A stretch of 64,000 nt of DNA from Deltaproteobacteria bacterium (GTDB lineage: Bacteria; Desulfobacterota; Desulfobaccia; Desulfobaccales; Desulfobaccaceae), in the NCBI GenBank assembly GCA_019309545.1, contig JAFDGA010000006.1, positions 1 through 64,000 on the forward strand, given 5' to 3'. This document shows, piece by piece, positions 1 through 64,000 of the stretch. Within the stretch, counting starts at the first letter, position 1. Each line of letters begins with the position of its first letter. Position numbers and translations under genes: made by a program. Under the pieces are notes generated by a model. The model was not told the origin of the DNA and searched no databases. It saw nothing but the letters and a program-made list of their open reading frames with translations.

Positions 1-203
1 CGCTGGTGGTTGCCGGGATGCCGTTCAACCTGCTGGTCGGCGCGGCCCCGAATGCTATCGCTTATGAAAGCAAACAGTTTACCACCGGCGAGTTCTTCAC
101 CTGGGGCTGGATCGCCAATGTCGTGTTAATGGTACTTTTGGCCCTTTTCGTCTACTTTATCTGGCCGCTGATGGGCATGCCGGTATTAATTTCCAGTCCC
201 TAA
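1..203 (+). CDS. C-terminal end of SLC13/DASS-type anion transporter (partial)
   Basis: Only the last 67 or so codons lie in the window; the gene starts upstream and the reading frame runs through position 3 to a TAA at 201-203. The visible part carries the short PN-containing substrate-site loop (GAAPNAIAY) typical of the second half of divalent anion:sodium symporters, a region after it, and one final hydrophobic helix (about residues 33-57 of the visible part) ending in a short tail. The family moves sulfate or dicarboxylates across the inner membrane with sodium; which substrate cannot be told here. A sulfate role would suit the TauE/SafE gene a few kb away but that is inference. Confidence 0.7.
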   Translation, partial: LVVAGMPFNLLVGAAPNAIAYESKQFTTGEFFTWGWIANVVLMVLLALFVYFIWPLMGMPVLISSP

Positions 204-213
204 ACCACAAACC

Positions 214-245
214 CTGGGGGCATCGCCCCGAGCCCATGCCCCCAG
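214..245 (+). terminator. Terminator-like hairpin after the transporter gene
   Basis: A perfect 10-bp inverted repeat (214-223 with 236-245, CTGGGGGCAT and its complement) with a 12-nt loop lies 10 bases after the transporter stop codon. No T-tract follows, so it may be a Rho-assisted terminator or a transcript-end stabiliser rather than a classical intrinsic terminator. Confidence 0.5.
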
Positions 246-311
246 CCAGTTCCTCCAAAGACACCCAAAACGCTTCCTCTGGTAGACGTGCCCTCGGGTC
301 CGGCCCTTTTC

Positions 312-340
312 TTGACAGTTAGGCCAATAAAGGCTAAAAT
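312..340 (+). promoter_or_regulatory. Sigma70-type promoter for the PEP-synthase-like/two-component cassette
   Basis: TTGACA at 312-317 and TAAAAT at 335-340 are separated by exactly 17 bases, close to the housekeeping consensus. Transcription would begin near 347, upstream of the coding frame that opens at 373, and could drive the four genes that follow on the same strand. Confidence 0.7.
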
Positions 341-504
341 TTTATTAAAAATAGTACACTTAGCTTTATTTAGATTATATTTCCACATATTGGGTAAAGC
401 CAACCTGGCAACTAATCACCGGGATCTCTCGGGACCTGGAAGACCAATCTCATTTAGCCGAGAAGCACACCCATTTTCAACGCCTGCTGCACGCCAACAA
501 TCAG

Positions 505-2946
505 GTGCTGGCCCTGATGGCCGACATGGAAGAGAAGCTCTCCGGGGACTATCTCTTTGATTTTCAATATATTATCTCCGCAGTAAATCAGCTCCGCCAG
601 GAAACCGCCACGCTGGTCGAGGCCTTAAACCAGATGAGCGGCGACCGCTATCAAGACCTGGCCCAGGTTTTGGACCAGATTATGGCGGAATTGGAAGAAG
701 TACTGGAGCAGCGCTGGGTAATTCCAGAAGCCCCCCTGGTGATATGGTTTGAGGACCTGAACGTCGGGATGATCGAGGTGGTGGGCGGCAAAAACGCCAA
801 CCTGGCGGAAATCAAGAACCGGCTGGGGCTGCCGGTGCCGCCGGGCTTTGCCATCTCCAGTTATGCTTATAAATTTTTCCTGGATTATAATCAACTGGGC
901 GAGCGCATTACTGAGACCCTGAAACAGTGGCGTCTGGATGATCTGGACAGTCTGGCCCGGGTGAGCGATGAACTCAAGGAGATGATCAACGCCGCCCAGG
1001 TCCCCACAGAATTAGAGACCGCCATGTTCGAGGCCTACGAACGGCTGGCAAAACGGGTCGGATCGAGACCGCTGTTAGCTCTGCGCTCCAGTGCCGTGGG
1101 CGAGGATCTGACCTTTACCTTTGCCGGGCAATACGCCTCCTATCTGAATGTTCCAGCCACGGACATGGCCGCCCGCTATAAAGACATCATCGCCAGCCTG
1201 TTTACTCCCCGAGCCTTATTCTATTACAAAAACAAGGGGTTCCGGGAAGAAGAGATGGCCATGGGGGTCATGGTCTTGCCTATGGTCCAATCCAAGGCCA
1301 GCGGCGTGCTCTTTACCAGGCAGACGGAGCTGGCCGACCTGGAAGTGGTGCTGATTAATGCGGTCTGGGGGCTGGGGAAATATGCGGTCAGCGGCCGGGT
1401 CTATCCCGACCATTACCTGGCCGCCTACCAACCCCCTGGTAAAATTGTCAGAAAGATCATTCCGGCCAAGCAGGAGATGCTGATCAGCCTTCCGGAAGGC
1501 GGGGTGGCGGAAGTGCCGGTTCCGGCGGAGCAAGTCAACACTCCCTGCCTGAACGAGTACCAGATAACCAAACTAGTGGAGTGGGCCTTATTATTGGAGG
1601 ACCACTTTGGCAAGCCCCAAGACGTCGAGTGGGCCTTGGATCAGGAGGATAAATTGTGGCTGCTCCAATGCCGCCCCCTCAAGGTGCCTACTCACAAGGG
1701 GGTGGAGCCGCGGCCCCGCATTGTTAAAGACTATCCTTTACTCCTGGAGCAGGGCACAGTTGTGTGCCGAGGGGTGGGATCCGGTCCGGTGGTGATGGTC
1801 CGCCAGGACCAGGATCTAAAAAATTTTCCAGTGGGAGGGGTGCTGGTTGCCCGGCATACCTCACCGAAATATGTCACGGTAATGCCCAATGCCGCGGCCA
1901 TCATCACTGACACCGGCAGTCCCACCGGCCACATGGCTCTCTTGGCCCGGGAATTCCAGATTCCCACCATCATTAACACGGGACGGGCGACCCAGGTTTT
2001 GATCCCCGACCAGGTGGTGACGGTAGACGCCTATTATAACAATGTCTACGACGGCATGGTGCCGGAGCTTCTGGAAGCGCCAAGGGGCAAGGGTAACGAT
2101 TTGGCCGAAACCCAGGTTTTCCAGACCCTAAAAACCGTTATCAAAAAGGTGGTACCGCTTAACCTGGTCAACCCCCAGGAGGAAACTTTCGCCCCGTCCC
2201 ACTGTCGCACCTTGCACGATATTGTTCGCTTCGCTCACGAAGTTTCCATGCGGGAAATGTTTAAGCTGACAGAAGGGGAATTCCAGGATCGCCGGGGAGT
2301 AGTGGAGTTGGAATCGGAGTTGCCTTTTAAGGTGGCCATCCTGGACTTGGGCGGCGGCCTGAAAAGAGGCTTTCGGAGCAAAGTGCGGCCAGCACAGATT
2401 CTTTCTATCCCTTTTAAGGCCTTCTGGGAGGGCCTGGCGGCCATGCGCTGGCCCCAGGCCAAGCCTGCCGGAGTGAAGAGTTTCGCCTCGGTCTTTGTCA
2501 ACACCGATGCCGAGGTGGCTCAGGGCGCGGCTCCCTATCGGGACCAGAGTTATTTGATCATATCCAAAAATTATATGAATTTTAGCATTCATCTGGGTTA
2601 TCATCTTTCCACTGTCGAAGCCTATGTCAGCGATCAGATTAATGATAATTATCTTACGTTTCATTTTCAGGGCGGAGGGTCCACCGCCGCACGCCGCGAA
2701 CGCCGGGTGCGGCTGATCGAAACCATTATTGACCATCTGCACCTGAATTATCAGCGTAAAGGCGACCATCTCGAGGCCCGGCTGGCTAAGTATCCGCCCG
2801 CGGAAATGGCCTGCCGGTTAAAAATTTTAGGAAAACTCACCCTTTACACCAAACAACTGGACATGGTGATGTTTTCAGACGGCATTGTTGACTGGTACAT
2901 CAAGGATTTTTTACAGGAACATGTAAAAATAGAGGAAAAACACTAA
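505..2946 (+). CDS. PEP-synthase-like phosphotransferase with non-standard C-terminal domain (paralogue 1)
   Basis: The protein begins with a short helical segment, then a PPDK_N-type ATP-grasp domain (about residues 75-400; RSSAVGED and the PQDVEWA..LQCRP signature are present), then the mobile phospho-histidine domain (about 430-515) with the catalytic His in SPTGHM (H476 from this start). The PEP/pyruvate TIM barrel expected next in PEP synthase or PPDK is absent. Instead there is a domain of about 270 residues, shared only with the paralogue at 5771, with CRTLHDI, DLGGGL and an Arg-rich RRERR segment. So a phosphohistidine can probably form, but the acceptor is unknown. The GTG at 505 is the first conventional start, yet similarity to the paralogue continues at least 16 codons upstream in the same open frame (373-504), so the true start is probably earlier. 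The stop codon is followed after one base by the kinase ATG. Confidence 0.75.
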   Translation: MLALMADMEEKLSGDYLFDFQYIISAVNQLRQETATLVEALNQMSGDRYQDLAQVLDQIMAELEEVLEQRWVIPEAPLVIWFEDLNVGMIEVVGGKNANLAEIKNRLGLPVPPGFAISSYAYKFFLDYNQLGERITETLKQWRLDDLDSLARVSDELKEMINAAQVPTELETAMFEAYERLAKRVGSRPLLALRSSAVGEDLTFTFAGQYASYLNVPATDMAARYKDIIASLFTPRALFYYKNKGFREEEMAMGVMVLPMVQSKASGVLFTRQTELADLEVVLINAVWGLGKYAVSGRVYPDHYLAAYQPPGKIVRKIIPAKQEMLISLPEGGVAEVPVPAEQVNTPCLNEYQITKLVEWALLLEDHFGKPQDVEWALDQEDKLWLLQCRPLKVPTHKGVEPRPRIVKDYPLLLEQGTVVCRGVGSGPVVMVRQDQDLKNFPVGGVLVARHTSPKYVTVMPNAAAIITDTGSPTGHMALLAREFQIPTIINTGRATQVLIPDQVVTVDAYYNNVYDGMVPELLEAPRGKGNDLAETQVFQTLKTVIKKVVPLNLVNPQEETFAPSHCRTLHDIVRFAHEVSMREMFKLTEGEFQDRRGVVELESELPFKVAILDLGGGLKRGFRSKVRPAQILSIPFKAFWEGLAAMRWPQAKPAGVKSFASVFVNTDAEVAQGAAPYRDQSYLIISKNYMNFSIHLGYHLSTVEAYVSDQINDNYLTFHFQGGGSTAARRERRVRLIETIIDHLHLNYQRKGDHLEARLAKYPPAEMACRLKILGKLTLYTKQLDMVMFSDGIVDWYIKDFLQEHVKIEEKH

Positions 2947-2947
2947 A

Positions 2948-5287
2948 ATGCGGCGTTTTTCTTTTTTATTATCCCGCTATGTCATAATAGTTATCCTGGT
3001 CGGGATCTTGGTGCTGTTAGGCGTCAGCATTTATTTGGGACTTAAGTCCGCCGGACAGATGCGCCAGATCGTCAAAGAGGATTTCAATCAACAGCAACTG
3101 GTTCTGGCGCAGCATACTGCCAGTATTTTGGAGCAGGACCTTGAATTTCTGAAACGGGAGTTGCGGATTCTCAACCACTCTGCTTCAGTTCAATACTTAG
3201 AAGAACTCACCTGGGCCCATCGTATGCGAGTCACCCTCTCCAGTGTGCGGGAAGAGGGCGTGGTGGAAATTCGCCGGATAAATCGGGAAGGCAATAAAGC
3301 CTATCTGGTAGATGAACGTAGCCTGGAGCACATCATCACCGGTTCCTATAAAAAAACACCTTATTTTGAATGGGCCCGGCAGCCGGAAAACAAGGGGCGG
3401 GTCTATGTTAGCCGGGTAATTACTCAGTTGCCCAATTATTTCGGCCGGCTGATCATGATCATCGCTACACCGACCTATGACGAGTCGGTAGATGAAAGTC
3501 ATCCCCACCCCTCCGGGCAGTGGTCCGGGGTGCTGGCTTTTTATATTGATGTTCACTATCTGGCGCATAAATTTACCTCTGAGATCAGAAGCGGCAAGAC
3601 GGGCTACGCCTGGATCATGGACAACCAGGGTACCTTTTTATATCACCCGGAGGAGGATTTTATCGGTAAAAATGCCTTTACGGTGCGCAAGGCCCGGATG
3701 CCGGCCATCTCCTTTGACGCCATTAACGAAATCCAGCGGGAAAAGATGCTCACCGGCCAGGAAGGCTGGGGCACTTACATCTCCGGCTGGCATCGGGGTG
3801 AGGCGGGGGTAATCCAAAAACTGATCGCCTATGCCCCCGTGAAATTAACCGGCTCCAGTCTGGCGGAGACCGCGGGCCCGGCAAGCTCTTGGTCGGTGGC
3901 GGTAGTGGCTCCGGTTAGCGAAGTGGAAGGCGTCATCCACACCATCTATCAGCGGCAATTTCTGATCCAGGTGATCATCGGCGTCTTCGTGCTGCTGAGC
4001 AGCGTGGTTTTGTTGAATTATCGTTATGAGCGGGAATTTACTGCGACCCTGGAGGAAGAGGTCAACCGCAAAACCGAGGAGTTACACCGGTCGGAAGCCC
4101 GTTATCAGGCTTTGGTGGAGAATGCCGCGGATCTGATTTATTCAGTGGACACTGAGGGTCGCATTCAATCTATTAACCGCTGTGCCGCCTGCCTGTTCTC
4201 TCTGGCCCGTTCGATGCGGAGTAAGGCCGAGGCTTCCGAAGCCCAGGTCGAGGTCAGACCGGAAGATTTCATCGGCCGGACTTTTTATGACATATTTGAC
4301 AAAAAGTCGGCCGATTTCCATCTGGAATGGTTGCAGGAAATCAAAGGTACCGGTCTGATCCGAAGCAAACGCCATCCGGTGACCGTGAAGGGGAAGGAGT
4401 TTTGGTTTTCCACCAGTATAGTTGGACTGAGAGACGAGCAGGGGCAGATTTATGCCTATGAAATCATCTCCCGGGATGTCACCGGGCGCAAAGCCATGGA
4501 AGACCGCCTGATCAATATGGAGAAGCTGGCCTCCCTGGGAACTATGGCCGCCGGGGTGGCCCATGAAATCAACAACCCGGTAGCGGTGATCCTGGGATTT
4601 ACGGAACACTTATTAGAAAAAACCGCCGACTTGCCTGACATCCATGAAACTCTGCAGGTAGTTGAGGAAGAGGGATTGAAATGTAAAAAGATCGTAGAAA
4701 ATTTGCTCACCTTTGCCCGCACCCCGGAACGCGCCGAGATCAGTGCCAATATTAATGAAATTTTGGAAAAGACCCTGGCAGTGATGAAAAACAATCTGAT
4801 GACCAAAAAGATTCAACAAGAATGCAGTCTTACCCCTGATTTGCCCCGGGTTAAAGGAGACCCCCAAGAATTGCAGCAGGTCTTTATCAACCTGATCAAC
4901 AACGCCATCGACGCTATGAAGGGTGGCGGTATACTGAGGATAAAGACCTGGCTAACTGCCAAAAATCAGGTAGCTATCGAATTCGGCGATACCGGCGTGG
5001 GTATCCCCAAAGAGTTGCAAGCCAAGATCTTTGATCCATTTTTTACCACCAAGAAAACCGGGGAAGGGACCGGTTTGGGTCTGTCCATGAGTTATGGCAT
5101 TATTACCAAATTTGGGGGTAAAATCATCTGTAAAAGTTACCCGGAAAAGGAATATCCCGATAAACATGGCACTACTTTTATTGTCTATCTGCCCGTATTT
5201 ACCGAGGCTGAGTCTGAGGCGCCCCCTTTGGCCACAGAAGCGGAGGTTCTGGAAGACCAGCCCCCCCGTATTGGAACATTCCTGTAG
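2948..5287 (+). CDS. Membrane sensor histidine kinase with extracytoplasmic Cache and PAS domains
   Basis: Domain order: transmembrane helix (about 10-32), long extracytoplasmic double-Cache-like region (35-330), second transmembrane helix (about 338-358), coiled segment, PAS domain (about 385-515), HisKA with phospho-acceptor H539 in VAHEINNP, and HATPase_c with N-box [10 protein letters not shown] and glycine boxes DTGVGIP and GTGLGLS. It would sense a small extracytoplasmic ligand and autophosphorylate. It starts one base after the upstream PEP-synthase-like stop codon and is followed by a response regulator 24 bases on, so the cassette is probably co-transcribed. A C-terminal tail of about 25 residues after the ATPase domain has no recognisable motif. 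Confidence 0.9.
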
Positions 5288-5311
5288 GGCTCAGTGTCTT
5301 AGGAGGACCAT

Positions 5312-5722
5312 ATGTCAGAACGGATACTAGTTGTCGATGATGAACCCAATATGCTGAGATTACTGAAAACCGTGATCACCGACAAGACCGACTACGAAGT
5401 CGTCACCACCAATAACTCCTTGGAAGTGCCTAAACTGCTCCAGGACGAACATTTCGATCTGGTGATCACTGATCTCAAAATGCCCCTGGTAGATGGTATG
5501 GATGTCATCGAAATAACCAAGAAAAACGATCCTAATATCCCGATTATCATCATTACCGCTTATGGTACCATCGAGACCGCCGAAGAGGCGGTTCAAAAAG
5601 GGGCCTATGATTTTATCACCAAACCCTTCCGCCGGGAGACTATCTTGATCACTATAAAACGGGCCTTGGAGTGGAAAAAGATGCAAGGAGAACTCGCGGC
5701 ACTGAAAACCCCTGCGGTCTGA
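5312..5722 (+). CDS. Single-domain response regulator (receiver only)
   Basis: A 136-residue protein consisting of one receiver domain and a short tail, with no DNA-binding output. Acid pair D9/D10, phospho-acceptor D54 in VITDLKMP, switch T82 and K104 in TKPF are all present. A strong AGGAGG lies at 5301-5306, six bases before the ATG. It is the likely partner of the kinase just upstream. With no output domain it must act by protein contact, possibly on the PEP-synthase-like proteins encoded on either side; that target is inference. Confidence 0.88.
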   Translation: MSERILVVDDEPNMLRLLKTVITDKTDYEVVTTNNSLEVPKLLQDEHFDLVITDLKMPLVDGMDVIEITKKNDPNIPIIIITAYGTIETAEEAVQKGAYDFITKPFRRETILITIKRALEWKKMQGELAALKTPAV

Positions 5723-5770
5723 ATACTTCACCGGTGCATCTGTCTTGGCTGTGCCCAAGTTGAGGAATTA

Positions 5771-8329
5771 ATGTTTAAATTCCTGCGGCGCTTCCTTAAA
5801 TCCGAGGAGGACCAGCAGCTCCGCCTGAAGGAGAAATTTTCTCACTTCCGCCGCCTCCTAGAAGGCAATAATCAGGCTCTGGAGATCATGGCGGATATGG
5901 AGGAAAAGCTCGCCGAGGAATACCTTTTTGATACCGGGTACATACGTAGCCAGGTGGATCGGCTAGCCCACCAGGTAACCCAGATAATCACTGAACTTAA
6001 TAAGCTCACCCAGGATCGCTATCCCGAACTAGTAGTAGTTCACCGTCAACTCCAGGAAGCCATCCAACAGGAATTGACTTCGACGCCGGAAGTCCCTAAA
6101 ACCCCTTACATTTTGCCCCTGACTGACCTTACCCGAGAAATGGCGGCCAGCGTGGGCAGCAAGATGGCCAACCTGGGCGAGATCCGCAGCAGGCTGGAGA
6201 TGCGGGTGCCCGATGGGTTTGCTATCTCTGCCTGGGCCTACAAACGATTTCTGGAGACCTCCGGACTGGCAGAAGAGTTAAAGCAATATCTGACTCAGTC
6301 CAGCCTGGATGATCTAGAGAGCCTCGAGGCCGTCAGCGAACAGATGCAGACTCGGGTGCGCCAGGCCCAACTTCCCCCGGATCTGGCCGAAGCCCTGATC
6401 CAAGCCGGTCAATCTCTGGCAGGCCGAGGCGTGGCAGTACGCTCCAGCGCCGTCGGGGAAGATACCCATTATTCTTTTGCTGGCCAATTCCGAACCTTGC
6501 TCAACGTCCCTCCGGAACAACTGGTGGAGCATTACAAGGAAATCGTGGCCAGTAAATTTACTTCCCGGGCAATTTTCTATTGGAAATACCAACAATTTTC
6601 TGTAAATGAGCTACCCATGGCTGTAGGTTGTCTGGCCATGGTGCCTGCCAAGACCAGTGGGGTGATGTTTTCGGTGGACCCACATGCTCCGGATAGCAAT
6701 ACCCTAGTGATCACCGCAGTCTGGGGCCTAGGGAAATATGCCGTAGATGGCCGCATCTCGCCGGACATTTACCGGGTCAGCCGAACCGGCGACCACCAGG
6801 TGCAGGAACAGCGTCTAGCTCAGAAGCCGGTGGCGCTAACCTGCGCCCCGGAAGGGGAGACCAAGGAAATTTCATTGCCCCCGGAGCAGGGTCAATCACC
6901 CTGTCTGACCCCGGAACAGATCAAAAGTCTGGCAGAGATTGCCTTAAAGCTGGAAAAACACTTCGGCGGTCCGCAGGATATTGAGTGGGCTATTGATGAA
7001 CGTGATGAAATCTTCGTGCTGCAAACACGACCGCTCCGCATTAGTGCTGCCGCCTTCGGGGCCGCTGCTACGCCTCCCCCGGAACCCACCGCACCGCCAT
7101 TGTTAAAACACGGTATTCGAGCGGTCGGCGGGGCCGCAGCCGGGCCGGTCTATCTGTTTCTGGATGAAAAAGACACCGCCAACATCCCCCCCGGCTCCGT
7201 AGTTGTGGCCCGACAGCCTTCGGCCCGTCTGGTATTGGTCATGGATCGCATTGCCGCCATCATTACCGAGGTGGGCAGTCCTACGGGTCACATGTCGATC
7301 CTGGCCCGGGAATTCCGGATTCCCACCCTGGTTGAGGTCGGCGGGGCCACCCGGATATTGCGCACCGGTCAGATGGTGACCGTGGATGCAGACACAGCTC
7401 GCATCTATCAGGGAATCATCCCTGAACTGCTGGTCTCTCCACCTGCAGCCGAAGAAGCCTGGCGACAGAATCCAGTCTTTGAGAAGCTAAGGTGGATTTT
7501 AAAAAAAATCACCCCGCTATTTCTGCTCGACCCGGATAGCCCCGACTTCCAACCAGGCAATTGCCGGACCTGGCACGATATCACCCGCTTTTGCCATGAA
7601 AAGGCCATGGATGCCATGTTTGATCAGGATGTGGAGGAATCTTTACGGGCCAGTGGCGTGATGCGACTGAAGAGCGAAATACCGCTTAACCTCTTTATCT
7701 TAGATCTGGGCGGCGGCCTGAGGACAGCCGGCCTGGAAACGGTAGAAGAGCAGGATATCGCCTGCCGTCCTTTCCAGGCCCTGCTCCGAGGCTTTCATCA
7801 TCCCCGGGTCAGTTGGGCCGGACAGGTGGTGGTGGACTTCAAAGGTTTTATGTCCGTCTTTGCTAACACCCTCTATGATATGGCAAAATCGGAACGCGGT
7901 CTGGGGGGCAAGAGCTTTGCCATCATTACCGAAAATTACCTCAATTTTAATTCCCGGCTGGGCTATCATTTCTCCATCGTCGACGCCTATCTGTCCGAAG
8001 AACAGAATGACAACTATATCAGTTTCCAATTCAAAGGCGGGGCCGCCGAACCGGAACGCCGGGAACGCCGCGCCCGGTTACTGGGCAAGATCCTGCAAGA
8101 ACTAGGTTATAAAGTTCAGGTCAAAGGAGATCTGGTGCAGGGACGGCTGGTCAAATATTCTCTTTTAGAAACCGAGCAAACGCTGGAATTGACCGGTCTG
8201 TTAATGGCCTTTGCGCGGCAGTTAGACCTGGCCCTGGCTTCCGACGCGGTCATGAATCGCTTTCTGACGGCTTTCCGGGAAGGCGACTACAGCCTGAGAT
8301 TCCTACGCCCCGAGCAAGCCCCATCCTAA
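5771..8329 (+). CDS. PEP-synthase-like phosphotransferase with non-standard C-terminal domain (paralogue 2)
   Basis: Full-length paralogue of the protein ending at 2946, with the same order: helical N-terminus (1-100), PPDK_N ATP-grasp domain (about 105-430; VRSSAVGED, PQDIEWAID..LQTRP), phospho-histidine swivel domain with H507 in SPTGHM, then the same unassigned domain (about 575-840; CRTWHDI, DLGGGL, NYLNFNSRLGYH, RRERRARL). The PEP/pyruvate barrel is missing here too. The ATG at 5771 has AGGAA upstream and begins a basic amphipathic segment. The architecture is reminiscent of rifampin phosphotransferase, which also pairs an ATP-binding and a swivel His domain with a different substrate domain, but the C-terminal region here is not its rifampin-binding domain by eye. 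Role unknown; probably phosphotransfer linked to the two-component pair between the paralogues. Confidence 0.8.
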   Translation: MFKFLRRFLKSEEDQQLRLKEKFSHFRRLLEGNNQALEIMADMEEKLAEEYLFDTGYIRSQVDRLAHQVTQIITELNKLTQDRYPELVVVHRQLQEAIQQELTSTPEVPKTPYILPLTDLTREMAASVGSKMANLGEIRSRLEMRVPDGFAISAWAYKRFLETSGLAEELKQYLTQSSLDDLESLEAVSEQMQTRVRQAQLPPDLAEALIQAGQSLAGRGVAVRSSAVGEDTHYSFAGQFRTLLNVPPEQLVEHYKEIVASKFTSRAIFYWKYQQFSVNELPMAVGCLAMVPAKTSGVMFSVDPHAPDSNTLVITAVWGLGKYAVDGRISPDIYRVSRTGDHQVQEQRLAQKPVALTCAPEGETKEISLPPEQGQSPCLTPEQIKSLAEIALKLEKHFGGPQDIEWAIDERDEIFVLQTRPLRISAAAFGAAATPPPEPTAPPLLKHGIRAVGGAAAGPVYLFLDEKDTANIPPGSVVVARQPSARLVLVMDRIAAIITEVGSPTGHMSILAREFRIPTLVEVGGATRILRTGQMVTVDADTARIYQGIIPELLVSPPAAEEAWRQNPVFEKLRWILKKITPLFLLDPDSPDFQPGNCRTWHDITRFCHEKAMDAMFDQDVEESLRASGVMRLKSEIPLNLFILDLGGGLRTAGLETVEEQDIACRPFQALLRGFHHPRVSWAGQVVVDFKGFMSVFANTLYDMAKSERGLGGKSFAIITENYLNFNSRLGYHFSIVDAYLSEEQNDNYISFQFKGGAAEPERRERRARLLGKILQELGYKVQVKGDLVQGRLVKYSLLETEQTLELTGLLMAFARQLDLALASDAVMNRFLTAFREGDYSLRFLRPEQAPS

Positions 8330-8333
8330 AAAA

Positions 8334-8361
8334 TCAGGGGCGCTGTTAAAGACGCCCCTGA
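8334..8361 (+). terminator. Terminator hairpin after paralogue 2
   Basis: A perfect 9-bp stem (TCAGGGGCG with CGCCCCTGA) and a 10-nt loop start five bases after the stop codon at 8329. A loose run of A and T follows (8367-8390) rather than a strict T-tract. It separates the plus-strand cassette from the convergent stress-protein gene. Confidence 0.6.
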
Positions 8362-8455
8362 GGTGGGAAATTTTCCTTAATTTTACTATTAAGACAGCAA
8401 TTTTACGCTAGGGACGCCCCCCGGACCGCCTCCATAAGTTTTTCATCTGGATTGT

Positions 8456-9298
8456 TTATTTGACTACCAGGACCGGACAGGTTGAATTTCCGATAATTCT
8501 TTCGGTGACACTCCCCATTAATAGCCGATCCAGACCGGTCCGGCCGTGGGATCCCATGATAACCAGGTCAATCTTTTGTTCAGTGACCAGATCAAGGATG
8601 ATTTGCTCGGCCCGGCCTTGCCGCACCAGACCTTCAGTCTTAATACCCTCAGCTTCGGCCAGAGATTTGACCTCATCGACATATCCTTGAATAGGACTTA
8701 GCATATCCTGGTCAACCGCTGGTAAGGGTCCGGAAACCTTGCAGCACAAGTCAAAGACGGAGACCACCGTCAGCTCTCCCCCGTATGATTTGGCAAAATC
8801 TACTGCCCGTTCGGCGGCCTTCTGACTGTACTTGGACCCATCCGTGGGCAACAAGATCTTCTGCCAGTTGAGGGTGGCTTGGGGCGGCACCACAAGAACA
8901 TGCACCGGGCTGTAGCCGATGACCCGACGGGTATTACTGCCGATCAGGGTCCGGGCTAAGAAGCTGTGCCCACTGCGACCCATGACGATGAGATCAACTT
9001 TTTCCCTCTCGGCTAAGTCCACGATCTCTTCATAGGGTTCGCCCACCATACATGCGGTGCTGATCTGGGCCCCTTCGGTCTCGGCCAGTTTCTGGGCTTG
9101 GCCCAGGGCCCGTTCACAGGGTTCGGCCAGCAGGGCGCTAAGACTCTGGCCACCGGTGATTCTTAAATCCCCCTCGTAACGAGGGGCCACCGATACGGCG
9201 ATGAGGCCATCTTTGGACAGCCGGAGGGATTCTTTTAAGGCGTGTAAACTGGGCTCCGAGCCATCCACCGCTACCAGGATCTTGCTATACCTGGCCAT
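8456..9298 (-). CDS. Tandem universal stress protein (UspA family)
   Basis: Two Usp domains in one chain (about residues 1-145 and 148-280). Each ends in an ATP-binding signature of the G-x2-G-x9-GS type: MGRSG..IGSNTRR in the first and MGSHG..MGSVTER in the second, so both halves are likely nucleotide-binding. The family supports survival under stress in the cytoplasm. I prefer the ATG at 9298 over a TTG seven codons upstream because an AAAGG Shine-Dalgarno sits 7-8 bases before it. The start lies inside the end of the TauE/SafE gene (overlap of 14 bases), suggesting translational coupling with that transporter. Confidence 0.88.
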   Translation of the reverse strand: MARYSKILVAVDGSEPSLHALKESLRLSKDGLIAVSVAPRYEGDLRITGGQSLSALLAEPCERALGQAQKLAETEGAQISTACMVGEPYEEIVDLAEREKVDLIVMGRSGHSFLARTLIGSNTRRVIGYSPVHVLVVPPQATLNWQKILLPTDGSKYSQKAAERAVDFAKSYGGELTVVSVFDLCCKVSGPLPAVDQDMLSPIQGYVDEVKSLAEAEGIKTEGLVRQGRAEQIILDLVTEQKIDLVIMGSHGRTGLDRLLMGSVTERIIGNSTCPVLVVK

Positions 9299-10361
9299 AA
9301 CGCGTACCTTTACTTTCAATTGCCAGTGCCGCCTTTTCGGCCCGGATACCCTTCCACATGGCTCCCAAGATAATTACCGCCCCCAAGGTCAAAGCAAAAC
9401 ACATGGACAGGTAGCTAACTTTATTGAGCAAGGATATGGTTCCCTCATTCATGCTGATAACCTGAAGTTGTTTGAGATATTGAGGGATTGCCAAACCCCG
9501 GCTCACGGCAACGATCAGCATGATAGTCCCCATGACATATTTAATCATGTAGTCCTTCACATAGGTAGTGCCGATGGCACCCAACTGCACCCCCAACAGG
9601 GATCCGGCCAGGATCAGCAAGGTCATGCGGATATCAATCAGCCCGAGAATGCCCCATTTGATCGAGCCGGTCAAACCCATGATAAAGGCTACCACCAGCT
9701 CGGTAGCCGAGGCGACCAGACCGGTAGCCCCCACCACATACATCATGCCAGGCACACCGATAAAACCGCCGACCGCGATGGTAGCCGCCAGCATGCCGGT
9801 AAAAAAGCCCACCGGTATGGTGAACCACAAGGATATGGTTAAGTTGGCGGACTTAAAAGTGATCATCGGGGGCAGATTTATACTCTGCAGTTTCTGGGCC
9901 AGCTTGGTGACCTTGCTCTCGGCCCCAGACTTTTTCAATTTTACGGCGTCCCGGAAAACATAACCTCCGACGACCACCAGTACCACCACAAAGGCTAAAC
10001 TGATATAAAGATTAGAGCCTGCTTGCCCCCAGCGGGCCAGGATCAGCTCCTGGATCTTGATTCCCACCAGCACCCCGCCGATGGCCGAAAGGGCCACGAT
10101 CAAACCGAGCTTGATGTCGGCCTGACCGTATTTCCACCTTTTATAAGCTCCGACCATGGCCTTGGGAAATTTATGGCACATGTTGCTGGCCACCGCTACG
10201 GCCCCCGGCGCCCCCAGGCTCATCATCCCTGGGGTCAGCACGAACGCCCCTCCCGAGCCGATAAAGCCGCTAACCAGTCCGCCGATAAAACCCAATACAA
10301 ATAAGAATATTACCGAGTATAAATTTAAATCAATGAACATTAAATTTTCTGTTCCGGGCAT
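9285..10361 (-). CDS. TauE/SafE-family anion exporter
   Basis: A polytopic inner-membrane protein of 358 residues with about eight hydrophobic segments and the glycine-rich family repeat near the N-terminus (GLVSGFIGSGGAFVLTP) and again in the middle (AATIAVGGFIGVPGM). The family exports sulfite, sulfoacetate or related organosulfur anions. A hydrophilic cytoplasmic stretch (about 160-180) splits the halves. It overlaps the universal stress gene downstream and follows a 12-bp perfect inverted repeat in the upstream spacer. Substrate not deducible; sulfite is an inference from the family. Confidence 0.85.
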   Translation of the reverse strand: MPGTENLMFIDLNLYSVIFLFVLGFIGGLVSGFIGSGGAFVLTPGMMSLGAPGAVAVASNMCHKFPKAMVGAYKRWKYGQADIKLGLIVALSAIGGVLVGIKIQELILARWGQAGSNLYISLAFVVVLVVVGGYVFRDAVKLKKSGAESKVTKLAQKLQSINLPPMITFKSANLTISLWFTIPVGFFTGMLAATIAVGGFIGVPGMMYVVGATGLVASATELVVAFIMGLTGSIKWGILGLIDIRMTLLILAGSLLGVQLGAIGTTYVKDYMIKYVMGTIMLIVAVSRGLAIPQYLKQLQVISMNEGTISLLNKVSYLSMCFALTLGAVIILGAMWKGIRAEKAALAIESKGTRYGQV

Positions 10362-10429
10362 GGTTGCCTCCTAATTAGGACCTGTATAGCATTTGACTGT
10401 TTTGTCGAGTAGCATCCGGTTGCAACATC

Positions 10430-10464
10430 GGCCACGACACCAGCATGCTACCGGTGTCGTGGCC
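10430..10464. repeat. 12-bp perfect inverted repeat between membrane-protein gene and tauE-like gene
   Basis: GGCCACGACACC at 10430-10441 is exactly complementary to 10453-10464 across an 11-nt spacer. On the minus strand it lies between the stop of the 10489 gene and the TauE/SafE start. No T-tract follows in that direction, so it could be an mRNA processing or stabilising stem, a partial terminator, or an operator. Confidence 0.6.
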
Positions 10465-10488
10465 TGGGGTAATTTCGGGACCTTTGCC

Positions 10489-10800
10489 CTAGGCATTGAG
10501 GCGTAAACGGGGACGCTCTCTCCGAACCGGTCGTCTGGCCGCCGGGCGTGGCTGGACCGACTTGGCAGAAGGTTCAATACCCAATGCTGACAGGAAATTG
10601 CTGGTAAAAGACCCATGCACAAACGAGAAGATTAATGCTGTGGCTACTGGCAAGCCGGCATACAACCCTCCCATGGTAAAGTAAGTCGTCACTGTACCCT
10701 CATTCAGAAATACCGCGGCATAAAGAGCGACACTGGCCGCGCCGAGCACGATGGTATTCCGAAGATAGTACCTTCTTTTCTTCCTAAGATCCTTAGCCAT
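10489..10800 (-). CDS. Small two-helix membrane protein from internal start
   Basis: Translation from the internal ATG at 10800 gives 103 residues: basic head (MAKDLRKKRRYYLRN), two hydrophobic segments (about 15-31 and 40-60), then a Pro/Arg-rich tail. AAGGAGG at 10808-10814 sits seven bases before this ATG, an ideal ribosome binding site that would be pointless inside a single gene. It is in the same frame as the upstream Usp-like domain, with no stop between. Function unknown; its position before a TauE/SafE exporter suggests a membrane accessory role. Confidence 0.6.
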   Translation of the reverse strand: MAKDLRKKRRYYLRNTIVLGAASVALYAAVFLNEGTVTTYFTMGGLYAGLPVATALIFSFVHGSFTSNFLSALGIEPSAKSVQPRPAARRPVRRERPRLRLNA

Positions 10801-11397
10801 AATCCTTCCTCCTTGATATCCTTGGTATCTTCTCAGGCTGAAAACCGGCAAGGTTACTTGCGCAGTTACTTCCTGTTTGGTAATTTTGGGTTCGGTAATG
10901 ACAAATTCGATACGCTTCACCTCATGATTAACCTCCTCCACGGCCTGATTGAGGTCACCGAATTTCACCATCTGACGGCACTGCACCCCTTGCTCCGCGG
11001 CTTTGGCCTGGAGGCGGGCCGCGGCGGCGGTGGCCCGTTTCTTAAAGGAATCCTGCCAGGATTTGCCTAAAGCAGGGTAGAACCTGGCTGACCGCCGGGG
11101 CGGCGTCCCCACATTAAGAGCCACAAGGTTGCAGCCCAGCCGGGCTGCCAGACTAACCGTGTAATCGATTTCTTCCGGGTCAAAGGTTTCACCATGAGCC
11201 ACTAACAAAATTTTGCGCGGCTCCCCCGGAATTAGGGGTTTCTCCTCAGCGGCCAGATCGTATAGTTCGGGCCCGCCTCCCAGGGGCACGACCTCCATCG
11301 CCGACCCAAAAGCTTGGGGCAGGCTGTGGTTGTTCCTATCCTCCGGGCCAGGAGTAGGGCTTTTCCCTGCCTTCCACTTTCTCAGTCGCCACAACAT
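10489..11397 (-). CDS. Usp-like cytoplasmic protein running in frame into a two-helix membrane protein
   Basis: The frame encodes a basic, low-complexity N-terminus, a Usp-like Rossmann domain (about residues 60-190, starting KILLVAHGET; the C-terminal glycine nucleotide loop is not apparent), then, without any stop codon, a small membrane protein with two hydrophobic helices and a very basic tail (RPAARRPVRRERPRLRL). The start shown is an ATG at 11397 with AAGGAAAGGA upstream; a TTG 17 codons earlier is weaker. The junction contains a perfect ribosome binding site, so the second part is probably also made alone. Either two genes fused by loss of a stop or one bifunctional product. First gene of the set leading to tauE-like and uspA-like genes. 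Confidence 0.6.
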   Translation of the reverse strand: MLWRLRKWKAGKSPTPGPEDRNNHSLPQAFGSAMEVVPLGGGPELYDLAAEEKPLIPGEPRKILLVAHGETFDPEEIDYTVSLAARLGCNLVALNVGTPPRRSARFYPALGKSWQDSFKKRATAAAARLQAKAAEQGVQCRQMVKFGDLNQAVEEVNHEVKRIEFVITEPKITKQEVTAQVTLPVFSLRRYQGYQGGRIMAKDLRKKRRYYLRNTIVLGAASVALYAAVFLNEGTVTTYFTMGGLYAGLPVATALIFSFVHGSFTSNFLSALGIEPSAKSVQPRPAARRPVRRERPRLRLNA

Positions 11398-11448
11398 GGT
11401 CTTAATTCCTTTCCTTGACTTCTTCGGGGCCAGATTTTGGCTCCGCAA

Positions 11449-11771
11449 TCATGGCCTAACCACTAACTCTAACCGCTTTTGACTCTATTAGTTTCCAAGA
11501 ACCATGCCAAAAATCCGGTTATTGTTTAAGTTAATGATTTAATTAACTTTATTATTTTTTCAAGGACAAACTGAAAGCCACAACACTGTTGCACTTTGTA
11601 ACGGCAATATCTTTTGGCCTAAATTAAATAATTAAAATAATAACTTGAAAATTGTTACACCATCACTGCTTAACCATTGAAAAATGCAACATAATCACAG
11701 AGAAAACATCGCTTATCAAGGTTATCTTGCTCTTGTTCAGGTTTTCATTTATAATTTAATTAGGATAACGA
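11449..11771. other. AT-rich divergent intergenic region
   Basis: About 320 bases without a gene, between a minus-strand Usp-like gene and the plus-strand Lon-receiver gene. It is strongly AT-rich compared with the flanks and presumably holds promoters in both directions. The best candidate on the plus strand is listed separately at 11727-11755. I found no sigma54 or classical heat-shock promoter here. Confidence 0.6.
11727..11755 (+). promoter_or_regulatory. Candidate promoter for the Lon-receiver gene
   Basis: A perfect TATAAT (11750-11755) with TTGCTC 17 bases upstream (11727-11732). Transcription would start near 11762, only ten bases before the first ATG (11772) but about 30 bases before the second (11793), which has its own AAAGG eight bases upstream. 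This favours the second ATG. Confidence 0.55.
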
Positions 11772-13802
11772 ATGCTTAGAAAGGTTGCGGCAATGATCTT
11801 TTTTCGGAAACCCGAGGATGAACGAGCCCCTACTGGCAAGGAGTTAGCTGACCTGCGAGTTGCTATTCAGAAGGCCCAACTGCCCGATTATGTGGCTAGC
11901 GCGGCCAGAAAAGAATTGGAACGGCTGGAAAAAACTGATCCCGCGGTAGCCGAATACTCGATTGGCCTCAATTACCTGGATTATCTAATCTCCCTGCCTT
12001 GGAACCAATTTACTGAAGACAACTTGGATCTGAAGCGGGCCGAGCGCATTCTGGAGTCCAAACATTATGGTCTCCAGCACGTCAAGGAAAGGGTGTTGGA
12101 ATATTTAGCGGTCCGCACTCTGTGCAGCATCCAAACTTCTCGGGTACTGGTGGTGGATGACGAAGAGATCGCCCGCCACAACCTGGAATATATTTTGCGA
12201 AAAGAGGGCCATCAGGTGGCCACCGCCGCCAACGGCGTGGAGGCCCTGGATCAGGTCAAATCCCATGATTTTGATCTGGTCCTCACCGACTTGAAGATGG
12301 ACCGGATGGATGGCCTGCAGTTGCTGGAATCGGTGAAACGACTCTCCCCTCATACCGAAATCATCATGGTTACCGGTTATGCTACGGTCACCACCGCGGT
12401 GGACGCCCTGCGCAAAGGCGCGGCGCATTATCTGTCCAAACCGATCAAACTGGATGAGTTGCGGGAGACGGTCCGGGAAATCATCGATCGCAAACGGCAT
12501 ATGCAGATGGCCCGGGGGCCGATTCTGTGTTTCGCCGGCCCCCCCGGCACTGGCAAAACCTCGATGGGACAGGCCATCGCCGAAGCCCTGGAACGCAAGT
12601 TCGTACGCATGTCCCTGGCCGGGTTGCGTGACGAGGCCGAACTTCGAGGCCACCGCCGCACCTACGTTGGGGCCATGCCAGGCAGGATTATTAATGAAAT
12701 AAAGCGCTTGGAGGTAAAAAATCCGGTCTTTATGTTGGATGAAATCGATAAGATCGGGCAGGACTTCCGGGGGGATCCTGCTTCCATTTTGCTAGAAATT
12801 CTGGACCCGGAACAGAACCATCATTTTATTGACCATTATGTGGATCTGCCCTTTGATCTGTCCGGGGTGATGTTTATCACTACCGCCAATGTTGTGGGAA
12901 ATCTGCCCTTACCGCTCCTGGATCGGTTAGAAGTCATTAATTTCCCTGGTTATACCGAGGGTGAGAAGAAAAAGATCGCCAAGAATTATCTGATTCCCCG
13001 CCAGCTCAGAGACTCCGGTCTGACCCAGTTAAGCCTGGAGTTTACCGATGAGGCTATTATCAAGATCATCCGGGACTATACCCGGGAGGCTGGTCTGAGA
13101 AATTTAGAGCGGGAGATTGCCATGATCTGCCGCAAATTGGCCCGGATCTGTTTGCGTGACAAGGCGGTATCCTGTCCTACTATGGTAGATGAGGTTCTGG
13201 TTGAACGGTTTTTGGGGCCGAGAAAGTTCAGTTACGGGGTGGCAGAAAGCGAAAGACGACTGGGAGTGACCACCGGCCTGGTCTGGACCGAGCTCGGCGG
13301 GGAAATCATCTCGGTGGAAGCGACCCGGATGCGAGGCAATAAGCAACTTATTCTGACCGGTTCCCTAGGAAGTGTACTCCAGGAATCGGCGCAAACCGCC
13401 ATGAGTTATATCCGAAGCCATGCGGAGCAATTTCAGATCCCCCCTGATTTTTTTACCACCAGTGATATCCATATTCATATCCCTTCCGGAGCCATACCCA
13501 AAGAAGGCCCGTCCTCGGGGATTACCATTGCTCTGGCCCTGCTTTCACTGTTGACCGGGCGGCCGGCCCGGCAGGATGTGGCCCTCTCTGGGGAGCTGAC
13601 CTTGAATGGCCGCCTGTTGCCGGTCAGCGGCATTCGCGAAAAGATTATGGCCGCTCAGCGGGCTGGAATCAAAACGGTGATATTTCCTAAGCAGAATGAG
13701 GTAGATATTAATAATCTGGAGGAGGAAGTCAAAAAAGGGCTGGAAATTGTGTTGGCGGAAGAAATACCGCCAATCATTGATCTGGTGCTGCTACCCGCAT
13801 GA
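11772..13802 (+). CDS. Lon-type ATP-dependent protease with inserted response-regulator receiver domain
   Basis: Residues 20-118 match the helical region before the Lon ATPase (LISLPW, HYGL..VKERVLEYLAV). At the point where ordinary Lon continues into its Walker A strand, a complete receiver domain is inserted (about 123-240; acid pair D129/D130, phospho-acceptor D173, T201, K223). Lon then resumes: Walker A GPPGTGKTS (256-264), Walker B LDEID (322-326), sensor-2 region TREAGLRNLERE, and a full S16 protease domain with catalytic S581 (GPSSG) and K624 (REK), 43 residues apart as in E. coli Lon. The Lon N-terminal substrate-binding domain, about 240 residues, is missing. All catalytic residues are kept, so an active peptidase gated by phosphorylation is plausible. 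The true start may be the ATG at 11793. Ends 9 bases from the convergent NtrC-type gene. Confidence 0.88.
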   Translation: MLRKVAAMIFFRKPEDERAPTGKELADLRVAIQKAQLPDYVASAARKELERLEKTDPAVAEYSIGLNYLDYLISLPWNQFTEDNLDLKRAERILESKHYGLQHVKERVLEYLAVRTLCSIQTSRVLVVDDEEIARHNLEYILRKEGHQVATAANGVEALDQVKSHDFDLVLTDLKMDRMDGLQLLESVKRLSPHTEIIMVTGYATVTTAVDALRKGAAHYLSKPIKLDELRETVREIIDRKRHMQMARGPILCFAGPPGTGKTSMGQAIAEALERKFVRMSLAGLRDEAELRGHRRTYVGAMPGRIINEIKRLEVKNPVFMLDEIDKIGQDFRGDPASILLEILDPEQNHHFIDHYVDLPFDLSGVMFITTANVVGNLPLPLLDRLEVINFPGYTEGEKKKIAKNYLIPRQLRDSGLTQLSLEFTDEAIIKIIRDYTREAGLRNLEREIAMICRKLARICLRDKAVSCPTMVDEVLVERFLGPRKFSYGVAESERRLGVTTGLVWTELGGEIISVEATRMRGNKQLILTGSLGSVLQESAQTAMSYIRSHAEQFQIPPDFFTTSDIHIHIPSGAIPKEGPSSGITIALALLSLLTGRPARQDVALSGELTLNGRLLPVSGIREKIMAAQRAGIKTVIFPKQNEVDINNLEEEVKKGLEIVLAEEIPPIIDLVLLPA

Positions 13803-13811
13803 ATAAGGTCC

Positions 13812-15167
13812 TCAAGCCTCTATGCCGTACCGCTTCAGTTTCCGCCACAGGGAGACCCGATCAATCCCTAAGACCTCTGAGGTCCGGGTTTTATTGCCGT
13901 CCATCTGATTCAAGACCCAAAGAATATAATCTTTCTCATTTTCTTCCAGGGTCTGAAATTCCCGCTTCTGGCGACGCTGCAGTTGAAAGCCCTGTTGCTG
14001 CAAGTCGGCCGAGAGATGCTGCACTTCAATAGTCGAGCCATTGCAAAGGGTCACCGCTCGTTCGATGATATTCTCCAGTTCCCGGATGTTGCCGGGGAAT
14101 TCATAGTTCATCAGAATATCCATTACTTCGTCAGAAATTCCTCTAATATCTTTGCCTTGGGTCTGAGAAAACTTTTTTAAAAAATTATAGCTCAACAGCG
14201 GGATGTCATCTTTCCGGGCCCCCAGAGGCGGTAGTTCTAAGGTAATAACATTAAGTCGGTAATAAAGGTCCTGCCGGAAGCGGTTGTGTTCCACCTCTCG
14301 TTTCAAGTCTTTATTGGTAGCGGCCAGGATGCGGATATCCACTGGAATCTCAGCAGTCCCCCCGACCCGCATCAGGTTCTTTTCCTGGAGGACGCGGAGC
14401 AGCTTAACCTGCATGGCCAGAGGCATATCACCGATCTCATCCAGGAGCACCGTGCCTCCCGAGGCTACTTCCAATAAGCCTCTTTTAATTCCCCGGGCCC
14501 CGGTGAAGGCTTCCTTCTCATGGCCAAAGAGTTCATTGGCCAGTAGTTCTTCACTAAACGAACCGCAGTTCAAGGCCAGGAAGCGTTTTTCGGCCCTGGG
14601 ACTCAACTGATGAATGGCTTTGGCCACCAGCTCTTTGCCAGTGCCGGTTTCTCCCAGAATGAGCACGGTGCAATCGGTCGGGGCAATCTGTTCGATGGTC
14701 TTGCGTAACTCTTCGATTTTGGGGGTTTTGCCAATCAACTGCGGCAGCCCTTCCTGAGTTTTTACCTGCCGCCGTAATTCGCTGACTTCCTGCCGGAGCC
14801 ATCTTTTTTCCAGGGCCTTGCGTACCAGGATGCGCAGTTCATCAATCTTATGAGGTTTGGGGAGATAGTGATAAGCTCCTTTCTGCATGGCTTCCACCGC
14901 AGTGCCAACCGTGGCATAGCCGGTAATCATCACCACTTCGGTATCCGGATAGAGTTCTTTGGTACGCTCCAAAACCTCCATGCCGTCCACTTGCTGCATA
15001 CGCAGATCAGTCAGGACCAGGTCAAACTCGGATTTTTCCAGTTCCTGGAGAGCCCGAACGCCGCTTTCTACCGCGACAGTGTCATACCCTTCCTTACTCA
15101 GAACATAATCCAGATTTTCTCTGGCGATTTTTTCATCATCAACGATCATAATTCGCGCTGGCCGCAT
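13812..15167 (-). CDS. NtrC-family sigma54-dependent response regulator
   Basis: Receiver domain (1-120; D10/D11, phospho-acceptor D54), AAA+ central domain (about 140-370) with Walker A GETGTGKE and Walker B LLDEIG, and a Fis-type helix-turn-helix at the C-terminus (TSEVLGIDRVSLWRKLKRYG). It would activate sigma54 promoters when phosphorylated. The sigma54-contact loop reads EAFTGA rather than GAFTGA. Its receiver is about half identical by eye to the receiver inside the neighbouring Lon protease. The start overlaps the end of the kinase gene by 29 bases, so kinase and regulator form one operon, convergent with the Lon-receiver gene. A sigma54 promoter lies at 17623-17640. Confidence 0.92.
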   Translation of the reverse strand: MRPARIMIVDDEKIARENLDYVLSKEGYDTVAVESGVRALQELEKSEFDLVLTDLRMQQVDGMEVLERTKELYPDTEVVMITGYATVGTAVEAMQKGAYHYLPKPHKIDELRILVRKALEKRWLRQEVSELRRQVKTQEGLPQLIGKTPKIEELRKTIEQIAPTDCTVLILGETGTGKELVAKAIHQLSPRAEKRFLALNCGSFSEELLANELFGHEKEAFTGARGIKRGLLEVASGGTVLLDEIGDMPLAMQVKLLRVLQEKNLMRVGGTAEIPVDIRILAATNKDLKREVEHNRFRQDLYYRLNVITLELPPLGARKDDIPLLSYNFLKKFSQTQGKDIRGISDEVMDILMNYEFPGNIRELENIIERAVTLCNGSTIEVQHLSADLQQQGFQLQRRQKREFQTLEENEKDYILWVLNQMDGNKTRTSEVLGIDRVSLWRKLKRYGIEA

Positions 15168-16629
15168 CGCTGGATTCTCTCCCTTCCGCTATCTCCGTAA
15201 AACAGGGTACCCGAATAATAAATCGGGTGCCCTCCCCCACTTTGCTTTCCACGGCGACGGTGCCGTGGTGTTTTTCGATGATGCCGTAAACAATAGACAG
15301 CCCCAAACCAGTCCCCGAACCAACCTCTTTAGTGGTAAAAAACGGATCAAATATCCGTTCCCTGGTCTCCTTGGGAATACCTTTCCCCGTGTCCTCCACG
15401 GTGATCACGCCCTCTTGGGTGGCTGGATCGAGCTGAGCCGCTATCTTGATTTCCCCGGGCAGTTGGTCGATGGCCTGGATGGCGTTCATAATTAAATTGA
15501 GAAAAACCTCCTGCATCTGTTGGGCATCTAAAATAAGGATCAGATCCGGAGGAACCTCATCCACAATCTCAATCCCGGTCGGCACCTGACTGGAAACCAG
15601 TCTGATGGAACGCTCTACTACTTCATGGAGTGGCGTAGGTTTGAGGGCAAATTCCCGGACCCGGGAGAAATCCAGTAGTCCTCTGACTATATCCCGGGCC
15701 CGATTGACTTCTTGTTCAACATTGGTCAGCATTTTTCTAAAGAATTCAATATTACCCTGGTTTAATTCCTCTAAGAGTATCTGGCAGGAGGTAGAAATAT
15801 TATTCAAAGGGTTGTTTAGCTGATGAGCCACCCCAGAGGTCAACACGCCCAGAGAAGACATTTTTTTGGACTGCACCAACTGATCCTGCCGCTTTTCCAG
15901 TTCTTGCACCATGCGGTTGAAGGCCTCTACGACCCGCTGGGTCTCATCCCGCGTATTTAACACCGGCAGTGGCTTATAATTTCCCTGGGCGATGCGCTCG
16001 GTCGTTTTTTCAATGGTGGCCAGCGGGCGGATGATCTTGCGGCTGACCACAATCACTAAAAACACCCCCAAGCCGAGGAATACCCCGATGGAGACCAAGA
16101 GCTGACCTTTTAATTGCCTAATGATCTCCAGAATCTTTTGGCGTTCGAAGGTGACCAACTGTTTAGAAATGTTTACGAGTTCCTTGCCTTTTTCCCGTAA
16201 TTTTTCTTCTAATAGCTCATAGCTTGGATTGCCCCTGGCTATTTCGTTGTTAGAAATCTGATCCATTAGTTGTTTATAATCCAGGAGTCCTTGCTGAATT
16301 ATATGAAGCCGAGGCGCGCCTGACAAACCACGTAACTCTGGTCCGATTTTATCAAGAATTTCTAAACCTAATTGGATATAGCGTTGATTTTCCTTCAGAT
16401 CATCCGGCGAACCATACAGGAGATAATTTTTTTCATACCTGCGGATTTCCAGAGCAATATTACTGAAGTCGTCTGCCTTTTCCACAAAATGCTGTTTTAA
16501 TTCAATTACTTGTAAATAATGATAGGAGATCAGGGCGATGAAGCCGATGGCTAACATGCCGGTCGTCAGGCCAACAATCACCTTCTGCCGAATATTTAAA
16601 TATAAGCGAAACTTAGACCCAGCCATCAA
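15139..16629 (-). CDS. Membrane sensor histidine kinase, partner of the NtrC-type regulator
   Basis: Transmembrane helix (about 13-33), an extracytoplasmic all-helical sensor of about 140 residues (35-175, resembling CHASE3-type four-helix bundles), second transmembrane helix (about 178-197), HAMP, HisKA and HATPase_c with DTGKGIP and [11 protein letters not shown]. The phospho-acceptor is H269, but the next residue is Gln (AHQLNNP) where most kinases of this group have Glu, a position that influences phosphatase or kinase activity. Ends within the regulator gene (29-base overlap). No small-molecule pocket is evident, so the stimulus is unknown. By receiver similarity it may also phosphorylate the Lon-receiver protein. 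Confidence 0.9.
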
Positions 16630-16790
16630 TAATTAGCTCCAAATTTATTTGAACCTCAAGTCCTCACGCCAGGGAGCATTGGCCCAGACTATATAAATAA
16701 ATAATACACTTATACTGGTGGCTTGGCAAGATGGCCCGGTTCCTTCCCACGCAAGGTTATACGATTATTAAATGACAGTTTTTATAAAAG

Positions 16791-16818
16791 TTGCAGACCG
16801 GCTAACTTGGGTTATATT
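16791..16818 (+). promoter_or_regulatory. Candidate promoter for the lipoprotein gene
   Basis: TTGCAG at 16791-16796 and TATATT at 16813-16818 with a 16-base spacer. A good ribosome binding site (GGGGAGGA) precedes the ATG at 16857. The region is divergent: the kinase operon starts at 16629 on the other strand. Confidence 0.45.
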
Positions 16819-16856
16819 TAAACAACCTGAAAACCTGAAGAGGGGAGGATAAGGCC

Positions 16857-17363
16857 ATGCGAAGCAACTTGCAGAGATCTCTGATCGGTCTGGGTCTGGT
16901 AATCATCTTAATAAGTGCTTGTGAACCCAAACAGAGTGGAGTCAAGGGGTTAAGCAACCTGTTATGGGGACGCTATCAGGAACAGATCAAACTGTCGCGG
17001 GAAGACGCGGTGGCTAAATATAATTATTGTCCTACCGGCGGCTGTGTGGTGCGCCTGGAGGAGGTCGAGATCAGGCCAAAGTGGGTGAAGCCCGGCGACT
17101 CCATCACTCTTACCACTTCGTATACCATCCTTACCCCCGAGAAGCTGGCTATTCCGGTAACTATCAGCCGGGCGGTGCGCTACCAGGGGCAAAGCGTGGG
17201 TCAGACCAAGGTAACCGAGACCCGCACCCCCAACGGCACCTGGGAAAATCAGGTGGATATCAATCTTCCCCCTCAGGCCGAGCCGGGAACCTATACCCTG
17301 GTGGTCAAAGTCACCACCGGTTACGGCATGGCCCAAAAGAGCGCCACCTTCACCGTGTGGTAA
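16857..17363 (+). CDS. Lipoprotein with Ig-like/beta-sandwich domain
   Basis: 168 residues. Lipoprotein signal peptide with lipobox LISAC, so the mature protein begins at C22. The rest (about 65-168) alternates short beta strands with the look of a CARDB/Ig-like sandwich (RPKWVKPGDSITLTTSYTI ... EPGTYTLVVKVTTGYG). A CPTGGC pair at about residues 58-63 may form a disulfide or bind a ligand. Divergent from the kinase operon, so it could be an envelope component of the signal that kinase senses; that is inference only. Confidence 0.75.
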   Translation: MRSNLQRSLIGLGLVIILISACEPKQSGVKGLSNLLWGRYQEQIKLSREDAVAKYNYCPTGGCVVRLEEVEIRPKWVKPGDSITLTTSYTILTPEKLAIPVTISRAVRYQGQSVGQTKVTETRTPNGTWENQVDINLPPQAEPGTYTLVVKVTTGYGMAQKSATFTVW

Positions 17364-17622
17364 CTTTCTTTGGCCCGGGCCGGTCCCAAATAATCTAATC
17401 CTCAATCAGCTACCAGCCTTACCACGGTTCAATAAATCCAAGGGAGCAGAAGCTTAGAGAGCTTGACCAAAAAGCTGATCGGCCGAATGAAGCTTAATAC
17501 CGAACGAATACTTTGTTTGCTTTTAATGTTTTATTTTCTTAACATATGTTTAATTTGCTTAAAATGCACTTATAAGTCTAAATTAATAGCTAATAATATC
17601 ATTAACATAGCAAGAATTTAGT

Positions 17623-17640
17623 TTGGCACTTTTCTTGCTT
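17623..17640 (+). promoter_or_regulatory. Sigma54 (RpoN) promoter for the exported protein at 17836
   Basis: TTGGCAC at 17623-17629 and TTGCTT at 17635-17640 match the -24/-12 consensus (TGGCAC-N5-TTGC), with the GG and GC dinucleotides separated by exactly ten bases. Predicted start near 17650, giving a leader of about 185 bases. It is the best sigma54 site I saw in the intergenic regions and lies in the same locus as an NtrC-type regulator. Confidence 0.82.
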
Positions 17641-17687
17641 AATTATTAGAGAGAGAGGTTTATTTTAACTTAATATTAATAGGTAAT

Positions 17688-17747
17688 ACCCCCGTGCCTG
17701 GATCTGCCCAGTTTTGGACTGCGGCAGACCATGTCTTAACCCGGGGT
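17688..17747 (+). promoter_or_regulatory. Structured 5' leader RNA element
   Basis: Within the sigma54 transcript leader. An outer stem (about 17689-17694 with 17742-17747, CCCCG/CGGGG) encloses an inner stem TCTGCC (17703-17708) with GGCAGA (17723-17728), extended by CAGT/ACTG around a five-base loop and by GG/CC below a bulged A. The octamer GTGCCTGG occurs at 17694 and again at 17746. It does not match a riboswitch class I know. Confidence 0.45.
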
Positions 17748-17835
17748 GCCTGGGAAAAAGGATAGTATCAGCCAGAGCAAGAAGGGAAAATATAACTTAA
17801 CCGGTTAGTATGGCAAAAGCGAAAGGTGAGTCGAG

Positions 17836-18339
17836 ATGAAAAAAAATGTTCTGATCTTACTAATGGCGTTGGCGCTGGTGGCGTTGGGAGTTGCGGTAGC
17901 GTCGGCGGGTCCCTGGGTTGAAAAAGCCACCGGCGGTGGGACTAATAGTATCAATATACCCATTTATGGTAAAACGTCCCTGGCCTTCACCGCCCAAAAA
18001 GATAAGGACGGCAATGTCAAGGGTCAGGCCCAGTTCAACATCCACGGAAACCCCAATTGCGGTAGGTTTCATGTCAAAGTCCAATGTCTACGGGTGGAAG
18101 GAAATGAGGCCTGGATTGGGGGGACCATTATCAGAGCCAAAAACCCCAAGCTAGTGGGCAAAGTGATCGTCTGGCAAGTGGCGGATAATGGCCAGGGAGC
18201 CGGATCTGATCCGGATCAGGTGAGCGCTTTCCCATTTGCAGCAAACCCGTGCCAGTGCATGTGTTGGCCTGACCTGGAATTATTCGATTGGCCTAACGGT
18301 AATATTCAGGTAAAGGAAAGGCGTCTTGATAATAATTAA
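17836..18339 (+). CDS. Small exported protein of unknown function, sigma54-controlled
   Basis: 167 residues with a clear signal peptide (KK head, hydrophobic core, cleavage probably after ASA at residue 25). The mature part is rich in Gly, Asn and Asp, with a beta-rich look, and has paired cysteines in NPNCGRF, VQCLRVEG and a cluster CQCMC near residue 140, which could form disulfides or bind metal. I do not recognise a family. The ATG follows an AAAGGTGAG ribosome binding site. It is the first gene behind the sigma54 promoter at 17623 and ends before a terminator hairpin serving the opposite strand. Confidence 0.75.
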   Translation: MKKNVLILLMALALVALGVAVASAGPWVEKATGGGTNSINIPIYGKTSLAFTAQKDKDGNVKGQAQFNIHGNPNCGRFHVKVQCLRVEGNEAWIGGTIIRAKNPKLVGKVIVWQVADNGQGAGSDPDQVSAFPFAANPCQCMCWPDLELFDWPNGNIQVKERRLDNN

Positions 18340-18355
18340 ATCTGCTTGGCTTTCC

Positions 18356-18393
18356 AAAAATTGCCCAAATCAGCCGCTGGCTGGTTTGGGCAA
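18356..18393 (-). terminator. Intrinsic terminator of fabF
   Basis: A 15-bp stem (18361-18375 with 18379-18393, one G-T wobble) with a three-base loop, followed on the minus strand by five T (18356-18360). It lies about 95 bases past the fabF stop codon; on the plus strand it could also slow transcription leaving the exported-protein gene. Confidence 0.85.
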
Positions 18394-18486
18394 TGCCAAC
18401 CAGCTAGACCCTCGCCTAAATCTCATCTCGGGGTAAGCCCAAGACCAGAGAAAATTTTTTCTCCAACCACAACGCTCACCGCTTTC

Positions 18487-19833
18487 TTACGCTTCATAGC
18501 GCTGGAACACCAGAGTGGCGTTGGTCCCACCGAAGCCGAAGGAATTGGACAGGGCATAGCGCAGGGATACGGCGCGGGCTTGGTTTTTGACAAAATTGAG
18601 GCCGTCACACTCGGGATCCACCACTTCCAGGTTAATGGTCGGCGGCACCCGACCTTGTTTAAGGCTCAGTATGGTAAAGATCGCTTCCACCGCTCCGGCT
18701 GCGCCCAACAGGTGGCCGGTCATGGATTTGGTGGCGCTGACCAGCGGGCCCGGCGAGGAATTACGGGTCAACAGCTTGATGGCCTGGGCCTCGTTGCGGT
18801 CTCCCACCGGGGTAGATGTGGCGTGGGGATTGATATAAGCCACTTCCTGGGCGCTGATACCGGCATCTTTCAGGGCCACCTCCATGCAGCGGATGGCTCC
18901 TTCCAGGTCAGGATCGGTGATGTGCCGGGCATCGCCGGTCATCCCGAAGCCGATGATTTCGGCATAGATTTTTGCTCCCCGCTGCCGGGCATGTTCGAGC
19001 TCCTCCAGGATCAGGATACCAGCCCCATCGGCCATGACAAAACCCCGGTGCTCCTGATCAAAAGGACGACTGGCCTGGGCCGGCCGGTCATTAAAGCCGG
19101 TGGCCAGAGCCCCCATGCGATAAAAGCCGGTCATGGTGAGCGGGGTGATGGCGGCCTCGGCCCCACCGCTGGCCATCAGTTCGGCTTCCCCCAACTGGAT
19201 GGACCGGAAGGCGGCGCCGATGGCATGGGCACCGGCGGCACAGGCAGTGGAAAGGGCCGCGTTGGGACCCTTGGCCCGGAAACTGATCGAGACATTGCCG
19301 GCAGCCAGGTTAGGCAACAGTCTGGGCACCAGAAACGGCGATATTTTCTTTACGCCCTCGTACAGCAATTTCTCATGCTGTTCTTCCCAGCTGCTGACCC
19401 CGCCCATGCCGCTGGCGATAATGATCCCGACCCGGTTGGGGTCTTCAGCTTCCAGATCGAGGCCGCTGTCATTAATCGCCTCCAGGCTGGCGGCCAGGGC
19501 GTATTGGGCAAACCGGTCGGTGTATTTGAGCAGCTTCAAGTCTTCTTTATCCAGGTTCTGTTTGCGAGCCGTCATCAACTCTTTCAGGTCAAAGTTCTTT
19601 ACTTCCCCGGCGATCAGGGGGAAATCCTTGGGAGCCTTGAAGCGCTGGGAAAATTCCTCCAGATCTTCCCCGAACCGGGTAACCTGCGTGACCCCGGATT
19701 CGCCGGCCAGTAATCGCTTCCAGGTGGTAGGCACTTCATTGCCTAAAGGAGAGACGAGGCCGAGTCCGGTTACTACCACCCGCCGGAATCCCACGGTTTT
19801 GCGAATCTTCAATGCCATTCCTCCAAATCTCAT
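18487..19833 (-). CDS. fabF: 3-oxoacyl-[acyl-carrier-protein] synthase II (beta-ketoacyl-ACP synthase)
   Basis: 448 residues with the complete condensing-enzyme fold. Catalytic Cys in STACAAGAHA, the two catalytic histidines in NPHATSTP and KSMTGHLLGA, and the terminal NSFGFGGTNA. It extends acyl chains from malonyl-ACP in fatty-acid synthesis in the cytoplasm. The N-terminus is uncertain: ATGs at 19833 and 19818 are both possible, and the only GGAGGA motif is directly against the second one, too close to work well. It stands alone rather than in a fab operon (no acpP or fabD nearby), so a specialised or second KAS II is possible. Confidence 0.93.
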   Translation of the reverse strand: MRFGGMALKIRKTVGFRRVVVTGLGLVSPLGNEVPTTWKRLLAGESGVTQVTRFGEDLEEFSQRFKAPKDFPLIAGEVKNFDLKELMTARKQNLDKEDLKLLKYTDRFAQYALAASLEAINDSGLDLEAEDPNRVGIIIASGMGGVSSWEEQHEKLLYEGVKKISPFLVPRLLPNLAAGNVSISFRAKGPNAALSTACAAGAHAIGAAFRSIQLGEAELMASGGAEAAITPLTMTGFYRMGALATGFNDRPAQASRPFDQEHRGFVMADGAGILILEELEHARQRGAKIYAEIIGFGMTGDARHITDPDLEGAIRCMEVALKDAGISAQEVAYINPHATSTPVGDRNEAQAIKLLTRNSSPGPLVSATKSMTGHLLGAAGAVEAIFTILSLKQGRVPPTINLEVVDPECDGLNFVKNQARAVSLRYALSNSFGFGGTNATLVFQRYEA

Positions 19834-20096
19834 GTTTATTTACTGAAACTGGCTTAGCTTTTTAAGACGATCCAGCTCCGGGCCAAAAGAAAATTGCTCC
19901 CCCAGGGAGATCATGATATTAATCCGAGCATTTAAAAGGTTAATTTGAGGGGAGGGCCGGGGGGCCGGCAGCCATCTTCGGGCCAATTCCCAGCCCGTCC
20001 GGGTTTAGTGCTTTAAACCACCGCCATGGTTTGTTAAACTAATATCAGGTTTTCGCCTTTGGTTTTGTTTTAACATCGATTAAGAGGTCAGGTTGG

Positions 20097-21410
20097 ATGA
20101 GCTCAAAGTTTGAGATCATACCCTTTAAAGTCTTTCTCAAGCTGGTCAACAACTTCTCCGATGAACTTTTAGAGCTGTGCCAGTTTTTTGTCCACGATTC
20201 CCTTGATCAGGAACGTGACACGGAACGGCTTTACGCCCGGCTGATCTATGCCTCAAAATTGGTAGAAGATTTGCTGGACTACCACGGGGCCAAAAATAAC
20301 TTGAGCTGGTATACCTACCGCGAGCTGGTGGCATCAGTGCTAAATTTTTCGTCAGCTTCGTTCACCATGAAACATATTACCAGCCGTATGGAGTTTTATG
20401 AGATCGGGCAGGATGATTATTTCCTAGCTGCCAGTGATAAGGTTCATAAATTTTTATTCACCAGCCTTAACCAACTCTGTCAACGGCTGTTGGAAGAAGC
20501 GCAGCATCTGGGCTTAAATATCCCTCCTTTTGCTCTCAAGCGCGAGCGGTTCTCCAATCTTTCTTCTGACCAGCTGCTGGAGTCTGATATTGCTGATCAG
20601 GATCTGCTGGAAGAAAAAAAGAATATTGTCCGGATTACCACTGCTTACTTAAATATCTGCAAGGAATTCGAAGCACTGGGATTTTACAAACAGTTCTCCC
20701 CAGATGAATTAAGTTCGATCATTCCCCTTAAAGCCAACGAAGAGGTGCTGCGCAAATATGAAATGGCTATCCATAACTTGCAATCGTCCTATGATACCTA
20801 TGTTGGTCGTCATACCCGGGGACCGGGAAGCCATCGCCTTAAATGCTTGCGGGATCATATCTCCATTTCTCTGCACTTGTTGGAACTGGGCGGTCGTCTC
20901 TCCCATTTTTATGAACGACATATCTATGATGTCGGTCACAGAAATTTTTACTGCCAAGTCCAGAGCCTGATTAGAGAATTGGTTGATCCCGAGAGCCTGC
21001 TGGATGCCATTGTAAATTATGCGATTTTTTATTGCAATGAATATTTAGCCAAAGGAAAGCCCTTATCTCAAGATCTGCTCAACCATTATATCCAGCGCGC
21101 CGAAATTACCGTGGGGGTTCCAGTCAAACTGGGCTTTCATAGCCGCCCCTGCATGTTGGTAGCTAAAATCGTCCAACATTATGGCGGTCAGGTAGAAATG
21201 GTAGTGGGGGAAGATCGGTTTGATGCCAGCTCAATTCTAGAGCTACAGTGGGCCGGGGGCAAGGTATACCGGGAAAACCGGCCTCAGGTTACCTTCATCG
21301 GCGACGCCCGCGCTCTGGCCGATATTCAAATTCTGGCCAGCATTAATTACGGAGAGGACACCATGGGTAAAGGTATCCCTCTCCCTGCGGAGCTGGCCTA
21401 CCTGAAATAG
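20097..21410 (+). CDS. Large helical protein with C-terminal HPr-like domain
   Basis: 437 residues. Residues 1-330 are mostly helical with no family I recognise. The last 95 or so resemble HPr of the phosphotransferase system: VPVKLGFHSRPCMLVAKIV aligns with the active-site segment (GLHARPA), keeping the phosphorylatable His (H348) and the following Arg, and ASSILELQWAGG aligns with the regulatory Ser segment. No other PTS gene is seen in the window. It could be a target of PEP- or kinase-dependent phosphorylation, or a PTS-Ntr-type signalling protein. ATG with AGAGG 10 bases upstream. Confidence 0.65.
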   Translation: MSSKFEIIPFKVFLKLVNNFSDELLELCQFFVHDSLDQERDTERLYARLIYASKLVEDLLDYHGAKNNLSWYTYRELVASVLNFSSASFTMKHITSRMEFYEIGQDDYFLAASDKVHKFLFTSLNQLCQRLLEEAQHLGLNIPPFALKRERFSNLSSDQLLESDIADQDLLEEKKNIVRITTAYLNICKEFEALGFYKQFSPDELSSIIPLKANEEVLRKYEMAIHNLQSSYDTYVGRHTRGPGSHRLKCLRDHISISLHLLELGGRLSHFYERHIYDVGHRNFYCQVQSLIRELVDPESLLDAIVNYAIFYCNEYLAKGKPLSQDLLNHYIQRAEITVGVPVKLGFHSRPCMLVAKIVQHYGGQVEMVVGEDRFDASSILELQWAGGKVYRENRPQVTFIGDARALADIQILASINYGEDTMGKGIPLPAELAYLK

Positions 21411-21573
21411 ATTAAAATTCTCAGGGGAGAAGTTCAAGGCCGAGATTGCTGCTGGACCTAAGGCGATAATGTTGCTGACCTTATTTTTATATGCAATTTC
21501 CCTTTGTGTTTATGCTGAACAGAACCGCGGGGTACTTATGCATATTTATGGCGTATGATATCCTGCCCCTTGT

Positions 21574-22377
21574 TTAATGCCGCTCTGAGATGGCTTTTTT
21601 GATCTCAGTGAAATCCAAAGAGCTTTGGGCCGCGAGTGGACGGCTTTCCAGTTGTTCGATCTCTTGCTGCACTAACTGGCGGTCGAGGTGGCGATCTTCG
21701 TGGATAAGCTGACAATACTCCTCATAGAGTTCTTGTTTCAGCTCCGCCGATAATAAATCAACCTGGCCTCGATCTTCTTCCAGACCGAGAATATTGTCCA
21801 AAATGTAAAAATAGATGGCCCGGGCTTCGGACAGGCGGCCGCTTTGGGATAGACGATCGGCATGGATCTGGACCCGACGCAGCTTATCCTCAACTTTTGC
21901 CAAAGCTGGGGTTTCAGATTCACTGATTTCTGCCATAATCTGATCGATGCTTTCCAGAATATCTTCCAATTCCGGGTTTTCTTGTTTCAAAATCTCTCTA
22001 ACTTCCAGGACTCTATCGGCCAGTTCCAGGATTATCCGAACCAATTCATTTTTGGAGTATTGCTTTAATCTTTCCTTGAGGGTGTTACGCTGTAAAAAGC
22101 TATCCGGATCACTAACCCAGGCCCAGAGCACCGCCAACGCATAGGGGGACCAGGACTCTCCTTCCCAGGGATAGGGATAGTTATATTTCAGCTGATTGTC
22201 TTCGATCAGGACTTCCACCCGAAAGACATTGTTATCCAAAATTCCTGCCTGCAGTCGATCGGGCAAGCGATAACGATAACGCACCTGGTTTTTTTCAACC
22301 AATTCTTGCGCCCGCTCTATATTCTCTGGTGTGCCCAAACTGCGCACGGTATTGCTGTCCAAGTCTTCCAAACGCAT
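21574..22377 (-). CDS. Hypothetical protein with SWIM-like N-terminus lacking zinc ligands
   Basis: 267 residues, acidic. The N-terminal 90 residues look like the beta-hairpin core that precedes a SWIM zinc finger (ERAQELVEKNQV ... YALAVLWAW), but the places where SWIM has CxC and CxH read YNYPYP and SPY, so the zinc site is gone. Residues 100-265 are charged helices, likely coiled coil. SWIM proteins act in recombination and in partner binding; here only the shape hint remains, and the call is tentative. Followed downstream by the DUF374 gene on the same strand. Confidence 0.5.
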   Translation of the reverse strand: MRLEDLDSNTVRSLGTPENIERAQELVEKNQVRYRYRLPDRLQAGILDNNVFRVEVLIEDNQLKYNYPYPWEGESWSPYALAVLWAWVSDPDSFLQRNTLKERLKQYSKNELVRIILELADRVLEVREILKQENPELEDILESIDQIMAEISESETPALAKVEDKLRRVQIHADRLSQSGRLSEARAIYFYILDNILGLEEDRGQVDLLSAELKQELYEEYCQLIHEDRHLDRQLVQQEIEQLESRPLAAQSSLDFTEIKKAISERH

Positions 22378-22485
22378 CGCATTCCTCTTAGAATCTCCTT
22401 AACCTGAGTAAATTTATATCCAGTTCCAGGGCAAAAGGCAAACTATAAATATGGGATTGGAGATATTTTTTTCGCTGTTAGTTTT

Positions 22486-23145
22486 TTAAATTGGCTGATA
22501 TTGCTGATGACTTTTCAGGAAGAGATAATTAAGGCGGGCTTCCAGTTCCTGACGCCAGTATTCCAACCGACGCCCCCGGTCATAAGGGGGGATATACAGA
22601 GGGGCTCCGAATAACAGGGTTACCTCACTGAAGGGCAGGGTTAATTCAAAACGATCCCAACTGTTGAAAATGATCTTCCTGCGGCTGGCCACCGCCAAGG
22701 GCAGGATCGGCACCTGGGTTTCCCGGGCCAGCACCAATGGGCCCTTTTGCGCCACCCGGGCCGGACCTCGGGAGCCATCGGCGACCAGGCCCGCAATATG
22801 ACCTCGCCGAATATAATCCGCCATAATGTTTAAAGCCGAAAGCCCGCCCTTGTGTCGGGACCCCTGGCAGACGATAAAACCTAACCCCTGGGCCACCCGA
22901 GCGATCAGCTTGCCATCCCGGGAGGGGCTGGCCATCACAACCCCCTGCCGATGGCGGAAATAATAGAGGAGATAACTGAGCTGACAATGCCAGACAGTAT
23001 ATAAAATCGGCGTGCCTTGGGCCAGTAGTTGGGCTTCTTGTTCCTCACCCTGGGTGGTCTGACGGCAAGATTGATAAATTCCTCGCAGCAACAGCACTCC
23101 CAAGGAGGGCAACAGCCTGTTCCAAAGCAGGGAATCGACTTTCAT
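22486..23145 (-). CDS. DUF374 lysophospholipid acyltransferase family protein
   Basis: 219 residues with an N-terminal hydrophobic stretch and the DUF374/LPLAT signature: YTVWHCQ near residue 50 (acceptor-site His), SPSRDGKLIARVAQGLGF, CQGSRHKGG and GLVADGSRGPA. The family is thought to transfer acyl groups in lipid A or glycerophospholipid synthesis at the inner membrane. It is a lone gene; a spacer of about 60 bases precedes it on the minus strand from the DUF1992 gene. The NHxxxD motif of classical acyltransferases is replaced by WHCQ, as in this branch. Confidence 0.8.
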   Translation of the reverse strand: MKVDSLLWNRLLPSLGVLLLRGIYQSCRQTTQGEEQEAQLLAQGTPILYTVWHCQLSYLLYYFRHRQGVVMASPSRDGKLIARVAQGLGFIVCQGSRHKGGLSALNIMADYIRRGHIAGLVADGSRGPARVAQKGPLVLARETQVPILPLAVASRRKIIFNSWDRFELTLPFSEVTLLFGAPLYIPPYDRGRRLEYWRQELEARLNYLFLKSHQQYQPI

Positions 23146-23208
23146 GGATGTCGAGGCGGCGGATCAAAGTCAAAAATGCCCTCAGACCCGGTCACAGGTT
23201 GAGAGCCC

Positions 23209-23592
23209 TTAAGCTTTGTCCCGGCCTGAGCCCAGGCGATCAAGAATCTTGGCGGTATATTCCTCATGTTCCTGCAACCGCGGCGAAACCTTCCGCATCA
23301 TGTTGAGCTTCATCACATAGAAGTTCAACCGCCGCATCTGCTTCAGTTTCTCGGCTTCGTCGGGAAGATTGGCTACCAGATCTTGCATGCGTAGAATATC
23401 TTTTTTCAGTTCCACCTCAGGAGGCAGACAGTCAGCCATTTTGAGAATCTTGTAGGCCAGGCGCAACTCCGGCGGGATGTGACTTTCATCTTCTAGTTTG
23501 AGGGGCTGACCTTTCCCGGGTAAATTATCAAAAGCGCCTTCGGCCATGGCCTCCCGGATGCGATTTTCGGCAATCTTGGTAAAGATAAACAA
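23209..23592 (-). CDS. DUF1992 (DnaJC28-like) domain protein
   Basis: The protein carries the DUF1992 signature: IAENRIREAMAEGAFDNLPGKGQPL, then ELRLAYKILKMADCLPPEVELKKDI and a charged helical tail. Members are small cytoplasmic proteins of uncertain function, sometimes linked to J-domain proteins. A TTG at 23670 gives a longer, odd N-terminus. I prefer the TTG at 23592 because it begins three codons before the conserved block (FTKIAENR) and has GAGG six bases upstream. Confidence 0.8.
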   Translation of the reverse strand: MFIFTKIAENRIREAMAEGAFDNLPGKGQPLKLEDESHIPPELRLAYKILKMADCLPPEVELKKDILRMQDLVANLPDEAEKLKQMRRLNFYVMKLNMMRKVSPRLQEHEEYTAKILDRLGSGRDKA

Positions 23593-23879
23593 GGTGAGCC
23601 TCTTGATGTAAGCTTTATTTGGAAAACCAACCTTTATTGTTATGAATAACAGAATCACACGGAAATGCAAAGTTTTCTTTTTTGGGAACCGTAGGGCGAC
23701 CGAGGGCTCCAGGCCCGGCTTCAGCTCGGACGGCGGGCAAAAATATAGACTTAAAGAATCGGTCCCTCCTACTACTCAGACCCCCCCCTTAACTTTTTTT
23801 CTTGGCCAGCTTTTGATAAAATTATAAAAAATTTATTATTTTTCAATTCCATTGCCTGGTTTAACCTCAGGAGTAAGTA

Positions 23880-25145
23880 ATGACTCAACGTCAAGCAGCC
23901 TTAGCTGGCCAGATTACCCCCGTCATGGAGGCCGCCGCCCGGAAAGAGGGTTGCGACCCCGAATTCATTCGCGCCGGTCTGGCACAGGGTTCCCTGGCAG
24001 TACCGGCCAACCAAGAGCATCATAATCTTGATCCTATTGCTATCGGCACCGGGGTGCGGGTCAAGGTCAACGCCAACATCGGCACCTCCCCCCCCGATGC
24101 CAGTCTGAAAAAGGAGCTAAAAAAACTGGCGGCCGCCATCCGGTGTGGGGCGCATACGGTGATGGATCTGTCTACCGGCGGCAATCTCAACAAAATCCGG
24201 ACCACCTTGCTGGCCCATTGTCCCCTTCCCTTTGGGACCGTGCCCATTTATCAGGTGATGGCGGAGGCCAAGAGCCTGGAAGAGGTTACCGCCGAACAGA
24301 TCATCGAAGCGGTGCGCCTCCATGCCCGACAGGGAGTTGATTTTGTCACCGTCCATTGCGGGGTTACCCGCCGGGCCTTGCCGCTTCTGAAGTCCCGGGT
24401 CACCGGGGTGGTATCGCGGGGCGGGGCCTTTCTGGTGGCCTGGATGCGGCGGCACCGGCAGGAAAATCCACTCTACGAGTATTATGATGAGCTGCTAAAG
24501 ATCGCCCGGCAGTACGACGTTACCTTGAGTCTGGGGGATGGTCTGCGGCCCGGCTGTCTGGCTGATGCCACCGATCGGGCCCAATTGCATGAGCTAAAGA
24601 TTCAGGGCGGGTTGACCCGCCGGGCCTGGGCTCAGGGCGTGCAGGTAATTGTGGAAGGACCGGGCCATTTGCCCATGTCAGTGATCAAAAAGAATATGCG
24701 ACTGCAGCAGAAATATTGCCAAGGCGCCCCCTTTTATGTCCTGGGGCCACTGGTCACCGATATTGCCGCGGGATACGATCACATCGCCGGAGCTATCGGC
24801 GGAGCTCTGGCTGCTAGCCTGGGGGCTTCATTTCTCTGTTATGTCACTCCCGCTGAACATTTGAAACTGCCTGAGGTGGAGGACGTGGTTGACGGGGTGA
24901 TCGCTTCTCGCATCGCCGCCCATGCCGCGGACATCGCCAACGGCATTCCCGGTGCCGCCGATTGGGATCTCAAGATGTCCCAAGCCCGGCGGGCTTTGGA
25001 TTGGCAGACTCAGATCGATCTGGCCATCGATCCTGAAAAAGCCCGGCGCTACCGGGAAATCAGCCAGGCCCGCGAAGACCAGTGCACCATGTGCGGTCGG
25101 TTCTGCGCCATGAAAATCTTTGACGAACGTTTCGATGAGCAATAA
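23880..25145 (+). CDS. thiC: Phosphomethylpyrimidine synthase
   Basis: 421 residues, the usual length of the shorter bacterial ThiC. It converts aminoimidazole ribotide to HMP-phosphate for thiamine synthesis using a radical-SAM [4Fe-4S] cluster; the C-terminal cluster motif CTMCGRFC (CX2CX4C) is present. Other family blocks: NANIGTSP, MDLSTGG, TVHCGVTR, EGPGHLP. A BzaF/BzaB-type paralogue for dimethylbenzimidazole synthesis cannot be excluded by eye. ATG with AGGAG six to seven bases upstream. No other thiamine gene adjoins it, and its leader has no recognisable TPP riboswitch. Confidence 0.9.
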   Translation: MTQRQAALAGQITPVMEAAARKEGCDPEFIRAGLAQGSLAVPANQEHHNLDPIAIGTGVRVKVNANIGTSPPDASLKKELKKLAAAIRCGAHTVMDLSTGGNLNKIRTTLLAHCPLPFGTVPIYQVMAEAKSLEEVTAEQIIEAVRLHARQGVDFVTVHCGVTRRALPLLKSRVTGVVSRGGAFLVAWMRRHRQENPLYEYYDELLKIARQYDVTLSLGDGLRPGCLADATDRAQLHELKIQGGLTRRAWAQGVQVIVEGPGHLPMSVIKKNMRLQQKYCQGAPFYVLGPLVTDIAAGYDHIAGAIGGALAASLGASFLCYVTPAEHLKLPEVEDVVDGVIASRIAAHAADIANGIPGAADWDLKMSQARRALDWQTQIDLAIDPEKARRYREISQAREDQCTMCGRFCAMKIFDERFDEQ

Positions 25146-25329
25146 TCAGCAATTTTAGCAAACCGAGAGGCTGGAGGGAGAGGTGGGGAAAGGCAAAGCC
25201 TTTAAGTTGTATCTCCCATCAGAGGACAATTTCGGTACCCTGATGACGATCAAATTCCCGGATAAATCTTGGCCGCGTTTCCCCTCGGTTTCCGATTGCC
25301 GGGAGAATTACCGCATTCCCGGCGTCTGT

Positions 25330-25810
25330 TTTGGTTCAAGGACAAACCGCGGCCGCCTCCCGGTCGGCAGTGCCCGTAGCCACCGTAAGGCGGGGAGTGA
25401 TGATCAGGCCGTGGCGGTTCTCCATCAACACCTGCCCCAGGAAGCAGAGCTTGGCATCTTTGCCTTTGCCTGGCGGAACAGCCGTGCCCCCGGGTCGGTG
25501 GTGGCGGCATGGGTCTGGTTCAATCGCCGTTCCCCATGAAAATCCACTTCCGGGTTGCGACCGCCGCCGGCAGGGGGAGGCGGAGTATCCTTTCAGCGGA
25601 AACTCTTCAGGGAAGCCCAGGCCGCCATCACGGTGCTGTCCCGGTGAAATGCTCGTCCGACAGCGGTTCGGCCAGGGCTTGATTCACCATGTTCCGAATC
25701 GGCCGCAGCCGATGGTCCTGGGGCACTCGAGCTTCAGGGCAAAGATCGCTGAATATCGTTTGCTGGTGGACAACGTCACCGGGCCTGGTCGCCGCCTCCG
25801 GACAAGGTAT
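25330..25810 (-). pseudogene. Decayed IS5-type transposase
   Basis: Read on the minus strand, broken frames spell a transposase: PEARVPQDHRLRPIRNMVNQAL (cut here into two frames' worth of matches), then DSTVMAAWASLKSF, an in-frame TGA, a proline-rich stretch, DFHGERR, THAATTDPGARLFR, a one-base frameshift, and GKGKDAKLCFLGQVLMENR followed by GTADREAA. These are the N-terminal and central blocks of IS5/IS1182-group transposases. At least two frameshifts and one stop are visible and the C-terminal catalytic third is missing, so it is inactive. It lies between thiC and the tRNA genes. Confidence 0.8.
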
Positions 25811-26186
25811 TGTTGTCCTTATATATAACAGTTTTTAGGCTTTAATGACCACACTTTTTGGCGCTCTCGAGTAACGAGTTTTTCAACAGCCTGTTAGGAG
25901 TTTTCGACTTCTGGGTTGATGGAGTAGTTTTTCATTTATGGCCTCATCAGGCTTTGAGTAGAGGGCTACCGGAGTTTTTTGCACCAGTATCCAATCAGAA
26001 TTCAAGGGCTTATCATAGGTAATGGTATTGAACATCTACGTAGAAACCTTGGGAGAAATTAGAGATTCTGGAATTATTTATTCTGACCTGTCAGTAAGGG
26101 AATAAAGGTATTTAGTGACGTAGCCCTCTGAGGGGTTTAATTATGATTTAGGTTGTAAATAGGGTTGGAAAAGCCAATTTAAGCTA
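25811..26186. other. Non-coding region with IS end remnant
   Basis: No gene is supported here. At 25878-25895 is the sequence GAGTTTTTCAACAGCCTG, the kind of end often seen at insertion sequences of this group, consistent with an IS boundary next to the broken transposase. The remainder, to the tRNA terminator, is AT-rich and shows short unrelated frames only. Confidence 0.5.
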
Positions 26187-26220
26187 ACAAAAAAGGACTT
26201 AGAAATTGTTCTAAGTCCTT
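26187..26220 (-). terminator. Intrinsic terminator after the tRNA-Val/tRNA-Asp genes
   Basis: A perfect 10-bp stem, CTAAGTCCTT/AAGGACTTAG (26193-26202 with 26211-26220), with an 8-base loop, followed on the minus strand by a run of T (through 26189). It closes the transcript carrying tRNA-Asp and probably everything upstream to lon. Confidence 0.88.
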
Positions 26221-26229
26221 GTATTTCTT

Positions 26230-26307
26230 TGGCGGGGACGACGAGACTTGAACTCGCGACCTCCGGCGTGACAGGCCGGCGTTCTATCCAATCTGAACTA
26301 CGCCCCC
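26230..26307 (-). tRNA. tRNA-Asp (anticodon GTC)
   Basis: Cloverleaf on the minus strand: acceptor GGGGGCG pairs with CGTCCCC, anticodon arm CCGGC-CTGTCAC-GCCGG gives anticodon GTC, T-loop TTCAAGT. The 3' CCA is encoded. It is followed by a strong terminator. Confidence 0.95.
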
Positions 26308-26345
26308 TTCAGGTTGCCAGATAATCAGCACCTCTGTGACGTTCG

Positions 26346-26421
26346 TGGTAGGCGGAACAGGATTCGAACCTGTGACCCCCGGCTTGTAAGGCCGATGCTC
26401 TCCCTTCTGAGCTATCCGCCC
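26346..26421 (-). tRNA. tRNA-Val (anticodon TAC)
   Basis: Acceptor GGGCGGA pairs with TCCGCCT, anticodon loop CTTACAA gives anticodon TAC, T-arm GGTTCGAATCC, and CCA is encoded. It lies between lon and tRNA-Asp on the same strand. Confidence 0.95.
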
Positions 26422-26483
26422 TGATATCCGGTTAAAGAATTGAAATGTACCCGATATATTTACCCCCTGTCAAGGGAAATTCC

Positions 26484-28946
26484 TCAATGGGCCCGAATCT
26501 CATGATCAGCCGGAACCTCGCCAACCGGCAAGAAGACCGGCTTATCGGACAGGGCTGAAGGTTGAGCGCGAAATAGACTATCGGGATCCTCGAGCGCCAG
26601 AGCCTGTCTCAGCACCTCATCCATATGTTCGACGGTAACCAGTTCCACTGCTTTCAAAATTCGGGCCGGGATCTCTTTAATGTCCTTCTCGTTATCCTTG
26701 GAGATCAGTACGGTTTTGATCTGGCCCCGGTGCGCGGCAATGATCTTTTCTTTCAAACCGCCTATGGGCAGCACCCGTCCTCTGAGGGTGATCTCTCCGG
26801 TCATGGCCACATCCCGCCGCACCGGAACCTTGAGCAGGGCCGAGACGATGCTGGTGGCAATGGTAATCCCGGCTGACGGCCCATCTTTAGGGATGGCCCC
26901 TTCTGGAACGTGCACATGGATGTCGATTTTGCGGTAAAAATCGCGACCCAGGCCCAGTTGTTCCGACCGGGAGCGGACATAACTCAGGGCGGCCTGGGCC
27001 GATTCCTGCATCACTTCCCCCAGCTTGCCGGTGATGATTAGTTTGCCCCGCCCGGGAAGAATCACTGCCTCGGTCTGGAGCAGTTCGCCTCCGAATTCAG
27101 TCCAGGCCAGTCCGGTGGTAAGGCCGACTTCATCGTGTTCCTCAGTGCGACCAAAGCGGAACTTGGGCACCCCCAGATACTTGGGGATGTTCTGGCTGGA
27201 AACCTTGACTTTATGTTCTCTGCCTTCCTTGGCCACTTCCCGGGCCACTTTTCGGCAGATGGAGGCGATCTCCCGTTCCAGATTCCGGACCCCGGCTTCA
27301 CGAGTATAATGGCGAATAATGGTTAAGATGGCATTTTCCGAAAATTCAATATTATCTGCTTCCAAGCCATTGGCCTGCCGCTGTTTGGGAACCAGAAACT
27401 GCTGCGCTATATGGAGCTTCTCAACCTCTGTATAGCCCGGCAGGCGGATAATTTCCATCCGGTCCTGCAGCGGCAGCGGGATGGAATACAGATTGTTGGC
27501 GGTAGTGATAAACATCACTTCGGAAAGATCGTAATCAACATCCAGATAGTGGTCATTAAAGGCGAAATTCTGCTCTGGATCCAGCACTTCCAACAGGGCT
27601 GCCGAAGGATCGCCGCGAAAATCAGTGCTCATCTTATCCACTTCGTCCAGACAAAAGACCGGGTTGTTGGTCTTGGCTTTGCGGAGCGATTGGATAATCT
27701 TACCCGGCAAAGCACCGATATAAGTACGGCGGTGTCCCCGGATTTCTGCCTCATCCCGAACGCCTCCCAGGGACAGACGGACGAAATTGCGGCCTAGGGC
27801 CCGAGCCACTGACTTGGCCAGGGAGGTTTTCCCCACGCCGGGAGGCCCTACCAGGCAAAGGATCGGTCCTTTCATTTTTTTGACCAGACTCTGGACCGCC
27901 AGGTGTTCCAGGATGCGCTCTTTGGGTTTTTCCAGGCCGTAATGGTCTTCATCGAGGATTTGCTCGGCGTTGACAATGTCAAGCTTATCCTTGGTGCGTT
28001 CGTGCCAGGGCAATGAAATCAGCCAGTCAATGTAATTGCGCACTACGGTCGCCTCGGCCGACATGGGACTCATGAGCTTGAGTTTCTTCAACTCCTGGCG
28101 AACCTTGGTCATGGCCTCGGCGCTCATGCGTTTCTTCTTGATCTTTTTTTCGAGAGCCTGGATTTCACTACGGAAATCGTCTTTTTCGCCCATTTCCTTC
28201 TGAATGGCGCGCATTTGCTCATTCAGATAGTATTCCTTCTGGGTCTTCTCCATCTGTTTTTTAACCCGGTTCTTGATCCGACCTTCGATCTGTAAGACCT
28301 TGATTTCCCGTTGCATCAAGTTCAGGACCTTATCCAGCCGTTTAACCGGGTTGATGATTTCCAACAGTTGCTGTTTTTCATCAATTTTTATGGTCAGATG
28401 GGCCGCCAGATTATCGGCCAGTCGGCCGGGCTCTTCAACCGAGCTGACTGCCTGCAGGACCTCCTGAGGAATCTTCTTATTTAACTTGGCATACTTCTCA
28501 AAGGCATCGATTGAAGTCCGGACCAGCGCCTCGGCTTCCACCGAATATTCGTAGGGCTCGATAATTTCTTCGATTTCTACCAAGAAGAAGTTGGGATTGG
28601 CCAGATATTGCCGGATAATAGCCCGCCCTTTGCCCTCGATCAGGGCCTTGACGGTCCCATCCGGCAGGCGTAGAAGCTGTAATACCTGCCCCACCGCGCC
28701 GAAGCGATAGATATCGGATTCGCCAGGATCATCCTTGCTGGCGTCTTTTTGGGTAACCAAAAGAACTGGACTATCCTGGCTCATAGCATTCTCTAGAGCC
28801 TGGATGGAACGTTCCCGACCAATAAACAGTGGTACCACCATATAGGGAAAAACCACGATATCCCGTAAAGGTAGCAAGGGGACGGTATTGTAGAGCCTGC
28901 CTTTACCATCGGATGTTAGTTTCGGTCGGTTTAGTTTAAATATCAT
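26484..28946 (-). CDS. lon: ATP-dependent Lon protease (endopeptidase La)
   Basis: 820 residues with the full Lon plan: N-terminal substrate domain (1-210), helical region with [13 protein letters not shown]+ module with Walker [10 protein letters not shown], and S16 protease domain with catalytic S691 (GPSAG) and K734 (KEK). It degrades damaged and regulatory proteins in the cytoplasm. It is the last protein gene of the tig-clpP-clpX-lon group, 24 bases after clpX. This is the housekeeping Lon; the protease at 11772 is a second, divergent family member that lacks the N-terminal domain and carries a receiver. The C-terminal tail of about 40 residues is not conserved. Confidence 0.96.
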
Positions 28947-28970
28947 AATTTTCCTGATCCTTTTAGATTG

Positions 28971-30227
28971 TTAAGCAATCTCGGCCTGAGGTTCAAAGAT
29001 TAGGATCGGCGATTCGTGTTTTAAGATAACGTCTTCGTTGATCAGACACTCCCGCACATTCTTGAGCGAGGGGATTTCGTACATCACATCCAGCATGGCC
29101 TGTTCCAGGATGGCCCGTAGTCCCCGGGCTCCGGATTTACGCTTCAGGGCCTCGCGCGCCACTGCCGCCAAGGCACCATCGGTAAACCGCACCGTCACAT
29201 GCTCCATCTCCAGGAGTTTCTGGTACTGTTTGACCAGGGCATTGCGAGGTTCCTTGAGGATGCGCATTAAGGCCTCTTCATCCAGTTCTTCCAGGCTGGC
29301 AATCACTGGTAAGCGGCCAACAAATTCCGGAATCAGACCAAACTTCAACAGATCGTAAGGCTGCACCTGAGCCAGGGTCTGACCCAGTTTGCGATTGATC
29401 TGACTCTCCACCGGGGCCACAAAACCCATGGTCTTGCGACCGATCCGGGCGTTGATAATATCTTCCAGGCCGTTAAACGCCCCGCCACAGATGAAGAGAA
29501 TATTGGTGGTATCGATTTTGACGAATTCCTGCTGGGGATGTTTCCGACCACCTTTGGGCGGCACCGAGGCCATGGTCCCTTCGATGATCTTGAGCAGGGC
29601 CTGTTGCACGCCTTCTCCGGAGACATCCCGGGTGATAGAGGGGCTGTCAGTTTTGCGGGCGATCTTGTCAATTTCATCGATATAGACGATGCCCCGACAG
29701 GCCTTTTCCACATCGTAATCAGCTCCCTGCAGGAGATTGAGGATAATGTTTTCGACATCCTCCCCCACATAGCCTGCTTCGGTTAAGGTAGTGGCGTCAG
29801 CAATGGTAAACGGCACATTGAGAATCTTGGCCAGGGTTTGGGCTAACAGAGTCTTTCCCGAACCGGTGGGGCCAATCAACAGGATATTGCTCTTCTGCAG
29901 TTCCACGCCGTCCATGTCGACCCGAGAGTTGATCCGTTTGTAATGGTTATAAACCGCTACTGACAGAATCTTTTTGGCCCGTTCCTGACCAATGACATAT
30001 TCGTCGATTTCTTTCTTTATATCCGCTGGTTCCGGTATTGACAGCCGGGCGCCTTTAGCCTCTTCTTTTTCGTACTCCTCGGCAATGATGTCATTGCACA
30101 ATTCAATACATTCATCACAGATATAAACGCTGGGGCCGGCGATAAGCTTTTTCACCTCACTCTGACTTTTCCCACAGAAAGAACAGAAGAGATCGGAGGA
30201 TTTATCGTTGCCGCGTTTAGTCATCAC
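28971..30227 (-). CDS. clpX: ClpX ATPase subunit of ClpXP protease
   Basis: 418 residues. N-terminal zinc-binding domain with two CX2C pairs (CSFC ... CDEC), Walker A GPTGSGKT, Walker B YIDEIDKI, and the pore loop region near GYVGEDVE. It unfolds tagged proteins and feeds them to ClpP. The length and spacing fit the usual ClpX. Located between clpP (173 bases away) and lon, the standard order. Confidence 0.96.
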
Positions 30228-30400
30228 ATTTACCTCCCCGAACCTGGGTGCTAACCGCCTGGCGGTAGCTTCGGTGCTTTAATTTTTTATTAATCTGCTC
30301 AAGATGGTTTCCCATCCTGGCAAGCTGGATATATCCTCAGGGTTTACCAATTTATCGGTTTTTTCCAGCTTTTCTTAAGGGCGGCCGGAACATATTTGGG

Positions 30401-31009
30401 TCAGGCCGCTTGGGTTGCCAGTTCCATCGGGCGTGAACTGATCACTTCGTCCACCAGGCCATAATCTTTGGCCTGCAATCCCGACATATAGAAATCCCGT
30501 TCGGTGTCACGGTTAATATTTTCCAAGGATTGACCGGTATGCCGAGCCAGAATCTCGTTAAGCTCCTGGCGCAACCTCAAGATCTCCCGGGCCTGGATAT
30601 CAACGTCAGTGGCTTGACCCTGGAACCCCCCCAGCGGCTGATGGATCAGAATACGGGCGTGGGGCAGGGCAAAACGTTTTCCCGGCGCGCCCGCGGCCAA
30701 CAACAGGGCTGCCATGCTGGCTGCCTGACCCATGCATAGGGTCGACACCTGTGGTTTGATATACTGCATGGTGTCATACAAAGCCAGGCCCGAGGTCACC
30801 AAGCCTCCCGGTGAATTGATGTAAAAGTGAATATCTTTGTCCGGGTCCTCCGATTCCAAAAAGAGCAATTGGGCGATAATCAGATTGGCAATGTCATCAT
30901 TGATCGTTGAACCTAAAAAGATAATGCGATCCTTCAGTAGTCGGGAATAGATGTCGTAGGCTCTTTCCCCCCGGCTGCTCTGCTCTACGACAATGGGTAT
31001 TAACGGCAT
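30401..31009 (-). CDS. clpP: ClpP proteolytic subunit
   Basis: With the start at 31009 the catalytic triad falls at S98 (GQAASMA), H123 (LIHQP) and D172 (ERDFYMS), the same numbers as the E. coli enzyme. A longer frame to 31054 overlaps the end of tig. The ATG lies one base after the tig stop codon, so translation is probably coupled. It forms the proteolytic barrel that works with ClpX encoded next door. Confidence 0.96.
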
Positions 31010-31010
31010 C

Positions 31011-32327
31011 TCAAGTCCCCTCCTGGGCTGTTTCGGTGGCGGCCAGAGGGGCAACTATTTCCGCGTGCTCAATAAGACGTTGCAACGCTTTATCTTTCCG
31101 CAAACGACCCCTGAACTCTTCGACCCTCTGGTGTTGCTGATAAAATTCTCTGATGCGCCCCGCCTCTTCCCCCAACCGCTCGGCCAGTTGCTGATAACCG
31201 ATTTCCAGTTCGGCGTTGCTGACGGTGATTCCTTCCTGATCAGCGATTTTTTCCAGAATCAGGTCAGACCGGGTCCGGCGCTCGGCCAGGTCCCGAAGCT
31301 TGTCTAACATTTTTTCCTTATCTAACCCCGCAAGGTTTATACCACGACGCTGGAGGGCTTCTAACTGCTCCCGCAGGATGTATTCCTGTTCCTGGCGGAT
31401 TAGAAAGGGCGGGACCTCAAAGGCAGTCTGGCGGATTAGATGGTCAAGCACTTGATCACGTAACTCAGCCTGACGCTGCTGTTCCTTTTTATTAATAATA
31501 TCCTGTTTGATCGATTCCCGCAAGTCTTCCAGGGTTTGGAAACTGCCTCCCAAAGCTTTGGCAAAGTCGTCATCCAAGACCGGTAACTCTTTCTCCTTGA
31601 TCTCGTGAATTTTGACCGTGAAATCTATGGTTTTGCCTGCCAAGGCCGGATTAAAAAAATTTTCCGGCAAATCAACTCGAATATTAGCCTCATCACCCTG
31701 GTTCAGACCGATTAACTGTAGTTCGAAATCGACGTTAAACCTTCCCGCCCCGATCTCCAGGTGATAGTTCAGGTTGCTACCGCCGGGGATAGGCTTACCC
31801 TCTTGAAAGGCTTCGTAATCGAGCAAGACAAAATCGTCTTTTTGGATCGGCCGAGCTTCCGAGACCGGCTTGACCCAGGCATTGAGTTCTTGAATCTCAC
31901 GTAACCGTTGGTCTATCATGGCCTCCGTAACTTCCACCGGTTCTACTGTTAGTTTGAGGCCCAGATAATTTTCTACCGTAAACTCCGGGGTAATCTCCAG
32001 TTCAACGCTATATTTAAAGTTATCTCCCTGAATTATATCTGGTAATTGCTGGGGGATCTGCAGCATTAAGGGGTGCAGATTGACCTCTTTTAAGGCTTCA
32101 TCCAGAGAATTACGCAACAGGTCCTGGGTGACTTCCTCTTCTACCTGTTTCTTGAAGAGCCGCTCTAATATACTGCGGGGCGCCTTGCCTGGCCGGAAGC
32201 CTTTCACCCGGGCTTTTTTCTTCAGATTGCGATAGGCCCGATCAAGGTTTTTATCGACCTCCTCGGAAGGCACTTCGATCCAGAGTTTTCGCTGCACCGG
32301 GCTGATTTCCTCAATTTCCACTTTCAT
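31011..32327 (-). CDS. tig: Trigger factor (ribosome-bound chaperone, peptidyl-prolyl isomerase)
   Basis: 438 residues from the ATG at 32327: N-terminal ribosome-binding domain with the signature [12 protein letters not shown], central FKBP-type isomerase domain (about 150-240), and a helical C-terminal chaperone domain. It shields nascent chains at the ribosome exit. Frames upstream begin with GTG or ATG up to 16 codons earlier; the chosen start agrees with the conserved N-terminal [10 protein letters not shown]. First gene of the tig-clpP-clpX-lon group. Confidence 0.95.
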
Positions 32328-32445
32328 AGAATGCACCATATTCGTATGAGTTTTAGTATCCTTATCTCCACCCACCTACAATCTACAGCCATCTGGTCTG
32401 AGTGACTCAGGTCTAAAGTCCCGATGATGCTGTCCTTCCCGATCT

Positions 32446-32529
32446 TGGTGCGAGAGGGGGGACTCGAACCCCCACGGTTGCCCTCTGGATCCTAAGTCCA
32501 GCGCGTCTGCCAAATTCCGCCACTCTCGC
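32446..32529 (-). tRNA. tRNA-Leu (anticodon TAG)
   Basis: Acceptor GCGAGAG pairs with CTCTCGC, anticodon arm CTGGA-CTTAGGA-TCCAG gives anticodon TAG, a long variable arm typical of leucine tRNA follows, then T-loop TTCGAGT, and CCA is encoded. It lies upstream of tig on the same strand, a common arrangement. Confidence 0.95.
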
Positions 32530-32853
32530 CCGCCTTGTTCAAATTAAATCGCTGCCCATGGCTTGTCAACCTGAATAACGTCGCTGGAGCTAAATTAAAT
32601 CTATATCTTTTCCATGCTTAAGTCAAGGCAACTTCAAAGCCGGGCGGCTAATAGCCAGGATTGCCTAACCTGCCTCTCAGAGGTGCTGGTTCTCTTTCCG
32701 AGAAAAAAATCCCCCTGACTTGTCCGGACTCGCCTTTCATGATATCTTTCAAGGATAGTGATTTTAGTAACATGAAATCTGTCCGGCTAATACGTAGCTA
32801 TTGCTTTATCTGAAACTTAGGCATATTTAGCAGGATAGCAAGGAGAAGACGGC
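32530..32853. other. Intergenic region upstream of the aminopeptidase gene
   Basis: About 320 bases, divergent between tRNA-Leu and the aminopeptidase gene. Apart from the promoter candidate at 32801-32829 I recognise no gene or RNA family. Confidence 0.55.
32801..32829 (+). promoter_or_regulatory. Candidate promoter for the aminopeptidase gene
   Basis: TTGCTT at 32801-32806 and TATTTA at 32824-32829 with a 17-base spacer; AAGGAG ribosome binding site follows (about 32840) before the ATG at 32854. Confidence 0.45.
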
Positions 32854-34272
32854 ATGGAAACCCCTTCTAAAGATGAAATTCAGCAGCTTCGTGATAAGCT
32901 GGCGGTAAAGCCCCGTTTGGTGTGGGATCGGGTAGACGCCGCTGAACGATCAGCTATTTTAGCTTACGCCGAGCGCTATAAGAACTTTTTGGATGTGGCC
33001 AAGACCGAGCGCCAGGCGGTTGGGGAAATCCAGCGTCAGGCCCAGGAACGGGGATTTGTCAACTTGGCCGACCAGCAACCCGGCTCCCGGTTTTATCTTA
33101 ACTATCGCGGGAAAACCATGGCCTTGGTGGTAATGGGAACCAAGCCCCTGAGCGCCGGCTTGCGCATTATCGCCGCCCATATCGACTCTCCTCGGCTCGA
33201 TCTCAAACAATATCCCATCTATGAAGAAGCGGATCTGACCTTTTTGAAGACCCACTATTACGGCGGCATCAAAAAATATCAATGGCTGGCCCGCCCCTTG
33301 GCCCTGCATGGGGTAATCCTCAAAGAAAACGGCGACACCATTACTCTTAGGGTCGGCGAAGAGGACTCCGACCCGGTGTTTACGGTCTGCGATCTGCTGC
33401 CCCATTTGGCCCGCAAGGTCCAGATGGATAAAAAGGTGGATGAGGCCTTTATTGGAGAAAAGCTTAATGTTCTGGTGGGATCTCTCCCCTATGGCAATGA
33501 TGACACCAAGGAACGTTTTAAACTTCATCTCTTGCACCTGCTTTCGGAAAAATATGGCCTGCATGAAGAGGACCTGGTAAGTGCGGAACTGGAAGTAGTG
33601 CCTGCCGGACGGGCCCGGGATCTGGGCTGGGATCGGAGTCTGGTCGGCGGCTACGGCCAAGATGATCGGGCCTGTGCCTATGCTGCCCTGGAGGCCATTT
33701 TCGTGGTCAATGACCCACCCTATACCTGTCTGGCCCTGTTCGTGGACAAAGAAGAGGTCGGCAGCGACGGCAACACTTCCGCTAAAAGCTGCCTGCTGGC
33801 AGAATTAGTTACTCAATTGTTGCTGCGCCAGGGTGAGGGGCGGGAGGCCCTGCGTCCGGCCCTGATGGCCTCGCGGGCCATCTCGGCTGACGTGAACGGC
33901 GCTTTGGATCCCGACTGGCCTGAGGTCCATGAAAAGAACAATGCCGCCCGGATGGGCTATGGAGTCTGCCTGACCAAATTCACCGGCCACGGCGGCAAAT
34001 ATATGGCTAATGACGCCCATGCCGAATACGTCGGCTGGATCAGACGCATCTTCAACCGCCAGGGCGTGGTCTGGCAGGCGGGAGAATTGGGAAAGGTGGA
34101 CGAAGGCGGGGGCGGCACCATCGCCAAGTTTCTGGCCATCCACGGCATGGATATCATTGACTGCGGCACCCCGTTGTTATCCATGCACTCCCCCTTTGAA
34201 GTGTCCTCCAAAGGCGATCTGTATATGACCTATAAGGCCTATTGGAGCTTTTTTACCGCTGGAGAAGATTAA
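32854..34272 (+). CDS. M18-family metallo-aminopeptidase
   Basis: 472 residues. The metal-ligand blocks of M18 aminopeptidases are visible in order: AAHIDSPRLD (His), GYGQDDRACAYAAL (Asp), DKEEVGSDGN (Glu-Glu), ADVNGALD (Asp) and LLSMHSPFE (His). These proteins remove acidic or neutral N-terminal residues from peptides in the cytoplasm using two metal ions. The glycine-rich segment near residue 415 (DEGGGGTIAKFLA) is as in the family. Stand-alone gene; next gene downstream starts after about 190 bases. Confidence 0.9.
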   Translation: METPSKDEIQQLRDKLAVKPRLVWDRVDAAERSAILAYAERYKNFLDVAKTERQAVGEIQRQAQERGFVNLADQQPGSRFYLNYRGKTMALVVMGTKPLSAGLRIIAAHIDSPRLDLKQYPIYEEADLTFLKTHYYGGIKKYQWLARPLALHGVILKENGDTITLRVGEEDSDPVFTVCDLLPHLARKVQMDKKVDEAFIGEKLNVLVGSLPYGNDDTKERFKLHLLHLLSEKYGLHEEDLVSAELEVVPAGRARDLGWDRSLVGGYGQDDRACAYAALEAIFVVNDPPYTCLALFVDKEEVGSDGNTSAKSCLLAELVTQLLLRQGEGREALRPALMASRAISADVNGALDPDWPEVHEKNNAARMGYGVCLTKFTGHGGKYMANDAHAEYVGWIRRIFNRQGVVWQAGELGKVDEGGGGTIAKFLAIHGMDIIDCGTPLLSMHSPFEVSSKGDLYMTYKAYWSFFTAGED

Positions 34273-34464
34273 TCCGATTTTCCTTTTGGGAACTTTGCTT
34301 TTACCCTTCTGGCAGAGACGAGCAGATCGCCAAAGGGAACTGAATCTCGGTCTGGTCAGGACTCTGCTCGGAATCGCCGATAACAGTCGGTGAGGTTAAA
34401 AATATTTGCAATTCCTGGCTATAAACCTTATATTTTGAAAGGAGTTAATTGATCAAGGATTGTT

Positions 34465-35088
34465 ATGGGAAAATTCTTTTCAAAGGTGAGCACCAAGGGA
34501 GAGGCCCCCAAAATTGGTTCATTCTCCAACATGATGAACTTTTACAGCCTCCTGCTGTTTCTGATTGCTATCCCTTTTGTGCTGATTGTGGCTCTGGTCT
34601 GGCTAACCGGCGTGTTGGGCTTCAGCACCTGGATCATCGCTGGTCTGGCTGTGCTCATTGCACTGGGATTCTGGCGGCTCTCTCGTAAGTGGAGTCAGAT
34701 CAAGGCCAAAATGGCAGCCCAAGGGTTTGAGTTTAAAGATATTGTGGCGGAGGCGGCCAAAGATGGCAAGAATGTCGAGGTCTCTTTGTTAAACGGGCTG
34801 CTCACCTTCCGGTGTCAAGGCAATCGTTATCCGGCGCATGTTTTGCCTTATCCGAGTTCCGAACCTCTGGCCCTGGAAGCACCGCCTTCAATGACTGTGG
34901 AGTCACCTACGGTATCTGGTCATGATGCTGCCGCTTATGAGTTGGGTCAGCTACGGCGAGAATTGGAGGGTTATATCCGTCTGCGCGACTCTGGAGTAAT
35001 CAGCCCCGAAGAGTTTGATCAGATCCGGAACCGCCTGATGGGATGCTTGCATGACAAATCGGCGGCTGCCAAAGTCAGCGAGGTTTAG
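34465..35088 (+). CDS. Small membrane protein with C-terminal SHOCT domain
   Basis: 207 residues with two adjacent transmembrane helices (about 28-75), a soluble middle part, and a C-terminal SHOCT motif (LRDSGVISPEEFDQIRNRLMG, given here as its core at residues 172-190), a short domain often found as the tail of membrane proteins and thought to mediate oligomerisation. No enzymatic motif. The next gene on the opposite strand ends 10 bases away. ATG with AGGAG 15-20 bases upstream, so the start is uncertain by a few codons. Confidence 0.65.
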   Translation: MGKFFSKVSTKGEAPKIGSFSNMMNFYSLLLFLIAIPFVLIVALVWLTGVLGFSTWIIAGLAVLIALGFWRLSRKWSQIKAKMAAQGFEFKDIVAEAAKDGKNVEVSLLNGLLTFRCQGNRYPAHVLPYPSSEPLALEAPPSMTVESPTVSGHDAAAYELGQLRRELEGYIRLRDSGVISPEEFDQIRNRLMGCLHDKSAAAKVSEV

Positions 35089-35098
35089 GCGCTCGGTA

Positions 35099-35752
35099 TC
35101 ATTCTTCCACCGGATTGGGTTCTTCCGGAGGTCCTGGCGGGGGGAGGCTCTCTTTCCCTAAAGCAAAGGCCGGTCCCCTTAACAGACCAGCTCCTTCCCA
35201 GAAATCCTGCCGATAACGGTAAAAATAATGGAGCCTTTGCAGCCCCTGGGCCAAGTGGTCCAGGTATTCTTCCCCCAAGTGGTCAATACAATACTGCAGC
35301 AGACCTAGGACACTGGCCGGAAGAAAAAATTTTTCCTTGCCGATCACCCCTTGAAAGTCCAACCGGTAACTATCGCTCCCCAGGCTAATGAGCTTTGCTT
35401 CATAGAGGCGATCAGCAGGTTGGTCCAGGGATTGTCCCAACCTTAGTTCCCCCAAAGGAATCTGGAAACGGCGCTCCGGACCGGTCAGACTCAGGAGCCG
35501 TCGGGCCACACGCCTGACATAATCCAACAATTCCCGGGCCACCCGGTTTTCATTAAGTTCGGCCAGCTCATAGAGTATCCGGGCATAATAATAAATCATC
35601 AGACACACAGTATCGTTCCCCGGGTCTCGGGTATTGTTCCATTGAATCTGCGGCACCATCAGATTCTGGGACAGAAAAAAAATCTTGAGTATGGCCTTGA
35701 GGTTCTCTCGATCCCGCCGAAAGAACCTAAACAGTTTTTTCATGGCCCTCAT
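35099..35752 (-). CDS. Hypothetical protein
   Basis: 217 residues, largely helical and soluble, with a basic N-terminus (MRAMKKLFRFFRR) and an acidic, proline-rich C-terminus. I do not recognise a family and see no catalytic motif. It is convergent with the SHOCT gene, 10 bases apart, and on the same strand as a decayed zinc-ribbon gene just upstream. Confidence 0.55.
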   Translation of the reverse strand: MRAMKKLFRFFRRDRENLKAILKIFFLSQNLMVPQIQWNNTRDPGNDTVCLMIYYYARILYELAELNENRVARELLDYVRRVARRLLSLTGPERRFQIPLGELRLGQSLDQPADRLYEAKLISLGSDSYRLDFQGVIGKEKFFLPASVLGLLQYCIDHLGEEYLDHLAQGLQRLHYFYRYRQDFWEGAGLLRGPAFALGKESLPPPGPPEEPNPVEE

Positions 35753-35778
35753 ATCTCAGATTTCAGGGTTTATTCCGG

Positions 35779-36099
35779 TCAAAGGATTGACGAAGCGCTG
35801 ACCACATCCGGCTCCTGAATTCCTGCAGCGCTCAAATCTGGATGCCAAAAAAAGCTCTCCAACACCGGTTTCTGGTTGGCGTCGATTAATTCAGTCTTGA
35901 GTAGAATAAATTTCCGCGGTTCGGTCCCATGGTTTTCCCCATCCCCCGGATGACGAGGAAGCAGACCCCGCTCTAATCTTTCAAGCCTTTAGACAACTCC
36001 CCCTTGTCAACAAAATTTATATCCTTGAGCGCCCGGGCCCTTGCTCCGCTGGACATCCAATGACAATCTGGTCTGGCATTTCTCGCAGGCAATAATCAT
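35779..36099 (-). pseudogene. Decayed zinc-ribbon/DUF3426-like gene
   Basis: A single minus-strand frame from ATG 36099 to TGA 35779 begins with the MJ0042-type zinc ribbon head (MIIACEKCQTRLSLD), then meets two in-frame stops (TGA about 36007 and TAA about 35989), and ends with a DUF3426-like strand block (PRKFILLKTELIDANQKPV). The second Cys pair and the central membrane part are missing. These features indicate a gene disabled by deletion and stop codons. Its head and tail are in the same frame across the two stops. Confidence 0.65.
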
Positions 36100-36321
36100 A
36101 TTATCGTGCTGGCGTTTTAAGGTCTGTTGATGGGAAGGTATTTTTAGATTATCGCATGCTGAAAAGAAAGTCAATTGTTTCCTGACAAGATGTTGAGGGT
36201 GAGGTTTGGGGAATCAGCATGGGAGACGGCCGCCAGACCCTGATCCGCATGCTTTCCAGGAACTTGAGATATACTCCAAAGTTTTCTGATTTACCTCTAA
36301 ATAGTGATATTGACCCCAAAT
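36100..36321. other. Intergenic region between zinc-ribbon remnant and ferredoxin-like gene
   Basis: About 220 bases, no gene or clear signal seen. Confidence 0.5.
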
Positions 36322-36744
36322 TTACACCGCGGCCCGATTGATTCTAACTTCCATGGCCCGAGCCGGGCAGACCGGGCAACACAATTCGCAGGCGCTGCAT
36401 TTTTCTGGATCAAAGATCACCTCCATACCAGGTCGGCGAATGGACAAGGCCCCGGTGGGGCAGACCGCGGTGCAGGTGCCACACTGATAACAACGGTCCT
36501 CATTGCGGCGCACTTCACTGGCCACCCGATGGACCTCTACTCCCGCATTTCTTAAGTATTTTACCCCTTTCCGGAAATTTTCCGGGTGGCCCCGGAGCTC
36601 CATAACGATAACCCCCTCTTTCCGGGGGTAAATGGTGGCCTTGAGCAGGTTAAACTCCAGGTCATAATCTTTCACTAACCGATAAATAATCGGTTGATCT
36701 ACCACTTCTCTTGAAAAGCGTAAAACCAGCATTTCGGCATGCAT
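36322..36744 (-). CDS. NIL-domain ferredoxin-like protein
   Basis: 140 residues. An N-terminal NIL-type domain (about 1-75) is followed by a two-cluster ferredoxin module with CYQCGTCTAVCPTGAL and CSACELCCPVCPARA, that is, two CX2CX2CX3C motifs for [4Fe-4S] clusters. Such proteins accompany methionine and sulfur metabolism enzymes, where NIL binds a sulfur amino-acid or a regulator. Role here unknown. Downstream of purL on the same strand, about 140 bases apart. Confidence 0.85.
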   Translation of the reverse strand: MHAEMLVLRFSREVVDQPIIYRLVKDYDLEFNLLKATIYPRKEGVIVMELRGHPENFRKGVKYLRNAGVEVHRVASEVRRNEDRCYQCGTCTAVCPTGALSIRRPGMEVIFDPEKCSACELCCPVCPARAMEVRINRAAV

Positions 36745-36839
36745 AAGGATTTAACCCCACCGATCCAATGGTTTATTCATAAAGACAACTTTTTAGCAGG
36801 ACAAGTCTTCCTGGCTGTCTCAACTTTCGTAATTTTAGA

Positions 36840-36867
36840 GTAGGGGCGACCGGCGGGTCACCCCTAC
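36840..36867. repeat. Palindromic dispersed repeat
   Basis: GTAGGGG-C-GACC (36840-36851) facing GGTC-A-CCCCTAC (36856-36867) with a four-base loop and one mismatch. It resembles the GTAGGGGCGACC palindromes scattered through many bacterial genomes, here in the spacer between the ferredoxin-like gene and purL. Confidence 0.55.
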
Positions 36868-36885
36868 GACTTGGGCCCCCAAATT

Positions 36886-39873
36886 TCAGATTAATCCCCT
36901 AAAGCGTCTCTGCCAACTGGCTTTCAGGTCCAAGACCGAGGTCTGGATGAGTAATTCGTCCTGGCGCCGGACCACAAACTGGTCATCGGCCCGGACCTGG
37001 CCCAGCAAAGTCAGGGGCTGGCCGGACATCAGGGTCTCAAAGGCTTCCCGGTCCGCCGGGGCGACGCTGATCAGCAAGCGGCCAGCCGATTCCGAATACA
37101 AGGCGACCTGATGGCTTTGCCCCTCGGCCACCGGAGTCAGATCCACTTCTTGTCCCAACTCGCCCGCCATGGCCTGGAGAGCCAGGTGGACGGCCAGACC
37201 GCCCCGGTAAACCCCGTGCATAGAAGCCAGTAAGGCCTGGTTGATCGCCTTTTCCAGGGCCTGATAGCGAGCCTGGAACTCTGCCGGACGCACCTGCGGC
37301 ACCTGGAGCCCCAAGTAACCCCAAAGCTCATAAAGCTCCGACCCTCCCAGTTCGTCCTCGGTCTCGCCCACCAGATAGACCAGGTCACCGGGGGTTTTCA
37401 GGTCCATAGTCAGGCAGCGCCGGACATCCGGGACCAGGCTGACCGCGGTAAACAATAGCGTCGGCAATCCCGACACCTTGTGGGTTTCGCCATACGCCCC
37501 GGCCAGATGGCCGTCGATATACATGCTGTCTTTGCCGGACAGCAAGGGGATGCCATAGGCCAGACAGAGATCGCGCAAGGCCCAGTTGGCCCGCACCAGT
37601 TGGGCGGCCTTAAATTTGCCGTCCGGATTCTTGATTGGATCATACTGAATATTCGGCCAACAGAAATTATCCACCCCGGAGATATGCTCCAGACGACCGC
37701 CGACTGTCAGGACCCGGCGCACCGCTTCATCAATAGTAACCGCGGTCATATGGTAGGTATCAATCCGGCCATAAGCCGGGTGGAGAGCCTGACTCAGGGC
37801 CAGCCCCCGCCAGGACTCCATCCGGGGGCGGATTACCACTGCGTCGCTGGGGGTATCGGCCTTTTTGCCCACCAGGGGTTTGATGACGCTACCGCCCTGC
37901 ACTTCATGATCGTATTGCCGGGCGATCCACTCCCGAGAGCAGAGGTTGGGGCGATCCAGCATGGCATGAAGCAGAGCGGTGTGGTCCTGAACCTCTCCTA
38001 TCACCGGTTCGGTTAAGCCCCGGGCCGCGGGCGGATTCCATTCGGCCTGGAACTGCCACTGGGGAAAATCGGCCTGGAGAAAATCGAGGTCGATATAGGC
38101 GCAGGTCTGATCCTGGTAGCGCAGATGCACCGCCCCGGAGTCGGTATAGCGGCCAATCACCGTGGCTTCGACTGCGTGTTTGGCGGCCAGGGCCAGGAAC
38201 TGAGCCTCATGTTCCGGGCGGACCGCCACCACCATGCGCTCCTGGGATTCGGAGACCCAGATTTCCCACTGATCCAGGCCCTCATATTTTAGCGGCACTC
38301 GATCCAGCCAGACCTCACAGCCATTGGACCACCGGGCTGATTCGCCGATGGCTGAAGACAAACCGCCGCCACCGCAGTCGGTAATAAAGGCAATGTAGCC
38401 CCGGTCGCGGGCCTCGAGCAGGAAATCGTGCATCTTTTTCTGGGTATAGGGGTCGCCGATCTGCACATGCCCAGCCGGAGTGTGGGCCCCGTAAACTTCC
38501 GAGGAGGCGGTCACTCCGTGAATGCCATCCTTACCCACCCGGCCGCCGCACATGATAATCAAATCACCGGGGGAAGTGGTCTTCTGGGCGGCATTCTCAC
38601 CCTGGATTTTATTGGGTATCAACCCCAAGGCGGCCACGAACACCAGACACTTGCCCAAGTAGCTGGGATCAAAATAGAGCACTCCGAGCGGGGTGGGAAT
38701 GCCGCTTTTATTGCCGCCGTCTTTGACCCCTTCGATGACCCCGTCCAGCAGTCGCCGAGGGTGCAGATGCGGCTGTAAGGGCCCCCGATAATCCCGGGGG
38801 CCGACACAGTAGCCATACAGACCGGCAATCAGCTTGGAGCCTTTGCCGGTGCCCAGCGGATCGCGATAGACCCCGACGATGCCGGTCAGCGCGCCGCCGT
38901 AGGCCTCCATATTGGAGGGCGAATTGTGGGTTTCGCCGGTAATCACATAACTGTAGTCATCATCAAAACGGCCTACCCCGGCATTATCCCAGAGCACCGA
39001 CACCACCCAGGACTTTTGCCGGGCCAGTTTTAGGGTGGGTTCTTCGATGCAGGTCTTGAACAGGCTGTTAACCGTAACCTGCTCGCCCGTTACCTGGTCG
39101 TGATAATGAAACAACCCCCGGAAAGTGTTGTGATTACAGTGATCGCTGCGGGCCTGGGCAATGTATTCCAGTTCCACGTCCGTAGGCAGACCGAGCCCAA
39201 AGTTAGCCCGCCGGGCCTGCACTTCCGGCCGCAGATAATAGGCCCGGATCACCGGGATATCCTGCTCCTGGAGGGCCAGATTGCGAAGCTCGCTGAGTTC
39301 TTGCAAAGTGGCGTCGCTGTCGATATTGAAGGTGGTGACGATGGGCAGATGGTCAAGCCGCACCTGGGGGATGATCAACCCAATGCCGGTTTGCGGGTTC
39401 CAGGCATCTGGGGAATACACCCGAAATTCCTGAATAATATCGTTGGCCAGCAATTCCTGGGCCACTCGGGCAACATCCCTGGAAGAAATGCCGGTTCCTT
39501 CAAACAGGTATAATTTTGACGTATAGACCGCCGCCTGCGCGTCCAGAGAACGCCCCAAAAAAGCCTCGATGGCTTCTACCGCCGTAGCCCCCGGGTTATC
39601 CCGTACTCCGGGCCGGAGCCCCACCCAGACCGCCCAATCAAAACGGTCAGCCAATGGTTGATAACTGGAAATCTGGGTCACCGGGTTGGTAAAGATCTGG
39701 GTGCGGATGGCCTCCAATTCGCACCCGGAGAGCTGGGCATCAATGGTCAGGATGTGGATAACCCGCACCCGGGAGAATTCCAGGCCAAAATATTCTTTGG
39801 CTTTCCGCCGGATGGCTTCGCCCTCGGCATCCACCAGTTCCGGCCGCCAGGTGATTTCTAATCGCGCCGCCAT
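36886..39873 (-). CDS. purL: Phosphoribosylformylglycinamidine synthase with PurS-like N-terminal segments
   Basis: 995 residues. The two AIRS-type ATP-binding halves are recognisable: an early RSDHCNHNTF block (catalytic His), VITGETHNSPS, GVKDGGNKSGIP, GGRVGKDGIHG, then GKDSMYIDG. The first 190 residues contain two segments resembling the small PurS subunit. There is no C-terminal glutaminase, so a separate PurQ must supply ammonia; it is not in the window. It acts in purine synthesis (step four). The longer-than-usual length (bacterial PurL without PurS is about 730-750) reflects this N-terminal fusion, an arrangement known from some other lineages. Confidence 0.9.
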   Translation of the reverse strand: MAARLEITWRPELVDAEGEAIRRKAKEYFGLEFSRVRVIHILTIDAQLSGCELEAIRTQIFTNPVTQISSYQPLADRFDWAVWVGLRPGVRDNPGATAVEAIEAFLGRSLDAQAAVYTSKLYLFEGTGISSRDVARVAQELLANDIIQEFRVYSPDAWNPQTGIGLIIPQVRLDHLPIVTTFNIDSDATLQELSELRNLALQEQDIPVIRAYYLRPEVQARRANFGLGLPTDVELEYIAQARSDHCNHNTFRGLFHYHDQVTGEQVTVNSLFKTCIEEPTLKLARQKSWVVSVLWDNAGVGRFDDDYSYVITGETHNSPSNMEAYGGALTGIVGVYRDPLGTGKGSKLIAGLYGYCVGPRDYRGPLQPHLHPRRLLDGVIEGVKDGGNKSGIPTPLGVLYFDPSYLGKCLVFVAALGLIPNKIQGENAAQKTTSPGDLIIMCGGRVGKDGIHGVTASSEVYGAHTPAGHVQIGDPYTQKKMHDFLLEARDRGYIAFITDCGGGGLSSAIGESARWSNGCEVWLDRVPLKYEGLDQWEIWVSESQERMVVAVRPEHEAQFLALAAKHAVEATVIGRYTDSGAVHLRYQDQTCAYIDLDFLQADFPQWQFQAEWNPPAARGLTEPVIGEVQDHTALLHAMLDRPNLCSREWIARQYDHEVQGGSVIKPLVGKKADTPSDAVVIRPRMESWRGLALSQALHPAYGRIDTYHMTAVTIDEAVRRVLTVGGRLEHISGVDNFCWPNIQYDPIKNPDGKFKAAQLVRANWALRDLCLAYGIPLLSGKDSMYIDGHLAGAYGETHKVSGLPTLLFTAVSLVPDVRRCLTMDLKTPGDLVYLVGETEDELGGSELYELWGYLGLQVPQVRPAEFQARYQALEKAINQALLASMHGVYRGGLAVHLALQAMAGELGQEVDLTPVAEGQSHQVALYSESAGRLLISVAPADREAFETLMSGQPLTLLGQVRADDQFVVRRQDELLIQTSVLDLKASWQRRFRGLI

Positions 39874-39947
39874 TAGTTCCCTTTTATAATCCCTATAGAG
39901 CCTCCGGCAAAATTATTCTTATTCTCAACCCAAAAATTAGAGTTTAT

Positions 39948-40463
39948 TCACTCTCCCAGAAAACCGATGCGGCGACGCTTGGGCGCCGGTGGGGTCATGA
40001 GTTGATGGATAGCCTCAAAGACGATCTGGAACTGAGCATCGTATTTTTTTTCCAGGGCCGCCAGTTTTTGGGCCAGTTCCTTATGGGTGGCCAGCATCCG
40101 TCGCAGCCGAATAAAGGTGCGGATGATTTCGATATTGACCTGGATCGCCCTAGGGCTGTTGAGCACGCTGGAGAGCATCGCCACCCCTTGTTCGGTAAAG
40201 GCATAGGGCGGATAACGCCGGCCGCCCCACTGTTTTGAGCTCACAGATTGTGATCTCAAGAGAGTAAACTCCTCTTTGGTAAGCTGAAACATGAAATCTT
40301 CGGGAAAGCGGTCCCGGTGGCGTTTGACGGCCTGGACCAAAACCCGGGTTTCAACCTCATAAAGCCTGGCCAGATCGGCATCCAGGATAACTTTTTCGCC
40401 CCGGATCAATATGATGGACTGTTCAATCCGTTCAGCCGGCATGAGCGAAGGCTTCGTTTCCAT
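39948..40463 (-). CDS. ORF6N-domain protein
   Basis: 171 residues with the ORF6N domain (about 10-100; [51 protein letters not shown]), followed by a helical tail. ORF6N proteins are common in phages and near restriction cassettes; the domain is thought to bind DNA. It lies directly downstream of the restriction endonuclease, 18 bases apart, on the same strand. Confidence 0.88.
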
Positions 40464-40481
40464 ATCCTGGATAACCTAACG

Positions 40482-41573
40482 TTAAATAGCGAATATTTTA
40501 TTAAGTTGCTCGTTCCATGCTATTTTGATAAGTTTAGGAACATGTGGTTCTTCTAATAGCCGCATCATCTCTTTATTAAACAATGCCCTTCCAGCTTTGC
40601 CGATGGTAGCCAGCAACATTAAAATCCAATTTTTGATTTCGACAAAATTTACTTCATGACCCTGGGCAAAATATTGTCGAGCCTGCTCCATGGTTTCCGA
40701 GGAGGGAGGAGAAGTTTTTAAACAGAACAGATAATCCTCAATTCCGGCAGGGGCGATTTTTGTATTAAAGGTTGCCACAACTCGCGATCTGTCCACTGGG
40801 CGTTCGGTTACTTCAACCGCCATAAGCGTCTGCCCCTGGCTGGTAATGGTTATATCACCACCCGCGCCCGAAGCAACATCAGCGACATTAATATCTTGCG
40901 AATTTATTGTCCAATTTTGCAAGCCAAACAAATGCTTAATGGTAAAAAAGGTAGCTACTACTAAGATCAATGGAAATCTACCGCCGCTGGGAGTATTAAG
41001 CAGACCGGAAATCAAAGTGTCGTATTGGTCCAGGCTAAGTCTCTGTGGCCTAAAGAGCGGTATTGCAGCACTTTCCCGTAATTTAACAAACTTATACAAG
41101 TGGTATTGCAAAAAATTTCCGAGTTCAGCATCTACTGAAGTTGATTCTAAGTAATTTAAAAGACTAAGGAAAGCATCATAACCTTTTTTATCTCTCAAGC
41201 CATCCCGTGTAGTCAGATCAAAGCGGACCGAGCGTCGGAATACACTTAGATAGAGGCCATGAGTTGATGGAATACGCTTTTCATGTAAAAAGGGATTTAT
41301 AACCTTTTCATCGAGGCTGCGACCACTGAAGGCGTTTGGCCCCAGATCTGTGTATGGTTGGCGGATATTAATAGATTTATCTAATATTCTGGCTAAAGTA
41401 CAACCTAAAAGGACTTCACGATAGGCCTGGGTTTTAGATCGGAACAGAGTCTGTAAAGCAGTCTGGATATCGTCCCTTACGGGTAGGGCAGCCCCTTGGA
41501 GAACGGCTTTTTCAGCTGCAAGTATGGATTTTTCCAGCAACTCTCGAGCCAGATGGTAATCAATTGCAGACAT
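40482..41573 (-). CDS. Putative type II restriction endonuclease
   Basis: 363 residues encoded 15 bases downstream of a DNA adenine methylase, the usual position for a cognate endonuclease. The middle contains GGDITITSQ ... MAVEVTER, a Asp-x-Glu-x pattern consistent with a PD-(D/E)xK nuclease core (the last Lys replaced by Thr). I do not recognise the recognition specificity, and the assignment rests mainly on context. Same-strand, tightly spaced, so the three-gene set is likely a single operon. Confidence 0.65.
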   Translation of the reverse strand: MSAIDYHLARELLEKSILAAEKAVLQGAALPVRDDIQTALQTLFRSKTQAYREVLLGCTLARILDKSINIRQPYTDLGPNAFSGRSLDEKVINPFLHEKRIPSTHGLYLSVFRRSVRFDLTTRDGLRDKKGYDAFLSLLNYLESTSVDAELGNFLQYHLYKFVKLRESAAIPLFRPQRLSLDQYDTLISGLLNTPSGGRFPLILVVATFFTIKHLFGLQNWTINSQDINVADVASGAGGDITITSQGQTLMAVEVTERPVDRSRVVATFNTKIAPAGIEDYLFCLKTSPPSSETMEQARQYFAQGHEVNFVEIKNWILMLLATIGKAGRALFNKEMMRLLEEPHVPKLIKIAWNEQLNKIFAI

Positions 41574-41588
41574 GCTAATCAGGTTCCT

Positions 41589-42458
41589 TCAATAATTCAT
41601 CCACAAAGCCTCTTGGCGTAACTTTTTTATAGAGTGACAATGCTTAGGAGGCGCGTCAAAGCGGCGCCAACCTTCATAAAGCTTATCCAAGATATCGCAA
41701 CGATAACCAGAAACTGCTACTTTACCCTTGCAGTTGACCAATACTGTGGCTAGTTGGCGGTGCTCCAATTCATCCATCTCAAAGCCATAGGCTTTGCTAT
41801 CTCCCCGTGTATCATGCACGTAAGGGGGATCGCAATAGAATAGCGTTCCTGCCCCATCATATAATTTGATCAGTTCAATTGCTGGACGATTTTCGATTTG
41901 TACTCGAAGCAAACGCAAAGCAATGTCAGGGAGATCTTCGACACTGCCGAGCCAGCGCGACACTACTCCAGACATCCCGGCTCGGCTAGTGTTCTTGCAA
42001 TTTGCCCATCTTCCCAGGGTTGCGGTTTGGGCTAAGCCGGTTCTAGCCTGACGGGCGCGGACAAAAAACCGGCGGGCACGTTCAACCTCAGATAGGGAGC
42101 CGACATCGCAGTTTATAGCAAAGAAGAATTCTTCCCGAGAAAATGGCGTCAGGGCTATAGCCTGGATCAGCTCGTCTTTTTTGTCGCGCAAGATACGAAA
42201 GAAATTAACTACCTCTCCATCTATATCGTTATAAGTCTCAACCGGTGATGGTTCACGATTAAGGAGTACCGCCGCTGACCCTCCGAAAGGCTCGCAGTAG
42301 TGATGGCATTTAGGTAAGAGGGGTAAAAGCCAATCAAGATGGTTAAACTTCCCGCCGTACCAACCGAATACTATTCGCCTTTTGCGATTCCGGGGGCGAA
42401 TGAGTTTGTTATTTTTATCCTCTATATCCAGAAAAATTGGTGACAGCGATTTCTGCAC
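41589..42458 (-). CDS. DNA adenine methylase (D12/Dam-type)
   Basis: 289 residues with the alpha-class N6-adenine methylase signature: AdoMet motif I FGWYGGK, EPFGGSAAVLL, and the catalytic DPPY at about residue 205 (YCDPPYVHDTRG). It methylates adenine in DNA to protect the host site. The GTG at 42458 has a purine-rich sequence upstream; it lies 14 bases from the end of thrC. With the gene following, it forms a restriction-modification pair inserted between thrC and purL. Base composition is lower in GC than the neighbours by eye. Confidence 0.92.
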   Translation of the reverse strand: MQKSLSPIFLDIEDKNNKLIRPRNRKRRIVFGWYGGKFNHLDWLLPLLPKCHHYCEPFGGSAAVLLNREPSPVETYNDIDGEVVNFFRILRDKKDELIQAIALTPFSREEFFFAINCDVGSLSEVERARRFFVRARQARTGLAQTATLGRWANCKNTSRAGMSGVVSRWLGSVEDLPDIALRLLRVQIENRPAIELIKLYDGAGTLFYCDPPYVHDTRGDSKAYGFEMDELEHRQLATVLVNCKGKVAVSGYRCDILDKLYEGWRRFDAPPKHCHSIKKLRQEALWMNY

Positions 42459-42472
42459 AACTTTCTCTCTTC

Positions 42473-43975
42473 CTAATCTTCGTCCCTGGATTTCAAAGCT
42501 AATATGGCTGCCAATTGCTTGACTAGATCCTGGGTAAACGTCTGCTGTGCGGCCGGAGATGCGGGGCGGCCCGATGCCAGATTTACCTGCGGGGTCAGCA
42601 ATTGCGGGTGGTTCTGATATTCGGGCTTAGGCACCACCTCAAATTCCGGCGGGAAGCTGTTGTCGAAATACATCTGCTGAAAGGAGCTGAATTTGAGGGC
42701 ATGGGCGGTGGCATCCAGCACCGCCTCTTCGTCCCGATTGACCAGACCGGCTCGCAGGGCCGCCCGCAATCCGGCCAGGGATTCGCCGCCCTGGGTGCAG
42801 GCAATGTGGCCGTTGCGGTTGGCCAAGAGCATCGAGTCCATGATCTCCTGTTCCGTGACCTGGACTACCGCAAAGCTGCCCTCGCCAGCCCGGCGCAGAT
42901 ACTCCTCTACCCGGTGGATGACCCGCGGCATGGAGACTGGCCGACCGATCATGGCGGCCTGGGCCACGCTCGCCTTGACGGTGACCGGAACGAAGATGCG
43001 CTTGGTGGGGTTCTGCTCCTGGTAATAGCGAAACACCGGGTCGGCATGGTGCGATTGTACCCCCAGAACCCGGGGCAGGGTGTCGATGATACCCAAATCA
43101 TGGAACCGCAATAAGCCTTCCAGCACCGCGGTGATGTTCCCGGCATTGCCGATGGGGATCACGATAACCTTTTTTTTCAGGTGAAAATCGTACCACTGGG
43201 CGATTTCATAGGCATAAGACTCCTGCCCCCGGATGCGCCAGCTATTTTTGGAGTTGAGCAGCGCCACGTGGTAGCGCTCCGACAGGGCCTCCACCACCCG
43301 CATGCAATCGTCAAAGACGCCGGGAATCTCAAACACCCGGGTGCCGCTGCCCAGGGGCTGGGAAAGCTGCTGGGGGGTGACTTTGCCCTGTGGCAGCAGC
43401 ACTGCCGAAGCTAGCTTATCCCCCAGATAGGAGGCATACAGGGCGGCGGCTGCCGAGGTGTCGCCGGTAGAGGCGCAGATCGCCAATACGCCCTCCAGGT
43501 TGCGGGTGCGGATGAGATAGTTGAGGTAACTCAAGGCGGCAGCCATGCCCCGGTCCTTGAAAGAGGCACTGGGGTTCTGGCCGTCGTTTTTGTAATAAAA
43601 GGCCATGCCGATTTCATTCTGCAGGCGGCTATTGGCGGCTACCTGGGGGGTATGGCCTTCTCCCAGATAGATGATGTCCTCCGGGGGCATGACCGGAGCA
43701 ATCAGCTCATGATAAAGAAAAATACCTTTTACTGCTGCAATATTTAACATTTTCCGGTAATTGAACAGCCGCCGCCAGAAGCTGCCGGGCAGCTGCCAGA
43801 GGCGGTCAGCGGCCTTGTCCTCCAGCAAAAACAGGCCCTGGCAGCGGGGACAGGTATAGAGCAATTCATCAATGCCATATTCCGCCCCGCACTCCAGACA
43901 GCGATAGACCATTTCCCCCTTAGGGGTAGGGATGAGATAAGGTTGTAAATCTTCCGGAAAATCTTTGAGTTCCAC
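42473..43975 (-). CDS. thrC: Threonine synthase
   Basis: 500 residues. Short N-terminal segment with two Cys pairs (CLEC ... CPRC) of the kind seen in several threonine synthases, then the PLP fold with the Schiff-base lysine in SFKDRGMAAAL, a glycine-rich phosphate loop (STGDTSAAAA), and IGNAGN. It converts O-phospho-homoserine to threonine. The final 60 residues are less conserved. Same strand as the methylase downstream, 14 bases apart. Confidence 0.92.
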   Translation of the reverse strand: MELKDFPEDLQPYLIPTPKGEMVYRCLECGAEYGIDELLYTCPRCQGLFLLEDKAADRLWQLPGSFWRRLFNYRKMLNIAAVKGIFLYHELIAPVMPPEDIIYLGEGHTPQVAANSRLQNEIGMAFYYKNDGQNPSASFKDRGMAAALSYLNYLIRTRNLEGVLAICASTGDTSAAAALYASYLGDKLASAVLLPQGKVTPQQLSQPLGSGTRVFEIPGVFDDCMRVVEALSERYHVALLNSKNSWRIRGQESYAYEIAQWYDFHLKKKVIVIPIGNAGNITAVLEGLLRFHDLGIIDTLPRVLGVQSHHADPVFRYYQEQNPTKRIFVPVTVKASVAQAAMIGRPVSMPRVIHRVEEYLRRAGEGSFAVVQVTEQEIMDSMLLANRNGHIACTQGGESLAGLRAALRAGLVNRDEEAVLDATAHALKFSSFQQMYFDNSFPPEFEVVPKPEYQNHPQLLTPQVNLASGRPASPAAQQTFTQDLVKQLAAILALKSRDED

Positions 43976-44028
43976 AATCGCTCCTCAACCGCTCAGAGGG
44001 CTGGTCTGGGTAAGACACAAATCGCCCT

Positions 44029-45399
44029 CTAGACATTCAGATGATATTTCTTCAGCTTATACTGCAACAGGCTTTTGGTAATTCCCAGCAGTTCGGCGGC
44101 CCGAACCTGGACCTGGCCGGAATGTTCCAAGGCCCGCCGGATCATCAGTTCTTCAATGCGTTCCAGGGCTTCGGGTAAGGGGGTGTTGAGGGGGACCAGG
44201 CGGTCAATGTCAAACTCGCTTTCGGGCCGGGTGGTGGCCAGATTGGGGGGCAAATCAGCCGGAGTAATGACGTCGCCACTGCGAAGAATTACGGCCCGTT
44301 CGATGACATTTTCCAATTCCCGGACATTACCCGGCCAAGAATGCCGGGTTAAGATTCTCATGGTCTCCGGATCCACCCGGACTTCGCCCTGAGCGTTTTC
44401 CTGGGTATATTTTTGAATAAAATGAGTCACGAGGAGCGGGATATCCTCGGGCCGCTGGCGCAGCGGCGGAATCTCCAGGTGGACCACATTAAGGCGGTAA
44501 AACAGGTCTTCTCGAAAATTCCCTTCGTCGACTTCGGCTTTTAAATCCCGATTAGAAGCGGCCACTAGGCGCACGTCCACCCGCAGGGTACGCGATCCGC
44601 CTACCCGCTCAAACTCCATTTCCTGCAGGACTCGCAGTAATTTGACCTGCAGGGCCGGAGACATCTCGGTCACTTCGTCCAGGAACAGGGTGCCGCCGTC
44701 GGCCAGCTCAAACCGGCCTTTGCGGAGGGCCACGGCGTGGGTGAAGGCACCTTTTTCATGGCCGAAAAGCTCACTTTCCAGCAGGGTCTCGGTCAAGGCC
44801 CCGCAATTTACCGAGATAAAGGGCCTTTGGCTGCGGGGGCTGCGTTGATGAATGGCCCGGGCGATCAGCTCCTTACCAGTGCCACTTTCGCCAGTGATCA
44901 GGACCGTTACCCGAGTTTGGGCCACTTTTTCTACCAGGGCAAAGATCTCCTGCATGGCCCGGCTGTTGCCGACAATATTCTCGAACCGGTACTTTTGGGC
45001 CAGGTCCTGACGGAGACGTCGGTTCTCGTCCAGAAGATGCCGTAATTCCAAGGCCTTGGCAATAGTGACGAGAATCTCCTCGTTTTTGAAGGGCTTGGTG
45101 ATGTAGTCGAAGGCCCCTTTTTTCATGGCCTCCACCGCTTTTTCCACCGTGCCGAAGGCGGTCATGATGATTACCGGCAAGTCGGGATTAAGGTGCTGGA
45201 TTTCTTCCATCAATTCGATGCCGCTGACTCTGGGCATTTTCATATCGGTGATGATCAGATCCAGATCATTATGGCGGACAATCTTCTGGGCTTCGGTGGC
45301 GCTTTCGGCGGTCAGCACTTCGTATCCAGCCCCGGAAAGCAAGGCCTCCATGACCAGCAGATAATTTTTTTCATCATCAACAACCAGGATGGTATCCAT
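44029..45399 (-). CDS. NtrC-family sigma54-dependent response regulator
   Basis: 456 residues: receiver (phospho-acceptor D52; acid pair D8/D9), AAA+ domain with Walker A GESGTGKE, Walker B LFLDEVT, and a C-terminal Fis-type helix-turn-helix ([19 protein letters not shown]). The sigma54-contact loop reads GAFTHA, a change from GAFTGA at the fifth residue. The likely partner is the kinase at 46254-47699, which is on the same strand, but an 850-base stretch with a photolyase remnant separates the two genes. This regulator would act on sigma54 promoters elsewhere. Confidence 0.92.
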
Positions 45400-45857
45400 A
45401 AATTCCCTGGAAATTTTAGTTTGGAGTCCGAACGCCTAATTATCACTCAGATCATAAAATAAAATAAATGAATAGGGGTCAGAAAAAAGCTCTGGGGAGA
45501 GGGAGCGGCGGTCCCTCGCCCTCCCCTCAAAGTAATCTTTTAAATGCTCGTAGTAATATACCTGAAAAATATTATTACGCTAAAGCCAGGCTGATCAGCA
45601 TAGCCAAGTTATAACAGTATAATGGCAAAGCTAGGGTAACAGATGATTTTAAAGCTCACCATCAAGCTTTTAACTTAACTATGACCTTATTACCTGAGGT
45701 AACTCCCTAAAGTACGGAATTTTCGCTGTCCGCCAAGAAGCCATATAATGAGCGGCTTTTTCCCGACTTTACAAACTTTTTTTAATATAGGCTTTAATAT
45801 GGAATTTTGCTTTATAGGCATTATAACTCATGTAGCGGATTTTGCCAAATATCTGGC
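45400..45857. other. AT-rich intergenic region upstream of the NtrC-type gene
   Basis: About 460 bases between the regulator and the photolyase remnant. No gene is supported. A GC-rich palindrome (45494-45526) is listed separately; the rest is AT-rich and shows no sigma54 promoter. Confidence 0.55.
45494..45526. repeat. GC-rich palindromic repeat
   Basis: Imperfect hairpin GGGGA-GAGGGA facing TCCCTC-GCCC-TCCCC, similar in sequence to the copy at 53637-53664. Probably a dispersed repeat. Confidence 0.45.
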
Positions 45858-46196
45858 TCACCCTAGGCCTGGGGATGCCTGGCCCGGGGTGGGAAATCTT
45901 CCAGAAATTCCGGCCAAGCCCGATGAATTTTGGGCGGCAAGGTTCCGTGGCAGTTCCTGAAGCCCCTGGATCATAAAGGAGTATTGTTTTAAGGCAGCAT
46001 TTAAGAAACGCGGTACCAGGCAAAAAACTACCAAAAGCGGGGCCCCTTGTTTTAAGGCTTGTTCCTGAGAGAAGAGCAAGGCCCAATTATCATGGACCCG
46101 TTGATCCCGACGCATCCAGTAGATGACCGGGCCACTTTTAATTTCAGCCGAATTTAGAACTCTTGCCGGTCGGGGATTCCTAAGCTCACCAACCAT
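45858..46196 (-). pseudogene. Truncated DNA photolyase gene (class II-type N-terminus)
   Basis: About 112 residues, of which residues 20-95 match the start of class II deoxyribodipyrimidine photolyase (GPVIYWMRRDQRVHDNWALL, LVVFCLVPRFL). The complete enzyme is about 450-480 residues; sequence becomes unrelated after about residue 90 and the FAD and DNA-binding domains are missing, so it is a remnant. It sits between the histidine kinase and the regulator on the same strand. Confidence 0.78.
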
Positions 46197-46253
46197 CCGG
46201 CTAAGTTGTTGAATCGCTGGGCAGGAAGGACCATCGGGCGGGAATTTATTGGT

Positions 46254-47699
46254 TCACTCCGCATCTGGCAACATGATGATGACGGTAGTCCCCTGGCCCG
46301 GGGTGCTGTCGATGTCAATAGTGCCGCGGTGGCTTTCGATAATGCTTTTTACGATCGACAGCCCCAAACCGCTACCCATATCCTTGGTAGTAAAAAAAGG
46401 ATTGAAGATTTTGCTGATAGCTTCCGCCTCAATCCCTTCGCCATTATCCTGTACCTGGATCAGGGCACCCTCGTTATGGGGCCCGAATCTAGTGGTCACG
46501 GTGATCTTACCCCCCTCGGGCAGAGCCTGAATGGCATTGAGCAAAATATTTAAAAAGGCCCGGTAGAGGAGATCAGGGTCGGCCGTCAAAGGATGGCCGT
46601 CAAGACTATAATGCCTGTCCACCGTGATGTGGTGTTTCTCAATCTCCGGCTGGAGAAGTTCAAGATTGCGCTCCAGGATTTCTTCCGGGTTGCAGGGCCG
46701 CAGGTTGGGTTCGCGCGGCCGGGCAAAGTCAAGGAATTCCGTCACGGTCTGGTTGAGTCGGTTCGATTCCTCCACAATAATCTGCGCCAGTCGGTCCTGG
46801 GGCTCATATTTGGCCAGGCGTTGCCGCAAGAGTTCTGCCGTGGAACTGATAATTCCCAGGGGGTTGCGGATTTCGTGCGCCACCCCGGCGATCATCTCCC
46901 CCAGGGCCGCCAGTTTTTCGGCCTGATTGAGCTGGGCTAACAGAGCCTTTTGTTCTTCGTGCCGCCGCTCTAAAATTATCTCCGCCTTTTTGACAATTTG
47001 CCGCAGAATTAGGAATAAGAGACCCATGATCACCACCAGGGTGGTGATGATAAAGAGCTGGAACCAACCGATTTCGGCCAGATCTTGGGAAATATCCTGA
47101 GTGATTTCAAACACCCCGATCACCGGCCCCAGTTCCGGGGTCAATTTTCTCTCTAGTCGGAAGGGAATATAGGTTTTCAGTTGTTGGGGTGCGGTCAAAT
47201 GAAAAAGTAGCAGGTCCAGGAGACTGTTGGGGGCGATCAGACTGGGTTCGCCCAATAAGGCCTTTTTAACCTCAGGAACATCATAACAATCCTCCCCTAA
47301 GGGAATGTCGTCGGTACTATAAGAAAGGGTTCCCACCTGATCATAAATGTTCACCTGTTTGATGTGAAAACCATGAATAGTGTGGCGGACTACGGCATCC
47401 AGCCGTTCAAACTGCTCGGGATCTTTGATCTGAATTTTTCCCTGATAGCGGATGGCTACGGGCAAGACAAATTGTTGAAAAACCTGATGGTTTAGATTAG
47501 CCGCCACCAGCAGGGCGTAATCTTGGCTTTTTTTCAGGGCCAGCTTCTGAGCCCGGTAGACCAGTAGCAGGGTGAGCAGCAGAGTAAAGATCAAAATCAC
47601 CATGAAGCCGGTAAAAGAGAAAAACTTTACCAGCCGAAAGGTTTCCACATCCTGGCGGTCAGGCCGCCAGGCCAGTTTAAGCCGCTCAAACATTGCCAT
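46254..47699 (-). CDS. Membrane sensor histidine kinase
   Basis: 481 residues: transmembrane helix (about 27-50), periplasmic sensor of about 160 residues, second helix (about 215-237), HisKA with phospho-acceptor H275 in VAHEIRNPLG, and HATPase_c with DNGEGI and GSGLGLSIVKS. Looks like a ZraS/HydH-type kinase, though the periplasmic part is not diagnostic. It starts 12 bases after the pgi stop codon, so the two may be co-transcribed. The NtrC-type regulator at 44029 is the probable partner. Confidence 0.9.
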   Translation of the reverse strand: MAMFERLKLAWRPDRQDVETFRLVKFFSFTGFMVILIFTLLLTLLLVYRAQKLALKKSQDYALLVAANLNHQVFQQFVLPVAIRYQGKIQIKDPEQFERLDAVVRHTIHGFHIKQVNIYDQVGTLSYSTDDIPLGEDCYDVPEVKKALLGEPSLIAPNSLLDLLLFHLTAPQQLKTYIPFRLERKLTPELGPVIGVFEITQDISQDLAEIGWFQLFIITTLVVIMGLLFLILRQIVKKAEIILERRHEEQKALLAQLNQAEKLAALGEMIAGVAHEIRNPLGIISSTAELLRQRLAKYEPQDRLAQIIVEESNRLNQTVTEFLDFARPREPNLRPCNPEEILERNLELLQPEIEKHHITVDRHYSLDGHPLTADPDLLYRAFLNILLNAIQALPEGGKITVTTRFGPHNEGALIQVQDNGEGIEAEAISKIFNPFFTTKDMGSGLGLSIVKSIIESHRGTIDIDSTPGQGTTVIIMLPDAE

Positions 47700-47711
47700 C
47701 AGGCTGCAGTC

Positions 47712-49154
47712 TCAGATGATTTGATATTGTTCCCGGAGGGGTGGGGCACTCTCTAGTTGCTGTCGATACTCCTCAAATCCCGGTCGGCCCATCAGGCCAT
47801 AGGTGGTATGCTTGCCCCCCTCCACCCCAGGCTGGTCCAGAGGATTTACCCCCAATAGTCCTCCCAAGCTTACGGTCATTACCTCAAAAAGGAAGAGCAG
47901 TTGTCCGATGGTAAAGGCATTGATCTCCGGGAGCCGGATGGTCAGATTGGGACGTCCGTTGCGCATGAGATTGAAGGCGGTGGCGGTTTTCTCCGCTTTG
48001 ATCAGTTCGTTCAGGGTATGACCGCCCAGATAACTTAAGCCTTCGAGCTCTGGGTAGAGGGAGGGAAGCGCCACGTGATGCTGAAAGTTTTCCACCTCTA
48101 AAAAAGTAATTACTTTATCAAATGGACCCTCAATATAAAGCTGAAGCTGGGAGTGTTGATCCGTGGCTCCCAAGGCTCGCACCGGGGTAGGGCCGACGTT
48201 GACTATCTGACCTTGGAGGTTGAATTTTTTCCCCAGGCTTTCGGCCCAGATCTGGCAGAACCACTCCGCCACCCCGGACAGGGACGAGGCATATGGCATT
48301 AATACCTGAATCGGCCGATTCTTGCGGGTATAGAAAAGATAATAAATCGCCGCCAGCCGATACGCCAGATTATTTTTGAATTCCGGCTCCTTGAGGCACA
48401 CATCCATAAAGCGGGCACCGGCCATTAATTCATCTATGTCAATCCCCACCATTTCGGCCGGAAACATGCCGACCGCGCTGAAGATCGAAAACCGGCCGCC
48501 CACCTTGGGGGGGATGGTAAGACTTCTAAACCCTTCCGATTGCGCCAGGCGGCGGAGATTACCCTGTTCTGGATCAGTGGTCAGGATCACCCGATCTCGG
48601 GCTCGTGCTTCTCCTAACCGGCCTTTTAACATTCCGTAAACAAACAAGAATTGGCTCAGGGTTTCGGCCGTACTACCTGATTTAGATATAACATTAAAGA
48701 CGGTGCGACGCAAATCGACCGCGTCTAAGAGGCCGTAAAAGCCGTCCGGATCAATATTATCCGCGACCAACAACCGCGGCCTATGATGCCGCCGGGCGAG
48801 GGCCAATAGATTATGCTGGGGATGACACAGGGCCTGATGCAAGGCCCGGGCCCCCAGGGCTGACCCGCCGATTCCCAGGACAATAAAATCCCAGAACCAC
48901 TCCAATAGGGGTTTGGCCAGGTTTTTGACCTCGGTGATGGTCTCTTGCCGATAAGGAAGCTCATAAAAGGCTAATTTCCCCTGTTGCCGGCGGGTTTTTA
49001 AATCCTGGTCGATCTCTTGAATACGGGTTGTTAATTCATCCAGTTCTTCGGAGCGCAAACCATTTTGTACTCCCACAAAGTCGGCCATGGCATAATTATA
49101 ATCCAGCGTCAAGGCCATGGCGCGGGTCCATTTTGCATCCTGATAACGCTTCAT
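47712..49154 (-). CDS. pgi: Glucose-6-phosphate isomerase
   Basis: 480 residues with GPI family blocks: VLGIGGSALGARALH, VISKSGSTAETLSQF, KVGGRFSIFSAVGMFPAEM, GVNPLDQPGVE. It interconverts glucose-6-phosphate and fructose-6-phosphate in the cytoplasm. The catalytic Glu-x-x-His and Lys residues lie in segments typical of the bacterial GPI. The gene is followed after 12 bases by a histidine kinase gene, an uncommon arrangement. Confidence 0.94.
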   Translation of the reverse strand: MKRYQDAKWTRAMALTLDYNYAMADFVGVQNGLRSEELDELTTRIQEIDQDLKTRRQQGKLAFYELPYRQETITEVKNLAKPLLEWFWDFIVLGIGGSALGARALHQALCHPQHNLLALARRHHRPRLLVADNIDPDGFYGLLDAVDLRRTVFNVISKSGSTAETLSQFLFVYGMLKGRLGEARARDRVILTTDPEQGNLRRLAQSEGFRSLTIPPKVGGRFSIFSAVGMFPAEMVGIDIDELMAGARFMDVCLKEPEFKNNLAYRLAAIYYLFYTRKNRPIQVLMPYASSLSGVAEWFCQIWAESLGKKFNLQGQIVNVGPTPVRALGATDQHSQLQLYIEGPFDKVITFLEVENFQHHVALPSLYPELEGLSYLGGHTLNELIKAEKTATAFNLMRNGRPNLTIRLPEINAFTIGQLLFLFEVMTVSLGGLLGVNPLDQPGVEGGKHTTYGLMGRPGFEEYRQQLESAPPLREQYQII

Positions 49155-49401
49155 AGCTTCTCCCGGTATTATCCGCTTCTGGTTGATGATCCGATAAATT
49201 AAAGGCAGTATCTAAACTTTCGGGATAAGTTAATTTAGCCCAGAAAAATTCTTGATTCAAGGGAAATATATTTTTGTATCGGGGCCCTATTCATTTCCGG
49301 GAGGGCAGCTAAACCAGGTTAAAAAATAATGTGAAAAATAATTGCTCGATTTAAAATTTTGATTGTATAGTAGAAGTACCGTCTTTAGAGAAAATCAAGA
49401 A

Positions 49402-49818
49402 ATGATAAAAATCTGCCCCTTGATTCGGCAAAAAGTTTGGCTGCTGGGCCTGATACTGTGGTTGGGGGCCGCCTGTGCCCCCCAGATGGTGCCGGCCCCG
49501 CTTACCTGGCCCAGCGTGGTTATCACTGAGGATGGCTTGGCCTATTATGTGCGTGGCTTGAGGCTTCCCGGGACTCGCCAGGAGCTCCGGGTCCGGGAAG
49601 CAGGGGCCAATACCTGGATCCCCTTAACCCTGATCCAACGCCTGGAGTTCACTGGCCCGGACCAGGACGGTTATCGCCCGGCTAAAATTGTTCTGACCTC
49701 TGGAGAGGCTCTGCAGTCGGAAATTTCAATCAATTACATTTTGGAAGGCAACACTGACCTGGGCTACTGGAATATGCCCCTAACCAAGGTAAGCCGCCTC
49801 GAGGTAGGAACCGAGTAA
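49402..49818 (+). CDS. Small lipoprotein of unknown function
   Basis: 138 residues from the ATG at 49402. Lipoprotein signal with lipobox (WLGAACAP), so it is anchored after cleavage. The rest is beta-rich (TEDGLAYYVRGL, WIPLTLIQRLEF, AKIVLTSGEALQSEI). I recognise no family. Upstream frames to 49363 are possible but the chosen start begins the signal sequence directly. It precedes the prepilin peptidase gene by 39 bases and may be part of its transcript. Confidence 0.7.
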   Translation: MIKICPLIRQKVWLLGLILWLGAACAPQMVPAPLTWPSVVITEDGLAYYVRGLRLPGTRQELRVREAGANTWIPLTLIQRLEFTGPDQDGYRPAKIVLTSGEALQSEISINYILEGNTDLGYWNMPLTKVSRLEVGTE

Positions 49819-49857
49819 GTCGAGGCTGACGTTGCCGAGCCGGTCGGGACCAACCTG

Positions 49858-50613
49858 ATGATCGCTTATCTTCTGGCCTTCCTGGCAGGTCTGGCTCTGG
49901 GGAGTTTCCTTAATGTGGTAATCACTCGGCTTCCCCAGGGGGAACCGGTGTGGGCCGGCCGGTCCCGCTGCCCGCAATGCCGCCACCCAATCCCCTGGTA
50001 TGACAACCTGCCGATTATCAGTTTTATCTGGCTGAAAGGTAGATGCCGCTTCTGTCAGGGTGACATTCCGTGGCGCTATCCCGCTGTTGAATTGGCGGGC
50101 GGATTACTGGCCCTGGGGCTATGGGCCCGGTTCCCGGGGGAGCCGCTGCTGTTCGCCTATGGGCCGTTTACCGCCGCCCTGGTGATCCTGACCGGGCTTG
50201 ATCTGGAACATCAGTGGCTTCCCGATATCATCACTCTACCCGGCATTGCTCTGGGGCTGGTCTTGGCCCTGATACTGCCCCATCTTTCCTTTAGCCAGGC
50301 GTTAGCCGGGGCAGTGGCAGGTGCCGCTCTGTTGCAAGCCATAGGCTGGGGTTATGGGAAAGTGACCGGGCGTCAGGGTTTGGGCGGCGGGGATGTCAAG
50401 CTGCTGGCTCTGATCGGGGCCTTTTTGGGCCTCAAATCGATTCCGGTGGTGATTCTGATCAGCGCCACCCTGGGGAGTCTAGGCGGCGGGATGTTGGCCT
50501 GGAAAAGCGGCCAGGGGCGCTTAACTCCGATCCCCTTCGGCCCTTTTCTGGGTTTGGCTGCTTTGGTCTACCTCTTTGCCGAGCCAGATCTACTTGGTTT
50601 AATATTCTGGTAG
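49858..50613 (+). CDS. gspO: Prepilin peptidase/N-methyltransferase (type II secretion)
   Basis: 251 residues. It cleaves leader peptides of pseudopilins and methylates the new N-terminus in the inner membrane. The N-terminal cytoplasmic zinc loop has two Cys pairs (CPQC ... CRFC), and the catalytic aspartates are in LTGLDLEHQWLPD and GGGDVKLLA (with D near residues 116 and 182). Several hydrophobic helices follow. It is not in the operon but sits close to gspD on the other strand, convergent with the small gene at 50662. It would process GspG-K encoded at 56-59 kb. Confidence 0.93.
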   Translation: MIAYLLAFLAGLALGSFLNVVITRLPQGEPVWAGRSRCPQCRHPIPWYDNLPIISFIWLKGRCRFCQGDIPWRYPAVELAGGLLALGLWARFPGEPLLFAYGPFTAALVILTGLDLEHQWLPDIITLPGIALGLVLALILPHLSFSQALAGAVAGAALLQAIGWGYGKVTGRQGLGGGDVKLLALIGAFLGLKSIPVVILISATLGSLGGGMLAWKSGQGRLTPIPFGPFLGLAALVYLFAEPDLLGLIFW

Positions 50614-50661
50614 CCCGTCATCTAGATGAAAATTATCTTATTATCCCACCGCTTGAAAGGC

Positions 50662-50982
50662 TCAAGGCAGCCAGAATCTTTGATGGCGGTGGAACATATA
50701 GTTCTGACCTAAAGGTCGGCCAATGGTCCAGGCCGCAGGCTCCCGCACCAGTCCGCGGGCGGCCTGACCGGTGCTGCCAGAGGGCAGGGTGAAGGGTAGG
50801 GTGGCTACCAGGGTGGCAAATCCCACCGCAGTGGCTGCAATCCCAATCGGCCGCCCCACCAGACCATCGAGGAACATAACCTCCGGACTGGGTTTGCTCT
50901 GAGAGTAGTTTTGGGCTGTGGCGATACTGCTGCCCAGTGCCAATCCCAATATCAGAATACCTACCATCAACAGCCGGCTCAT
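50662..50982 (-). CDS. Small exported protein
   Basis: 106 residues with a signal peptide (cleavage probably after ATAQ at residues 22-24). The mature part has a hydrophobic stretch that could be a membrane anchor (GLVGRPIGIAATAVGFATLV) and a conserved-looking motif PFTLPSGSTGQAARGLVREPA. Similar small proteins occur in other gammaproteobacteria and Desulfobacterota; function unknown. It lies between gspO and gspD, on gspD's strand. Confidence 0.6.
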   Translation of the reverse strand: MSRLLMVGILILGLALGSSIATAQNYSQSKPSPEVMFLDGLVGRPIGIAATAVGFATLVATLPFTLPSGSTGQAARGLVREPAAWTIGRPLGQNYMFHRHQRFWLP

Positions 50983-51255
50983 GTGCGCCTCCCCTGGTGG
51001 CTCTGTTTAGCCATAAATTTTGATTAATATAATATTTTCTTAATTAATTTTCAATTACTGAATATAGCATTTTTTGCTGATTATTATCGTCATCCTTATC
51101 GTCTTCTCTCGGCAAGGACTTCTCGCTCAAATCTCCCAAGAGCCATTGGATCAGTCCGACCACCAGAGCGGCTCAGCTAACCATAAAAATATCCGGGGGG
51201 CCTAAAAAGCACTCGGTATCCGGGTTTCTCAATTATGGTGGCGGGATATACTATT

Positions 51256-53565
51256 TCATGGCGCCCTCGGAGGTCTAGGTTGGGTCTTTTTCTGCCATTC
51301 GGGACTTAATTCTTCCAGAGGGATGCGGTGCTTGACTTCATCGGTGAGGCGGGCTCCCTCTTCCAGGCTGGAGATAATGTGGGGGGTAATCAGCACCAAA
51401 AGCTCGGTCTTTTCTCTTTTCACCTCTTCGCTGCCAAACAGCGCTCCCAGCAAGGGGATCTTGCGCAAGCCGGGAATGCCATAGGCCGTCCGGGTCGCAT
51501 CCTCCCGGATCAGACCGCCCAAGACGATAGTCTGATTGTCGCCGGTGATCAGAGAAGTCTTGGCAGTGCGGATGATAAAGGTGGGGCTGGCTTCCACCCC
51601 AGTGGTAGTGGGGACCGCGGCGCTCACCTCCTGAGTGATGTCCAGGGTCACCAGGCCCTTGGCATTGATCTGGGGTTTCACAAGCATGATAATCCCAGTA
51701 CTGCGGTATTCCACCGTCTGGGTCTGTAAAGAGGTTGTCTGGCTGATCAGGGGGACCGCCTGGGAAGTCAGAATGGGAACATCCTGGCCGATCTGGATAC
51801 GGGCTTCTTGATTGTTGGCTGCCATGATGTGGGGCGAGGCCAGGATGTTGACCTTGCCCTCTTCGGCCAGCATATGGATCAAGCCTCGGAATTCATTTAA
51901 GGAATCCCGGACCGCAAACGTAAAGCCGCCGATGGCCTTGGAAAAGGCGGCTGAGGGTCCTTGCAAGATATTTAGACTGGGGGTGCCGTTCTTGGTTTTA
52001 GGGGTGACCAGTTTGGAGTTCAAAAACCACTCTACGCCATACTTGAGATCGCCGGTGAGCCGCACTTCGGCAATCAAGATCTCATTCAGCACCTGACGGG
52101 GCATAAGGTCCAGGCGCTGCAAGAGCTGAGAAATCACCCGCCATTCATGGGGAGGGGCGACTATCACCAGCAGGTTGTTCTCTTCGTCCGGGATGATGCG
52201 CACCCCTTCCTTAGGGGAGACCTCTGGGGCCGCGGCTTCGGCTAAGGGAACGGCCTGTTCCTTCTGTCCCTCTAACAGGCCTCCGCCCGGGCCTCGCCTT
52301 CTTTCAATACTGCCAGCGCCGCCTCCTGATTGCCCCAAACCTGAGGTCCTGGTTCCACCCATGATGCCGGTTCCTAGACCTCCTTCCCCTGCAGCACCAG
52401 ACTGTCCCAAGAAAGTGGGGCGGCGGTCCTCAGGTTCAACCTCCTTTACCTCCGGCGCCAGGGGCTTGCCACCATATACCTGGGTCAGGAGGTTGGCCAG
52501 GTTTCTGGCCTTATAGTTCTCCACGTGATAGACATGGATGTCGGCCAGCATGTCGGTTTTCAGATCTAGCTGGCGAATCCAGTAAAGGGCCCGGTCCATC
52601 AGGGGCTTGGAACCGGCCAGGACCAGGATCGAATTAAGTCGGGGGACCGGCAGGAAGCCCACGCCAAATTTCTCCTTGGGGGCTAAAGCACCATATGCGG
52701 AAAAAATTACCTCTAACTCAGAAATCAGATTCTGCGGGGAGGTATTATCCACCTTGGCAATCTGAATCTGAGTTTGAGCCAGACTGCGGGTGTCGATCAG
52801 GTGGATGAGATTCAGCAGTTTTTCCAGATTGGCAGGATAATCGACCAGGATTAAGGAATTATTTGCAGCTTCAGAGATGGATCCGCCGGGAGACATTAGG
52901 GGCTTCAGAACCGGCATCATCTCTTTGGCGGCGGTCTGCTCTAAGAAAACTACCTGGACGGTCATCCCGGTCGGCGGAATCCCTCGGGTATAGACCGGTA
53001 AGGCCTGCGCCCCAACCTTGTCTGCCGGGACAATCTTATAAACATTGACATCTCTGATCAAGGCGGCCCCATTCACCAACAACAGGGTTTCCAGGATGGA
53101 TAACAGTTCGCTCTGACTCAGCTTGCCGGTGGCTCGCACGCTGGCTTTGCCTTTGACCCGGGGATCGATTAAGTAGTTGATCCCCATGGTGTCCGCCAGA
53201 ACCCCGATGGTTTCCACCAGGTCAGCATTTTTTAAATTGAGGTCAATAGGATAGATCTTCTCGTCTTTGCGTTTGGGACGCTGGATAGTTTGGATTTTCT
53301 TGAGAGCCTGAGCATAGTCCTGCAGGAACCGGTCATCCTGAGGCAAATTCCCGGGGAGCGGTTCTCTGGGTTTGGAGTCTGGGATCGGACGGGGAGGGGG
53401 TGCCGGGCCAGTGGATACCTGCACTGGTATCTGTCTAGAAACCACGGCCGGGTAAGGGGATTGCTCTGCTGGCGAGGCGCATCCGACCATACCCAACAAC
53501 AGAAACCCGATCAGTATCTGAATAAGCCGACTAGCCATGATCCATCGATTTTTAATTTTAGCCAA
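51256..53565 (-). CDS. gspD: Type II secretion secretin
   Basis: 769 residues. Lipoprotein signal with lipobox (LLLGMVGC), then N0, N1, N2 and N3-type domains (about residues 105-340) forming the periplasmic part, an inserted Gly/Ser-rich stretch (about 395-430), and the secretin domain that forms the outer-membrane ring (about 520-745, ending LVLITPHII). It is the outer-membrane gate for folded exoproteins. Last gene of the gsp operon. The Gly-rich insert is a notable addition to N3. Confidence 0.92.
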   Translation of the reverse strand: MAKIKNRWIMASRLIQILIGFLLLGMVGCASPAEQSPYPAVVSRQIPVQVSTGPAPPPRPIPDSKPREPLPGNLPQDDRFLQDYAQALKKIQTIQRPKRKDEKIYPIDLNLKNADLVETIGVLADTMGINYLIDPRVKGKASVRATGKLSQSELLSILETLLLVNGAALIRDVNVYKIVPADKVGAQALPVYTRGIPPTGMTVQVVFLEQTAAKEMMPVLKPLMSPGGSISEAANNSLILVDYPANLEKLLNLIHLIDTRSLAQTQIQIAKVDNTSPQNLISELEVIFSAYGALAPKEKFGVGFLPVPRLNSILVLAGSKPLMDRALYWIRQLDLKTDMLADIHVYHVENYKARNLANLLTQVYGGKPLAPEVKEVEPEDRRPTFLGQSGAAGEGGLGTGIMGGTRTSGLGQSGGGAGSIERRRGPGGGLLEGQKEQAVPLAEAAAPEVSPKEGVRIIPDEENNLLVIVAPPHEWRVISQLLQRLDLMPRQVLNEILIAEVRLTGDLKYGVEWFLNSKLVTPKTKNGTPSLNILQGPSAAFSKAIGGFTFAVRDSLNEFRGLIHMLAEEGKVNILASPHIMAANNQEARIQIGQDVPILTSQAVPLISQTTSLQTQTVEYRSTGIIMLVKPQINAKGLVTLDITQEVSAAVPTTTGVEASPTFIIRTAKTSLITGDNQTIVLGGLIREDATRTAYGIPGLRKIPLLGALFGSEEVKREKTELLVLITPHIISSLEEGARLTDEVKHRIPLEELSPEWQKKTQPRPPRAP

Positions 53566-53636
53566 ATTAAAATAAGAAGGCTGCCATCAAGGTCTTATAC
53601 CGATTAGCTTTCAAATGAGTAATTTTATCCTTTATC

Positions 53637-53664
53637 CCCTCTCCCCTGCTGGCGGGGGAGAGGG
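53637..53664. repeat. GC-rich palindromic repeat between gspC-like and gspD genes
   Basis: A perfect 10-bp stem, CCCTCTCCCC (53637-53646) with GGGGAGAGGG (53655-53664), 8-base loop. Resembles the copy at 45494. No T-tract on the minus strand, so it may be a repeat or an mRNA-shaping hairpin that tunes gspD expression. Confidence 0.5.
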
Positions 53665-53715
53665 CGAGGGTTAGGAGGCATTTTAGCTCTTTGATCGCAA
53701 CTTGTTATTATCTGG

Positions 53716-54351
53716 TTAAATCGAATCCTCGATCACTTCTTCCTCCCACATCTCCTCTGGGGCAATTTCTTCTTGGAGTCCCTCGGGCTCCACCATTTCT
53801 TCGGGCGGTACTTCAGGTTCCTCACTCTCCAGGGACGGCCCTCCCCTCAGTGCTGAACCCCGCGGAGACTGCACCAGGGGGGTTGGGAAGGTTAGAGTTT
53901 TGCTAATCCCTTTTCCCTGGAACAGCACCGCTTCTGTACAGATTTCCACTACTTTGAAGCCCCGCCATTCCTCACCTTGGCGGACTACCTGAACCTGGGG
54001 TCGCCCCCTGGAATCAGGCGAACTGATGATAGCCGCCTTTTCCTGGCCGATGATGATGATTCCCTGGAGTTTGCCGCCCTCTAGAGTAGCCTGACCTTTG
54101 CTCGGATCAGGGCAGAGATGAAACGCCATGCGTTGGGGACTGAACAGGTCTTTGGTCTGGACTATCTGAAAAGCACTCAGCGGCTGCTTATCGGCCAGGA
54201 CCGGAACCTGGGGCACAGCCACCCCGGCTTTGGCATTGGCCTTGACGGGCAGCGTCGTTTCACCGCTCCAGACCCCGATGATGGCCCCCAGCAACAGGGC
54301 GTTTGCCACTAATAACAAAATATCCCAGATGCGACCCTGGCGCCAGATCAT
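53716..54351 (-). CDS. GspC-like inner-membrane protein of the type II secretion system
   Basis: 211 residues: one N-terminal transmembrane helix (about 8-28), a periplasmic beta-rich homology region typical of GspC/PilP (QGIIIIGQEKAAIISS ... VQVVRQGEEWRGFKVVEIC), and an acidic C-terminal tail. It would connect the inner-membrane platform to the secretin. The position after gspM rather than at the start of the operon is unusual; the four-base ATGA overlap with gspM suggests coupling. I leave the symbol empty since it could also be a PilP-like protein. Confidence 0.75.
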   Translation of the reverse strand: MIWRQGRIWDILLLVANALLLGAIIGVWSGETTLPVKANAKAGVAVPQVPVLADKQPLSAFQIVQTKDLFSPQRMAFHLCPDPSKGQATLEGGKLQGIIIIGQEKAAIISSPDSRGRPQVQVVRQGEEWRGFKVVEICTEAVLFQGKGISKTLTFPTPLVQSPRGSALRGGPSLESEEPEVPPEEMVEPEGLQEEIAPEEMWEEEVIEDSI

Positions 54352-54983
54352 CCCTTGGACTCCCGCTTGATCACCCCGGCAATTTCCATGCTGACTCGCA
54401 ACATACTGGCCCGCCGTGACAAGGCATGGCTGCGGGCCGCGTTGATCTCTAATTGCGTGAGATACAGAAGCTTTCGGTGATGTTCCAGATAGTAGAGAAA
54501 TTTCAGTAATTGTTCAATGTTGGCCGAAAGTTGCACCTGGACCGGCACTTCTAGATAAGACCCGGCTTCCCGAGAAGGTAACACATTTATACTGATCAAC
54601 TTAAGACCCTGGTCGCCGGACAGGGTTTTGAGGATTTCCTGAAGATCAGCGGCTGCCACCGCAGGATTGCTCCCGGAAAGAAATTTGGTCTCGGCCTGGG
54701 TCAAGGCGTCGTTTAGTGTTTGGTGGACTTGGGCCACTCTGCTTTGCTCTGCCAACAAATTCTGGTAATGTCGTAGCATTAGTTGTTTTTTTTCCAGCTC
54801 CTGGGCCCAATCATTTTTCATATCCAGCAGTGGAAAGATGATCCCAAAGATAACCACGATAAACAGCAGCAGTCCGCCCAGTCCCCAGGCCAGGCGCCGT
54901 TGCTGATCGGACAATTTATCAAGATCCCATCCCCAGGACCTTAATTTCTGCTTTAATTTTAAAATGCTCGCGTCCATTAGCAT
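54348..54983 (-). CDS. gspM: Type II secretion protein GspM
   Basis: 211 residues with one transmembrane helix (about 30-52) and a periplasmic ferredoxin-like region (AADLQEILKTLSGDQGLKLISINVL). It works with GspL in the inner-membrane platform. The start overlaps the end of gspL by 65 bases; a start further inside (TTG near residue 24) would reduce it, but is not better supported. The stop overlaps the next start by four bases. Confidence 0.82.
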   Translation of the reverse strand: MLMDASILKLKQKLRSWGWDLDKLSDQQRRLAWGLGGLLLFIVVIFGIIFPLLDMKNDWAQELEKKQLMLRHYQNLLAEQSRVAQVHQTLNDALTQAETKFLSGSNPAVAAADLQEILKTLSGDQGLKLISINVLPSREAGSYLEVPVQVQLSANIEQLLKFLYYLEHHRKLLYLTQLEINAARSHALSRRASMLRVSMEIAGVIKRESKG

Positions 54984-56358
54984 CAGTGACGATAGGAGAG
55001 GCGAATTCGGTTTTGGTAAACCAACCGGATTGCTCCATCAGGGGAATCAGGTCTGCCGCTGATCGGGAGACCCCCCCCATTTCCAGTTGCCGTTCGTTAC
55101 ATTTCAGATAAAAAAGCCAGGTGTTTTCAGGAATTAAGTTGGTCAACTCCTTCAGCAAATTAAGTTTTCGAGGGTATTGCTCCAGCCGTTGTTCAAGACT
55201 TTCCAGAGTTTTCGCCATTTCCTGGCTTTCGCTCAATTGCCGGGCGACCTGGCGGGTTTCAGGCCCCAGACGGGCCAGAAGGCGATTGGTCTGATACAGG
55301 TGGACCCGCTTATGAATCATCAGGCTTCCAGCCCATAAGCAGCTTAAACCGATCAGGACCACCAGTAATATCTTGGTGAGAAAAAGTCCCCTTAATTTTA
55401 CCTTGGACCTCTCGGTTTCCGGGAGGAGATTGGTTTGCAGGGGGACTTTCCTCAGACCCCGGAGGGCCGCACCCAAAGCCGGTAGGCCCCCCCCCAGGTC
55501 ACTGGCCGCAGGCAGACCTTTAACCTGGAGTTGATCTGGGTTAATTATCGAGAGCTCGTGCCCCTCCGTGAGGGGATTGAGGTCAGCTTCTGGCGTTTCC
55601 CACCCAGACCGGCATAAAGCTTCGGGCATTGCCCCCTGTTCTCGAAGACGATCGATTTCGGCGAGTAGCCGGGGGACGGTTTTTTCCGTCGGTGCTAACC
55701 GAACCTGACGATAGGCTCGAATTCGTCGCCCTTCGAGATGAATGAGCTCAAAACCCTCGGAATCAGTGCGCCACACAAGCCAGGAAGCGGGCAATCTTTT
55801 CACCAGGGTGCCAAAGGCATTTATCGTAGCGGTTATTTCCGGCTCCACGGTAATGGTTCTCAAGCCCGCCTGTTCTAGCAAGTTGAGGCAGTCCTCCACC
55901 GGCTCCCGCGGCTGCCCCATCAGCAGCAGTTGAACCTCGGTATCCGTCTCTTTTATCACCTGAAAATCAAAGTAAAGGGAGTCGGCGGGAAACGGAAAAA
56001 AACGGTCTAGCTCATATTGTACCACTTGGGAGAGGTTTTCCGCTACGGCCCGGGGCAGTATTGCCTGTCTAATAAAACCCAATTCCCGGCCGACCGCCAG
56101 GCTCACCGGGCAAAATTGCAACTTCCACGACGTGATAATGGCTTGAAGGTTAATTGACCAGGTCTCCGACCCCCCAGGTGACAAGGGCAGGCAGGCCAGA
56201 TGACGCAGTTCCAATCCCGACAGACCCTTTTCCACATGGGCCAGAGTAAGGCCGGAGCGGTCCAGATAGGCCCCCAGGCTTTGGGTGCCGGTCAGCAGCT
56301 CAGATGAAATTGTCTGCCACCATTGAGGTTTGGTCCAGGTCATATCAGGTTTATCCAT
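54919..56358 (-). CDS. gspL: Type II secretion protein GspL
   Basis: 479 residues: an actin-like cytoplasmic domain (about 25-290), a transmembrane helix (about 325-345), and a periplasmic ferredoxin-like/PilN-type domain (about 370-475). It links the cytoplasmic ATPase GspE to the membrane platform. The gene begins 12 bases after gspK. Confidence 0.85.
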   Translation of the reverse strand: MDKPDMTWTKPQWWQTISSELLTGTQSLGAYLDRSGLTLAHVEKGLSGLELRHLACLPLSPGGSETWSINLQAIITSWKLQFCPVSLAVGRELGFIRQAILPRAVAENLSQVVQYELDRFFPFPADSLYFDFQVIKETDTEVQLLLMGQPREPVEDCLNLLEQAGLRTITVEPEITATINAFGTLVKRLPASWLVWRTDSEGFELIHLEGRRIRAYRQVRLAPTEKTVPRLLAEIDRLREQGAMPEALCRSGWETPEADLNPLTEGHELSIINPDQLQVKGLPAASDLGGGLPALGAALRGLRKVPLQTNLLPETERSKVKLRGLFLTKILLVVLIGLSCLWAGSLMIHKRVHLYQTNRLLARLGPETRQVARQLSESQEMAKTLESLEQRLEQYPRKLNLLKELTNLIPENTWLFYLKCNERQLEMGGVSRSAADLIPLMEQSGWFTKTEFASPIVTDANGREHFKIKAEIKVLGMGS

Positions 56359-56370
56359 CCTAAAAATATG

Positions 56371-57366
56371 TCAGTCCGGATAATCGTCGGCCCAGTAGAC
56401 AATGGCCCAGGGAACCGGCTGACCTAAATCAATGCTGACTATTGCCTTGATAGTATGACAGGATTTTTGGTTTTTTACCATACCCTTAGATAAAATTGTA
56501 AAAAAAGGCGAGGTTTCAAAGCCGATCAAACTTTCTAGGCGTTGAAATGCCACCGCCCCAGCCACTGCCGCCACCTCGTTGGGAAGGCGAAAGGATTTTT
56601 CCTGCCGGGCCATACTTATCCGGGTGGCCTGGGGCCGGGAAAAACCAATGGCCTGCAGAACCTCCAGGGAGGCAGTGTTGATATTGATTTCGGGACCATT
56701 TTTATTAACCGTAAAGTAATCCGCTAAATGCGGGAGCAACTGGCTGTACCCCAGGCCTTTCACCCAACCCAGTTCTTCCACCACATCAAATCCGGTGTTT
56801 TTGGCAGGATAAGCAGGATTAAGGCGGAGATAATAGGGGCTTTCCGCTCCCTGCGGCCTGGTCAGGGCATCGGTGTCCCGCCAGTCCATGATAGCGGCAA
56901 CCAGGGACTGGCCAGACGCTTTCTTGTAGCCCAAGGCAGCGAATAATTTGCCCAGGATTTTCTGATCGGCCAGATTGAGATTGATCTTTCCGCCTTCATC
57001 AGCTACCCGGACCTCCACCCGGCCCCCTGCAATTTCCAGAATATGAAGCTTCTGATCGCCCCGCCAGGTCCCCGCTGGAATAGAAGCCGTAGGCGACTCC
57101 ATTATTGCCGCCTCGGCCAGTTTAAGCTCCACTAGCTTCCCTAACGCGTAATGCACTCCGGCCTGGGCCAGACTGTGGCATTGGCAAGACTCTTGAAAAT
57201 TGGCGGTTAACTTAATTTCATTGCGCCATTCGTAAGCCCCGGTCAGGATTACCACACTGATCAGGCCCAGAATCCAGATCACCAGCAACAGCACCACCCC
57301 TTCTTCTGAGGCCGGAGGGCAGCGCCGGGGAGGGTTATTCAGGTTTAGACTGGAATTCGGCAACAT
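56371..57366 (-). CDS. gspK: Type II secretion minor pseudopilin GspK
   Basis: 331 residues. Leader cleavage at EEG followed by VVLLLVI: hydrophobic start without the Glu at +5, characteristic of GspK, which caps the pseudopilus tip. The large soluble domain contains helix-hairpin-helix-like repeats (INTASLEVLQAIGFS). Overlaps gspJ by 32 bases. Confidence 0.92.
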   Translation of the reverse strand: MLPNSSLNLNNPPRRCPPASEEGVVLLLVIWILGLISVVILTGAYEWRNEIKLTANFQESCQCHSLAQAGVHYALGKLVELKLAEAAIMESPTASIPAGTWRGDQKLHILEIAGGRVEVRVADEGGKINLNLADQKILGKLFAALGYKKASGQSLVAAIMDWRDTDALTRPQGAESPYYLRLNPAYPAKNTGFDVVEELGWVKGLGYSQLLPHLADYFTVNKNGPEININTASLEVLQAIGFSRPQATRISMARQEKSFRLPNEVAAVAGAVAFQRLESLIGFETSPFFTILSKGMVKNQKSCHTIKAIVSIDLGQPVPWAIVYWADDYPD

Positions 57367-57964
57367 GAATGGGAATCTGCCAGGTTCTGGTTTCTTGACA
57401 CGGCAAGGCCAGATGCATTAGCACCCGATCCGGCAAGCGTCCATCACGCAGCCCGTTCCAGGTGCTGTACTCTTTTGAACCCAGCCCATAAGTAAACCGC
57501 AGGCCCTCTATGTTGTTGATCAGAATCTGCCTTACCTCCACTCCTTCGCGGTCCTGCCGCCAGTTGACAATTTTAGATTGCTCCAGGGCCAAACAGCCTT
57601 GACCAGATGCATCACGGCCGACAAAAACCCGCATGTGATATAGCCCCCCCAGATTGTGGGCTTCCAGGGACACCGTGGTAAGAAATTTTATCGCTTGTGG
57701 CTCCCCGTCAAAATACAATCGGTTCTTGGTGTACAGGGCTTTAGGGACGGCCGAGGACAGGGTGCGTTCCAAATAACGCGTACCCACCCGCAGTTCCTGT
57801 AAGGCCTCTACTTTGTCCTGGGCATGGCGGGTGGCCTTCAAACTCAAGTTTAAGGCCGCGTAGGCCACCAGGCTTAACAGACTCACAAGTACCAGGGAAG
57901 CCATGAGTTCCAGCAGAGTAAACCCAGAGTTTCCCGGACCTGCTCGCGGACCGGCCCGCATCAT
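57335..57964 (-). CDS. gspJ: Type II secretion minor pseudopilin GspJ
   Basis: 209 residues from the ATG at 57964, which overlaps the gspI stop (ATGA). The type III signal peptide is followed by GFTLLELMASLVLVSLLSLVA with the Glu at +5. A longer frame starting at 58081 lacks a reason. GspJ joins GspI and GspK at the pseudopilus tip. Confidence 0.9.
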   Translation of the reverse strand: MMRAGPRAGPGNSGFTLLELMASLVLVSLLSLVAYAALNLSLKATRHAQDKVEALQELRVGTRYLERTLSSAVPKALYTKNRLYFDGEPQAIKFLTTVSLEAHNLGGLYHMRVFVGRDASGQGCLALEQSKIVNWRQDREGVEVRQILINNIEGLRFTYGLGSKEYSTWNGLRDGRLPDRVLMHLALPCQETRTWQIPIHVAEFQSKPE

Positions 57965-58458
57965 GACTTTTTGCGGCGGCACATGGATCTCAGGGTCTGC
58001 AGCGCCAGGGTCTTGGCCCGGCCCCGCTCTTCCCAGGAAACGCTGACTTGCAAATGATAGCAGATTACCTCGAAATCCCATATCTTGTGGGAAACCCGAT
58101 ATTGTGGTGTTATCTGCACCTGATAGGTAAAAGGCCCTTCTCGGCCCTGATGACGGCCGCGAGTCAATGATTCCTGGATACTGTATTGCTGGAGTACCTT
58201 GTTAGCGACCAGAAGGGCATAAGTTCGGCGTTGGACTGCGTCTTGGGCCTGTAGCCCGGCGCTTAACACCTGCAGAATGGCTACCATGACCAGGGCCATC
58301 AGGGCCGTGGCCACCATTACCTCCAAGAGGCTGAAGCCAGCTTCTCCAATCCTGCCGCGCCTTTCCCCTGAAAGTGGACGGGACTGCCAGTTGCTTATGA
58401 TGACCACCTCCGCCTGAGCCCCATCCGGCGGACCAATGTTATGAACCCAGCCTGACAC
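57961..58458 (-). CDS. gspI: Type II secretion minor pseudopilin GspI
   Basis: 165 residues. Prepilin cleavage after GEAG with FSLLEVMVATALMALVMV as the mature start (Glu at +5). The leader is long (about 40 residues), so a later GTG start near residue 18 is possible. Overlaps gspH by 20 bases. Confidence 0.88.
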   Translation of the reverse strand: MSGWVHNIGPPDGAQAEVVIISNWQSRPLSGERRGRIGEAGFSLLEVMVATALMALVMVAILQVLSAGLQAQDAVQRRTYALLVANKVLQQYSIQESLTRGRHQGREGPFTYQVQITPQYRVSHKIWDFEVICYHLQVSVSWEERGRAKTLALQTLRSMCRRKKS

Positions 58459-58969
58459 GTCCGGTGATCACCTTAACATCGAGGCGATAGCGCCGGCCAT
58501 CCGGGTCGGAAAGCTCCAGCCGGCCGCCGCTGGAACTGCCATCGCTATAAAAGGCAATATATCCCTGGCGTAAGGTTGGGTTTTGCCACACCAGGTGGGC
58601 GTCGGCAACCTGCAATTGGGACGGCCACGCTCCGTGGCGGGGGATATTTTCCACCCAATAACGCCCGGCCTGCAGGTCAAAAAAAACCCGGACCCGCTGG
58701 CGCTCTGTCGCCGCGGTGCTGCGCGCTGCCCGCAGTGTGGCCGCCAACTCCCGCAGGCTGCCACGGGTCTTCTCCTTTTCCCAGCTCCGTCTCAGTCCGG
58801 GCAGCACCAAGCCCATGATCATTACCATCAGGATCAGGACGACCATCAGTTCCAGTAAGGAAAAGCCGCCTTCGGCCCCGGGAAATCGGCGATGGTCTAG
58901 ACTACCTGGTCTCCTCAGCCTGCCAATTGGTAATATCCTGATTATCACCCTCTCCACCCTGGGAACCAT
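58439..58969 (-). CDS. gspH: Type II secretion minor pseudopilin GspH
   Basis: 176 residues. Prepilin cleavage after AEGG, mature start FSLLELMVVLILMVMIMGL with Glu at +5; GspH-type beta-rich domain follows (RVRVFFDLQAGRYWVE). Overlaps gspG by 68 bases; a start closer to the leader could reduce this. Confidence 0.85.
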   Translation of the reverse strand: MVPRVERVIIRILPIGRLRRPGSLDHRRFPGAEGGFSLLELMVVLILMVMIMGLVLPGLRRSWEKEKTRGSLRELAATLRAARSTAATERQRVRVFFDLQAGRYWVENIPRHGAWPSQLQVADAHLVWQNPTLRQGYIAFYSDGSSSGGRLELSDPDGRRYRLDVKVITGRVRLGS

Positions 58970-59339
58970 CGGCTCCTAAAGATATCAGATCATAAGGACC
59001 ATGCTCGCCCGGAAATTTATAGATATAATCATTTCCCCAGGGATCTTTGGGGACCGCTTTGTTCAAATACGGCCCGGACCACTGGGCCAGATTGGACGGA
59101 CGCTGATAAAGAGCCTGCAAGCCTTCCTCCTCGGTGGGATAACGGCCGATATCTAGATAAAACAGGTCCAGGGCGGTACCCAGAAGCTGCATCTGGGTGG
59201 CGGCGGTCTTTACCTTGGCTTTTCCTACCCGACCCATCAAGCGGGGGGCCACCAGAGCCGCCAACAGGCCCAGAATAAAAAGCACGATCATAAGCTCGAT
59301 CAAGGTAAAACCAGAGTCTCGACGGTCTTTTTTGGTCAA
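58902..59339 (-). CDS. gspG: Type II secretion major pseudopilin GspG
   Basis: 145 residues. Cleavage after DSG with FTLIELMIVLFILGLLAALV (Glu at +5), then the GspG fold with the conserved segment TEEEGLQALYQRP and a C-terminal calcium loop (SLGADGSQGGEGDNQDI). It polymerises into the pseudopilus that pushes exoproteins through the secretin. Confidence 0.95.
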   Translation of the reverse strand: MTKKDRRDSGFTLIELMIVLFILGLLAALVAPRLMGRVGKAKVKTAATQMQLLGTALDLFYLDIGRYPTEEEGLQALYQRPSNLAQWSGPYLNKAVPKDPWGNDYIYKFPGEHGPYDLISLGADGSQGGEGDNQDITNWQAEETR

Positions 59340-59354
59340 AATAAACAGCCCTCC

Positions 59355-60566
59355 TTAGAACGAGACTTCGTAAAGGTTTAAAATAGGTAACAGTAATGAC
59401 ACAATGATGAACGCCACCAGCAGAGCCATGGTCAATATCAGCAGCGGCTCCAGCAAAGCTAATAAACGCCGCACCCCGGCCCGGGTCTCGGTCTCCAACG
59501 AGTCCGCCGCCGAGAGCAGCATCTCTGATAAATGGCCGGTCTCCTCCCCGATGGCAATCATCTGCAAAAACAGTTCCGGGAAGACATCGGTCTTTTTCAA
59601 TAGTACGGAAAGTGGTTGTCCTTTTTTGACCTCTTCCAGGATCCCGGAGAAGGATTGGGCCAGATAGCGGTTGGTCACCGTATCGACCACCACCTGGAGC
59701 GCGGCCACCAGCGGAACGCCATTATTCAACAAGGTGCCCAGGGTCTTAGCGAAAAAAGCCGCGGTTACCTGCCGGGAGAGGCTGCCCACCAGCGGGGCCT
59801 GCAGCTTGAGTCGGTCCAGCAACAATCGCCCGCGGGAGGTGCGGCTCAGGCGGATCGCCACTAAACCCGCTAGGACGGTAAGCAGCCCGCCCAGCCACCA
59901 GTAGGCTCGGAAACCCTGACTGCACCATAACAATAACCTGGTCGACCAGTAAAGGCCTTGCCCCATCTCCTGAAAAAAGAGTTCGAAGCGGGGGACCACA
60001 TAAACCAGCATGACCACCACCGACAGACTGCCCACTATGGCCAGGATGGCCGGATAGATGAGGGCCGAAAACAGGTAGCCCCTAAGTTCGGTAACCGTCC
60101 TCAGATAATCACCCAGTCGTGATAAGGCCACTTCCAGGAAACCACCGGTCTCCCCGGCCCGGACCACGCTGAGGTAAAGGGGGGAGAAGGCCTTATGGCG
60201 ACCGAGGGCCTCGGATAATGCCTTGCCGCCTTGCAGGTCCTGGAGCAACTGGCTGAGTATGGCTTGCATCCCTGGTCGTTTAGTTACCACGAGCAGGGCC
60301 TTCAAACTCCGGTCCAACGGCAGCCCAGCTTTCAGGAGCGCCGCCAGTTCCTGAGTGAAGTGGAGCACCTGATTAAGGGAGATGCGCCGGCGGCCCACCG
60401 GCAGCCGCTTCTTCCACCCCTGGGTTTCCGCTTCCCCGGTGATGCGTAAGGGTATCAAGCCACCCTGTTGCAAATGCTGTACTACCAGTCGCTCTTCCCG
60501 TGCCTCCAGGCTGCCCTGGATGATATTACCGGTAGGATCTGTGGCCCGGTAGTAGAAAATAGGCAT
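59355..60566 (-). CDS. gspF: Type II secretion inner-membrane protein GspF
   Basis: 403 residues with the two repeated T2SSF domains (about 65-190 and 270-390) and three transmembrane helices, as usual. It is the polytopic platform protein. It starts 3 bases after gspE ends. Core motifs: FTQELAALLKAGLPL and FAKTLGTLLNNGVPL. Confidence 0.95.
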   Translation of the reverse strand: MPIFYYRATDPTGNIIQGSLEAREERLVVQHLQQGGLIPLRITGEAETQGWKKRLPVGRRRISLNQVLHFTQELAALLKAGLPLDRSLKALLVVTKRPGMQAILSQLLQDLQGGKALSEALGRHKAFSPLYLSVVRAGETGGFLEVALSRLGDYLRTVTELRGYLFSALIYPAILAIVGSLSVVVMLVYVVPRFELFFQEMGQGLYWSTRLLLWCSQGFRAYWWLGGLLTVLAGLVAIRLSRTSRGRLLLDRLKLQAPLVGSLSRQVTAAFFAKTLGTLLNNGVPLVAALQVVVDTVTNRYLAQSFSGILEEVKKGQPLSVLLKKTDVFPELFLQMIAIGEETGHLSEMLLSAADSLETETRAGVRRLLALLEPLLILTMALLVAFIIVSLLLPILNLYEVSF

Positions 60567-60569
60567 CCC

Positions 60570-62111
60570 TTACTCCTGGGTGACCCTCAACACTTCCTGG
60601 CTGGTAGTGAGGCCCGCGGCCACTTTAGTCCAACCATCGCTGGACAGGGTTTGCATTCCTTGCTGTTTGGCCACTTGGTAGATGGTGGCGGCATCGGCCT
60701 GCCGCAGAATCAGCTGGCGGATGGTCTCATTTACCTCAAGCAGTTCATAAATACCGGTCCGGCCCTGGTAGCCGGTATGGGCACAGTTCAGGCAACCCTG
60801 CCCCATGAACAGGCTTTCTGGTCGATCCACGGAGTTTTCCATCAGAATCTGCTCCAAACCAGCATCAACCGGTAACGTCGTCTTACAATGGGGGCAAATC
60901 AGGCGAACCAGGCGTTGGGCCAGGATACCGATGACCGCCGAAGCCAACAGATAATCTTCGATGCCCATCTCCAACATGCGGGTGATAGCCCCGGCCGCGT
61001 CATTGGTGTGCAGAGTGCTGAACACCAGGTGGCCGGTGAGGGCCGCGTGAATGGCGATCTCAGCGGTCTCCTGGTCCCGGATTTCCCCCACCAGAATAAT
61101 ATCCGGGTCTTGACGTACCAGGTGCCGCAGGCCTCGGGCAAAGGTGAGGCCGATGGAGGGTTTGACCTGCACCTGGTTGATCCCAGGCAGGCGATATTCC
61201 ACTGGATCTTCGATGGTGATGATCTTTTTCTCAGGAGAATTTATCCGTTCCAGGGCGGCGTATAAAGTAGTGGTTTTACCGCTGCCTGTGGGCCCGGTGA
61301 CCAGAATCATGCCATGCGGTTTATGGATCATCCGGTCAAAGCGGTTGAATACCAAAAGCGGCAATCCCAGGCGGTTGAGGTCCAAAATGACCCGCTCCCG
61401 GTCCAGAATACGGATCACCATACTTTCCCCAAAGAAAGTGGGGATAGTGGAAACCCGGGCATCAATCTCCTGACCCTTGACTTTCAGACCGAAGCGGCCA
61501 TCCTGGGGTAAGCGGCGTTCGGCAATGTCCATACGGGCCATAATCTTGAGCCGGGAAATAACCGCAGCCTGTAAACCCTTGGGAGGAGATTCAGCTTCAT
61601 AGAGGATACCGTCCCGGCGGTAGCGCACCCGGAAAATGTTCTCAAAGGGCTCCAGATGGATATCGCTGGCCCCCATTTCGACGGCCCGTAATAAAATAAT
61701 GTTCACCAACTGGATGATCGGGGCTTCCCGGGCCTTGTCCCGCAGGTGGCCGATCTCGGCGCTCTCTTCCTGACCCTCGTCTATCACCTCAGTCTCCATA
61801 TCACCCAACAGGCGGGACATGGGACTGCCGGGTTGATAAATCGCTTCGATGGTCTCTAAGATCTCGGTCTCAGGAGCCAAGATCAGGGTTAACGGTGCGC
61901 CCAGGGCCACCTCCAGGGCCATAAGAGTCTCATGGTCGCTGGGGTCGGCCATGGCCAGTAGGATGCGATCACCCTCCCTTCGGATCGGTAAGCTACGGGC
62001 TTCTTTTAAAAAACGGACCGATAGGCCGGGAAATTGTTCTACCGGACCCCATTCTTTAAGACTGGTGGGCGGGGGTGTTAAACCGGTATCGCTATTCAAC
62101 GGGACAGTCAC
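60570..62111 (-). CDS. gspE: Type II secretion ATPase GspE
   Basis: 513 residues. N-terminal GspE domain, Walker [16 protein letters not shown], Asp box (EDPVEYRLPGINQVQV), Walker B LVGEIRDQETAE, and the four-cysteine zinc-binding insert (CPHC ... CLNC). It powers pseudopilus assembly. First gene of the gsp operon; upstream a 97-base spacer separates it from the lytic transglycosylase gene. Confidence 0.96.
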   Translation of the reverse strand: MTVPLNSDTGLTPPPTSLKEWGPVEQFPGLSVRFLKEARSLPIRREGDRILLAMADPSDHETLMALEVALGAPLTLILAPETEILETIEAIYQPGSPMSRLLGDMETEVIDEGQEESAEIGHLRDKAREAPIIQLVNIILLRAVEMGASDIHLEPFENIFRVRYRRDGILYEAESPPKGLQAAVISRLKIMARMDIAERRLPQDGRFGLKVKGQEIDARVSTIPTFFGESMVIRILDRERVILDLNRLGLPLLVFNRFDRMIHKPHGMILVTGPTGSGKTTTLYAALERINSPEKKIITIEDPVEYRLPGINQVQVKPSIGLTFARGLRHLVRQDPDIILVGEIRDQETAEIAIHAALTGHLVFSTLHTNDAAGAITRMLEMGIEDYLLASAVIGILAQRLVRLICPHCKTTLPVDAGLEQILMENSVDRPESLFMGQGCLNCAHTGYQGRTGIYELLEVNETIRQLILRQADAATIYQVAKQQGMQTLSSDGWTKVAAGLTTSQEVLRVTQE

Positions 62112-62208
62112 TGCTGAAACCTCATTTAAGGGAAGATTGGGGAAAGATTGTCATCCTATGATTTAGAAGTGTTCCTAAACTGCATACGATGGTAAATATC
62201 GTCGGCTA

Positions 62209-63459
62209 TCAGATTCCCCCGTGTTTCCAGGGCCATTGCCGCAGCTTTTCGTAATGCAGGTAAAGTCCGATTACCCTGGTGACGAATTCTCTGGTTTCCT
62301 TGATATCGGGCACCCGGTAGCCGGCGGTGACAACCCGCTGATAGCCAGCATTATAGGCGGCCAAAGCCAAAGGTAGGGATTGATGGAGGTAGTTTAGCAA
62401 AAGCCTGAGATACAGACACCCGGCTAGGACATTTTCCCGGGGACAGAAGGGGTCTTTAACACCTAAATAAGTAGCCGTAGCTGGCATGAGTTGCATAAGC
62501 CCCTGAGCTCCCTTGGGCGATATCGCCTCGGGTACGAAGTTTGATTCTACCTTTATGAGGGCCTGGATCAAAGGAATCGGGAGGTAATAGCGCTGCGAGG
62601 CCTCTCGAATTACAGGTTCCAACGCCGGAAGGGACTTTGGTTGGGGCAAGGTCAGCCCCCGGGGGCCAGGGTTTAGCATTGAGGGGAAAACATTGCTGAC
62701 CCGCAGAATACCTTGCCGGTCCAGGACAGCCCGAATCTGTGGAGATGATCTGCCAATGGATTTCGGGAGTTGTTGCATTATCTCTGCCAGGGCTTGGGTC
62801 GGAGAAAGTTTGGCCCATTGGGTCATATCAGTGCCGGGAGGCTGGGTGGCAATGGTATGGCGGGAATAGTTGTTCTCAAGCGTTGGCACTGGTGCCCTGG
62901 CCACTGCAAGAGGCGGCGAATTGGAAATATGGAACACTCCCTGACTGTCCCGGCGGCAATGGATATGTCCTCGTGCAGCCGATAAAACTCTACTGGATTC
63001 GGTTAATAACGATCCTGCTAGCCGGGGGGGAACCGCCCCCGTGGTCGCGACCCCCATTTTTTGCCGGGCCTCCTCCAGTTGGGTTTGTTGACCGGATGAG
63101 GGGATGGTGTTCCCGCTCCGGTTGGTAATGCGAATGACGCCGCTCTTATCGATATGTTTAGTGATTTTAGCGGTGGTCGGGACCTTGGTATGGGGATATG
63201 GTTGCCCGGGCTCAGACTGAAATGAATCAACAAAAGCCGCGGACCTCATTATCGGCGGATTCGCCAGATGATATGTAGCTGTCGTCCCGGCCGGTTCCGA
63301 TGCCGCAACATTGGTAATATGAACCGTGCCCTGGCTATCGGTATAGCGGTAAATTTGATTGCTAGCCGGGGTAACGCTAAATAACACCACTACCAGGGCA
63401 GCCGTCCAGCGTTGCTTCCAGCCGATCCGTCTGGCGGTTCTGCCTTGGGTTCCAGCCAT
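62209..63459 (-). CDS. Lytic murein transglycosylase with four DUF4124-like repeats
   Basis: 416 residues with an N-terminal signal or anchor (about 18-33), four short repeats of the DUF4124 type at residues 36-50, 101-113, 166-181 and 242-257 (each a pattern like D-x-x-G-x-x-x-[IV]-[ST]-N), and a C-terminal SLT transglycosylase domain with catalytic E305 (KVESNF), KGAQGLMQLMPATA, and AAYNAGYQRV. It cleaves peptidoglycan, perhaps locally for secretion assembly. It lies just upstream of gspE in the same direction and may be co-transcribed. The DUF4124 repeats probably bind the envelope. Confidence 0.88.
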   Translation of the reverse strand: MAGTQGRTARRIGWKQRWTAALVVVLFSVTPASNQIYRYTDSQGTVHITNVAASEPAGTTATYHLANPPIMRSAAFVDSFQSEPGQPYPHTKVPTTAKITKHIDKSGVIRITNRSGNTIPSSGQQTQLEEARQKMGVATTGAVPPRLAGSLLTESSRVLSAARGHIHCRRDSQGVFHISNSPPLAVARAPVPTLENNYSRHTIATQPPGTDMTQWAKLSPTQALAEIMQQLPKSIGRSSPQIRAVLDRQGILRVSNVFPSMLNPGPRGLTLPQPKSLPALEPVIREASQRYYLPIPLIQALIKVESNFVPEAISPKGAQGLMQLMPATATYLGVKDPFCPRENVLAGCLYLRLLLNYLHQSLPLALAAYNAGYQRVVTAGYRVPDIKETREFVTRVIGLYLHYEKLRQWPWKHGGI

Positions 63460-63724
63460 CGACCCTGCCCCCCGATTAGGCCTTAAATTTTCAGTTATCC
63501 ACCGTTATATTACTAAGAAACGGATTTAAACAAAATTTGGAAAAGTAACGTTGACCCCTTGGTCTACCCCACCCAAATTACATATTTTTAATATTAACAC
63601 AATATCTACACTGAAACAAGATTAATGTAAAGTATTTAATTAATTAAGAGAGTGTGTACCAGGGCTGTTATCTGCGGGATATCAGAGGAAGATCATCAAG
63701 GCCGGACTTTTCCTGGTCACTGTC
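63460..63724. other. AT-rich intergenic region
   Basis: About 265 bases with runs of A and T, no gene seen; probably carries the promoter of the transglycosylase on the minus strand. Confidence 0.5.
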
Positions 63725-64000
63725 TCACATTCCTAAGCTAACTCGTTTACCTACATAAAGATAAAGACCCAATTTTGGCAAATATCTTTCCAAGGAACGT
63801 AAATTCCCCTGATAAACCAAAAAGTGGGCCGGGCAGCGGCAGTCGCTGGCCCCCAGTCCGGGCTTAAGCACCCAAACCTCTGGTCGGGCCAACATAGTCC
63901 TGGCGAGATCACATTCCGGCAGTGAATCGGAGAGCCAGACTTCAAGTATCTGGAACTCTGGTCGAGAAAGCAGATAGTCCAAGTGCCAGTGGCGCTTTTT
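63725..64000 (-). CDS. DUF123 (GIY-YIG-related) protein, partial
   Basis: The gene continues beyond the window; about 91 codons are visible. The frame before the first TTG at 63982 reads RHWHLDYLL, and later residues read GLGASDCRCPAHFLVY, both matching the DUF123 family related to GIY-YIG nucleases. The family's function is not established; a nuclease or RNA-related role is assumed. Confidence 0.82.
   Translation of the reverse strand, partial: KKRHWHLDYLLSRPEFQILEVWLSDSLPECDLARTMLARPEVWVLKPGLGASDCRCPAHFLVYQGNLRSLERYLPKLGLYLYVGKRVSLGM

Follow-up and report, generated by a model that had tools for sequence, protein, structure and literature searches.

A Lon protease with an inserted receiver domain, and its linkage to histidine kinase and NtrC-type regulator genes

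The window, a 64,000-nucleotide stretch of DNA, carries on its plus strand an open reading frame (11772-13802, 676 codons plus stop) that encodes a three-helix part, an inserted receiver, an AAA+ ATPase, and an S16 protease, and whose product we call REC-Lon. The three-helix, pre-ATPase part of Lon spans residues 19-118 (11826-12125, +) and was matched by phmmer to residues 5-103 of 3m6a, the Lon of B. subtilis. The inserted receiver with its short linkers covers residues 119-247 (12126-12512, +), the phospho-acceptor D173 lying at 12288-12290, and residues 248-676 (12513-13802, +) form the AAA+ ATPase and the Ser/Lys protease, with Walker A at 256-263, the Walker B DE at 323-324, S581, and K624. 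Pfam placed Response_reg at 125-234 (1.1e-32), AAA at 252-390, Lon_lid at 414-464, and Lon_C at 472-673, and matched neither of two NtrC-family features, the Sigma54_activat AAA+ domain and the DNA-binding HTH, in REC-Lon. To judge by the sequence, the true start is probably M8, from the ATG at 11793; M8 is kept in at least 90% of the REC-Lon alignment, and by eye an AGAAAGG can be seen at 11778-11784, eight bases ahead of that ATG.

Converging on REC-Lon is a gene for an NtrC-type response regulator (13812-15167, -; receiver, sigma-54 activator, and HTH_8 by Pfam), next to one for a histidine kinase (15139-16629, -; HAMP, HisKA, and HATPase_c by Pfam) that is the predicted phosphodonor of both receivers. 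A cluster of REC-Lon, histidine kinase, and NtrC-type sigma-54 regulator, of the type described around DVU3303 and discussed below, is present at 11772-16629; its kinase and NtrC-type regulator (13812-16629), absent from the preliminary description of this locus, are central to our interpretation. Divergent from REC-Lon is a 319-codon gene, here UspMem (10489-11448, -; no Pfam match at E 0.001), the first gene of a probable target operon that also holds a TauE/SafE-family transporter (9285-10361, -; Pfam) and a universal stress protein, Usp (8456-9319, -; Pfam). The translations used in the domain search of the genes at 8456, 9285, and 10489 were one codon short at the start.

Directed toward UspMem-TauE-Usp is a sigma-54-type -24/-12 element, TGGCATGGTTCTTGGA (11494-11509, -), which agrees with the consensus at 10 of 12 positions. 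Same-side elements agreeing at 10-11 of 12 positions were found in L007, L008, and L009, and the shuffled intergenic stretch held a mean of 0.14 sites at 9 or more of 12. At the level of sequence, the element at 11494-11509 suggests a parallel transcriptional arm over the divergent operon. A GTTGCA-N3-TGTAAC dyad at 11588-11602, noted by eye and with like stretches in L007 and L009, is a candidate site for the NtrC-type regulator. Also by eye, GTTGCA/TGTAAC-like half-sites occur between the divergent genes at 11653-11659 and 11685-11691, with similar ones in L007-L009, and may be further sites of this kind. Ahead of REC-Lon itself is a sigma-70 promoter-like TTGCTC-N17-TATAAT at 11727-11755 (by eye), where the divergent genes have instead the sigma-54-type element. 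Upstream in the window is a pair of mutually related PEP-synthase-like genes, at 505-2946 (+; by eye) and 5771-8329 (+; PPDK_N and PEP-utilizers domains), with a kinase-like protein (2948-5287, by eye) and a receiver match containing an internal stop (5315-5803) between them; relatives of the protein encoded at 5771-8329 adjoin Usp/TauE genes in several loci.

REC-Lon scored 715.4 bits against the NCBIfam 'endopeptidase La' model TIGR00763, above the equivalog cut-off of 608.05, and 586.4 against the narrower NCBIfam Lon model NF008053, under the cut-off of 891. The Lon N-terminal domain PF02190 gave no Pfam match in the window REC-Lon and was matched in none of 60 aligned REC-Lons, some of which had lost up to 128 N-terminal residues to trimming, while it is present in the same genome's ordinary Lon (26484-28946, -). 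Because REC-Lon passes the TIGR00763 cut-off but is without PF02190, its domain matches mark it as a truncated LonA derivative and not a typical LonA. The ordinary Lon gene lies beside a ClpX-like gene (28971-30227, -; ClpX by eye), and the genome holds two more ordinary Lons (G000:C6 near 70.5 kb, and G000:C23 near 8 kb). Aligned with 3m6a, REC-Lon gave two pieces, residues 19-118 and 247-672, the first ending at 3m6a residue 103 and the second starting at 106; since the flanking pieces adjoin each other in 3m6a, the receiver appears as a clean insertion into Lon.

A missing N-terminal domain would suit an arrangement in which the receiver replaces it as a dock, recruiting for degradation other members of its pathway (its kinase or NtrC regulator, or proteins that bind by way of a receiver), with phosphorylation setting the partner. 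The adaptor receivers RssB and CpdR, acting for ClpXP, provide the model for such a dock. We think this unlikely, and the geometry of the insert bears on it directly. Every one of the 60 aligned REC-Lons has an insert of 129-130 residues, with a pre-linker of 5 and a post-linker of 13 residues, whereas the same place holds 3-5 residues in all 25 ordinary Lons (3 from the window's genome, L025, L026, and 20 fetched). In all but one of 63 REC-Lons, 31 residues separate the receiver KP from Walker A, the single exception having 8; in the linked NtrC regulators this spacing is likewise fairly constant, at 66 in 38 of 46 and 64-68 overall (46 of 49 being measurable). A receiver within the AAA+ core, beside strand 1 and on linkers of fixed length, is easier to reconcile with mechanical coupling than with a free dock.

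Residues were counted in a set of 63 proteins, the window's included, in which the match begins by query residue 100 and ends at 650 or later, truncated or frameshifted loci being left out. The 60-row alignment additionally leaves out L007 (N-terminally short), L028, and L089 (whose match contains a stop). L071 duplicates L009 and was dropped, though it is still counted among the 63 for the KP-to-Walker A spacing. Within the receiver, D129 is found in 63 of 63 proteins, D130 in 61 (E in the other 2), D173 in 63, T201 in 61 (S in 2), and K223 in 63. The ATPase and protease residues are kept to the same degree: K262 in 63, S581 in 62 (the remaining one an unreadable X), and K624 in 63. Across the 60 aligned REC-Lons, every one of which has a PF00072 receiver match, D173, K223, the Walker residues (D323/E324 included), S581, and K624 are invariant. 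The structural claims of the preliminary description are borne out by these data: it had described a complete receiver (D129/D130, D173, T201, and K223), placed between the helical pre-ATPase part and Walker A, in a Lon that retains catalytic K262, S581, and K624 and has lost the N-terminal substrate domain.

Identity to the window REC-Lon falls as low as 53% within its relatives, and D129, D173, and K223 are nevertheless present in every protein counted. This argues against a constitutive Lon in which a relic receiver merely stabilises the fold, as does the co-occurrence with the NtrC regulator reported below, and we find such a relic hardly credible. What speaks for the relic is a structure model in which the Lon fold surrounding the receiver stays intact. 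The AlphaFold2 model of the REC-Lon monomer, made with 60 sequences, had a pLDDT of 84.4 and a pTM of 0.77. Its Lon part matched 3m6a_A with an rmsd of 1.9 over 494 residues (Z 30.6) and 6v11_C with 1.8 over 494, and its receiver matched 3crn_A with 1.2 over 129. As both modelled parts match known structures, the insert need not, by this model, disturb the Lon fold. The helix at 102-120 runs into strand 1 of the receiver at 124, and at the receiver's other end helix 5 (227-247) almost directly joins AAA+ strand 1 (251-255). The model describes a monomer and does not address the ring.

The layout is not confined to the window. A scan of genome contigs gave 25 loci, of which 21 were REC-Lons, some truncated, from records named Desulfobacca, Desulfovibrio, Fundidesulfovibrio, Nitratidesulfovibrio, Desulfobulbaceae, and others; the remaining four, L025 and L026 (ordinary Lons) and L030 and L031 (without a Lon), were dropped. 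Within the window's phylum, 48 of 395 sampled genomes had a full-span REC-Lon (E <= 1e-165). The remaining 41 match rows in the phylum begin at residue 243-248 and are ordinary Lons plus that of G005, a genome with a split REC-Lon (L118) that is scored as lacking a full-span copy in the 395-genome counts yet is among the 47 loci of the neighbourhood count. A second phylum draw (197 genomes, 22 full-span rows) covered the same places as the first sample, seemingly the same phylum, and is not independent. The same insertion in 63 proteins from many genomes rules out an assembly artefact.

We also considered independent insertions, which were unsupported in the set examined: in a tree of the Lon parts (residues 24-118 plus 248-672), the 63 REC-Lons and 25 ordinary Lons split at a support of 0.999. 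An earlier Lon tree with just 5 ordinary Lons had 0.222 at the same node after re-rooting and was set aside. Rajeev et al. 2011 (PMC3333781) report presence in Thermodesulfovibrio, Thioalkalivibrio, and Dechloromonas as well.

We compared the neighbourhoods of 47 loci from the phylum. The regulator and the kinase were both on the fetched stretch at 35 of the 47, with TauE at 27 and a Usp-like gene at 29, in several gene orders; some of the stretches end at contig ends. Twelve loci did not show both. For nine of these, a whole-genome search recovered the regulator in 9 of 9, at 55-76% identity against at most 51% for the next best match, and in the other three (G278, G392, and G134) it was also present in the 395-genome search. 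Across that sample the NtrC regulator (E <= 1e-145) was found in 48 of 48 genomes with REC-Lon versus 30 of 347 without a full-span REC-Lon, a co-occurrence with a Fisher p of about 2e-41 when relatedness is ignored and lower-scoring regulator matches, which may be paralogs, are counted as they stand. That REC-Lon never occurs without the regulator in these 48 genomes would also be expected of a dock for proteins of its own pathway.

Fifteen of the 30 regulator-only genomes were fetched, and the kinase lay beside the regulator in all 15. No Lon was found on the stretch at any of these 15 loci, three of the stretches being just 3-4 kb. TauE and Usp were also present at five of them (L186, L187, L188, L191, and L192), and this arrangement without REC-Lon is probably ancestral for the cluster. 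An older core of kinase, NtrC regulator, and transporter and Usp genes, to which REC-Lon would have been added later, is what these loci suggest.

Among the receivers found in the genome, the one closest to that of REC-Lon belongs to the adjacent NtrC regulator (52% identity, 3e-39), the next being at 43% (2e-26). In a receiver tree the Lon receivers form one clade of 68 tips (support 0.893), which takes in five truncated or frameshifted REC-Lons (L013, L023, L024, L027, and L029) and joins, at 0.887, a 34-tip clade of 33 linked NtrC receivers and one other NtrC of L114, 'linked' meaning the best NtrC on the fetched stretch. The remaining 16 linked NtrC receivers fall outside, across nodes of 0.054 and 0.829; the deep nodes of this midpoint-rooted tree are weak, with 0.054 where 14 further linked NtrC receivers join. 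As part of our best explanation as a whole, we hold it fairly probable that the AAA+ module of REC-Lon captured a receiver of the kind borne by the neighbouring NtrC-type regulator.

When Lon receivers were paired with their linked NtrC receivers (46 pairs), identity was 59% in the kinase-facing helix 1 and 48% elsewhere; 13 unlinked receivers show the reverse, with 30% in helix 1 and 37% elsewhere. A dock for the kinase or the regulator would draw support from this pattern too. Seven kinase-specificity positions are taken from the Spo0F literature (PMC6136694). At these positions, the predicted specificity residues are EIANYIK in REC-Lon and EIANYVK in the linked NtrC regulator, 6 of 7 in common, and 28 other receivers found in the genome have at most 2 of 7 in common with REC-Lon. 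Because the specificity residues of the window pair are nearly the same, we predict that the linked kinase serves both receivers.

These shared residues partly reflect shared ancestry: same-locus pairs have a mean of 4.71 of 7 in common (range 2-7, 45 pairs) and different-locus pairs 4.50. Locus-by-locus co-evolution of the two receivers is weak, since 161 of 5000 permutations, in which relatedness is ignored, reached the observed 4.71, and we do not rely on it. In a comparison for a Lon-specific receiver surface, just K175, L184, and L230 were over threshold, too few for locating an interface.

Near-identical specificity would likewise be expected if the receiver tuned the linked NtrC regulator by competing with it or by acting as a phosphate sink, with the protease itself unregulated. 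Phosphate sinks exist in other two-component systems. A sink, however, needs neither insertion into the AAA+ core nor an insert held at 129-130 residues in 60 of 60 proteins, and it leaves the invariant protease residues unexplained; we regard it as distinctly improbable.

The reading that we favour, and consider rather probable, is that the kinase phosphorylates both receivers to drive a transcriptional and a proteolytic arm, with phosphorylated D173 gating assembly or ATPase activity of the Lon ring. The linked histidine kinase would phosphorylate D173 of REC-Lon and the receiver of the NtrC regulator. In the transcriptional arm, the regulator would bring about sigma-54 activation of the divergent Usp/TauE operon. 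In the proteolytic arm, the phosphorylated receiver would change shape and alter the packing at AAA+ strand 1, and through it ring assembly or ATPase coupling, in a mode akin to that of NtrC1-class receivers that would act on Lon's own assemble-to-activate step. Because helix 5 runs almost directly into AAA+ strand 1, ring assembly or the ATPase is what D173 phosphorylation would most likely alter; activation upon phosphorylation would be our guess at the direction. The analysis itself establishes the architecture, the residue conservation, the fixed insert length, the receiver grouping, and the co-occurrence; we infer phosphotransfer and gating, together with its direction and the substrates affected. 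It is, in our estimate, an even bet that the system is bifurcated, one kinase serving two receivers that share an origin, one carried by a sigma-54 activator and the other built into Lon, and that the captured receiver switches the Lon ring as NtrC-type AAA+ rings are switched. The preliminary description's idea of proteolysis as the output of a two-component system gains support from conservation, linkage, and receiver ancestry.

That description had also suggested that the layout was undescribed, which is wrong, as its counterpart DVU3303 was published in 2011. Rajeev et al. 2011 (PMC3333781) propose that DVU3303-DVU3304-DVU3305 of D. vulgaris Hildenborough may form a three-component system in which the response regulator contains a Lon protease, and suggest that phosphorylation may be needed for the protease activity of DVU3303; there, as here, phosphorylation is put forward as what may gate the protease. 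The targets mapped for DVU3305 comprise its own operon and DVU3302-3298, UspA-type domains being present in some (PMC3333781). According to a 2023 fitness study (PMC10102598), pairwise cofitness among DVU3303-3305 is above 0.9 throughout, and under chlorate the three genes prove detrimental, with the target DVU3299 being important for growth, a phenotype that does not fix the sign of control. The co-fitness could include polar effects, given that in L019 (Desulfovibrio sp. A2) lon comes ahead of the other two genes, all on one strand; the word 'polar' was not found in the text of that study. Literature searches aimed at receiver-bearing Lons, in a library that lacks most subscription journals and bioRxiv, gave three papers that name DVU3303 or DVU3305 and, among titles, abstracts, and passages, no biochemistry of such a protein (phosphorylation, ATPase, or proteolysis).

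Energy-dependent proteases are usually steered via adaptors and substrate tags. If our reading is true, REC-Lon is an ATP-dependent protease under direct two-component control, with the receiver built into the motor. The mechanism would be unusual and, like the layout, widespread, and it is not newly discovered, the layout and the phosphorylation hypothesis having been in print since 2011 (PMC3333781); what we add is the spread of the layout, the constraint upon it, a probable source for the receiver, and a prediction of the kinase that acts on it.

The window cluster and DVU3303-3305, as the latter is described, have in common a Lon-containing response regulator, a histidine kinase, and a sigma-54 NtrC-type regulator, and both have neighbouring Usp-type and transporter genes (in D. 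vulgaris a regulated operon, with UspA-type domains and a putative anion transporter). Gene order differs: in the window the regulator and kinase converge on lon, whereas in Desulfovibrio sp. A2 they come after lon on the same strand. Orthology to DVU3303 is judged from the genes described there and from the corresponding L019 cluster, and not from the DVU3303 sequence. With LonA proteins (TIGR00763, S16; e.g. 3m6a and 6u5z), REC-Lon shares the three-helix part, the AAA+ ATPase, the lid, and the Ser/Lys protease, but it is without the N-terminal substrate domain and has a 129-130-residue receiver where they have 3-5 residues.

Without phosphorylation NtrC1 is a dimer, its helix 5 and linker making up a single long helix; once phosphorylated, it can form active oligomers (PMC4878744). 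Activation of Lon may involve a pentamer gaining a sixth protomer (PMC10643698). The analogy with NtrC1 need not hold, because LuxO, a close NtrC relative, is regulated in another way (PMC4878744). REC-Lon shares with the NtrC1/LuxO class a receiver directly ahead of the AAA+ core, and its receiver groups with those of NtrC type; it differs in having a Lon protease as its output and an internal receiver in place of an N-terminal one, and no DNA-binding domain follows. Lon also degrades FixT, a receiver protein that is free and not fused to it (PMC7078487). RssB and CpdR are receiver adaptors of ClpXP through which a two-component signal controls proteolysis; their receiver is a separate protein, whereas that of REC-Lon is part of the protease chain.

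Follow-up and report, generated by a model that had tools for sequence, protein, structure and literature searches.

A secreted-protein gene that appears to have been acquired by this lineage, and to be transcribed on its own, probably stands under a genuine sigma-54 promoter at positions 17623-17640 of the window (the whole stretch of DNA that was analyzed, 64 kb), with the NtrC-type protein encoded nearby as the best single candidate for its activator. We assign this reading a probability of about 0.72. The features on which the argument draws are the following.

13812-15167, minus strand: NtrC/AtoC-type response regulator with receiver, sigma-54 activation AAA+ and Fis-type HTH domains; candidate activator
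15139-16629, minus strand: sensor histidine kinase in the membrane, with HAMP, HisKA and HATPase domains; it pairs with the NtrC-type protein and is conserved across the order
16701-16729, minus strand: sigma-70-like promoter of the kinase/regulator operon (TTGCCA-N17-TATTAT), conserved in three genomes (alignment, by eye)
16857-17363, plus strand: lipoprotein gene, divergent from the kinase and conserved across the order; forms the left-hand limit of the lineage-specific DNA
17364-18486, no strand assigned: lineage-specific DNA separating the lipoprotein gene from fabF, unique among the genomes searched
17541-17577, no strand assigned: two perfect 10-bp palindromes, candidate activator sites within what chance would give
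17623-17640, plus strand: predicted sigma-54 (-24/-12) promoter, 0 mismatches against TGGCAC-N5-TTGCW
17650-17835, plus strand: predicted untranslated leader of ~186 nt; a ribosome-binding site (AGGTGAG) precedes the ATG at 17836
17836-18339, plus strand: exported-protein gene (167 amino acids); the mature part of the product is a member of an unnamed secreted domain family that also occurs in Bacteroidota
18360-18394, no strand assigned: strong, terminator-like inverted repeat with 16-bp arms and no T-run, just 3′ of the exported-protein gene
18487-19833: fabF, convergent with the exported-protein gene

The letters at 17623-17640 (TTGGCACTTTTCTTGCTT) matched the sigma-54 consensus (TGGCAC-N5-TTGCW, GG-N10-GC; published as TGGCAC-N5-7-TTGCT, PMC12316311) without a single mismatch. 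The GG of the -24 box (17625-17626) and the GC of the -12 box (17637-17638) are separated by exactly 10 bases and lie in consensus flanks, which bears out the original prediction of TTGGCAC-N5-TTGCTT with exact -24/-12 spacing. It was the only perfect match in the 64-kb window, for which first-order Markov shuffles predicted ~0.08 on both strands taken together. When the intergenic region 17364-17835 was shuffled in the same way, a perfect site arose on the plus strand in 2 of 20,000 cases. The whole metagenome-assembled genome (2.43 Mb, 99% complete) contained four perfect sites, two of them intergenic (17623-17640 and L005, the latter 29 bases 5′ of a gene judged by eye to be lpxC-like) and two inside short ORFs that may not be real. 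When a single mismatch was tolerated, 76 sites were found genome-wide, compared with 23 for the reversed-pattern control; ∼20 of the 76 were intergenic according to a crude ORF call (9 of 30 plus 11 of 46). The DNA upstream of the two intergenic perfect sites differed in composition, with 19% GC over 100 bases at 17623-17640 versus 52% at L005, and several of the intergenic one-mismatch sites were also preceded by AT-rich DNA (30-37% GC). Apart from 17623-17640, intergenic sigma-54-like sites were noted at L005 (1501-1516), L019, L136 and L170 (contigs C12, C3, C9 and C40), followed after 29-314 bases by genes that resemble, by eye, those for LpxC, an exported protease, an MFS transporter and an exported protein. 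Motif and rarity are direct observations, as is the presence in the same genome of rpoN and of 13 full-length sigma-54 activators (plus one weak match). Because the site is the sole perfect match in the window, occupies AT-rich intergenic DNA and faces a gene in a genome that encodes rpoN, it is probably a working sigma-54 promoter. As a prediction, the proposed promoter in front of the exported-protein gene is well supported (perfect, rare, intergenic and on the right strand). As a promoter it is of the ordinary, textbook sigma-54 type: it shares TGGCAC-N5-TTGCT, GG-N10-GC, the intergenic and gene-facing position, and the accompanying rpoN and activators with known bacterial examples, and differs from them nowhere in the motif; it is known here by prediction.

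The activator that would serve this promoter is a separate matter. All three domains expected of an NtrC-type activator (receiver, AAA+ sigma-54 interaction domain and Fis-type HTH) were present in the product of 13812-15167. Its loop for contact with sigma-54 has the sequence EAFTGA where GAFTGA is expected, i.e., the first glycine is replaced. GAFTGA was called invariant in one survey (PMC12316311), and EAFTGA was common to the orthologues in five related genomes, with more distant orthologues carrying GAFTGA. Literature on the NorR G266D exchange was set aside as a guide, as it concerns the second glycine of GAFTGA and EAFTGA alters the first. Of 28 other genomes searched, 20 had a strong match to the kinase; in 18 cases the match was near full length, with 59-84% identity. 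The pair is adjoined by a Lon protease gene (11772-13802, plus strand), the product of which carries a response-regulator receiver domain, flanked by a short N-terminal part on one side and the AAA+ module on the other; the gene was covered at least partly by aligned DNA in both sister genomes (see below), and a phospho-controlled Lon, if it is one, would be of interest.

The sister genomes (G001 and G002) were the only ones of the same genus among the relatives returned; the closest relatives that bear a name are MAGs labelled Desulfobacca sp. Both sisters kept the order regulator, kinase, lipoprotein gene, fabF, with 83-84% identity in the kinase. In both, fabF is the immediate neighbor of the lipoprotein gene, at a distance of ∼190 bp (G001) and ∼120 bp (G002), compared with 1.12 kb here, and no counterpart of 17364-18486, promoter and gene included, was present at the syntenic place. 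This absence was observed directly. Nor did a search of 59 genomes yield DNA relatives of the cassette beyond chance-level matches of 29-41 bp. An orthologous promoter for 17623-17640 was not found in other genomes, and a comparative footprint of the promoter was therefore not possible.

According to the original prediction, the promoter is a direct target of the nearby NtrC-type protein. In this arrangement, the kinase/NtrC-type pair (13812-16629) would act on the exported-protein gene in the manner of ZraSR on ZraP. ZraSR/ZraP is the zinc-responsive system of enterobacteria, composed of a kinase, an NtrC-type regulator and a periplasmic chaperone. At both loci a membrane kinase and an NtrC-type regulator are encoded close to a gene for a small exported protein that has a sigma-54 promoter, and in enterobacteria ZraR indeed drives zraP from a sigma-54 promoter adjoining its own genes (PMC4987338). 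They differ in that the divergent sigma-54 promoter arrangement was not seen here: the kinase and the exported-protein gene have a lipoprotein gene between them, the kinase operon has its conserved sigma-70-like promoter and no convincing sigma-54 site was found upstream of it, the exported protein is not of the ZraP family (it matched neither Pfam nor NCBIfam above the cut-off), and the arrangement is not conserved. In favor of a direct connection, the regulator gene is only 2.5 kb away and its activator domain and HTH are intact. In addition, local targets are frequent among the response regulators of Desulfovibrio vulgaris: of the 21 for which candidate testing yielded targets, 8 bound DNA upstream of the gene or operon that encodes them and 7 bound an adjacent operon (PMC3333781). 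A 12-mer with one mismatch was common to 16703-16714 and 17563-17574, which could have pointed to a shared operator. However, a comparable 12-mer arose in 27.5% of shuffles, and the copy at 16703-16714 overlaps the sigma-70-like promoter of the kinase operon; the candidate was rejected, and beyond chance no operator was common to the DNA upstream of the promoter and the DNA upstream of the regulator's own operon. Also against it, the genome encodes 12 other full activators, and the window itself contains a second sigma-54 activator domain (44476-44976, minus strand), which is another candidate regulator. The pair is conserved in the two sisters without the gene, and the exported-protein gene is thus not evidently one of its ancestral targets. 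The comparative evidence therefore weakens the proposed link between promoter and nearby regulator, and direct control by the pair is possible but doubtful. Since response regulators in D. vulgaris so often act locally, the neighbor nevertheless stays the best single guess, leading by proximity as a tentative and unproven candidate.

The two short palindromes upstream of the promoter, described as weak in the original prediction, are real (AACATATGTT at 17541-17550 and ACTTATAAGT at 17568-17577; each 10 bp and perfect), and the qualification was apt because at least two such palindromes arose in 11% of shuffles of the same AT-rich stretch (P = 0.11). Neither recurred exactly upstream of the other candidate sigma-54 promoters of the genome. 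With a predicted start at ∼17650 and the ATG at 17836, the leader would be ∼186 nt long. Its segment 17685-17765, a hairpin region, folded better than most shuffles (z = -2.25); the entire leader did not stand out (z = -1.10). A riboswitch or other known RNA in the leader was considered and dropped, as no Rfam family reached its gathering score, and a lenient Rfam threshold applied to 17364-17850 gave chance matches only. Inside the predicted leader, a GTG-started open frame of 23 codons (17694-17765, plus strand) lies over the hairpin region; it could be due to chance.

It is also conceivable that 17623-17640 is a chance or silent sigma-54 site and that the gene is driven from elsewhere, e.g., from a promoter unrecognized in the AT-rich region. 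The majority of sigma-54-bound sites in E. coli seem to be transcriptionally inactive (PMC4591121), the reversed-pattern control predicts that 3 of every 10 sites with at most one mismatch are spurious, and the AT-rich upstream DNA would be able to host sigma-70 promoters. This has to be set against a site that is perfect, intergenic, on the right strand and near a gene start, and that shuffling reproduced so rarely (the 2 in 20,000 cases given above); moreover, scanning the plus strand of the promoter stretch revealed no sigma-70-like site. We consider a silent site unlikely and continue with a working sigma-54 promoter as the preferred reading.

The product of 17836-18339 was described as small, exported and Cys-rich in the original prediction. 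It is small (167 amino acids) and begins with a typical signal peptide (read by eye: MKKNVLILLMALALVALGVAVASA, followed by GPW...), from which export is predicted. The label Cys-rich holds only mildly, with five Cys residues (75, 84, 139, 141 and 143), one or two of which are kept across the domain family. Neither Pfam nor NCBIfam gave a match above cut-off. A search of plasmids with the protein returned a weak match from Runella rosea (WP_114070704.1, E = 0.1) that aligned well when compared directly, and a profile built from the two sequences found matches in 5 of 396 Bacteroidota genomes (a sample from the phylum of a Bacteroidetes MAG). The resulting seven-sequence alignment had 12 invariant columns, with members 29-39% identical to the window protein, and followed the pattern (A/V)TGGG...F.AQK..G.VKGQ...CLxV..N.AWIGG.I...DNGQG...PDQ...C...GNIQV. 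The window protein conforms to it: the DNG.G...D, C and GN(I/F)...V motifs are present and it aligns overall, so that the family relationship is itself observed. Together with the window protein, the family (DNGQG / GNIQV) comprises L131, L173-L176 and L178. It is a secreted domain family without a Pfam or NCBIfam model, revealed by the window protein. In three of its members, judged by eye, the shared domain is preceded by a C-type-lectin-like one (in the protein checked, PF00059 matched with E = 0.006, below cut-off). The Bacteroidota members appear lipoprotein-like or have such a domain ahead of the shared one, whereas the window protein consists of the shared domain alone and has an additional CQCMC cluster. 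The product is probably beta-rich; a single-sequence model of its fold was too poor to use (pLDDT 38.8).

When the seven-sequence profile was run against 395 genomes of the organism's own phylum, the window protein was the sole match. No homologue was found among the 58 relatives, nor, even with this profile, among about 394 other genomes sampled from the phylum. Weak matches to the protein within the phylum (L068-L074) were discarded, as they look like unrelated frames or signal peptides. Presence of the family in 5 of the 396 Bacteroidota genomes and in none other of the 395 from its own phylum, the two groups in which it was searched, suggests, from sequence comparison, that the exported-protein gene was acquired horizontally, the direction of transfer being inferred. 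As to the vehicle, a mobile element was not supported, as no further copy of the cassette was found in its own genome or in the 58 relatives; viral contigs and phage records contained nothing that would speak for a phage, and plasmids gave only the distant Runella relative. Because other genomes sampled from the phylum lack a homologue of the protein, a gain in this lineage is favored over two losses; that the cassette was instead ancestral to the genus and deleted in both sisters, which could make the promoter an old target of the neighbor, is therefore improbable, even more so than a silent site, despite the fact that the comparison rests on two sister genomes and that ∼1-kb deletions are common.

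The preferred reading, a gained cassette with a working sigma-54 promoter, can be stated as a sequence of steps. Sigma-54 RNA polymerase would sit on the -24/-12 boxes as a closed complex, which would be opened by an activator that is bound further upstream and hydrolyses ATP. The transcript, starting at about 17650, would comprise the leader and then, from the ATG at 17836, the monocistronic secreted-protein gene. Promoter and gene together would constitute a cassette that the lineage gained, probably by horizontal transfer, at a place flanked by the lipoprotein gene and fabF.

What the locus brings to light includes the secreted domain family itself, which has neither a Pfam or NCBIfam model nor an assigned function. 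A bolder reading, which we hold to be rather doubtful, is that a Bacteroidota-like secreted-protein gene was horizontally acquired and wired into the sigma-54 network of its host, possibly capturing the neighboring EAFTGA two-component system; if true, this would exemplify regulatory capture, in which an enhancer-dependent promoter takes control of a foreign gene. Since sigma-54 promoters show hardly any activity unless an activator is present, the newly acquired secreted protein would be under signal control from the outset. In that case the joining of a foreign gene to an enhancer-dependent regulator could be examined at this locus.
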